39,141 nt of DNA from Hylemonella gracilis. GTDB lineage: Bacteria; Pseudomonadota; Gammaproteobacteria; Burkholderiales; Burkholderiaceae_C. The stretch lies in NCBI GenBank assembly GCA_945862005.1, contig CAMAWQ010000005.1, positions 1-39,141 of the forward strand. Direction: 5' to 3'. This document shows positions 1-39,141 of this stretch, in pieces. The position numbers and the translations under genes were made by a program. The stretch's first letter is position 1; each line of letters opens with the position of its first letter. Below the pieces are notes generated by a model. That model saw only the letters and a list, made by a program, of their open reading frames with translations. It searched no databases and had not been told where the DNA came from.

Positions 1-902
1 CGTTTGGGGTAGAGCTTGGGGTTGGGGCCAATGACGTTGTTGGCCGCTTTCAAAATGGCGCTGGTGGAGCGGTAGTTTTGCTCCAGCTTGATGACCTGCA
101 GGTTGGGGAAATCGGTAGGCAGTTTTTTCAGGTTGTCCAGGGTGGCGCCACGCCAGCCGTAAATGGATTGGTCGTCATCGCCCACAGCGGTGAAGTTGCC
201 CGCTCCACCCACCAGCAGTTTGAGTAGTTCGTACTGGGTGGCGTTGGTGTCTTGGTACTCGTCCACCAAAATATGGCGCAACTGCCGCTGCCATTTGCTG
301 CGCACGGCCTCGTGTTGCTGCAGCAACTTAAGGGGCAAGCCAATCAGGTCGTCAAAGTCCAGACCTTGGTAGGCCACCAAGCGCTCTTCGTAGCGCGCCA
401 TGATGCGGGCCACCAACTGCGCTTCATCGTCTTGGGCTTGAGCCAAGGCTTGCTCGGCATTCAGCCCCATGTTTTTCCAAAAACTGATGGTCCACTGCCA
501 CTTTCGAGCGGTGGCGGCATCGGTGGTGCCACCAGCGTCTTTCAAGATGCGCGTGACGTCGTCGGTGTCCAAAATTGAAAACTGCGGCTTCAGCCCTACA
601 GCTTGGCCGTCAGCGCGCAACAGGTGTACGCCCAAGGCGTGAAAGGTGCAAATTCGCACCTCTTTGGCGGCTTTGCCAATGAGTTTTTGGGCCCGCTCGC
701 GCATTTCGGCGGCGGCCTTGTTGGTGAAGGTAATAGCCGCAACGTGCGCCGCAGGCATACCGGTTTGAATCAGTCGTGCAATTTTGTGAGTGATTACTCG
801 CGTCTTACCAGAGCCAGCGCCCGCCAACACCAAGCAGGGGCCATGAAGGTAATTGACCGCATCTTGTTGGGCCAGATTTAAACCTGCAGTGAGGGATGAC
901 AT
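1..902 (-). CDS. rep: ATP-dependent DNA helicase Rep/UvrD family (3' end truncated by window edge)
   Basis: Minus-strand reading from ATG at 902 gives MSSLTAGLNLAQQDAVNYLHGPCLVLAGAGSGKTRVITHKIARLI...ITFTNKAAAEM...LVDEYQDTNATQYELLKLL...AVGDDDQSIYGWRGA...IKLEQNYRST, with SF1 helicase motifs I, Ia, II, III and IV. Not in the ORF track because it runs off the window. Confidence 0.95.
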   Translation of the reverse strand, partial: MSSLTAGLNLAQQDAVNYLHGPCLVLAGAGSGKTRVITHKIARLIQTGMPAAHVAAITFTNKAAAEMRERAQKLIGKAAKEVRICTFHALGVHLLRADGQAVGLKPQFSILDTDDVTRILKDAGGTTDAATARKWQWTISFWKNMGLNAEQALAQAQDDEAQLVARIMARYEERLVAYQGLDFDDLIGLPLKLLQQHEAVRSKWQRQLRHILVDEYQDTNATQYELLKLLVGGAGNFTAVGDDDQSIYGWRGATLDNLKKLPTDFPNLQVIKLEQNYRSTSAILKAANNVIGPNPKLYPK

Positions 903-1047
903 GAGGGCTTGATGCAGGGTTTCAGGGCAGGAGGGGGAAGAGCTGGCGCGGATGAATCGCTTAAGTTCTAGTCAATCATAGCCACCCCCAAGCTTAGGTA
1001 AGGGGCTTAGTGTGGGGTTCTTTTGAACCCATCTGACCCCAGCAGCT

Positions 1048-2022
1048 TTGGGCCACAATTGGCTGGTGCTGCAGATTTTGACCGTCACCTTTCCCTTTTT
1101 TGCGCTGGTGTTGTGCGGTTTTGCCGCAGCGCGCTTGCGGTGGTTACCGCTGGAAGCCATTGGCGGGCTGAACGGTTTTGTGCTGTTTTTTGCTTTGCCC
1201 TGCATGCTGTTTAGGTTTGGCGCCACCACCCCCATAGCGGAGTTGCTGGACGTTGGGGTGTTGTGCACGTGGCTGTTGTGCGCCACCCTCATGGTGCTGT
1301 TTGCTGTGGCCATGAGTTTGGGGCCCCGCATCCGCTGGAACGACGCCTCTTTTGGTGCCTTGGTCGCGGCTTTTTCCAATACTGGTTTTATGGGCGTGCC
1401 CCTGTTGGTGGCTTTGTTGGGCGCGCAGGCGGCGGGCCCCATCATCGTGACCATTTTGGTGGATATGGTGTTCACCACTTCCCTGTGCATTGGCCTGTCG
1501 CGGCTGGACGGCGCGGGACAAGACGGCTTGCGGGCCGCGCTGCATAAATCGTTCAAAGGCATGCTCATTAACCCCTTGCCTTGGTCGATTTTGCTGGGCG
1601 GCGTGGTGTCTTATATAGAGTGGGAGCTGCCCGACCCTTGGGGTAAAACCATTTGGCTGCTCGCAGACGCGGCTTCGCCCACGGCTTTGTTCACCATTGG
1701 CGCGGTGCTGGCGCGTGCCCAAATGCAAGCCCGCTCCCAGCCTCTTAAGGTGATGGACTACATGCCGGTGGTGGGCTTTAAGTTGTTTTTACACCCCCTG
1801 TTGGTGCTGGTGGTGGGCGCCACCGTGATTCAGTGGGGCCTGCCGCTGGCTACACCCGCTTTTACCGCCATGGTGCTGGTAGCCGCCCTGCCCAGCGCAA
1901 GCAATGTGTCCATGCTGGCCGAGCGCTATGGCGCCAATAACGGCCGCATTGCTCAAATTATTTTGGTGACCACCACCTTGGCGTGTTTGACGTTTTCGGG
2001 TGTGGTGGCGTTGGTTGCTTAG
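1048..2022 (+). CDS. AEC (auxin efflux carrier) family transporter
   Basis: 324 aa ORF with multiple hydrophobic helices; FALPCMLFRFGATTPIAEL and ALVAAFSNTGFMGVPLLVALLG motifs and C-terminal ALPSASNVSMLAERYG are typical of AEC permeases. Start codon (TTG) uncertain. Confidence 0.9.
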   Translation: MGHNWLVLQILTVTFPFFALVLCGFAAARLRWLPLEAIGGLNGFVLFFALPCMLFRFGATTPIAELLDVGVLCTWLLCATLMVLFAVAMSLGPRIRWNDASFGALVAAFSNTGFMGVPLLVALLGAQAAGPIIVTILVDMVFTTSLCIGLSRLDGAGQDGLRAALHKSFKGMLINPLPWSILLGGVVSYIEWELPDPWGKTIWLLADAASPTALFTIGAVLARAQMQARSQPLKVMDYMPVVGFKLFLHPLLVLVVGATVIQWGLPLATPAFTAMVLVAALPSASNVSMLAERYGANNGRIAQIILVTTTLACLTFSGVVALVA

Positions 2023-2086
2023 TCAATATATATGGCAAGTGTAATTTCGCGGGCATAGAGTTGAATCAAGAGCTATAACCATTGAC

Positions 2087-3544
2087 ATGAACGACGTTGC
2101 ATTTGGCCAGCAGGCGATCAAACAAAACAATTTTCTTGAAGCTGAACGTCGCTTCCGACAGGCGCTTGTGCAGCAGCCGCATTCGACTGAAATCAAGCGC
2201 GACTTAGGTTATGCCTTGTTTCAGTTAAACCAATTAAACGAATCGCTGACTCTGCTCGATGAGGTGGTGCGTCGCGCGCCCTCCGATTTGCTTGCTAGGC
2301 TTTTGTTTGGTCGGCTGTGTTTGCGTTTGCAGGAGCCACAAGAAGCAGAAAAACACTTCAAACGCATTCTGAAAAAACTGCCCACTAGTGAATCGGCGTT
2401 ATCGGGGCTGGTCGATGTAGCGATTGCCCTTAACCAGATGGACCAGGCCCAAATCCTTACAAAAAAAATTTTAGCCATCAACCCACGTTCAGAAGTTGGG
2501 CATTTGTCGGCGGCCAACTTGGCCGAGATGCAAACCGACTTTGAAGTCGCACATCAGCACTACAACAGGCTTATTCAGCTTGCGCCAAACAATGCGCAGC
2601 ATCGTTACCACCGATCGCGAAGCCTGCTGCGGCGAGGTGAGTTGTCTGAGGGCTGGAAAGAGTTTGAGTACCGGTTGGTCTCAGGGGCTGTCCAGCTGCC
2701 GCCAATGCAAACACCACGATGGACCGGTTCCCAAGTGGATCATTTGCTGTTAATTGCGGAGCAGGGGCTTGGAGACGTTCTTCAGTTCTCGCGCTTCATA
2801 TCTCAAGCCAAGCCGCTAACGCAACGCATCACGCTGGCGTGCCAGCCTACGATATCTGAGCTTCTAAAACGATCTTTCGAAGTGGAGACTGTTTCGCTCA
2901 ACCCCGCATCTTGGCCCCATCATGACGCACATTGCGCATTAATGAGCTTGCCAGCCGTTATGGGTCTTGGGGTGGCCTCTGTAAAACATGGGGGTCGTTA
3001 CTTAAAACTAGATAGCAACCGCCTCAATTTATGGGCTGGCCGACTCAATTTAGACCCACAAAAGTTAAATGTAGGGGTGGTGTACGCATCCTCTGTTGCG
3101 CATACAACAGAGCAATACCTGCACCGCAAACGATCCTGCTCAGTTGAAGACCTTAGTCCCTTGAACAATCTTCCGAATACGGTATTTTTCAATCTACAGC
3201 TTGGTTTTGTGGTGCAGCCAGATGAAGGCACTGCATTTGGAAAACTATTGCAATGGCGCGACTTTACAAGCGACATTAAAGACTTTGATGATACTTCCGC
3301 CATCATCGATCTTCTCGATGTGCTGCTCTGTGTGGACACAGCAGCCATACATGTGGCTGGAGCGCTGGAAAAGCCAGCTGCACTTTTGCTGCCCTACGCT
3401 GCCGATTGGCGCTGGATGCGGCAGTGTGAATCAACGGATTGGTACCAGAGTGTGAGATTGTTTCGGCAAATTTTGCCAGGTGAGTGGTCTGATCCGCTTC
3501 TAAAAGTTAAAGATTATCTCGAGGCCATTGCTTATGATTATTAA
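2087..3544 (+). CDS. TPR-repeat protein with C-terminal glycosyltransferase-like (heptosyltransferase/GT9-like) domain
   Basis: N-terminal TPR-like repeats (AIKQNNFLEAERRFRQALVQQPHSTEIKRDLGYALFQLNQLNESL...), then LIAEQGLGDVLQFSRF and LLDVLLCVDTAAIHVAGALEKPAALLLPYAADWRW, as in TPR-GT proteins. Confidence 0.8.
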   Translation: MNDVAFGQQAIKQNNFLEAERRFRQALVQQPHSTEIKRDLGYALFQLNQLNESLTLLDEVVRRAPSDLLARLLFGRLCLRLQEPQEAEKHFKRILKKLPTSESALSGLVDVAIALNQMDQAQILTKKILAINPRSEVGHLSAANLAEMQTDFEVAHQHYNRLIQLAPNNAQHRYHRSRSLLRRGELSEGWKEFEYRLVSGAVQLPPMQTPRWTGSQVDHLLLIAEQGLGDVLQFSRFISQAKPLTQRITLACQPTISELLKRSFEVETVSLNPASWPHHDAHCALMSLPAVMGLGVASVKHGGRYLKLDSNRLNLWAGRLNLDPQKLNVGVVYASSVAHTTEQYLHRKRSCSVEDLSPLNNLPNTVFFNLQLGFVVQPDEGTAFGKLLQWRDFTSDIKDFDDTSAIIDLLDVLLCVDTAAIHVAGALEKPAALLLPYAADWRWMRQCESTDWYQSVRLFRQILPGEWSDPLLKVKDYLEAIAYDY

Positions 3545-3811
3545 TATTGTCGTCAGTAATAACTAACAATTACCTTGTAACGAAAGCATTGAATTCAGTG
3601 CGCCGGCATCAGGTGTGAGTGTGTCAATAGAGTGAAGCTTCGTGTTATAGGTGAGCGCTGTGACATTAATATATTTTTTATTTCGCGAATAAATTTCCAA
3701 GTGTTAAAATACTTATTTATATATATGATGCATGAATGCTATCCACAATGTTTTAAATGACATTTAAAACACATTAATAATTAAGTTAGTGAGGTTGATA
3801 AGGATGCAATT

Positions 3812-5002
3812 ATGAAAATTGTTTTATTGAACTGGAGCAAGGGTGAAAACAACCCCTTTGCTTACTTCAATCAAGAACTAAGTAAAAAATTAATAAAATT
3901 TGGTGCTGACGTTAGTATTGTTGAGCTGGATAGTAGTCTTGTATTAAATTTATACGAGATATACAATAAGAAGAAAATAGATCTAGTAATTACTCACCAA
4001 GGGTTTGGTACTGATTATAAAATAAATCAAACGGACGAATTAATTTGGGATAGGTTGCAGTTAAAAATTATAAGTTTGGGCTCCGATCACCCGTGCCACA
4101 ATCCGAATTTAAACAACGCAGATTCTAAATATGTTGTGCATACTTATTGTATAAGTGCATATGCAGATTATGCAAATAAATACTTAAAAAAAATAAATAA
4201 ATCATGCTTTGTTGGGGCGCCTAATATATTTGATGTCCGGGACGTCGTGGATCTCCCCAAGGCAGGGGATTACTTTGTTTTCCCAAAAAATATTGAAGAT
4301 ATAGCCTCTACATTTAAAAGGTGGCGGGCCAGCTATAAACCTGAAATGTCCAGCTTGTTGGAATCAATTTCAGAAGATGTAATGTATGGGTATAAGTCAC
4401 GTATGCCATTTGATCATCATGACTTAATTGAATCCTCTTTGGGGGTGCGTACAAGTTATATATCAAGATTTGAAATTAATCCTGGAGTTTATGAGCGCAT
4501 TAAACATGCCATCCATTCTGAAGTTGATAAAATATATAGAAATTATGCTTCTGAACTTGTCATTTTAGAGATGAAGGACTTGCCATTGAAGATAAATGGT
4601 AGAGGATGGGAGCAATTTGGAAAAAATAAATCAAAATTTCATGAATTTAATGAATTTGGTGAGGTGAAACATGGCGAATATCAGTTTCAATCACTATATG
4701 GAATAATAGATGTTGTGCCGTTTTGTTTCGGTATGCATGATAGATCATCGCGTGCAATGGCATACAAATCCGGCTTTTTATGTAATGCCAATTTGGATTT
4801 TAAGGATTCTGATGGTGGAAAGTATGACGATATTTTCTTTACCGGAATAAATGGGAGTCTGCGATCGCTTGCAGACAGGGTTGTTTCTAATCCAAGAAGA
4901 CACATTATGCGTTGTAATGAAATTGGTGAAATTTGCAAAAAAATAGAGCCCTTTGATTATTTCTTTAATTTTTTAGTTAAGGAGGCGGGGTGTATTAATT
5001 AA
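3812..5002 (+). CDS. Probable glycosyltransferase-like protein (CgeB/GT-B-like fold suspected)
   Basis: 396 aa AT-rich ORF. N-terminal Rossmann-like MKIVLLNWSKGENNPFAYFNQELSKKLIKFGADVSIVEL; C-terminal DVVPFCFGMHDRSSRAMAYKSGFLCNANLDF resembles the C-terminal region of CgeB-type glycosyltransferases. Confidence 0.5.
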   Translation: MKIVLLNWSKGENNPFAYFNQELSKKLIKFGADVSIVELDSSLVLNLYEIYNKKKIDLVITHQGFGTDYKINQTDELIWDRLQLKIISLGSDHPCHNPNLNNADSKYVVHTYCISAYADYANKYLKKINKSCFVGAPNIFDVRDVVDLPKAGDYFVFPKNIEDIASTFKRWRASYKPEMSSLLESISEDVMYGYKSRMPFDHHDLIESSLGVRTSYISRFEINPGVYERIKHAIHSEVDKIYRNYASELVILEMKDLPLKINGRGWEQFGKNKSKFHEFNEFGEVKHGEYQFQSLYGIIDVVPFCFGMHDRSSRAMAYKSGFLCNANLDFKDSDGGKYDDIFFTGINGSLRSLADRVVSNPRRHIMRCNEIGEICKKIEPFDYFFNFLVKEAGCIN

Positions 5003-5322
5003 TTAGTCTGAAGATGCTTAATTTTTTAAATTATTGACATTTTTAATAGTCCAGAGTGAATCGATCTTTAGCAGTACACGCGATGTTTATGGCATTACAA
5101 ATTGCTGACTTTTCGGATGACTATAAAAAATATTTTTTCATGCTTTAGTCACTACTAGATCAGGTTAGCTTCAAAGCAATTCAGTTCGCGGTTGCGGCCA
5201 AGGGTTAAGAAAGCCATGCCTTAAATCAAGCTCCTATTGAGCAACCCCATCAAAGGACAATTATGATCTGTTACTAATTAACTTATTGATACAACATTGA
5301 CATCTATTTATTAGAAAAAATT

Positions 5323-6408
5323 ATGAACATAACTATTGCCATACCAACGTTTAATAGATGTGCCAATCTCGCAATTTTGATTGATTCTATTGAGAAAATA
5401 AATGTCCCTAAAGGGGTAAAATTATTTGTTGCCATATCTAACTCTGCTTCATTAGACAACACATCAATATATCTTGATATATTGAAACTTTCAAATCCTG
5501 AAAAGTACTTAATACATAACAAGATTAGTCGGCAGACAAACTGGTACACTCTAATGCAGATGGTGCCAAAAGAAACGGATTACGTTTGGCTTATTGGTGA
5601 TGATGATGTAATACTTAATCCAAATTGTCTTAAAGAAATTTTTTCTATAATCCAAGATTCAAAAGGGGAGTTAAAAGCATTATTTATGCCGATGAAGAAA
5701 AAAATTGGAGCGAAGGGTTTTGAATCGGGGTTGTTATATGATTTGTGCAATAAATATGGTTTTATTGAAGTTATGGGGTGGATGTCTTCCAATTTTATCG
5801 ACTATAAATTCTATCTCCAAATATATGAATTATTTGGAGAAAAATTGAATTATAGGGCGGCGAGATCAGAAATAGTATACAAAAATCGTATTGGATTGTA
5901 TTTACATGCGACTCAGACATACAAGGTTCTTTTCAGTCACAAGGTTGGGCTTTTGTTTACTGATTTTATTGACGAACAACCTTATGAGCGCAATTTAAAT
6001 ACAATTTTACAGTCGAACGGATATGCAAAGAAAAAGTACTATAGCGGTAGATTTTTTTATGATTTAGATGATATCAATCAAATTAACAAATTGAATAATT
6101 TTATGCCTGGAAGATTTTTTTATAGATATCATAATCGCGATCTTATTCTGATGCTTTATCAGATTGCATACGAGGGTTCAAAATCTAGGGAGTTTAGAAA
6201 AGAAGAGACAAATACGCAAATTAATATTCTTAGAGATGCCGTGGCTTATTCTAAATTATCTGATTATAAAGTGTTTTATCAAATAATTGATGCCTTGGTT
6301 GCAGACATTTTGTTGGGGTGCGAATTATCTAATGGCGAAGCTAAAAGTATCGGAGATTTTTTTAAGGTAAGGGAGTACTCAGATAAGGTTGACGAAATCA
6401 AAGTGTAA
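5323..6408 (+). CDS. Glycosyltransferase family 2 protein
   Basis: MNITIAIPTFNRCANLAILIDSIEKI...YVWLIGDDDVILNPNCLKEI, a canonical GT-A start with a DDD metal-binding motif. Confidence 0.85.
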   Translation: MNITIAIPTFNRCANLAILIDSIEKINVPKGVKLFVAISNSASLDNTSIYLDILKLSNPEKYLIHNKISRQTNWYTLMQMVPKETDYVWLIGDDDVILNPNCLKEIFSIIQDSKGELKALFMPMKKKIGAKGFESGLLYDLCNKYGFIEVMGWMSSNFIDYKFYLQIYELFGEKLNYRAARSEIVYKNRIGLYLHATQTYKVLFSHKVGLLFTDFIDEQPYERNLNTILQSNGYAKKKYYSGRFFYDLDDINQINKLNNFMPGRFFYRYHNRDLILMLYQIAYEGSKSREFRKEETNTQINILRDAVAYSKLSDYKVFYQIIDALVADILLGCELSNGEAKSIGDFFKVREYSDKVDEIKV

Positions 6409-6423
6409 ATTTTAAATTTGTAT

Positions 6424-6565
6424 CAAAACGTAATTAACAGTCTTAATGCTTCCATTATTGTTAGTTGCAAAAATGCATCCAGGTGAGATGGTGATTATCT
6501 TAAGCTATCACTTTATAGCCTAGGTCAACTAACTCAAAAAAGATCATTGATGTTTAATAGAAAGA
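6424..6565 (+). pseudogene. 5' remnant of a second GT2-like gene, cut off by the IS30 element
   Basis: Frame reading LYQNVINSLNASIIVSCKNASR*DGDYLKLSLYSLGQLTQKRSLMFNRK: GT2-like 'SIIVSCKN...YLKLSLYSL' with an internal stop, ending at the IS boundary. Confidence 0.5.
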
Positions 6566-7625
6566 GGCGGTTTCAAGCACGAAGTGCAACACGGGATAAC
6601 GATTGATGAAATACCTCTGCGGGCGTCTTGAATCCCAATCGTTTGCGGGGTCAGTTATTCAACCGGTTTTCAATCATTCTAATTTCCTCATCGGTGATGT
6701 TTGCCATCGCCCGCTTCTTGGGGACATATTGCCTCAGAAGTCCGTTGAAGTTCTCGTTAGAGCCGCGCTCCCAGCTTGTAAAGGGCCTGGCGAAGTACCC
6801 CGTGCTGCCCAACGCCTGGTCAATTTCGACATGTCCACAGAACTCTTGTTCGTTGTCGTAGGTCAGCCTTTTAACCCTTGCTTGGAAGGGCTTGAGCACC
6901 TTGATGATGGCCGCTCCCACCAAGTCGGACGTCTTATTTGAAACCTTCGCCATGACCGCATATCCGCTCTTGCGCTCAACCACCGTCATGATGGCCTGCT
7001 TGTGGTTCGCACCGATGACGGTGTCGCACTCCCAGTGACCGACATGCTTGCGATCCTCGATGTGCAATGGGCGCTCGTTCAGGGGCCTACGATTAGGGAT
7101 TTGCCCCCTGCGATCAAGTCCGCCGGCATAACGCTTTCTCTTCTGCTTCTGACAACGGAGGTTCTTCCACAGCTTACCGCCGCTGGCCTTGTCAGCGTAG
7201 ACATACTGGTAGATCGTCTCGTGGCTCACAGGCAGCTTGCCAGCGATCTGTTCAGGGCTCCACTGCAGTTGCAGCAGCGCAGTGGCTTGCGCCTTCACCC
7301 ACGGCGCCACCAGCGCGGCATTGCGACTGCCTTGGCACGTTGACGCGACAGCTCACAGGCCTGTTTAGGCCGGTAGCCACGGCTGCCCGCATTGCGACGC
7401 AACTCGCGACTGATCGTGGACTTGCTGCGGCTGGGCAAGTCTGCAATCTGAGTGATGGTGTGTCCGGCTTTCATAAGGCTGTGAATCTGATATCTTTCAA
7501 TTTGGCTGAGGTGTTTGTAGTTCAATTGGTAACTTCGACTTGCAGGTCTAGAAGCCTAGAATGCTAAACATCCTCAGCCTCCTTCCTTCGGTTAATCAAA
7601 GTTGCACTTCGTGCTTGAAACCGCC
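6566..7625 (-). mobile_element. IS30-family insertion sequence (1060 bp), transposase inactivated
   Basis: 25-bp perfect terminal inverted repeats GGCGGTTTCAAGCACGAAGTGCAAC (6566-6590) and its reverse complement (7601-7625) flank an IS30-type transposase. Confidence 0.93.
6573..7525 (-). pseudogene. IS30-family transposase, frameshifted and prematurely stopped
   Basis: N-terminal part 7525..7295 (MNYKHLSQIERYQIHSLMKAGHTITQIADLPSRSKSTISRELRRN) and C-terminal part 7310..6651 (APWVKAQATALLQLQWSPEQIAGKL...HWECDTVIG...LTYDNEQEF...SWERGSNENFNGLLRQYVPKK). Joining needs a 1-nt correction near 7330-7336 (..RAK[A]SRNAALVAPWVK..). A TGA at ~6651 interrupts NN*PRKRLGFKTPAEVFHQSLSRVALRA, which otherwise runs to 6573. 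Confidence 0.9.
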
Positions 7626-7629
7626 TTAA

Positions 7630-8103
7630 ATAAATACTGATGTTATTTTAATTAACAGTGTGCGAATTAAAGCTGCGGATGATGTCAATTCAAGATTGGA
7701 TAATTTAATGCGTTTACTTTTTGCTGTTTGCTGAAATAAAGAGTTCTCCAGATACTAATTAATATAATTTCATTAGCGGTATGAAGTTTTTGAGTTAATC
7801 AAAGTCGTACTTCGTGCTTGAAGCCGCCAATTTTAATAAAAAAAGTTGATGGAGATTTTCAATATTTTCAAGATGCGGGATTAATAATATATTTTTTAAT
7901 ATAAGTGCATTGCATGATAGAACTCATAGAGATATCTCACATAGAGGTGGTTTTTTTTGTAATTCATCAATTAACTTAAATGCAAAATATGAAAGCTTGT
8001 TTTTAGCTGGTTTCCCTTAAGATTTAAAGGAAAAAGCAGTTGATGTCATGAAAAATCCTGCTCTTCATCCGAGCAAAAGTCAAGATTTTGGAAATGATAT
8101 ATA
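7630..8103 (+). pseudogene. 3' remnants of a GT2-like glycosyltransferase gene (several frames, stops, IS-end scar inside)
   Basis: DVILINSVRIKAADDVNSRLDNLMRLLFAVC* (~7640-7735) resembles the GT2 'VILLNSDT..xxWLDRLxR' motif. After the IS-end scar, KKVDGDFQYFQDAGLIIYFLI / SALHDRTHRDISHRGGFFCNSSINLNAKYESLFLAGFP*DLKEKAVDVMKNPALHPSKSQDFGNDI* spans ~7835-8103. Confidence 0.45.
7794..7828 (+). repeat. Solo IS30 right-end copy (35 bp)
   Basis: GTTAATCAAAGTCGTACTTCGTGCTTGAAGCCGCC versus IS right end GTTAATCAAAGTTGCACTTCGTGCTTGAAACCGCC (3 differences), same orientation. Confidence 0.9.
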
Positions 8104-8618
8104 AAATAACAATCCATTTGAAAATTTCCATTTATTTTTAACACAATTAATAACTAATATCCGGTAAATTTTAATGCTAAATTCAGGAAGGCTCATCTTG
8201 CCATCGATGCATCGCGACACCTTAATTGTGAAGTGTGTTGGCGACCTCACGGGTGAGAGATATGTGTTGATTTTTTTCAATCCAACTAGTTATTAAGTGG
8301 GAATGGCCCTTGAGTCTGGGACAGGTCAATCTGGCTATCGCTGAGTATTGACCTCTTCAAATAGAAACTCTTCAATTGTAAAAAATCTACTTCTCACTCC
8401 TTTGGTTCTAGGGGACGATTACCTGGACTTGGAATCGGACTCTGATATCATTAGTTCAGAGTACTCAGTTCGGTAAGGACCAAGGCCGTGTGACTTTAAA
8501 CAACTCTAACCTCGTGAGCCTTAAACGTAATTGGGTACTAAACAGTCACAATAAACTATTTATCTAAGCCGACAATGAGAAACCTTTTTTCGCCGTATGT
8601 AGATAATCAAAGGACGCT

Positions 8619-9860
8619 ATGAATATTACGCAAGAAGTACTAAAGCAACTAAAAAAGATCCCTCACAAGCCAGGCCTAAGTTATTTACTGGAGGGCGAAG
8701 ACAGACTAATCGAGCACATTAAATCGATCGCTATCGTAGGAGCCTTTGCCGATAAACTAAATTTCAAATATGAAAATTATTTAAAGAAAAATAATAAAAA
8801 TTTCAAGTCCTTTAAAGAAATAGATGCCACCTTGAAAAAAGAGTGGCGGACTTTCGATTGCATTCTGATTGGATCCATAACTCGATATGCTCACTACAAA
8901 AAAGCACTTCTCGAAATTGGCGTACCAAGAACATTGATAGCTCAACCAGAAGAAATTTGTCAATTGTCTGCGAATTTTTACTCTCCAGATAATAGCTTGC
9001 CGTCATGGCCAAATAACGAGCAATCCTTTGAGGAGAAGATAAATTGGCTTACAGTCAATGAATCTATGCTTTCGCAGGCATATTATTTGATTGAGCCGTG
9101 CTCTCGCCAAATTTTTATTGATAAAATAACAACGTATCTTCGACCAAATTGTATTAATATCTTTAAAGATTTCATTAGAAACCATTCCTCCCCCTACAAG
9201 ACCCTCGGGTCAGTGCCCCTCAATGGAGATAGGCCATCATACGGTGTAGAGAATTTTTTTTACTTCTATAACGACGTTATCAATATTTACGATAATTGCG
9301 TTTATGTTGACATAGGAGCACACGTCGGCGATTCGCTAGATGCATTTTTAAAAAGATGCTCCGTGCTTGGATTGAACTATAAACATATATTTTGTTTTGA
9401 GCCCGACAAATTATCTTTTGACGAATTATTAAAAAATTCAAAAGGTCTTTCTAATATAACACTTTCTATGTCGGCCGTGCTAGAAGAAATAAGTATGACC
9501 GGATATAACCCCGTGGGAACTGGTGGAGGTAGCATCATACAGAACGCCACTGTTGAGATAGATCAATTAATCCAGGCAGGTCCGTTGTCTAAATCTATTG
9601 CTGATAGTCGAGTTGATCTTATCAAATGGGATACACCTGGACCTGGCATAGCAATGAAAGTATTCGCGGGCTGCGAGTCCACGATCGCTAGCCATAATCC
9701 AGATCTAATAATCGGCGCCTATCATAATGTTAATGATATTTTTCAAATACCTATAAGATTGAAGGAAATTTCCAATGACTATAAAATATACTTAAGACAT
9801 AACTCTTGGTTGTATACAGAGACGTGTTATTATTGTATATTTGGCGGTACAAATAAATAA
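8619..9860 (+). CDS. FkbM-family methyltransferase-like protein
   Basis: 413 aa; NCVYVDIGAHVGDSLDAFLK, HIFCFEPDKLSFDEL, then DLIKWDTPGPGIAMKVFAGCESTIASHNPDLIIGAYHNVNDIFQIPIRLKEI..YKIYLRHNSWLYTETCYYCIFG: FkbM topology with a divergent motif after DLIK. Confidence 0.8.
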   Translation: MNITQEVLKQLKKIPHKPGLSYLLEGEDRLIEHIKSIAIVGAFADKLNFKYENYLKKNNKNFKSFKEIDATLKKEWRTFDCILIGSITRYAHYKKALLEIGVPRTLIAQPEEICQLSANFYSPDNSLPSWPNNEQSFEEKINWLTVNESMLSQAYYLIEPCSRQIFIDKITTYLRPNCINIFKDFIRNHSSPYKTLGSVPLNGDRPSYGVENFFYFYNDVINIYDNCVYVDIGAHVGDSLDAFLKRCSVLGLNYKHIFCFEPDKLSFDELLKNSKGLSNITLSMSAVLEEISMTGYNPVGTGGGSIIQNATVEIDQLIQAGPLSKSIADSRVDLIKWDTPGPGIAMKVFAGCESTIASHNPDLIIGAYHNVNDIFQIPIRLKEISNDYKIYLRHNSWLYTETCYYCIFGGTNK

Positions 9861-10178
9861 TTATATTCAACTTAAGTATGCTCTACATACTGAACCACCT
9901 CGAAAAACCAAAGTATGTTAGCCCCCTGATAAACAGTCTCTTCGGTATTGCGTAGACTAAGAAACATAGGCAGGACTTTTGACATGACCGTTTCTTCAGC
10001 AACGATCAGTCGGTTGGTGGTGGTGAAAAACCGTTCAGCCCTGTAGGCGGTTGACTAGGGGGTGAGCTTAATTTTGTGTAATCGGTCTAATGGCGGGTTA
10101 TCATCGAATATGCCAGAGTGGATATGTCGCAAATACAAAGAAAGCAATACTCAAAGGCATAATTCGTAAGCTCCTCCA

Positions 10179-10460
10179 TTAGGTAGACAATTCAAAACTA
10201 GTGATTCCTGTTTTAAACGTCATCGGCATGAACTCCATGGGGGTACTATCGCCGAGCGAGTCATGGGGTCTGAACTCGTTGTAATCCATCACCCAAATCT
10301 CCGCAGCCTCTTGAGCCTAAGCAATTGAGTTGAATAAATTAGCATCGAGCACTTCATACCTAAAGATTCTGTTGAACAGCTCAACAAATGCTTTTTGATT
10401 GGGTTTGCCAAGCTGAATGTACGGCAGCGCAATCCCCTTTTCCATACCCTCTCACAGCTC
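10179..10460 (-). pseudogene. IS3-family OrfB transposase C-terminal remnant
   Basis: Minus-strand GIALPYIQLGKPNQKAFVELFNRIFRYEVLDANLFNSIA*AQEAAEIWVMDYNEFRPHDSLGDSTPMEFMPMTFKTGITSFELST*: IS3 OrfB C-terminus with an internal stop and no upstream catalytic core. Confidence 0.85.
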
Positions 10461-10516
10461 GTCCCTAGGCGATACTGGCGATCGCGCAATTCACTTCTTT
10501 AATCTGGCGAAGTCCA

Positions 10517-10567
10517 CAGCCTCCTTCTTTCGGTTAATCAATGTTGCACTTCGTGCTTAAAACCGCC
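10517..10567 (+). repeat. Second solo copy of the IS30 right end (51 bp)
   Basis: CAGCCTCCTTCTTTCGGTTAATCAATGTTGCACTTCGTGCTTAAAACCGCC versus 7575-7625 CAGCCTCCTTCCTTCGGTTAATCAAAGTTGCACTTCGTGCTTGAAACCGCC (3 differences in 51). Confidence 0.93.
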
Positions 10568-10643
10568 TGAGTTAACTTTGTATCCTTTACAAATTCAAGA
10601 GGTAAATTTAATTAGTTTGCAGCAAAGTGGAGTGGGGTTTGAT

Positions 10644-12788
10644 TTATATAGACAATGGATCAACATCCACCGCCCAGCGGATCACGCCTTTGTGTGCCGG
10701 GTCTTTTTTAAGGGCGTGCAGCAGGTTGTGCCATTGGGCCAAATGGTGTTGCAGTGCGTTGCGCGAGGTGCTTTCAAGCAGCATTTGCGCACGCTCCACA
10801 TTGGCCACGCGCTGAATGGTTAGGGGCACTGCGGCAAAGCAGCTGACGTGTTCTGCCGCGGGCAGCTGGGTGGCCGCAAGCCGTGCTGCATTTAAAAAGC
10901 CTTGGGCCACCTCCTGGGTTCGGGCGTCTGCACGCAGCAGCGCTTGGTAGCTGAACGGGGGCAGGGTGGACTGCTCGCGCTCGCTGAGCTGCTGGCGCGC
11001 AAATTCGGGGTAGTTGTGCGCTTTGAGGGCCGCATACAAGGGGTGTTGGGGGTGGTGGGTTTGCACCCACATTTCACTTTGGGCGCTCAGGTCTGGGCTG
11101 CGGCCCGCACGGCCAGCGGCTTGCAGCAGCAAACTAAATAGCCTTTCCGGCGCACGAAAGTCGCTGGAAAACAAGGCGCCATCAGGGTTAAGCGCCGCCA
11201 CCAGCGTGATGCCACGAAAGTCGTGGCCCTTGGCAATCATTTGGGTGCCCACCAGCACGTCCACATCGCCCTCATGGACTGAAGCCAATTGCGATTCCAG
11301 CGTGCCTTTTTTCTGGGTGGTGTCGGCGTCGATGCGCGCCACGCGCACCGGCGAGCCATCGGGCCGTGCCACAGCGTGCAGCAGTTCGCTCAAGTGCTCT
11401 TCGAGTTGTTCAGTACCGCGCCCGAGCGGCCGGATGTCGGGGTTACCGCAGGCGGGGCAGTGCCGCGGCACCCGCTCGGTGTAGCCGCAGTGGTGGCAGC
11501 GCAGGGTGCGGTCTGTTTTGTGGAACACGCGGTAGGCGCTGCAGTGGGCGCATTCGCTTTTCCAGTCGCAATCGCTGCATTGCAATACGGGGGCGTAGCC
11601 GCGGCGGTTGAGCAAAATCATGCACTGCTCACCCCGAACCACCCGGTCTTGAATGGCCTGCAGTAAAGGTGGCGAAAACACCGCGCCTTTGGGCTGGTGG
11701 TTCATGTCCACCCGTCGCACCAGCGGAAAGCTGCTGTGCCCGCCGACCCTATCGGGCATTTCAAGCCGCAAGTAGCGGCCCCCTTCAGCTGCTGGGCGGC
11801 TGTGGTGCCAACTTTCTAAAGAGGGCGTGGCCGAACCCAAAATAACTGGTGCGTTTTCAAGCCGCCCCCGAAAAACCGCCAAGTCACGCGCCGAGTAGCG
11901 GGCCCCCTCTTGCTGTTTGTAGCTGTGGTCGTGTTCTTCATCCACCACAATCAATTTCAGGTGCGGCATGGACGCAAAGATGGCCATACGGGTGCCCAGC
12001 ACAATGCGCGCCTGGCCTTGGTGGGCAGCCAGCCAGCTTTTAAGGCGTTGCGGTCCGGTCATGCCGCTGTGCATGGAGACCAAGGTGTCGGGCAGAAAGC
12101 TGCTGCCCAAAAGTTGTGCAAACCGGTGCGCAAACCGCGCCTCTAGTTGAGGCGTCAGGTTGATTTCTGGCACCATCACCAAAGCCTGCGCTTTGGGGTC
12201 GGCTTCGAGAACTTTTTGAACGGCTCTTAAATAGACCTCGGTCTTGCCGCTGCCCGTGGCGCCAAACAGCAAAAACGGGCCTGGGTGCTGGGCGTCGCTG
12301 TGCATACGGCGCAACACGTCTGCTTGCGCTGGGGTGAGCTCTGGCAATGCCCAAGGGCTTGGGTTTGATTCAGTCACCTGCGCGTCTTGCGATGCTGAAG
12401 CCGCTGCTGGCTTTCGCCGCAAGCGCCGCTGCATCTGGGTGGCATCCAAGCCTTTGAGTTGCGGCGGTAGGGCGGACAGTGCCACTTCACCCAAGCTGCG
12501 CTGGTAATAAGTCGCGCTAAAGCCCACCAATTGCCGCCATGCCTCGGATAGGGGATGCACACCCTCAAGCACCGAGGTGATGGGCTTAACCCCCCAAGTG
12601 GTGGATGGAGGCTGGGGGGGGGCCGCACCAAGTTGGGGTGCCCACACCAACCCCAATGTGTCGCGTTGCCCCAAAGGCACGCGCACCAAAGTTCCTGAAG
12701 CAAGTGGCAGCTCACTTTGGTAAGTGAGTGGCCCCGCCAGCTGGCTGTGCGCGGGCGTCTGCACCAACACGGAAATCTGCACGGTCAT
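10644..12788 (-). CDS. priA: Primosomal protein N' (replication restart helicase PriA)
   Basis: 714 aa; LLFGATGSGKTEVYLRAV, IVVDEEHDHSYKQQEGARYSARDLAVFRG, C-rich zinc-binding region CSDCDWKSECAHCSAYRVFHKTDRTLRCHHCGYTERVPRHCPACG, C-terminal VDVDPLSI. Confidence 0.97.
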   Translation of the reverse strand: MTVQISVLVQTPAHSQLAGPLTYQSELPLASGTLVRVPLGQRDTLGLVWAPQLGAAPPQPPSTTWGVKPITSVLEGVHPLSEAWRQLVGFSATYYQRSLGEVALSALPPQLKGLDATQMQRRLRRKPAAASASQDAQVTESNPSPWALPELTPAQADVLRRMHSDAQHPGPFLLFGATGSGKTEVYLRAVQKVLEADPKAQALVMVPEINLTPQLEARFAHRFAQLLGSSFLPDTLVSMHSGMTGPQRLKSWLAAHQGQARIVLGTRMAIFASMPHLKLIVVDEEHDHSYKQQEGARYSARDLAVFRGRLENAPVILGSATPSLESWHHSRPAAEGGRYLRLEMPDRVGGHSSFPLVRRVDMNHQPKGAVFSPPLLQAIQDRVVRGEQCMILLNRRGYAPVLQCSDCDWKSECAHCSAYRVFHKTDRTLRCHHCGYTERVPRHCPACGNPDIRPLGRGTEQLEEHLSELLHAVARPDGSPVRVARIDADTTQKKGTLESQLASVHEGDVDVLVGTQMIAKGHDFRGITLVAALNPDGALFSSDFRAPERLFSLLLQAAGRAGRSPDLSAQSEMWVQTHHPQHPLYAALKAHNYPEFARQQLSEREQSTLPPFSYQALLRADARTQEVAQGFLNAARLAATQLPAAEHVSCFAAVPLTIQRVANVERAQMLLESTSRNALQHHLAQWHNLLHALKKDPAHKGVIRWAVDVDPLSI

Positions 12789-12815
12789 GGGTTGGGTGGG
12801 TTGGGTGGGTTGGGT
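12789..12815 (+). repeat. Three perfect tandem copies of GGGTTGGGT; G-quadruplex-capable tract
   Basis: GGGTTGGGTGGGTTGGGTGGGTTGGGT: six GGG runs separated by TT/T loops, directly abutting the priA start codon (12786-12788). Confidence 0.9.
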
Positions 12816-12892
12816 GTGTTTGTTCGTGTGAACTGCCGAAATCGCACCTAAGTGACTGATTTCATTGATAATTTAAGGCTATACAGAAATTC

Positions 12893-12901
12893 TGTGGATA
12901 A
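12893..12901 (-). promoter_or_regulatory. Candidate DnaA box (TTATCCACA)
   Basis: TGTGGATAA on + strand, exact match to the TTATNCACA consensus on the minus strand; intergenic. Confidence 0.5.
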
Positions 12902-13046
12902 CTTTGTTGACAACCTACATTGGGAGGCCTTAAAGCCTTGAAAATCAAGGGCTTCTCCAGCTTGCACAGAATTCATGCAGATCTCAAAACTTAATGAAAT
13001 CAACAAGTTAGGAGCACCCGCCATTCTGACGCCAAATTGACGAGCG

Positions 13047-13070
13047 GGGCTATAGCCCATAAAGCTTTAT
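13047..13070. repeat. Two abutting perfect 12-bp palindromes
   Basis: GGGCTATAGCCC (13047-13058) followed immediately by ATAAAGCTTTAT (13059-13070). Confidence 0.85.
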
Positions 13071-13079
13071 CACAGTTTT

Positions 13080-13088
13080 TGTGCATAA
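13080..13088 (-). promoter_or_regulatory. Candidate DnaA box (TTATGCACA)
   Basis: TGTGCATAA on + strand, matching TTATNCACA on the minus strand. Confidence 0.45.
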
Positions 13089-13148
13089 CAGTAAATCAAC
13101 GCAATTTTTTTGATCAGCCGCAAATTAGTGAAACCCCTCATTGGCGCC

Positions 13149-13616
13149 TTAATGAGGATCGGGCAAACCCATCAGCCGCGCGTACTCCACCATCAGGCAT
13201 TGGTTTTGCACGACCTTTAAGCCGCCTGCACGTGCAAGCGTGGCGGCGGCGGGGTGTTCAATACCCCTTTGCATCCAAAGGGCCTGGGCCTGAATGGCCA
13301 AGGCATCGGCCACGATGGCGGGTATTTCAGAGGCTTGGCGAAAACAATTCACCAATTCAATGCGGGCATGCTGAGCGGCTAGCAACAAGTTGGCGAATAC
13401 CGGTTCGCCCAAAATGGGCTCGGTGACCATGGGGTTGACCGGCACAATCCGCCAGCCTTGGCTTTGCATGTAACGGGCCACGCGAAAGCTGTCGCGCTCA
13501 GGTTTGGGCGATAGACCTACCACCGCTACGGTGCGGCAATGGCGCAGGATGTGCTCTGCATCCGATAGGTAGGCAGCGGTTGCAGTGCCACTGATATTGC
13601 TGGTGATGGGATTCAT
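13149..13616 (-). CDS. CoA-binding domain protein (YccU-like)
   Basis: 155 aa; TVAVVGLSPKPERDSFRVARYMQSQGWRIVPVNP..EPILGEPVFANL...NCFRQASEIPAIVADALAIQAQALWMQRGIEHPAAATLARAGGLKVVQNQCLMVEY. Confidence 0.92.
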   Translation of the reverse strand: MNPITSNISGTATAAYLSDAEHILRHCRTVAVVGLSPKPERDSFRVARYMQSQGWRIVPVNPMVTEPILGEPVFANLLLAAQHARIELVNCFRQASEIPAIVADALAIQAQALWMQRGIEHPAAATLARAGGLKVVQNQCLMVEYARLMGLPDPH

Positions 13617-15976
13617 CGGCTCGGGCTTAGGTGGGTTTCCAAAGCGCTAAATACATCTTGCGCCGTCAACAACTCAGGCAACATCACAGGCGCTTGGCCC
13701 GGCAGGTACAAGGCGTACACCGGCACGCCACTGCGCCCTAGACTTTGCAGCGCAGCCGTGATGGCGGGGTCGCGACGCGTCCAGTCGGCTCGCATCAGGC
13801 GCACTTGGTGCTGCTGCAAGGCGGCTAAAACTTTGGGGTCAGACAAGGTGGTTTGCTTGACCCACTGGCAGGTCACACACCAGGCCGCCGTGAAATCCAC
13901 CAGCACCGCTTGGCCAGCGGAATTGATGTTTTGAATTTCTTTGGCCGACCAAGCTTGCCAGACGGCATTTTGTGTTGAGCTGGAAGATGAACCTGAGTCT
14001 AAGCGGGTAGAAGAACCTGCAGCAGAGCCGGGCGCAGATAGTTGGGTTTCAGCCGCAGGGGTGGGGTCTTGAGGCGCATCACGCCAGACCCATTGGGCGG
14101 TGGACCAAGTCAGCGCCACCCACAGCAAACCAAACACCAGCACTGCAACTTGTTGGAAGCGGCCGCTGGTTGGGGTAGCGCTAACAGCTCCCCCATCTAC
14201 GCCACCCAAGCCCAGCGCCCAAACCAGCCCGCTGAGCAGCACCAGCTGAGCCAACAAACTGGCTGCGCCGTGAATGCCGTTTTGCTGACCCAGCACCCAA
14301 ATCAACCACACCACGGTGAGCCACATGGGAAAGGCCAGCATGCGTTTAAGCTGGTCCATCCAAACGCCCGGTTTGGGTAATGACCGAGCCACAGTGGGCA
14401 CAAAGCTGGCCAGTAGATAAGGGCTGGCAAGGCCCAGCCCCAAAGCCATAAAAATCAACAAGGCCTGGCTGGCGGGCAGCGTGACGGCCAAGCCCAAAGA
14501 GGCTCCCATAAACGGCGCGGTGCAAGGCGACGCCACCACCACGGCCAACACGCCCGTTAAAAAACTGTCGGCCATTGGATGGCGGGCGTGCAGGTTCAAC
14601 AAGGCGGAGGGTGCCCAAGTGCCAAATTCAAACACCCCCGCCAGGTTCAAACCCAGCAGGGTGAACAGGCAAGCTAAGGCGGCCACCACGGCAGGTTGCT
14701 GCAACTGAAAGCCCCAGCCCAGAAGCGCACCAGCTTCACGCACCCACACCAGCAACAGACCCAACAGCACAAAACTCAGCACCACGCCCAACGTGTAAGC
14801 CAGGCCCTGAAGCCGACGCTGATGCACGGGCATCTGCTTTGAAAAGCTCAGCACTTTGAGCGTCAAGATGGGAAACACGCAGGGCATGAGGTTCAAAATC
14901 AAACCACCCAGCAACGCACCCCCTAAAGCGGCCCAGAAACTCAGGGTCAGAGCGGGGGATGAAGATGACGATAAAAAGGAAGATGCAGAGGCAGATAAGA
15001 CTGATGAGGAGCCTGATGATGTGGTGGCTATAGCCGGTTTAACCTCTGGCCAAGGGCCCACCACGGGCAGGCTAACCCGCAAAGCCTGGGGCTGTGATTC
15101 CGAGGTCACGACCACCGCAAGGTTTTGGGTGCTCTGGTCTGTGCTGCCGCGTAAATCTGAATACGGCAACTGGGCAGACCATGTGCGACCCGACCAGCTT
15201 TGCGTCCAAGGCGCTGAAGGGTTGACCAATTCGGGGGTTTCTAAAAACACCATCAAACGCTTGCCCACCCATTCAGGGGGGAGCGCACTGAGCGTTAAAA
15301 GTAAATGTGTCTCTTGGGGTGAGAAGTGGTTGGGTGCCGATGAGGTTGACGAAGCCGTAATGGTCAACTCTTGAGGCAAGCGGCTTTGTGCGTTTTGAAA
15401 GAGTTGTGCGTGGCTGGTTACTGGCGTAGCGGTGGGCACGGTCAGACTAAAGCGTCCCTCTTGCGGAATGCACTCTGTGCGGCACACCAGCCAGCTGGCA
15501 AGGAGCTCCAGCTTCAGGTTGGCACTGGAGTTAAGTTGCGCTTTAGTAGCGTCCACATACAACGGCACGGCCAACAACCCCGAACCTTCATAACCGTAAT
15601 TGACCAAATCACCCACAGTCAGCGGCTTGGGCGTGGGCCAAGCCATGTCGCCCACGCGCACGCCTGGCGGCAAAGTCCATTGCAGCTGGGTGGGTAAGCC
15701 CGAGTCGCCAGGATTTTTCCAGTAGGTGTGCCAGCCCGTTTGGTGCTGAAGGTGCAAGCCTACCCAAGCAGACGCGAGTCCCTGCGGGCTATGGACCAAC
15801 AACTCGGCCCGCACTTGAGGCGTGGTGACGACATTCGACAAAGACGACGATGAATGGGCAGAAGAACCACCCAACACGTCCAGCCCCCAGCACAAAGGCG
15901 TGGCCAGAAGGGCCGCAAGGCACAGAAACTGAGCCACCAATCGAGTCATAAATCGCATGGCACGAATATAGGTCAT
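13613..15976 (-). CDS. Protein-disulfide reductase DsbD/ScsB-like (N-terminal DsbD-like domain, membrane domain, C-terminal thioredoxin)
   Basis: 787 aa; periplasmic N-domain GWHTYWKNPGDSGLPTQLQW..LVCRTECIPQEG; membrane segment GGLILNLMPCVFPILTLKVL; C-terminal VDFTAAWCVTCQWVKQTTL. Start may be the internal Met at 15958. Confidence 0.92.
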   Translation of the reverse strand: MTYIRAMRFMTRLVAQFLCLAALLATPLCWGLDVLGGSSAHSSSSLSNVVTTPQVRAELLVHSPQGLASAWVGLHLQHQTGWHTYWKNPGDSGLPTQLQWTLPPGVRVGDMAWPTPKPLTVGDLVNYGYEGSGLLAVPLYVDATKAQLNSSANLKLELLASWLVCRTECIPQEGRFSLTVPTATPVTSHAQLFQNAQSRLPQELTITASSTSSAPNHFSPQETHLLLTLSALPPEWVGKRLMVFLETPELVNPSAPWTQSWSGRTWSAQLPYSDLRGSTDQSTQNLAVVVTSESQPQALRVSLPVVGPWPEVKPAIATTSSGSSSVLSASASSFLSSSSSPALTLSFWAALGGALLGGLILNLMPCVFPILTLKVLSFSKQMPVHQRRLQGLAYTLGVVLSFVLLGLLLVWVREAGALLGWGFQLQQPAVVAALACLFTLLGLNLAGVFEFGTWAPSALLNLHARHPMADSFLTGVLAVVVASPCTAPFMGASLGLAVTLPASQALLIFMALGLGLASPYLLASFVPTVARSLPKPGVWMDQLKRMLAFPMWLTVVWLIWVLGQQNGIHGAASLLAQLVLLSGLVWALGLGGVDGGAVSATPTSGRFQQVAVLVFGLLWVALTWSTAQWVWRDAPQDPTPAAETQLSAPGSAAGSSTRLDSGSSSSSTQNAVWQAWSAKEIQNINSAGQAVLVDFTAAWCVTCQWVKQTTLSDPKVLAALQQHQVRLMRADWTRRDPAITAALQSLGRSGVPVYALYLPGQAPVMLPELLTAQDVFSALETHLSPSR

Positions 15977-16067
15977 CAGGATTTGACCTAGGTCAGAACC
16001 TTAGGCGCGAAGACTCTTCAAACTTAACTCAGCCATTCCCAATGGATGAGCCGTTGAAGGAGAAGAT

Positions 16068-17327
16068 ATGTCGATGACCATGGACTCGGTATTGAAGCCT
16101 TGGGCCGAAAGGCTGCGTCAGCGCAGCAACTTGCCGGTTTTGGTGCATTGGGGGCAGGCGTCCGTGTCCTTGGGAGCCCAAGACAGCTCGAGCTGGCGTT
16201 TAGGTAATTTTAAAGAGCCCAAAGTGGTCATCACCATCCAAAGTCCGCGCGCCTTGCCACTGCTGATTTCACCCAGCTTAGAAAGCTTGGGAGAAGCCTA
16301 CGTAGAGGGGTGGATTGATGTGCAAGGGCGCATTGAAGACATTTTGGAGGTGGCGCATCGCATGGCGGAGTCCGGCATGGGTTTGTGGCAGGGCGTGTAC
16401 ACCGGCGGCAAGTACATGCGGCAGGTGGTGCGGCAGTTCACCCACACCCCGCAGTCAGACCGAGAGGCCATTGCCCACCACTACGATGTATCTAACGCGT
16501 TTTACCAAGCGTGGTTGGATCCAGGCATGGTGTATTCGTGTGCGTATTTTGAACATGGAGATGAGACCCTAGAGCAGGCGCAAATTAAAAAAATAGACCA
16601 CATCTTGACCAAGCTGCAACTGCGCCCGGGCCAGCACTTGCTGGACATTGGCTGCGGCTGGGGCGCGCTGGTGATGCGCGCAGCCAGCAAGTTTGGAGCC
16701 CGCTGTATGGGGGTCACCTTATCTAAAGCGCAATTTGAACTGGCCACCGAGCGGGTTAAAGAGGCGGGCTTGCAGCACTTGGTGGACATCCGATTGCAGG
16801 ATTACCGGGAGGTGACGGGGCAGTTTGATCGAATTTCCAGCGTAGGTATGTTTGAACATGTGGGGCTGCAGCATTTGGCAGATTACTTTCAAATCATCCA
16901 CCGCTTGCTCACTGACGAGGGCTGGGTGCTGAACCACGGCATCACCTCTACCGATGGGCGTAATGGCGAAACGCCGCTGGGTGGCGGGCGGTTTATAGAC
17001 CGTTATGTGTTTCCGCAAGGCGAATTGCCTCACCTGAGCACCGTGCTACACGCCATGCACCAAGGCCAACTAGAAGCGGTGGACATAGAAGGCCTGCGCC
17101 CCCACTACGCCCGCACCACGCGAATGTGGAGCCAAAACTTTGAAGCTGCAGAACACCGCCTGCGCCAGCTGGTGGATGACAAACGCTGGCGCATTTGGCG
17201 GGTGTACCTGGCTGGCTGCCAATGGGCCTTTGAGCACGACGAGATATCTATTTACCAAGTGCTGTGTCGCAAAGCCGGGCTATCGACCATGGGGCAGCCA
17301 TGGTCTAGGGGGTGGATGTATCGGTAA
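16068..17327 (+). CDS. cfa: Cyclopropane-fatty-acyl-phospholipid synthase family protein
   Basis: 419 aa; AIAHHYDVSNAFYQAWLDPGMVYSCAYFEHGDETLEQAQIKKIDHILTKLQLRPGQHLLDIGCGWGALVMRAA...SVGMFEHVGLQHLADYF. Confidence 0.93.
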   Translation: MSMTMDSVLKPWAERLRQRSNLPVLVHWGQASVSLGAQDSSSWRLGNFKEPKVVITIQSPRALPLLISPSLESLGEAYVEGWIDVQGRIEDILEVAHRMAESGMGLWQGVYTGGKYMRQVVRQFTHTPQSDREAIAHHYDVSNAFYQAWLDPGMVYSCAYFEHGDETLEQAQIKKIDHILTKLQLRPGQHLLDIGCGWGALVMRAASKFGARCMGVTLSKAQFELATERVKEAGLQHLVDIRLQDYREVTGQFDRISSVGMFEHVGLQHLADYFQIIHRLLTDEGWVLNHGITSTDGRNGETPLGGGRFIDRYVFPQGELPHLSTVLHAMHQGQLEAVDIEGLRPHYARTTRMWSQNFEAAEHRLRQLVDDKRWRIWRVYLAGCQWAFEHDEISIYQVLCRKAGLSTMGQPWSRGWMYR

Positions 17328-17362
17328 GCGGCCTAAAGGCTTAGGGGCTTACATAATGGGGC

Positions 17363-18949
17363 ATGGCCCCCAATACTTGCCCATCGGTTGTTTTGGCGAC
17401 CCTGAACGCCAAGTACATCCACGCCTCTTTAGGTCTGAGGTATTTGCTGGCCAACATGGAACGCCATGGAAGTAGGCTCCTTGCTGCAAACACGTTCCTG
17501 CGAGAATTTACGATTCAAAAGCCACCGCAATCCGTGGTGGATGAGCTGGTCCTGCTGAAGCCCCAAATCGTGGGCTTGGGTGTGTACATCTGGAATGTGG
17601 ACGCCACCACAGAGGTGGTGCGCTTGATGAAAGCGCAGCACCCACACATCAAGGTGGTGCTGGGCGGGCCCGAGGTGAGCTATGAACATCAAGAGCAAGC
17701 CATTGTGGTCATGGCAGATCATGTGATTACAGGCTGGGGCGATGTGAGCTTTCCCAAGTTGTGTTTGGCCCTGTTGCATGGACCAAAACCTCTCATGAAA
17801 ATCATCGCTGGAGAGCAGCCCCCCTTAACTGAGATTGAATTGCCGTATGCCCATTTCAGCCCCGGAGACTTGGCGCACCGTTTGCTTTATGTGGAGGCCT
17901 CCAGAGGCTGCCCCTTCAAGTGCGAGTTTTGCTTGAGCTCTTTGGACCAAACGGCATGGGCCTACGATTTGGATCGCATCTTGGGCGAGTTGCATCAGCT
18001 TTACAAGCGAGGCGCGCGACACTTTAAGTTTGTAGATCGCACGTTCAACCTTAAAACTGAAACTTCGGTTCAAATCCTGCAGTTTTTTCTTGATCGTTTG
18101 CCGCTAAGTGCACAAGAGCCTCCCTTGTTTGTGCACTTTGAGGTCATACCCGACCATTTGCCTGATGCCCTCAAGGCGCAAATTGCGCTTTTTCCGCCAG
18201 GTGTGCTGCAGTTTGAAGTGGGCATTCAAAGTTTTAATCCGCAAGTGCAACAGCGCATCTCTCGTAAGCAAAACAATGCCAAAACTGAGGCCAACTTGCA
18301 GTGGCTGATACAGCATAGCCACGTACATATTCATGCCGATTTAATATGGGGCTTACCCGGCGAAACACTGGAGAGCTTGGCCGAAGGCTTTGACCGGTTG
18401 TATGCCCTGGGGCCGCATGAAATTCAGTTGGGGTTACTCAAGCGTTTGCGTGGCACGCCCATTGCGCGACACACCGCCGAGTGGGCTATGGAGTACGACC
18501 CTAAGCCCCCGTATGTGGTGAGGCAAACCCGTACGCTCAGCGCCGAAACCATTGAGCGCCTAGATCGCATGGCCCGCTATTGGGACCGGGTTGCCAACTC
18601 AGGTCGTTTTACCCGCACCATGCCGCTGCTGATGCAATCGCCTGATCCGGATGGCCAAATATCGCATTTCTGGGCTTTTATGGCGTTTTCAGACAGCGTG
18701 TGGTCGCGACACCACAAAACCGCATTCCTCACCCCTGAAAACTGGGTGGACGAAATGTTTGACCACCTAGTGCTGCGCTTGGGCTTGGACGAGGAGTTGG
18801 TTCGGCAAACCTTGCTCAGCGATTATTTGGCCAGTGGCGCAAGGGCTAAACCACATTGTTTGAGCTTGGTACTGACAAAACCTTCGGTTTCACGACCCTC
18901 AGTTCACCTCACTCAAAGACAAGCCATGCATGCCAGCGCGCAGGATTAA
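17363..18949 (+). CDS. B12-binding domain radical SAM protein (DUF4080-like C-terminus)
   Basis: 528 aa; cobalamin-binding-like N-terminus (VVLATLNAKYIHASLGLRYLLANM), radical SAM cluster motif RGCPFKCEFCLSS, FKFVDRTFNL, HADLIWGLPGET. Confidence 0.92.
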   Translation: MAPNTCPSVVLATLNAKYIHASLGLRYLLANMERHGSRLLAANTFLREFTIQKPPQSVVDELVLLKPQIVGLGVYIWNVDATTEVVRLMKAQHPHIKVVLGGPEVSYEHQEQAIVVMADHVITGWGDVSFPKLCLALLHGPKPLMKIIAGEQPPLTEIELPYAHFSPGDLAHRLLYVEASRGCPFKCEFCLSSLDQTAWAYDLDRILGELHQLYKRGARHFKFVDRTFNLKTETSVQILQFFLDRLPLSAQEPPLFVHFEVIPDHLPDALKAQIALFPPGVLQFEVGIQSFNPQVQQRISRKQNNAKTEANLQWLIQHSHVHIHADLIWGLPGETLESLAEGFDRLYALGPHEIQLGLLKRLRGTPIARHTAEWAMEYDPKPPYVVRQTRTLSAETIERLDRMARYWDRVANSGRFTRTMPLLMQSPDPDGQISHFWAFMAFSDSVWSRHHKTAFLTPENWVDEMFDHLVLRLGLDEELVRQTLLSDYLASGARAKPHCLSLVLTKPSVSRPSVHLTQRQAMHASAQD

Positions 18950-18967
18950 AGTGTTTAACATTCAGCT

Positions 18968-19798
18968 ATGACTTTGCACAAGGCTTCATCCACACCTCTG
19001 GTCTCAAGGTTTTGGGCCGACCTCACCACCCAGGAGTTCGACGGCTTAGACAAATCCCGGGCCATTGCCGTGCTGCCTGTGGCCGCCACTGAACAACATG
19101 GCCCGCACTTAAGCGTGAGTGTCGATACAGACTTGGTTGAAGGGGTCATACAAGCCGCCTTGCCTCATTTGGCCCCCGAATTGCCTGTGCTGTTTTTACC
19201 CACCCTACCCGTGGGCTTGAGCCCGGAGCACAACCGATTTGCAGGCACGTTAAGTTTGTCGGCTCACACCATAATCAATTTGTGGACCGACATTGCGGAA
19301 TCGGTTGCCAAGACTGGCATTCGCAAGCTCGTACTTTTGAATTCTCATGGCGGCAATGTGGGGGTGATGGACTTGGTAGCGCGCGATGTGCGTGCGCGTT
19401 TGAACATGCTGGTGTACAGCGTGAGCTGGTTCAATTTGCCATTAGGTGCTGCTGTAGAGCAAATGTTCACGGCGCATGAGCACCGCTTTGGCATTCATGC
19501 GGGCCAAATCGAAACCGCCATGATGCTGACCCTCAAGCCCGAGCGGGTACGTATGGATTTGGCAGAAAATTTTGCCTCAGCATCAGAGCAACGTGCCCAG
19601 CAATTTGAGATTTTGGGCAACGGCAAAAGTGCCAAGTTGGGTTGGCAAATTCAAGACTACAACCCCAGCGGGGCAGTGGGAAATGCTATAGATGCAACAG
19701 CAGAACAAGGGCATGCTGTGTTAACTGCTGCCGGTGTGGCTTTAGCCAAGCTGCTGGCTGAAATAGATCAGACGCCTGCGCCAATAGCAAGCTCTTAA
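18968..19798 (+). CDS. Creatininase family protein
   Basis: 276 aa; AVLPVAATEQHGPHLSVSVDTDLVEGVI, GLSPEHNRFAGTLSLS, LLNSHGGNVGVMDLVARDVR, DEHR/GIHAGQIETAMML-type motifs. Confidence 0.9.
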   Translation: MTLHKASSTPLVSRFWADLTTQEFDGLDKSRAIAVLPVAATEQHGPHLSVSVDTDLVEGVIQAALPHLAPELPVLFLPTLPVGLSPEHNRFAGTLSLSAHTIINLWTDIAESVAKTGIRKLVLLNSHGGNVGVMDLVARDVRARLNMLVYSVSWFNLPLGAAVEQMFTAHEHRFGIHAGQIETAMMLTLKPERVRMDLAENFASASEQRAQQFEILGNGKSAKLGWQIQDYNPSGAVGNAIDATAEQGHAVLTAAGVALAKLLAEIDQTPAPIASS

Positions 19799-19819
19799 AG
19801 CGAACTCCTAAACCAAGCC

Positions 19820-21007
19820 TTAGCTCATGTAGTTGAACAAGGAAAGTCTTTGGATTTGAGCGTAAGTTTTCAATGCAGCGTCGTATCCGATTTGTTGGGT
19901 CTGAAAATCTGAAATGCCCTTGACCATGTCAATGTCTTCTGCACGCGAGCGGTCGTTTTGAATTTGATTGGTTCTCGACAGCATGTTGCTGTCTATCAGG
20001 TCGGCTCGGTTCAACAAATCGCCCGCTTGGCCTCGGCCAGATTGCAAGCGCGACATGCCCGCATCGATTTCAGCAATGGCTTTGCCAATGGCATGAGTCA
20101 GTACATTGCTGTTGGATGCGTTGTTGATGCTGTTGATGGCGTCATCCAATACGGTGAATAAGCTGACGTTGCTGCTGGGGACAATCGTCATGCTGTCGCC
20201 GTTGGCGGGCGTACCTTTGGGCACAATGCTGATGCCATCAAACACAATGGCTTGACCAGAGGTGTACGTGCCTGTGGTTGCGGTGCTGGATTGGGTGGTG
20301 TTGGTGACTGTGTAACTCGTTACGCCGCCAGAGACAGTAAAAGAGATCGAATAGTCGTCACCCGTAACGGAAGATGGGGTGATCACATTCCAGTTGTCTG
20401 AATACACCGTGCCCGTGTTGGAAGAATTGAGTGACACATCAAACACACCGTTACCTGAGGGCACACTGTTCCAAATGGATTGACCGTCTAAAACTGCGGG
20501 GATAGAGGTCAGGGAGCTGGACTTTTGCCCTGGCGTACCGTTAAACGTGACGCCGCTCGCTCCATCCGTAAAGGCCTCATCGGGGCTGCCCAAGCCGCCA
20601 AACAAAGGAATGCCGTTGGTGTCTTGCGCATTGGCACGGTCAAATAATAAATCCCTAAGTGCCGTCATTTGCTGCGCCAGGCTGGTGCGGTTGCTGGAGG
20701 TGTAGGCCGCATTACCCGCACTTAGCACCAGCTCTCTAATAGTTTGCAAGCTGTCAATAGAGTCACCCAAATTGCTTTCGGCAAGTGCTATGGAGTTTTT
20801 TTGGCTGCTCAATACGCGTTGTTCTGTCTCAATGCGTTTGATGCGGTTCATGGCACGCTCGGCCTGCGCCATAGCAGTGGGGTCGTCGCTGGCCCGAAGC
20901 ACGCGCTTGCCTGCAGATAATTTTTCTTGCAAATCGGCAAGTCCAGCCTGACGATTGTTCAGGTTGTCCATGGTAGCGTCGTAGCCATTAGCGGTTGCAA
21001 TTCTCAT
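19820..21007 (-). CDS. flgL: Flagellar hook-associated protein 3 (FlgL)
   Basis: MRIATANGYDATMDNLNNRQAGLADLQEKLSAGKRVLRASDDPTAMAQAERA and conserved C-terminus; gene order after flgK. Confidence 0.96.
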   Translation of the reverse strand: MRIATANGYDATMDNLNNRQAGLADLQEKLSAGKRVLRASDDPTAMAQAERAMNRIKRIETEQRVLSSQKNSIALAESNLGDSIDSLQTIRELVLSAGNAAYTSSNRTSLAQQMTALRDLLFDRANAQDTNGIPLFGGLGSPDEAFTDGASGVTFNGTPGQKSSSLTSIPAVLDGQSIWNSVPSGNGVFDVSLNSSNTGTVYSDNWNVITPSSVTGDDYSISFTVSGGVTSYTVTNTTQSSTATTGTYTSGQAIVFDGISIVPKGTPANGDSMTIVPSSNVSLFTVLDDAINSINNASNSNVLTHAIGKAIAEIDAGMSRLQSGRGQAGDLLNRADLIDSNMLSRTNQIQNDRSRAEDIDMVKGISDFQTQQIGYDAALKTYAQIQRLSLFNYMS

Positions 21008-21026
21008 GGGTTGAGTCTCCTAAGGC

Positions 21027-22961
21027 TTAACGGCCTAAGCCTTGCAACAAGGTCTCGAAAATACTTTGGGCAATTTGCATCATTTTTCCAGCGGCTTGAT
21101 AGGCCTGTTGGTACTGCAGCATGCGTGCGGCTTCTTCGTCTAAATTCACGCCAGACACGTTGGACTTTTGCTTTGCAATGCTTGCTGCAATATCGGTGGT
21201 GATTTGCTGTGCAGACTGAGCACTCTGCACTTTCACACCTACAGCCGCCACCAAACTGGCATAGCCATCGGTTAAAGGCCTTAAGCCATCAAATAGGGTC
21301 AAGTCCCGCAAGTCTAAGATGGCTTGGGCATTGCCGGCGTCTAATGAAGTATTGGAGTTAGGTTGAATGATGTAGGTGTCGCCGGTTTGGGGAATCCCCT
21401 TCAACGTGACGGTCCAGCCTGTGCTGTTGGAGTCATAGGTGATGGCCGTTCCTGGGGTGTAGGTATAACTGGTGCTGCCGGTGTCAGAGCGCGTGTAGGT
21501 GTAGCTGCTTCCCGAATTTGTAAAAGTTAACGTGACGGCAGAAGGCTGGTTGAGGACGTCCGAAAGTGCACTTAATGAATCTAGAGCCAAGGTGCCAGTA
21601 TTGCTGAGCCCCGAGCTGGCTGCAACGGGGCTTGCCATGGCCAAGCCCTGTGGAGAAGAAAAAGCTGTAGAAACGCTCGAAGCAATGGCAGCAAAAGGGT
21701 GGATGTAAAAAGTATCGCCCGACTGAGCTGAGTTGCTGCTCATAGTGAGCGTTAAGCCATCTAAATTGACAGGGTTGGTTGTTGAAAAGCTCGTTAAAGT
21801 AGCTGTGGTGCCATCCACAGTTCTCGTGGCAATCCAATTGGTACCGTTGTACTCAATCACATAGTCCGTGGCCTTGAAAGAGGTGGCACCAGAGGGTGAG
21901 GTTTGTACCGTGACGGCAATATCTGCCGTGCCTTGGTTGTTACTGCTGGCTAGTGCGTCAGGAATGGTCGGCAGTGAAAAAATATCTTCGCCTGCATCGC
22001 CATTCAAATCCACACCCAGCGCCTGTTGCTCATTCATTTTGGTGGAAATAGCCAGAGCCATGCGCCCCAACAAATTGGTGGCGTCTATCAAATCATTGTT
22101 TTGAAATTTAAGGAGGCCATACATTTCGCCTCCACCCAAATAAATTTCATTCAACTCGCTGGCATCAGATCCACCAAATGAATAGGTCAGTTTGCTTTTG
22201 TTGGTGTTGTTGTATTCGTCGTAATCGACATCAAGGGTGGCATAAGCGCTGCCCAGCACCACAGGTTGGCTGTTAGAAATAAATAAATTGATGCCACCGT
22301 TGTCGCTGGCGACTTGTGAGGTTTGAACATACTGGTTGGCTTTGTAGATCAATTGATCTCGCATATCCAATAAGTCGTTGGGGATTTGTCCGCCGCTTAA
22401 AGCGCTGGCAATTTGTTCGTTTGCTGATGCAATTTGTGAAAACAATTCACTCACGGTTCCAGCGTTGTTGCTCAGTTGGTCGACTACTCCCAGCTTCAGG
22501 TCATTCAAAGAGCTGGCATTGAAGTTGAATTGCTGCGTCATTTGCGCAGCTTTGGTCATAACCACAGTGCGCGCAGTCGCGTCAGTAGGGGCCAAGGCGA
22601 CATCGGCAAAGGAGTTGAAAAAGCTGCCTACGGTGGCACCTAAGCCGTTTTCGCCGGTCTGAAAAATTTCTTGCAAGCGATTCAAGTAGTCGTACTTGGC
22701 GCTGTCGGCTGACGCATTGGAGTTGGCTAAGGCTGACTGCTTGGTCAAAAAATTATCGTAGCTGCGCACAATGGTTTGCACATCCACGCCTTTGCCAATA
22801 TAGCCGCCTCCAGTGGCTTGCCCCAACACTGTTTGAAGCACGGCAGACTGTCTGGAATAACCGGGGGTGTTGACGTTGGCAATGTTGTTGCCTACGGTTT
22901 GCAGGGCGATCTGGTTGGCTTTCAGGGCGCCCACACCCACATTCATAATGCCGCCGCTCAT
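21027..22961 (-). CDS. flgK: Flagellar hook-associated protein 1 (FlgK)
   Basis: MNVGVGALKANQIALQTVGNNIANVNTPGYSRQSAVLQT..., C-terminal SGVNLDEEAARMLQYQQAYQAAGKMMQIAQSIFETLL. True start may be the internal Met (MNVGVGAL). Confidence 0.97.
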   Translation of the reverse strand: MSGGIMNVGVGALKANQIALQTVGNNIANVNTPGYSRQSAVLQTVLGQATGGGYIGKGVDVQTIVRSYDNFLTKQSALANSNASADSAKYDYLNRLQEIFQTGENGLGATVGSFFNSFADVALAPTDATARTVVMTKAAQMTQQFNFNASSLNDLKLGVVDQLSNNAGTVSELFSQIASANEQIASALSGGQIPNDLLDMRDQLIYKANQYVQTSQVASDNGGINLFISNSQPVVLGSAYATLDVDYDEYNNTNKSKLTYSFGGSDASELNEIYLGGGEMYGLLKFQNNDLIDATNLLGRMALAISTKMNEQQALGVDLNGDAGEDIFSLPTIPDALASSNNQGTADIAVTVQTSPSGATSFKATDYVIEYNGTNWIATRTVDGTTATLTSFSTTNPVNLDGLTLTMSSNSAQSGDTFYIHPFAAIASSVSTAFSSPQGLAMASPVAASSGLSNTGTLALDSLSALSDVLNQPSAVTLTFTNSGSSYTYTRSDTGSTSYTYTPGTAITYDSNSTGWTVTLKGIPQTGDTYIIQPNSNTSLDAGNAQAILDLRDLTLFDGLRPLTDGYASLVAAVGVKVQSAQSAQQITTDIAASIAKQKSNVSGVNLDEEAARMLQYQQAYQAAGKMMQIAQSIFETLLQGLGR

Positions 22962-22971
22962 GCTGGGGGCC

Positions 22972-23919
22972 TCAAGTCAAGCTGCGCTGAATGCGCTGTG
23001 CGGTGGTGATGGCCCGGCTGAGCTTGTTGGCGTATTCCGGGTCGGTGGCATAGCCTGCCCGTTGCAAGCCATTTGCATAGGCCACGCTGGAGCCCGTTTG
23101 CTGGCGGGCTTTGGCGTAGCGGGGGCTTTCAGAAATCAAGCGGGCGTAGTCGCGGTAGGCGTCTTCGTAATTGTCATAAGCACGAAACTTAGCCAGGCGC
23201 TTTTCAGGCTTGCCATTCACATATTCAGTGGTGGTCACTTCAGCCACCTTGCCCTTCCAAGAGCTGTCGGCTTTGATGCCAAATAAATTGTGAGATGTGG
23301 CGCCACCCTTCATCTTGATTTGGAACTGTCCCCATCCCGTTTCGTGGCCCGCCTGACCAATCATGTAGCTGGCCGGAATACCACTTTCTTTGGCCACCTT
23401 TTCGGCAACCTCGGTTTGTTGCTTCACAAATTGTGTTTGGTGCGATCCAATTTTGGTGTGGCCACTCAGGGCATTGACCGCCGCGGTATCGCTTTTGGTT
23501 TTGGCGGCGGCGGACTTGTTTTGGCCAGGTAAACGACGTGCAGACAAGCCTTCAAACTGAGACAAGCTGGACAAGGCGTTGTCGTCAGCGCTCAAGGCGT
23601 CCGATTCGCTGCCGCCCATTTGTCGGGTCAGTTGCTTGGCAATCAAGTCACCCAAGCCACCGGGCAAGCCGGTCATTTGGCTGGCTAACTGTTGGTCTAG
23701 AAGGTCTGAGCCCAGGTCGGTACCCGCGTTGTCCAGCATGCCTGACTTCATGGTGGCCTCGCGCATGCTCTTAATGAGCTCGCGCATGAACAACGATTCC
23801 AGCTGCTTGGCCGTTTCGTGAATGGCTTCAGGTGAGTTTTGCCCCGCTTGGAACTTAAGCTTGTTCAAGCTGCGGCCGTCTGCGGCCAATGCGTTTTGTT
23901 GCAGGGCGCCAATGCTCAT
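22972..23919 (-). CDS. flgJ: Flagellar rod assembly protein/muramidase FlgJ
   Basis: N-terminal rod-assembly region (ESLFMRELIKSMREAT) plus C-terminal glucosaminidase domain (SYMIGQAGHETGWGQFQIKMKGGATSHNLFGIKADSSWKG). Confidence 0.96.
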   Translation of the reverse strand: MSIGALQQNALAADGRSLNKLKFQAGQNSPEAIHETAKQLESLFMRELIKSMREATMKSGMLDNAGTDLGSDLLDQQLASQMTGLPGGLGDLIAKQLTRQMGGSESDALSADDNALSSLSQFEGLSARRLPGQNKSAAAKTKSDTAAVNALSGHTKIGSHQTQFVKQQTEVAEKVAKESGIPASYMIGQAGHETGWGQFQIKMKGGATSHNLFGIKADSSWKGKVAEVTTTEYVNGKPEKRLAKFRAYDNYEDAYRDYARLISESPRYAKARQQTGSSVAYANGLQRAGYATDPEYANKLSRAITTAQRIQRSLT

Positions 23920-25079
23920 CAGATCACCTCTAATTCCGCATTGAGTGCGCCAGCTGATTTGATGGCTTGCAATATGGCCAACAAGTCTTGCGGTGTGGCG
24001 CCCAGAGCATTAAGAGCGCGCACCACATCTGCCAATTGCGGAGCGGCAGGTACCTGAATCAACACCCCCGGCTCTTGTTTGATTTGTATATTGGCTCTTT
24101 CTGTGACCACGGTTTGACCGCCGGATAAAGGCCCGGGCTGGCTGATGACGGGGGTGGAGCTGATGCTGACCGACAAGTTACCGTGCGCCACTGCACAGGG
24201 GCCTAGACTCACGGCCTGATTCAGCACAATGGAGCCCGTGCGTGAATTGATGACCACCTTGGCTGCGGGTACGGAGTTTTCTACCGACAACTCTTCCATG
24301 TCGGCAATAAAGGCAATGCGAGCGTCGGGGTCGGTGGGGGCTTTGACTTCCACCGTGCGACCGTCTAAGGCCTTGGCTGTGGCAGGGCCAAAACGCTGGT
24401 TTATAGATTGGGCCACGCGGCGAGCGGTTTGAAAGTCTGAGGCCTCTAGCCCGAGTTTGATACTAGCTCCTTCCAAAAGGGGGGTGGGAATACCACGTTC
24501 AATTTGTGCCCCACCGGGAATGCGGCCTGCACTTAAGTGGTTGATTTGTACCTTGCTGCCTCCAGCAGCAGCACCAGCGCCAGCCACCACCAAGTTGCCT
24601 TGGGCTAAGGCGTAAATTTCGCCATCAGCGCCGCGCAATGGGGTGGTGAGTAAGGCGCCGCCTTTAAGCGACTTGGCATTGCCCATAGAGGACACCACCA
24701 CATCCACCACCTGGCCGGGACGGGCAAATGGCGGAATTTGGGCGGTGACTATCACAGCCGCCACGTTTTTAAGTTGCAGGCTACTCAGCCTTTCCGCAGG
24801 CAACACAATGCCCATTTGCTCTAAGTAGTTGCGCAGCCCCTGTGTGGTGTAGGGCATTTGGGTGGTTTGGTCACCTGTGCCATCCAGGCCCGTGACCAAA
24901 CCAAAACCAGTGAGCTGGTTGGTGCGAACCCCATCAATGGCTGCGACCTCTTTAATGCGAGCCGCAGAGGCTTGTTGAGCGCCTGCCAAAATACATGCGG
25001 CAATCACCCAGCCGCCCAAACAGACAGCCCAATGCGTCCACAAGCGTGATGAGGCTCGGTGAAAGGTGGCGGGCTTCAT
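23919..25079 (-). CDS. flgI: Flagellar P-ring protein FlgI
   Basis: RIKEVAAIDGVRTNQLTGFGLVTGLDGTGDQTTQMPYTTQGLRNYLEQMGI...; conserved C-terminus LNALGATPQDLLAILQAIKSAGALNAELEVI. Confidence 0.98.
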   Translation of the reverse strand: MKPATFHRASSRLWTHWAVCLGGWVIAACILAGAQQASAARIKEVAAIDGVRTNQLTGFGLVTGLDGTGDQTTQMPYTTQGLRNYLEQMGIVLPAERLSSLQLKNVAAVIVTAQIPPFARPGQVVDVVVSSMGNAKSLKGGALLTTPLRGADGEIYALAQGNLVVAGAGAAAGGSKVQINHLSAGRIPGGAQIERGIPTPLLEGASIKLGLEASDFQTARRVAQSINQRFGPATAKALDGRTVEVKAPTDPDARIAFIADMEELSVENSVPAAKVVINSRTGSIVLNQAVSLGPCAVAHGNLSVSISSTPVISQPGPLSGGQTVVTERANIQIKQEPGVLIQVPAAPQLADVVRALNALGATPQDLLAILQAIKSAGALNAELEVI

Positions 25080-25147
25080 GGCAGGGTTTTGCTTAAGTTT
25101 TCAGTGTGTGGGTCGATACATTGCTGACCACTGCATTCTGAAGTTCG

Positions 25148-25894
25148 TCAGAATGGCCAAACGCTTGAAAAGAACCGTGAAAACCAGCCAACTGTTTGCA
25201 CATCGTTTTGGGCGCCGCGGCCTTTAGATTCCACTCGTACGTTCGACACCAAGCTCGAGCTCACAATGCTGCCGGGCAACATGGTGCGCGGGTCTACAGT
25301 TCCAGTAAAGCGCAACACGTCCACGTTTTGGTTCACGCCAATTTGCTTTTCGCCCACCACAATCAAATGCCCGTTAGGCAAAACTTCTGAAACGGTAGCG
25401 GTGATGGTGCCTGTAAACGTGTTGGCGCTGGTGGTGCCCCCTTTGCCTGAAAAATCTAGTGCGGATGAAGCAGACAAACCGGAGACGTTATCGGCTGAGT
25501 TACGCATCGGGATCATGGGTATCCCCGTCACGCTCCCCGAACTGCTGGAAGTTCGTGCCGCCGTTGACGTCGATACTTGGCTGGCCGATACCGCTTCCAC
25601 TATTTGAATGGTCACCACATCACCCACCAAGCGGGCTCTCCGGTCTTCTAGGCTGGGGCGGTAGGTGGCGGTGCTGAACAAGCTGCCGTTGCTTAGCTCA
25701 CTTTTGATGGTGGGAATCGTGCTGGGTTTGGGGTCTGCAAAGTCCACTTTGGCCGTTTGGGGCAAGGTTTCGCAACCGGCCAAAATGCATGCACCCAGAA
25801 CGCTTGTAATTACGAAGCAAGTCGCCTTCAAAGACGCCACCATTCGCATGCCTAGGGGGCGGCTGACCCCATACTTAAAAAAACAGTTCATCAA
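25148..25894 (-). CDS. flgH: Flagellar L-ring lipoprotein FlgH
   Basis: Lipobox [37 protein letters not shown]...[37 protein letters not shown]. Confidence 0.97.
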
Positions 25895-26673
25895 AGCTGT
25901 CCTAACTTTTGCAGCATTTGGTCGGAAGTTTGGATGGCCTTGGAATTCATTTCATAGGCGCGCTGGGTTTGAATCATGGTCACCAGCTCTTGCACCACAT
26001 TCACGTTAGAGGTTTCCACATAGCCCTGCATGACCGAACCCAAACCATTGGTGCCTGGGGTACCGGTTTGGGGTTGACCTGAGGCCGTGGTTTCCACATA
26101 CAGGTTTTGTCCGCGAGGCTCCAGCCCCGGCGGGTTGATGAAGTTGGCCAGCGCAATAGTGCCCAGAGACTGTGGCGCCACCGTACCCGGAATTTTGGCC
26201 GAGACGGTGCCATCCCCAGCAATGGACACGCTGGTCGCGTTTGCGGGAACCGTAATGCCGTTGGCCACAGCCAACCCGGTGGCGGTAACCAATTGCCCTT
26301 GAGAGTTCACCTGAAAAGAGCCGTCGCGCGAATAAGCCAAGGTGCCGTCAGGCATGGTTATTTGAAAAAACCCATTGCCATTGATGGCTACATCCAGGTT
26401 GTTACCTGAGGCCTGCAAGTTGCCTTGCGCAAACGACCTAGCGGTGGCAGCGGTGCGCACACCCAAACCAATTTGCAGGCCGGTGGGCAATTGAGATTGT
26501 TCTGAGCTGTTGGCACCCACTTGCCGCAAGTTTTGGTACATGAGGTCTTCAAATACCGCATGAGCGCGTTTAAAACCGTTGGTGGAGGCGTTGGCTAAGT
26601 TGTTGGAAATGACGTCCAGCTGCATTTGCTGGGCTTCCATGCCCGTTTTAGAAATCCAAAGTGAATTGATCAT
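25891..26673 (-). CDS. flgG: Flagellar distal rod protein FlgG
   Basis: [47 protein letters not shown]... Confidence 0.98.
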
Positions 26674-26711
26674 GATGTAAGTCCTTAAGTACTTAAGTGG
26701 TGTGTGGGGCT

Positions 26712-27452
26712 TTAGCCTTGCATGCTCAGTAACTGACCAGCTGAGCGGTCGTTCGATTCGGCGGTTTGCAGCAGCCGCATTTGCACTTCAAACTGGCGGG
26801 CGGTTTGAATCATCCCCACCATGGATTCAATGGCGTTCACGTTCGAGCCTTCTAAAGAGCCAGGTGTGAGGCGTGCGTTGGCGCTGTTGGGTAGCGGGTC
26901 ACCACCTACGGTTCTGAACAAGCCGTCTACACCGCGCTTAAGCGGTTCATCTGCAGTGGCAGTGATGAGTTTCAGGCGGCCAATGGTGGCAGCAGGCTGG
27001 TTGTTGGCTTTGGAGGTGATGGTGCCGTCAAAACCAATGCTCAAGCTGGCGCCTTGCGGAACGGCAATGGGCGCGCCGCCATCAGACAACACGGTTTGTC
27101 CGGTGCTGGTTTGCAAGTTGCCATCAGGCGCTACTTGAAACGAGCCATTGCGTGTGTAGGCTTCGGTGCCGTCTAGGCCTTGCACAGCAAACCAAGCGTT
27201 GCCGTTGGCCATGGCGTCTAAATCGCGACCCGTGCGTATGGAGGGGCCAGGGGCGTTGAGGTAACCATTGGAAGTTTCTACATTGAACACGCGGGTGGTG
27301 GCGCCATCGCCCTTAAGAGGCACCGCTCGGTACGCCGACATCTCGGCGCGAAACCCGTTGGTGGACACATTGGCCAAGTTATTGGCCAAATCCGCCTGCC
27401 GGCTTGCTGCTGAACTGGCGCCTGACATGGCGGTGTAAATGATGCGGTCCAT
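26712..27452 (-). CDS. flgF: Flagellar basal-body rod protein FlgF
   Basis: [46 protein letters not shown]... Confidence 0.97.
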
Positions 27453-27481
27453 GGGCAGCTCCTAGTGCGCGTGTTCAGTCA

Positions 27482-28750
27482 TCAACGCAGGTTGATCAGC
27501 GTCTGCATCACCTGATCTTGCGTTTTAATGGTTTGGGCATTGGCTTGGTAGGCGCGCTGTGTGGTCATCATGTTCACGAGCTCAGCGGTCAGGTCCACGT
27601 TGGAGTCTTCCAGGGCGCCAGCGCGCGTGCCGCCATATTGGCCAGAACCGGGCTGACCAGTGGTGGGTTCGCCGGAAGCAAAGGTTTCGCTCCAGTTGTT
27701 GCCACCCAAGGGTTGCAAACCCTGTGGATTTTTAAAGCTGGCCAAGCTGATCATGCCGTTGAACTGGGTTTGACCGTTGGAGTAGCTTGCTTTAATCAGA
27801 CCCTGATTGTTGATGGTGATGCCGGTTAAAGAACCTGAGGTGTACCCATCTTGAGAGAGGCTTGATACGGCAAAAGCCGATGCGTATTGCGTGACACCCG
27901 TCAAATCCAATGCAAAGCTCAAAGTGGGATTGGTGATGGAGGTGGTGGAAATCGTAACGGTGGGCGCGGTGGTGGGTGCATACAAAGTGCCATCGGCCAG
28001 AAACTGCAACTGAAGGTTGGTACTTACGCCTCCGGATGTATAGGTCAAGATATTGCCGGTATCCGCGTTTCGCACATCCCAGTTGTCTAAAGCAGGTACG
28101 ACAGGTGATGTGGTGGCAGAGGTGGAAGCTGCTCGAGTGAATGCCAATTTCAGAGGAACGGCATTGCCCTGAGTGTCGTACACATTCAAAGAAGTACCGT
28201 ATCTATTGAGAGGGGTAGCTGAATTGCCCGCAACATAAGTAGTGGTGTCTGCGGCATTGAGGTTGAAAGCGGCGGTTACTTCTGTTGTCGCACTGGCTGC
28301 AATAGGAGCACTGGTGGGCATTTGCAAAGGCGCGGGCGTGGAGCTGGTTTTGACACCATCGACATCGGTGGTAAAGCCCATTAAATTGGCGCCCGCATTG
28401 CTGACCAAATAGCCTTCTTTGTCCAGTTGAAACTGACCGTTTCTAGAGTAAGCAGTGGTGTCATCCTCTAATTGCAAGAGAAAAAATCCTCCTCCATTGA
28501 TGGCCACATCCAGGTTGTTGCCCGTGATGCTGATGTTGCCTTGAGAAAACTGTTGGGTAATGCCGCTGATTTCAACGCCCAAGCCTGCGGACACCCCGCT
28601 GCTGCCCGTGTTGGAGCCCGCCACCATGGCAGAAAACTCTGCGCGGGCCACTTTGTTGCCGACGGTGTTGGCATTGGCAATGTTGTTGCCAATCACATCC
28701 AAACTTTTGCTGGATGAGTTTAAACCTGCGAGTGCTTGTTGGAATGCCAT
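27482..28750 (-). CDS. flgE: Flagellar hook protein FlgE
   Basis: MAFQQALAGLNSSSKSLDVIGNNIANANTVGNKVARAEFSAM...; the ORF in the track extends to 28990, but the natural start is the Met at 28750. Confidence 0.96.
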   Translation of the reverse strand: MAFQQALAGLNSSSKSLDVIGNNIANANTVGNKVARAEFSAMVAGSNTGSSGVSAGLGVEISGITQQFSQGNISITGNNLDVAINGGGFFLLQLEDDTTAYSRNGQFQLDKEGYLVSNAGANLMGFTTDVDGVKTSSTPAPLQMPTSAPIAASATTEVTAAFNLNAADTTTYVAGNSATPLNRYGTSLNVYDTQGNAVPLKLAFTRAASTSATTSPVVPALDNWDVRNADTGNILTYTSGGVSTNLQLQFLADGTLYAPTTAPTVTISTTSITNPTLSFALDLTGVTQYASAFAVSSLSQDGYTSGSLTGITINNQGLIKASYSNGQTQFNGMISLASFKNPQGLQPLGGNNWSETFASGEPTTGQPGSGQYGGTRAGALEDSNVDLTAELVNMMTTQRAYQANAQTIKTQDQVMQTLINLR

Positions 28751-28791
28751 GTGATGTACCTTGTGGAGTGTCTTATGTAAGTCTTGAAGGA

Positions 28792-29448
28792 TTACAAAAT
28801 GGATTGAACGTCGCTGTAACTCAGCTGTTTGCCGTTTTGCAGTTGCAAGCTCAATGCACCCTTGGTGTCGGCGCCTACAGACTTCACAGTGCCTGCCACA
28901 TAGCCGGTGGCGTCCATGGCTTTTCCGCCCGCAGTCGCCACCACCTTCATGTACACATTGCCTGATCCGGTGTAGGAGCTTGCATCCCAACTGAAGTTCG
29001 TACGTCCGGCAGACTTTGCACCTAGAGCTACGGTGTCGAGGACTGTGCCTGCACTGTTGGTGATTTGAATTTTTAGGTCTTCCACAGAGGCTGCCAAATC
29101 CACAGCGCCCTTAGCCACGCCGTTTTGCACATTCAGCTGGTTGCCGGCGTACATCACATCTCGCCCAATCAGACCTGAACCTTGCAGCATTTGCATGGCT
29201 CCAAATTGGCTGGAAATATTGCTGACAGCTTGGTTGAGCTCTTGAATACCGCTGACCGTATTGATTTGCGCCATTTGCGAGGTCAACTGTGCGTTGTCCA
29301 TGGGGCTCATAGGGTCTTGGTTGTTCATTTGAGCCACCAACAACTTTAAAAACCGGTCTTGCATGGCTGCAGGGTCGGTGGTTTGAGTTTTGCTGCCCAT
29401 TAAGGCGTTGCTTGCGGCTGAGGTGGAGTTTGAAATAGCAGGTGTCAT
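28792..29448 (-). CDS. flgD: Flagellar hook capping/assembly protein FlgD
   Basis: MQDRFLKLLVAQMNNQDPMSPMDNAQLTSQMAQINTVSGIQELN... Confidence 0.97.
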   Translation of the reverse strand: MTPAISNSTSAASNALMGSKTQTTDPAAMQDRFLKLLVAQMNNQDPMSPMDNAQLTSQMAQINTVSGIQELNQAVSNISSQFGAMQMLQGSGLIGRDVMYAGNQLNVQNGVAKGAVDLAASVEDLKIQITNSAGTVLDTVALGAKSAGRTNFSWDASSYTGSGNVYMKVVATAGGKAMDATGYVAGTVKSVGADTKGALSLQLQNGKQLSYSDVQSIL

Positions 29449-29468
29449 ATAGGGCCTTAAAGGTTGTT

Positions 29469-29873
29469 TTAGCTACCCATTTGCAATGTTTTAAGCAGCA
29501 GCGATTTGGCGGTGTTCATCACCTCCACATTGTTTTGGTAGGAGCGTGAGGCGGAAATCATGTTGACCATTTCTTCCACAGGGTTCACGTTGCTGTAGTT
29601 GATGTAGCCCTCGGGGTCTGCAGCGGGGTGGTCTGGGTTGAACACCTTGCGGCCGGGAGCATCGCTTTCCTTCACGTTGCTCACCTTGACGCCAGCAGAG
29701 GCTTGGCTGTCCATGAGCGCGGTTTCAAACACCACTTGGCGGCTTTTGTAGACCTTGCCGTCGGGTCCAGCGGTGGCATCGGCATTGGCCAAATTACTGG
29801 CCACCACATTGAGACGCTGGGACTGCGCACTGATGGCGCTGCCGGAGACGTTGAATATTGAAAACATGGACAT
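29469..29873 (-). CDS. flgC: Flagellar basal-body rod protein FlgC
   Basis: MSMFSIFNVSGSAISAQSQRLNVVASNLANADATAGPDGKVYKSRQVVFET... Confidence 0.97.
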   Translation of the reverse strand: MSMFSIFNVSGSAISAQSQRLNVVASNLANADATAGPDGKVYKSRQVVFETALMDSQASAGVKVSNVKESDAPGRKVFNPDHPAADPEGYINYSNVNPVEEMVNMISASRSYQNNVEVMNTAKSLLLKTLQMGS

Positions 29874-29878
29874 AGTAA

Positions 29879-30328
29879 TTACTGACCTGTAATGGCGCTC
29901 AAGATTGTCTTGGAGCTGCCGTTAATAAATCTAAGAGTGGCCTCGTAACGAACCGAGTTGTCCACAAAGCTGGCGCGCTCACGGTCTAAGTCCACCGTGT
30001 TGCTGTCTAAGCTGGCCTGAGAGTTGGCCGCATAGATGAGCTTGGTGCCTGCACCCAGCTCGGCGTCTTCTGACAACATGGGCTGAAGCGGCATGTGCTT
30101 GGAATGGGTGGACAGGCTGGCGCTGCTGGGAGCTATAGACTTCATGGGCATTTGGGCGCGGCCTGAGCCCGTGAGCTCGGTCAGGGTTTCTTTAAAGTTG
30201 AGCTCGCGTGCTGAGTAGCCGGGGGTGTCGGCGTTGGCAATGTTGCTGGCAATCACGCGCTGGCGCTCCGCCCGAACGACCAATGCCTTCGAGTGAAAGT
30301 CCAATGAGTCTGTCAATTGAGCCAACAT
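29879..30328 (-). CDS. flgB: Flagellar basal-body rod protein FlgB
   Basis: LTDSLDFHSKALVVRAERQRVIASNIANADTPGYSARELNFKETL... Confidence 0.97.
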   Translation of the reverse strand: MLAQLTDSLDFHSKALVVRAERQRVIASNIANADTPGYSARELNFKETLTELTGSGRAQMPMKSIAPSSASLSTHSKHMPLQPMLSEDAELGAGTKLIYAANSQASLDSNTVDLDRERASFVDNSVRYEATLRFINGSSKTILSAITGQ

Positions 30329-30458
30329 AGCTACCTCCTGGGCACACTTACATGCGGCAATTGTGGTGAGAACTTGAATTTCAAAGGCTCTGAAATGCGC
30401 CCGCTAATGGGGTTATTTCAAGGGATCGCGCCAAACGCTTCTCCCTAAAGTTCAGCCC

Positions 30459-31256
30459 ATGAATATTTACAGCTGGTTCTTAGGTGTGATTTGCATGGGC
30501 TTCATGGGCCTCTTGAGCCTTGTGGGCCTGTCAGGCGGGATGCTTCACGCGCAAACTGTGACGTCTGTGTCTTATCAGTCGCAGCACGTGGCCGCGCCTT
30601 CTGAGCCCGAGTTGTTAGGCAACACCCAGCGCTGGCTCCAAAAAACGGTGGCGGCTACTCAAGCTCAAATCAACAATGCAGACACGCCCCACCCTTTGCG
30701 CATGGACGTGACCCTTGGGCAATTGGATAGTCGGTTGAAGCTGGCACCCTGTGCTGCCGTGGAGCCCTATATGCCGCCAGGGGCCCGCTTGTGGGGCTCG
30801 ACCCGTGTGGCCTTGCGTTGTATAGACGGACCGGTGCGCTGGAACGTGTTTTTACCTGTCAAGGTCAAGGCTTGGGGCAAGGCTTGGGTGATGCGGCGCG
30901 ATGTGATGTCGGGTACAGCTATTGCAGCTTCAGACATGATGGAAGTTCTAGAGGTGGACTGGGCTGAAGAACAAAGCCCTGTGGTGTTGGATGCCAACCA
31001 GTGGTTGGGTCAGATCGCCACCCGTAACTTGTCTACAGGCCAAACCCTCAGGCAAAACATGGTGCGCCCCGCTCAGGTGTTCCAGGCGGGAACGCAAGTT
31101 AGGGTAATTGCAACGGGTCCGGGATTTCAGATTGCTTCGGATGCGCAGGCCATCAGCGCGGGTGTGGTGGGGCAACCCGCACGTGTGCGCATGGAGGGTG
31201 GACGCATCATGAGCGGCCTAGTGCTGGATGCGCGTACAGTGCGCTTGGACCTTTAA
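30459..31256 (+). CDS. flgA: Flagellar P-ring assembly chaperone FlgA
   Basis: Divergent from flgB; LDSRLKLAPCAAVEPYMPPGARLWGSTRVALRCIDGPVRWNVFLPVKVKAWGKAWVMRRDVMSGTAIAASDM; C-terminal SAF-like domain. Confidence 0.96.
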   Translation: MNIYSWFLGVICMGFMGLLSLVGLSGGMLHAQTVTSVSYQSQHVAAPSEPELLGNTQRWLQKTVAATQAQINNADTPHPLRMDVTLGQLDSRLKLAPCAAVEPYMPPGARLWGSTRVALRCIDGPVRWNVFLPVKVKAWGKAWVMRRDVMSGTAIAASDMMEVLEVDWAEEQSPVVLDANQWLGQIATRNLSTGQTLRQNMVRPAQVFQAGTQVRVIATGPGFQIASDAQAISAGVVGQPARVRMEGGRIMSGLVLDARTVRLDL

Positions 31257-31303
31257 TTTGTGAATGAATTCACTAAAGGCCTAAAAAAGATGGAAAACTG
31301 CCT

Positions 31304-31329
31304 TAAGTCTGATTCAAGACTGCCGAAAA
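31304..31329 (+). promoter_or_regulatory. Candidate sigma-28 (FliA) promoter for flgM
   Basis: TAAGTCTG-N10-GCCGAAAA, close to the TAAAGTTT-N11-GCCGATAA consensus, 42 bp upstream of the flgM ATG. Confidence 0.5.
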
Positions 31330-31371
31330 TCAATATGTTGGCCAAATGGTTTGGCCTTTGTGGAGCTCACT

Positions 31372-31737
31372 ATGAAAATTGGTCAAAATTCAGAATTGCC
31401 CGTGGCGTCTACTCCGGCTGCTCAGTCTTTGACCGAGGTCGCCTCCAAAGCCAAACAACCCAGCACGCTGACTCAAGCCGCTCAGGCGAACAAGGCCGAA
31501 TCCAAATTAGAAACCAAGGCGGCGGAAGCCAAGGCCTCGGGCGTCAAGGTCTCTATTTCCAGCGAGGCCAAAGCCTTAGATCAGGCTCAGCAAAGCCAGT
31601 CTGCGGATATGGATATGGCCAAAGTCGAGGCGGTGCGGTCTCAAATTCAGCAGGGTACCTACCAAGTGAACCCCGAAGCCATTGCCGACAAGCTATTGGC
31701 CAACGCTCAAGAAATGCTCCAGCGCACCAAAAACTAA
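31372..31737 (+). CDS. flgM: Anti-sigma-28 factor FlgM
   Basis: Start MKIGQNSELPV; C-terminal AKVEAVRSQIQQGTYQVNPEAIADKLLANAQEMLQRTKN typical of FlgM. Confidence 0.93.
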   Translation: MKIGQNSELPVASTPAAQSLTEVASKAKQPSTLTQAAQANKAESKLETKAAEAKASGVKVSISSEAKALDQAQQSQSADMDMAKVEAVRSQIQQGTYQVNPEAIADKLLANAQEMLQRTKN

Positions 31738-31782
31738 GCCGCACTGGATCCAGCCGTTTAGCTATGACCCTGGGAGGCTCAC

Positions 31783-32187
31783 ATGCCTCCTAATCAGCCT
31801 TCCCTTAAGTTACCCGAATTGTTGGCAGGCCTGAATGCGCAGGCCGCAGCCTTAGGCGCGTCTTTGGCTTTGGGAGATGAACAAGCCCTTGAAGTGATGG
31901 CCCAAGCTAGTCAGACCCTACGTCAATCCGCTATGGAATTGATGCAGCTCACGCAGCGTCAAAAGCTCAGCCCCAAAGAGCGGGCCGAATTGCAAAGCCA
32001 ACTCATGAGCCTCAGCACTTTGCTAGCCACTCAGCGCACGGCTTTGATGCGACGCATGGCGTTTGTAGAGCGTGCGGTACAGACGCTTATGCCCCATCAG
32101 GCTCGTGGTACCACCTACCAGCCAGGGGCCAGCGCAGCCTACTCAGGGCGCGCCCAAAGTGGACGTCTAGGCGACTCAAGCGCTTAA
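31783..32187 (+). CDS. flgN: FlgN-like flagellar export chaperone
   Basis: Small, helical, directly downstream of flgM: LLAGLNAQAAALGASLALGDEQALEVMAQASQTLRQSAMEL...LMRRMAFVERAVQTLMP. Confidence 0.7.
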   Translation: MPPNQPSLKLPELLAGLNAQAAALGASLALGDEQALEVMAQASQTLRQSAMELMQLTQRQKLSPKERAELQSQLMSLSTLLATQRTALMRRMAFVERAVQTLMPHQARGTTYQPGASAAYSGRAQSGRLGDSSA

Positions 32188-32240
32188 ATTTTTTAGTGAT
32201 TTAAAAAGCCAGCGTTCAAGCGGCTTACGTTAAGGCTGGT
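32186..32240. terminator. Possible bidirectional terminator between convergent flgN and fliA
   Basis: Convergent gap holding TTAAAT...ATTTAA and AGCC...GGCTTTTT (minus-strand sense) inverted segments; weak, by eye. Confidence 0.3.
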
Positions 32241-32965
32241 TAATGCGTGCGCATTTTGGCCCGTAAGCGGGCAATGGACTGGCTGTGCAACTGGCACACC
32301 CTAGATTCGGTAATGCCCAACACAGCGGCAATTTCTTTCAGATTCATGTCTTGCTCGTAGTACATGCTCATGATGTACTGCTCGCGCTCGGGCAGGGTTT
32401 TGATAGCTTCCACCAACGCTTTGCGCAGGCGATGGTTGCGCAGCAACTGCATGGGGTCGGAGTTGTTGTCGACCATGTGCCGGTCCAGAAAATTCTCATC
32501 GCCATCGTCCCCGCCCATGTCTTCCAGGTACACCAGCTGAGCACCCTGGACCTTACCTAATAGAGTCTGGTATTCCTGCAGCGTCAAATCGAGCTCGTTG
32601 GCAATTTCGGTTTCGGTGGGGCTGCGGCCCAGCAGGTTTTCAAGGTTATGAACCGCCATTTCAATTTCTTTTTGGCTCTTGCGAGAGCCACGAGACATCC
32701 AATCGTTTTCGCGCAGCTCGTCAATCATGGCGCCGCGTATGCGCTGGCTGGCAAAGGTTTCAAACTGTACGCCCTGGTTGGCCTCGAAACGCGTGAGTGC
32801 TTCAGAAAGACCAATCAAACCCACCTGAATCAAGTCGTCCACCTGCACGCTGGCGGGGAGTTTGGCCATCATGTGGTGCGCCAGGCGGCGCACCAAGGGC
32901 GAGTACTGCCGAATTAAGGCGTCGCGGTCGAGTTGTCCCTTGGCGGTGTACATCAGTGGCTCCAA
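32240..32965 (-). CDS. fliA: RNA polymerase sigma-28 factor FliA
   Basis: YSPLVRRLAHHMMAKLPASVQVDDLIQVGLIGLSEALTRFEANQGVQFETFASQRIRGAMIDELRENDWMSRGSRK...; start could be the Met at 32953 (TGATG overlap with the upstream gene). Confidence 0.97.
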   Translation of the reverse strand: MEPLMYTAKGQLDRDALIRQYSPLVRRLAHHMMAKLPASVQVDDLIQVGLIGLSEALTRFEANQGVQFETFASQRIRGAMIDELRENDWMSRGSRKSQKEIEMAVHNLENLLGRSPTETEIANELDLTLQEYQTLLGKVQGAQLVYLEDMGGDDGDENFLDRHMVDNNSDPMQLLRNHRLRKALVEAIKTLPEREQYIMSMYYEQDMNLKEIAAVLGITESRVCQLHSQSIARLRAKMRTH

Positions 32966-33594
32966 AAGGGGGCGGTATGGGTGGTGGGCTCCATCAGCCT
33001 CAGAGCCAAAGACAGCATACCTTCGGATGGGGTGCGGGTGATGTCATCCCCACCCGATAGACCAATGGGCGGCACCATATGCGGACGTTGCCCTAAAAAT
33101 TGCTGAGCACACTCTGAAATGGATTGGCTGAGTTTTTCAGCGGTGTGCAGAGCTGAAGCATCCAAAGCTTCCAACACGGGCACCAAGGTGGGGTGGTGTT
33201 GGCCTTTGAGTGTGAGTTGCTTTAAAGCTTGGTAAGCCGTGAGTACCGAGGTGGAGTTGGTGCCTACAGCCAGTAAAGGTGCAGCGGCAAAGTCTGCCAG
33301 GTCTTCTACCAGCCAAGATATGGGCACATACACCAGCATCACATCGTGGGGTTCATGGTCTTGGGTGAGTTGCTCGAGCACCTGCATACGAGACTGCTGC
33401 AGCGGTGGCACCACACGGGTAGCGTCCACACACACCGAGGCATAACCCAAGTGCCGCCAAGCTTTCACCAACTGGTCCTGTAAGGCGGTCTCGCTCCTCG
33501 TGTCGCCATGGCTGGCCAGCAACACCACCTGCGGTGACATCATGCCGCTCCATTGGGTCAGGCTGGAGGCTTGATGCAAAACAGCTTCAGGCAT
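32953..33594 (-). CDS. FlhG/MinD-like protein lacking a canonical Walker A motif (flagellar operon, flhG position)
   Basis: Located between flhF and fliA. N-terminal VVLLASHGDTRSETALQDQLVKAWRHLGYASVCVDATRVV and later LADFAAAPLLAVGTNSTSVLTAYQALKQL align by eye with the MinD-family core. Confidence 0.6.
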   Translation of the reverse strand: MPEAVLHQASSLTQWSGMMSPQVVLLASHGDTRSETALQDQLVKAWRHLGYASVCVDATRVVPPLQQSRMQVLEQLTQDHEPHDVMLVYVPISWLVEDLADFAAAPLLAVGTNSTSVLTAYQALKQLTLKGQHHPTLVPVLEALDASALHTAEKLSQSISECAQQFLGQRPHMVPPIGLSGGDDITRTPSEGMLSLALRLMEPTTHTAPFWSH

Positions 33595-35092
33595 GAAGGG
33601 CTCCTAATGAGGAAGGTGTGGCGGCGTGAGATGCGCCCTGGCTGAAGAAAAAACCAAGGTCTAAGTCTGTGGTGGTGTAAGCCGATTTAGGGGCATGCAT
33701 GGACTGCTTGACCAGTTTTTGCGGGTTGGCTTGCTCCCAGTCTTCGGGCACCCTTTGACCGGTGGTGACACCGCGCAGCATAAGTTGGTGCCGAATGGCT
33801 GCATCTAAAGCGGGGCCCAGTTTGCTGGCTTCGTCTGTTTTGGTGAGGATGGCTTGTTGCGTGCCGGTGGTGCGAAAGGCGTGCACTACTTCGTCCAACA
33901 TTTCGCCTTGGCTGCAGGCGTTGAGCACCAGCACACGTTGCAGCTTGGGCAAGTTCAGGGTGTTGATCAAGTCGCGTGTGCGGGGGTCGCGCGGGGCCAA
34001 GCCAGTGGTATCAATGAGCACCATTTTTTTGTTGGCTAAAAGCCCCAGCAGATCTTGCAGGGCAGCCTGGTCGTAGGCCAAATGTGCCACCACCCCCATC
34101 ATTTTTCCGTAGGCGCGAAGTTGTTCGTGGGCGCCTACACGGTAGGGGTCTAGAGTGATCAGCCCCACGCTGGCGGGGCCAAATTCGCGGGCGCACCAAC
34201 CGGCCAGTTTGGCGCAGGTGGTGGTTTTTCCAACCCCCGTAGCACCCATCAAGGCAAACACACCGCCTTGCTGGGTCATGGAGAGTGTGTTGCCGTCCGT
34301 TTTGAGGTTGCGCTCCAGCACTTGGGCTACCCATTTTTTGGCAGCTTGAGCGTCTTGGTCTTGGGGCAGCTTGTCCAGCACGGCCCGCGATAGGTGGGGG
34401 GAGTAGCCAGCTCCAATGAGTTGCGTCATGAGGTTGTTGCGCACCGGGCTTTTGCGGGTTTCGCCCAGCCAAGTGAGGGTGCTGAAGCGCTCTTCAATCA
34501 GCGCCTTCATGGACTGCAGCTCGTCGCTGATGCCTTTAGGCGTGGTAGCTTGGACTCCGCCGTTTTGAGGCTCCAGATCCTGAAGCCCCACGTTGATTTG
34601 GGCTTGCACGGCTGATGCTGCTGAGGGCATGGGTGCAGCAGTTTCACGAACCGGAATCCCCACCTTGGCCTTACGTTTGGTGTCTTTACCCTTCGAGGAT
34701 TGCTCTAGGCCTGGTGCAGTCGCTTCATCATCGGCAGGAATGGTCATAAAACCCTTGCGGCGCTTGAGCATGCGGTCACGCACAAAGTCTTGGAAGGACA
34801 AGGTACTCATAGACAGCTGCTGCGCGTCTGCCTCTACGCTGCCCTTAACCGCAGAGCTTAAAGCGGAGCTGAAGGATTGCTTGGTTGCGGTATTAACAGC
34901 GTCCAGATCTTGCGCTTCGTTGGCATTATCTTGGGCCAGGGTGTCCACCTCGTCAGATGAGGCGGCCATCACTTCCACGCCATTGGGGGTGGTGCGGTTA
35001 GACAAAATAACGGTCTTATCGCCAAACGCCATTTTGGCTTTAGCCAATGCCTGCCGTGCGGTGGGTGCGTGAAAGCGTTGTAGGTTCATCAT
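33587..35092 (-). CDS. flhF: Flagellar biosynthesis SRP-type GTPase FlhF
   Basis: MNLQRFHAPTARQALAKAKMAFGDKTVILSNRTTPNGVEVMA; GTPase core FALMGATGVGKTTTCAKLAGWCAREF...VGLITLDPYRVGAHEQLRAYGKMMGV...LIDTTGLAPRD. Confidence 0.97.
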   Translation of the reverse strand: MMNLQRFHAPTARQALAKAKMAFGDKTVILSNRTTPNGVEVMAASSDEVDTLAQDNANEAQDLDAVNTATKQSFSSALSSAVKGSVEADAQQLSMSTLSFQDFVRDRMLKRRKGFMTIPADDEATAPGLEQSSKGKDTKRKAKVGIPVRETAAPMPSAASAVQAQINVGLQDLEPQNGGVQATTPKGISDELQSMKALIEERFSTLTWLGETRKSPVRNNLMTQLIGAGYSPHLSRAVLDKLPQDQDAQAAKKWVAQVLERNLKTDGNTLSMTQQGGVFALMGATGVGKTTTCAKLAGWCAREFGPASVGLITLDPYRVGAHEQLRAYGKMMGVVAHLAYDQAALQDLLGLLANKKMVLIDTTGLAPRDPRTRDLINTLNLPKLQRVLVLNACSQGEMLDEVVHAFRTTGTQQAILTKTDEASKLGPALDAAIRHQLMLRGVTTGQRVPEDWEQANPQKLVKQSMHAPKSAYTTTDLDLGFFFSQGASHAATPSSLGALHA

Positions 35093-37164
35093 GTCGCGCC
35101 TCTAAGAATCGGTCCGATTCGAATGGAATGGGTGTCTGGAATTTCGCTGTGGGCCAACACTTGCAACCTAGGGGCTACGCGCCGTACCAGCCGTGCCACA
35201 GTGTTGCGAATCACATCCGGCACCAGCAAGCAAGCGGGCACACCCACTTCTTCTTGTTGCATGGCCACTTCGGCGGCTTGCTGGCTCAGCATGTCGGCCA
35301 CACCGGGGTCTAGTGCTGGGCCACTGCTGTTGCCCAAGGCCTGCACCAACATGCGCTCTAGGGGCGGGTCAATGGCAATCACATTCAGTTCTTTTTGCGG
35401 ACCGTAAATTTGCTGCACGATGGCGGGACTCAAGGCCACACGAACTCGTTTGGCCAGTTCTGCAGGGTCGTTGATGGTGGTAGCGTGTTCGGCAATGGCT
35501 TCAATGATGGTGCGAATGTCACGGATGTGCACCGACTCTTCCAGCAACAGCTGAAGCACTTTTTGGAACACTGACACCGAAACCATTTTGGGCACGACTT
35601 CCTCAATCAACTTAGGTGCTTGTTTACTGACATGGTCCACCAGCTGCTGCGTTTCGGTACGACTGAGCAACTTGGCGGCGTGTTGTTGCATCAAGTGTGA
35701 CAAATGGGTCGCCATGACGGTCTCAGAATCAACCACCGTAAAACCGGCCATTTGTGCGGCTTCTTTTTGTCGCTCGTCAATCCAGTGAGCGGGCAGGCCA
35801 AACGCGGGGTCGGTGGTGGCGGTTCCAATGAGCGGAGTATTGATACCGCCGGGGTTGATGGCCAAGTACATGCCCGGAAACGCCTCGCCCTCGCCCACAA
35901 TCACGCCGCTTAAAGTGATGCGGTAGCCGCTGGGCTTGAGCTCCAAGTTGTCGCGCACATGCACGGGCGGGGGCAAAAAGCCCACCTCTTGCGCAAACTT
36001 ACGGCGCACGCCTTTGATGCGCATGAGTAAATCGCCCTGACGGTTTTTGTCGACTAAAGAAATCAGGCGATAACCTAGCTCCAGCCCGAGTTGGTCCACC
36101 GGTTGCAGGTCGTCCCAGCTGGCGTCGCTATCTGCAGGGGCGGTGGTGATCTCGCTGGTCGGTTCCGCCGGAGGCGGCCGGTTGGCCAGCATCCAGCTGG
36201 CGTAGCCCAGAACTGCGGCAATGGTTAAAAACACCACATGTGGCATGCCGGGGATGATGCCCAAAATACCCAAAATACCTGCGGTAATGCCCAACACCTT
36301 GGGAGACAAAAACACTTGGGTGCCAATTTGGCTGCCCAAGTCGTCTTCTATGCCCACGCGGGACACCACCATCGCGGCCGCTACGGAAATGAGCAGGCCC
36401 GGAATTTGCGCCACCAAGGCATCGCCCACGGCCAACAAAATATAGCTGTCGGCGGCTTGGCCAATGCTGAGGTTGTGTTGCAACATGCCCACCACCAAGC
36501 CACCCAGAATGTTGATGATCAAAATCAAAATACCGGCCATGGCGTCGCCACGCACAAATTTAGATGCGCCGTCCATGGAGCCAAAAAAGTCGGCTTCTTC
36601 GGCAATTTCAGCGCGCAGACGCTTGGCTTCTTTGTCGTCAATAGTGCCGGCGCTCAGGTCAGCGTCTACGGCCATTTGCTTGCCGGGCATGGCATCCAAG
36701 GCAAAGCGGGCGGAAACTTCAGCAATACGTTCGGCGCCTTTGGTTACCACAATAAAGTTAATAACCACCAAAATGGCAAACACAATCAGACCCACGGCAA
36801 AGTTGCCGCCAATCAAGAAGTGGCCAAACGCTTCAATCACCGCGCCCGCTGCGCCCGGACCGGTATGACCCTCCAGCAGCACCACGCGGGTAGAAGCTAC
36901 GTTGAGCGACAAGCGCATCAAGGTAGTTAAGAGCAGCACCGTGGGAAAAGCTGCAAAGTCCAGGGGGCGGAGCATGTAGGCGGCCACCATCATCACCATC
37001 AACGCTAGGGCGATGTTGATGGTAAAAAACACATCCAATAACCAAGCCGGCATGGGCAAAACCATCATGGCCAAAATCAGCACCACCACCAAGGGGGCAG
37101 CCATACCTTGAATCAGGGCGGCGTGCCCACCGAAAAACTGTTGGATTTTTTTAAGCTCGTTCAT
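35089..37164 (-). CDS. flhA: Flagellar export protein FlhA
   Basis: 691 aa; [78 protein letters not shown]. Confidence 0.98.
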   Translation of the reverse strand: [691 protein letters not shown]

Positions 37165-38315
37165 GCCATAGCTCCACTCACCAGCGGACTAGTCAAGGGG
37201 TCCAGCTCCGGGGGCACATGGGGTTTAGGCACGTCGCCAGGTGCGGGGCCATCGCCCCGCAAATTAGCCTTGAGGCGGTACACATAGGCCAAAACCTGAG
37301 CCACAGCGGTGAAGAGGCTGCTTGGAATTTCGGCGTCCAGCTCGGTATTAGCGTACAAAGCGCGGGCCAAGCTGGGGGACTCAATCACCGGTATCTTGTG
37401 GCTGCGGGCAATGTCTTTGATCTTCATAGCCAGCAAATCGGTGCCTTTAGAAATGACAATGGGCACATCCATGGTGGCGTCGTCGTATTTCACAGCCACC
37501 GCATAGTGGGTGGGGTTCATCAACACAAAATCTGCTTGGGGAACCTTACGAATGCTGGCGCGCTTGGCATACTCGCGTTGTTTGGCGCGGCGCTTGCTCT
37601 TGACCTCGGCACTTCCCTCAGACTGTTTGGCTTCGTCCTTGACTTCCTGCAGCGACATTTTGAGCTCTGACTTGTGCAAAAACATTTGCAGGGGTGCATC
37701 AATCAGTGCCACTACAAACACCACGCCAAGCAAGAGCCCCAAGCCCTTGATCAGCCAGTCCAACAAATGGGGTAATGCGCCTGCTGAGGGCTGCATGATG
37801 AGGAGCGCCAGCGAGTCGATGCTGCCGTATAAAAAATAGGCTGCCACCAGCAGCAACACCACCATCAGAAATGAGGTTTTGCCAATATCGAACAATTTTT
37901 TCTTAGAAAACATATTGCTCAAGCCTTTTAGTGGGTCGAGCTTGTTCAGGTCGGGCATGACGGGCTTGAGGCTAAAGACCCAGCCCCCAATGGAAATATT
38001 GCTAAAAACAGAGGCTGCCAATGCCGCTACGGCAAATATCAACGCCATCGTCAGGCCTGTGGATACCAACCCTTGCATGCGCAAAATCATGTCACCAGGT
38101 AGCTCAATGGTGGTGGAGTTGAAATGGAGTTGTTGGCTTAAGGCAAGCTTGAGTTGCTCAAAGCCCGTGGGTGCGAAAGCAATCAACAGCGCCGCACCAC
38201 AGCCTAAAACTGCCAAATGGCCTAAATGCTGCGAACGTGCAACTTGGCCGTCAGCTCGAGCTTTGTCGAGCTTGCGCTGCGAGGCGGGAAGATTGCGATC
38301 CTGACTAGATTCCAT
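37161..38315 (-). CDS. flhB: Flagellar export switch protein FlhB
   Basis: 384 aa; autocleavage motif NPTHYAVAVKYD; AKQREYAKRASIRKVPQADFVLMNPTHYAV. Confidence 0.98.
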   Translation of the reverse strand: MESSQDRNLPASQRKLDKARADGQVARSQHLGHLAVLGCGAALLIAFAPTGFEQLKLALSQQLHFNSTTIELPGDMILRMQGLVSTGLTMALIFAVAALAASVFSNISIGGWVFSLKPVMPDLNKLDPLKGLSNMFSKKKLFDIGKTSFLMVVLLLVAAYFLYGSIDSLALLIMQPSAGALPHLLDWLIKGLGLLLGVVFVVALIDAPLQMFLHKSELKMSLQEVKDEAKQSEGSAEVKSKRRAKQREYAKRASIRKVPQADFVLMNPTHYAVAVKYDDATMDVPIVISKGTDLLAMKIKDIARSHKIPVIESPSLARALYANTELDAEIPSSLFTAVAQVLAYVYRLKANLRGDGPAPGDVPKPHVPPELDPLTSPLVSGAMA

Positions 38316-38317
38316 GG

Positions 38318-38342
38318 TGGCGGTAAAGCTTGGTTACCGCCA
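38318..38342 (-). promoter_or_regulatory. Hairpin immediately upstream of the flhB start codon
   Basis: TGGCGGTAA-agcttgg-TTACCGCCA: perfect 9-bp inverted repeat, 7-nt loop, ending 2 nt before the flhB ATG. Confidence 0.6.
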
Positions 38343-38369
38343 TTGTCCTAAGGGAGCCGCTTTTCTAAA

Positions 38370-38393
38370 GGGCAAAGTGGGGTGGTTTTGCCC
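38370..38393 (-). terminator. Possible weak intercistronic terminator/attenuator after cheZ
   Basis: GGGCAAA-N10-TTTGCCC inverted repeat downstream of the cheZ stop, followed in mRNA sense by TTTAGAAAAG (poor U tract). Confidence 0.35.
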
Positions 38394-38413
38394 CGTAAAT
38401 TCAAAGCCTCGAA

Positions 38414-39073
38414 CTAAAACCCTAAGCTGGCAAGTAGATCGTCCACCTGAGACTGTTCGGTCACCACCTCGGGGTTGCCATCAGGGTTGATCACCGGACC
38501 TTGAAGCGCAGGCTCCAAGCTGTTGCTTGGGGCAGCAGAGCTGGCAGCCACAGACTGTTTTGCCAGGGCCTCAGGGGGGGCGGTTTGGAGCAACAACTCC
38601 ACCAGTTGCGTTTCTATAGTGGTGGCTAAAGTCACCACGCGGTTGATCACCTGCCCAGTGAGGTCATGAAAGTCTTGCGCCATCATGATGTCTGTCAGGT
38701 GCTGATCCAATGCCAAAGACTTTTTGTCGACATCCAGCAAATAGTTCAGCACTTGACCGGTTGCCACCGCTGACACAGGGTTTTGTTTGAGCAAACCTGT
38801 AATTCGGGACGTTTCTTTGGCCAGATCGTCTCGATCTTTTTTGGCCAGATCTACGGTGTTGAGTACTTTTTCAGCAGCTTCTCCCGTCAAGCGGGCAATG
38901 TAAGTCAGCCGGCTTTTGGCATCAGGCAACTCTTTGGCTGTGCCTTGCAATTTGTCGGCCAAACCCAACTCGTGAAGAGAGTTGTGCAGTTGGCGGGTCA
39001 GTTGGCCGATGCGGTTGTGTAAATCGGCTACTACAGCAGCATCAGAAGCCGCCTCTTGTTGGGGTTGCTCCAT
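38414..39073 (-). CDS. cheZ: Chemotaxis protein CheZ (CheY-P phosphatase)
   Basis: 219 aa; IGQLTRQLHNSLHELG..., MMAQDFHDLTGQVINRVVTLATTIE, C-terminal QSQVDDLLASLGF (CheY-binding tail). Confidence 0.95.
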   Translation of the reverse strand: MEQPQQEAASDAAVVADLHNRIGQLTRQLHNSLHELGLADKLQGTAKELPDAKSRLTYIARLTGEAAEKVLNTVDLAKKDRDDLAKETSRITGLLKQNPVSAVATGQVLNYLLDVDKKSLALDQHLTDIMMAQDFHDLTGQVINRVVTLATTIETQLVELLLQTAPPEALAKQSVAASSAAPSNSLEPALQGPVINPDGNPEVVTEQSQVDDLLASLGF

Positions 39074-39075
39074 GC

Positions 39076-39141
39076 TTACTGAAGCCCCATTTTCTTGATG
39101 ATGTTGTTGACCTTGTCTTCCAGCGTGGCCTTGGTAAAGGG
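39076..39141 (-). CDS. cheY: Chemotaxis response regulator CheY (C-terminal end only)
   Basis: Minus-strand PFTKATLEDKVNNIIKKMGLQ* from the window edge; CheY C-terminus, adjacent to cheZ. Confidence 0.88.
   Translation of the reverse strand, partial: PFTKATLEDKVNNIIKKMGLQ

Follow-up and report, generated by a model that had tools for sequence, protein, structure and literature searches.

The window, i.e. the complete stretch of 39,141 nucleotides that was analyzed, is contig C5 of an assembly of 1.7 Mb (72% complete), whose closest relatives with a name are Hylemonella MAGs (Comamonadaceae). It contains a noncoding gap of 360 bp (12789-13148), which is flanked by a gene encoding a CoA_binding_2 domain protein on one side and by priA on the other side, both on the minus strand. 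The two genes and the features of the gap are the following:

10644..12788, minus strand: priA, the downstream gene, with PriA_3primeBD, DEAD and PriA_C domains
12849..12861, minus strand: second IHF-like site AATCAGTCACTTA (alignment consensus AtCAA..ACTTA), present in many relatives
12879..12887, plus strand: degenerate inverted DnaA box C CTATACAGA, 14 bp after box B, position of DARS box I, 2 mismatches
12893..12901, minus strand: DnaA box B TTATCCACA, position of DARS box II, 0 mismatches
12905..12913, minus strand: weak DnaA box B' TTGTCAACA, 12 bp upstream of box B, position of DARS box III, 2 mismatches
12936..12950, minus strand: inverted repeat CCTTGATTTTCAAGG in the interval between the IHF site and box B, kept across the Comamonadaceae according to the alignment
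12964..12978, minus strand: Fis-like site GCATGAATTCTGTGC (consensus GNNYRNNWNNYRNNC), 77 bp before box B, predicted to bind Fis
12998..13010, plus strand: IHF site AATCAACAAGTTA between both DnaA boxes, exact match to WATCARNNNNTTR
13080..13088, minus strand: DnaA box A (the far box) TTATGCACA, exact match, conserved
13149..13616, minus strand: gene for a CoA_binding_2 domain protein (domain match), the upstream neighbor

Downstream of priA, positions 3001-10500 form a low-GC island (mostly 33-40% versus about 55%), which contains glycosyltransferase- and methyltransferase-like ORFs as well as an apparent IS30-type transposase gene at 6651-7310, and which was probably acquired.

Motifs in the priA-upstream region

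An earlier note on this DNA had listed several motifs upstream of priA, and all of them are present: two exact DnaA boxes on the minus strand (TTATCCACA at 12893-12901 and TTATGCACA at 13080-13088), two abutting palindromes (GGGCTATAGCCC at 13047-13058 and ATAAAGCTTTAT at 13059-13070), a mini-hairpin (CACAGTTTTTGTG, 13071-13083), the motif GTTGACAAC (12906-12914), which overlaps the conserved weak DnaA box TTGTCAACA (12905-12913), and a G4-type tract at the priA start, which is GGGT/CCCA-rich. Not in that list were the Fis-like site, the IHF site, and two weak boxes, which are at -12 and +14 relative to box B. Apart from these two boxes, the 39 kb contain no exact match to TTATNCACA. Shuffling yielded 1.29 TTATNCACA matches per window or about 0.012 per 360 bp; a chance value of about 0.01 per 360 bp had been estimated before. 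In the whole assembly TTATNCACA has 28 matches, compared to 19 for the reversed control, and thus is little enriched. From the window alone the pair of boxes, which had been called notable, is therefore no more than suggestive; it is significant because it is conserved in relatives, not because of counts within one window.

The alignment of related regions revealed conserved islands, namely, box A, the IHF consensus, the inverted repeat, T.TCAACAAAGTTATCCACAGAA, and the second IHF-like site, while the palindromes, the G4 tract and the rest of the region are variable. Of the motifs proposed for a conservation check, the DnaA boxes are kept in relatives and the palindromes are not kept in the nearest ones. 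The G4 tract is also not conserved in the nearest relatives, and therefore palindromes and G4 tract were both rejected as functional parts. The mini-hairpin was considered and rejected as well. An Rfam search of the region gave no match, and an RNA element was thus rejected. A consensus search of the same region retrieved neither a sigma-70-like promoter nor a terminator.

Conservation and spacing of the boxes

The two nearest relatives, in which PriA is 90-92% identical, and genomes across the Comamonadaceae have TTATGCACA and TTATCCACA upstream of priA with equal spacing. Across the Burkholderiales the pair is present directly upstream of priA about 187 bp apart, the interval contains an exact IHF consensus at a constant position, and in most relatives priA starts about 96 bp past box B. 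Of 301 genomes in the GTDB family, 141 contain the pattern TTATGCACA-N170-200-TTATCCACA and none contains the reversed control. All 30 loci that were fetched by this pattern lead into priA. Thirty genomes failing the pattern mostly have TTATCCCCA as box A in an unchanged geometry, and the element was also found in other families of the Burkholderiales. The full grammar of box A, IHF site and box B was present in 92 of 121 distinct priA-upstream regions, compared to 0 of 2,420 shuffles. The genomes counted in these comparisons are related by descent, and the counts therefore do not represent independent events. Among these 92 full elements, the distance between the IHF site and box B is 109-111 bp in 89, box B is TTATCCACA in 83, and box A is TTATGCACA in 62 and TTATCCCCA in 23; in most Burkholderiales elements box A is situated at -76 to -81 relative to IHF. 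With few exceptions box A is TTATGCACA or TTATCCCCA, and it is very rarely TTATCCACA, the sequence of nearly every box B. This difference suggests selection for different DnaA affinities. As judged from these comparisons, the box set is an ancient and precisely spaced arrangement of predicted DnaA and IHF sites, which has been kept in most of the beta-proteobacteria examined. An ihfB-like gene was found in the assembly and in all 25 relatives searched.

Several variants were observed. In three genomes, Polaromonas and a relative (L048, L049, L068), the element has been lost and a TetR-like gene is now upstream of priA; no box pair with the spacing of the element was found anywhere else in these three genomes. 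Tandem double copies upstream of priA, about 310-470 bp apart, occur in G309, G134, G235, L158, and others, and G069 has a triple copy. Many Comamonadaceae elements (L018-L030 and others) contain an inverted repeat, GCTAYNAAANCNATAGC, between box A and the IHF site, which is absent from the window.

The start-to-start distances of 150 box pairs fall into three clusters, i.e. 179-180 bp (7 pairs), 185-190 bp (123 pairs), and 197-199 bp (20 pairs), with none between the clusters. Searches of 161 genomes beyond those distances retrieved just three more pairs, at 165, 177, and 211 bp. The cluster centers near 179, 187, and 198 bp are about one helical turn apart, and spacing steps of about one turn of DNA point to looping, as would be expected if DnaA molecules on the two boxes had to face each other across an IHF bend. 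The suggestion of the earlier note that a DnaA titration or reactivation site might be located upstream of priA gains strong support from the conservation of the boxes and of the IHF site and from the helical phasing of the boxes, which make the region a good candidate for such a site. Purely passive titration of DnaA would agree with the presence of two consensus boxes, and datA of E. coli itself also titrates DnaA (PMC5835720). However, titration needs neither a fixed helical phase nor an IHF site, and both are conserved, so that we regard a passive site as very improbable.

The surroundings of box B are similarly constrained. A weak box on the same strand is present at exactly -12, with a mean mismatch of 1.97 in 105 Burkholderiales elements and of 1.59 in 37 elements from gamma-proteobacteria. 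An inverted box is present at exactly +14, with mean mismatches of 3.55 and 2.08, respectively, and with two mismatches in the window. Most other offsets from box B have about six mismatches (range usually 5-7), and +12 is not favored. The lowest mismatch to the Fis consensus is at -77/-78 from box B in both groups; a strict consensus is present at +31 to +34 from the IHF site in 20 of the 37 gamma elements, a strict match was found in only 8 of the 105 Burkholderiales elements, and the window contains a relaxed match.

A search of the whole class with only box B and the IHF site matched 116 of 274 genomes, and the reversed control none. When box A was subsequently looked for blindly, allowing at most one mismatch, 29 of 33 distinct gamma-proteobacterial sites with an IHF-to-B distance of 107-112 bp carried it, at -76 to -81 or at -67 to -70, compared to 0 of 6 sites with another spacing. 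A phylum-wide search yielded matches in further families, again with a control of zero. Some gamma-proteobacterial genomes contain several copies, up to five (five in G595, four in G432). The element adjoins priA in several families, and at other sites its neighbors are uvrB, groES, aroE/dctM, or a phosphorylase gene. Two of these sites, between aroE and dctM and between an oxidoreductase-like ORF and the phosphorylase gene, are between convergent genes. The elements adjacent to uvrB have a DARS-type core with IHF at 111-112; those of L278, L279, and L281 are without box A, while L283 and L284 have a box A with one mismatch. An uptake-sequence-like motif indicates that L283 probably belongs to the Pasteurellaceae. 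Among the exact boxes inspected in the assembly itself, IHF site and weak box are combined only at the priA site and at a second site between an xseA-like and an exbB-like gene (G000:C24:17101-17217; about 2602-2718 of L239). The latter has an IHF-to-B distance of 108 bp and a weak box at -12, and is without a good box A. A site with a similar, xseA-like neighbor was seen in G177 (L240).

These copies bear on the possibility, also raised in the earlier note, that the region is a DnaA-controlled promoter of priA. In this case DnaA and IHF would regulate the gene, and the region would have no role in the DnaA cycle. In the Burkholderiales the element almost invariably precedes priA directly, as it does at all 30 loci fetched with the pair pattern, and it also adjoins priA in several families of gamma-proteobacteria; both observations agree with this explanation. 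However, the up to five copies per genome beside other genes, some of them between convergent genes, argue that the element is not merely a priA promoter, and the occurrence of tandem double copies and the lack of a sigma-70-like promoter in the region also speak against it. The purely promoter-based reading is therefore weakened, and we consider it improbable.

Comparison with DARS1, DARS2, datA, and oriC of E. coli

A core of three boxes with shared spacing, in which box I is opposite to boxes II and III, is the common feature of DARS1 and DARS2 (PMC5742627). In both E. coli sites the measured offsets are 14 and 12 bp. The core of the element has the same offsets and the same orientations, and at the respective positions of the window CTATACAGA (two mismatches), TTATCCACA (none), and TTGTCAACA (two mismatches) are found, with box I being weak. 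The IHF site is about +120 from the position of box I, compared to +109 for IBS2 of DARS2, about one helical turn less. The element resembles DARS2 in that IHF is positioned about 109-120 bp away from box I, and its Fis-like site would be a further similarity. It differs from DARS2 in several respects: DARS2 has two IHF sites, whereas the element has one main site and a second one (IBS1) was not seen; box V of DARS2 points in the opposite direction, whereas the far box A has the same direction as boxes II and III; and the Fis-like site is between the core and IHF, whereas FBS2-3 of DARS2 are on the other side of IHF. Unlike DARS1 and DARS2, it is located at priA and has a weak box I. For E. 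coli DARS1 no IHF match was found with up to one mismatch. The DARS1 locus of E. coli is uvrB, and the same core is present at uvrB in other gamma-proteobacteria. A site between rppH and mutH (L277) was considered as a DARS2 orthologue and rejected, because the match uses a box other than the DARS2 core.

The element also has similarities to datA, in which a single IHF site is combined with two strong boxes and a weak one; the essential boxes all have the same direction and their spacing is important (PMC5742627). In the same scan E. coli datA appears as box(+), IHF(-), box(+), and its inverted box is at +12. Two strong boxes of the same direction flanking one IHF site are also found in the element. 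Relative to IHF, the boxes of datA are at -77 (weak), -65, and +97, and those of the element at -78, +98 (weak), and +110. Hence order and direction of box, IHF, and box are shared, as are a weak tandem box at 12 bp and the IHF register, which agrees to within 1 bp on either side, while the strong boxes of the element are one 12-bp step further away from IHF. The box-IHF-box intervals are 65/97 in datA and 78/109 here, and 66-69 and 96-98 occur in minority forms. The conserved weak box 12 bp from a strong box is beside box B and not beside box A, whereas the low-affinity box 7 of datA adjoins box 2; the inverted box is at +14, compared to +12 in datA (box 3 to box 4). The genomic positions also differ, with datA at glyV-queG and the element at priA and multicopy in some gamma-proteobacteria. 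The distance between priA and dnaA amounts to 1-10% of the chromosome in seven of nine closed Burkholderiales genomes, and thus priA is origin-proximal like datA (10% from oriC), rather than like DARS1 or DARS2.

A plain datA orthologue was the first thought, before the +14/-12 spacing of the core and the members at the DARS1 locus shifted the balance to DARS. At a site of the datA type IHF would loop the strong boxes A and B, and ATP-DnaA would hydrolyze its ATP after initiation, so that DnaA is switched off. Box order and orientation as in datA, the close IHF register, the origin-proximal position of priA in seven of the nine genomes, and the box set described for datA, with one IHF site and with all essential boxes in one direction (PMC5742627), would fit such a function. 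The position of the inverted box at +14 as in DARS, the weak box beside B rather than beside the far box, and the presence of the same core at the DARS1 locus in other gamma-proteobacteria do not fit, and a requirement of datA for Fis is not described in the reviews consulted. Taken together, we rate a function of the datA type as possible but rather unlikely, though ahead of a mere priA promoter.

With oriC the element shares DnaA boxes around an IHF site, and DnaA boxes with an IHF site in a noncoding region could in principle belong to a replication origin. However, oriC differs in that the element has no skew switch and is far from dnaA. No GC-skew switch was found in the window, dnaA is on another contig in the conventional rpmH-dnaA-dnaN setting, and in closed relatives the distance between dnaA and priA ranges from 52 kb to 1.1 Mb. 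An origin at this locus is therefore extremely unlikely.

A putative DnaA control site at priA

In our view the region upstream of priA belongs to the DARS/datA class of chromosomal DnaA control sites, with a probability of about three in four. The class assignment is firmer than the direction of the DnaA reaction. The element joins a DARS core to a far arm that resembles datA. We lean to DARS because the spacing of the core is the defining feature and is exact, and this preference is tempered because box I is weak in the Burkholderiales; that the site is of the DARS type is thus about an even bet.

From the cluster around box B the element extends via the Fis-like dyad to the IHF site about 109 bp further, and to box A another 78 bp out. 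IHF is predicted to bend the DNA and thereby to bring DnaA bound to box A to DnaA on the B cluster. The looped complex would then alter the nucleotide state of DnaA; most likely, ADP would be released from core-bound DnaA, allowing ATP to rebind before the next initiation. The transcription of priA might respond to DnaA, either incidentally or as a second function of the site, and such a response is probable because the site is only about 96 bp from the priA start.

The known part of this picture is that the DARS/datA switches of E. coli set when DnaA is active, while a variant of the class, apparently leaning to DARS, at priA would be new. datA has been described in E. coli, and DARS2 in relatives in which the core keeps its genomic position (PMC4245941, PMC8682772). 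The open-access papers searched contained no report of a DnaA site next to priA, and an earlier mention of datA-like sites elsewhere is possible. More speculatively, one ancestral family of DnaA-IHF elements might exist in beta- and gamma-proteobacteria, often in several copies, from which datA, DARS1, and DARS2 of E. coli would descend. Its members would tend to adjoin repair genes (priA, uvrB, xseA) and might tie the nucleotide cycle of DnaA to repair gene expression. The control of the ATP/ADP state of DnaA is largely open beyond E. coli and its close relatives. Genomes can be searched with the grammar, and the loci that it retrieves, next to priA in most Burkholderiales and in multiple copies in many gamma-proteobacteria, are concrete targets for the study of this control. 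The grammar also suggests that the sites of E. coli have diverged within a single family.
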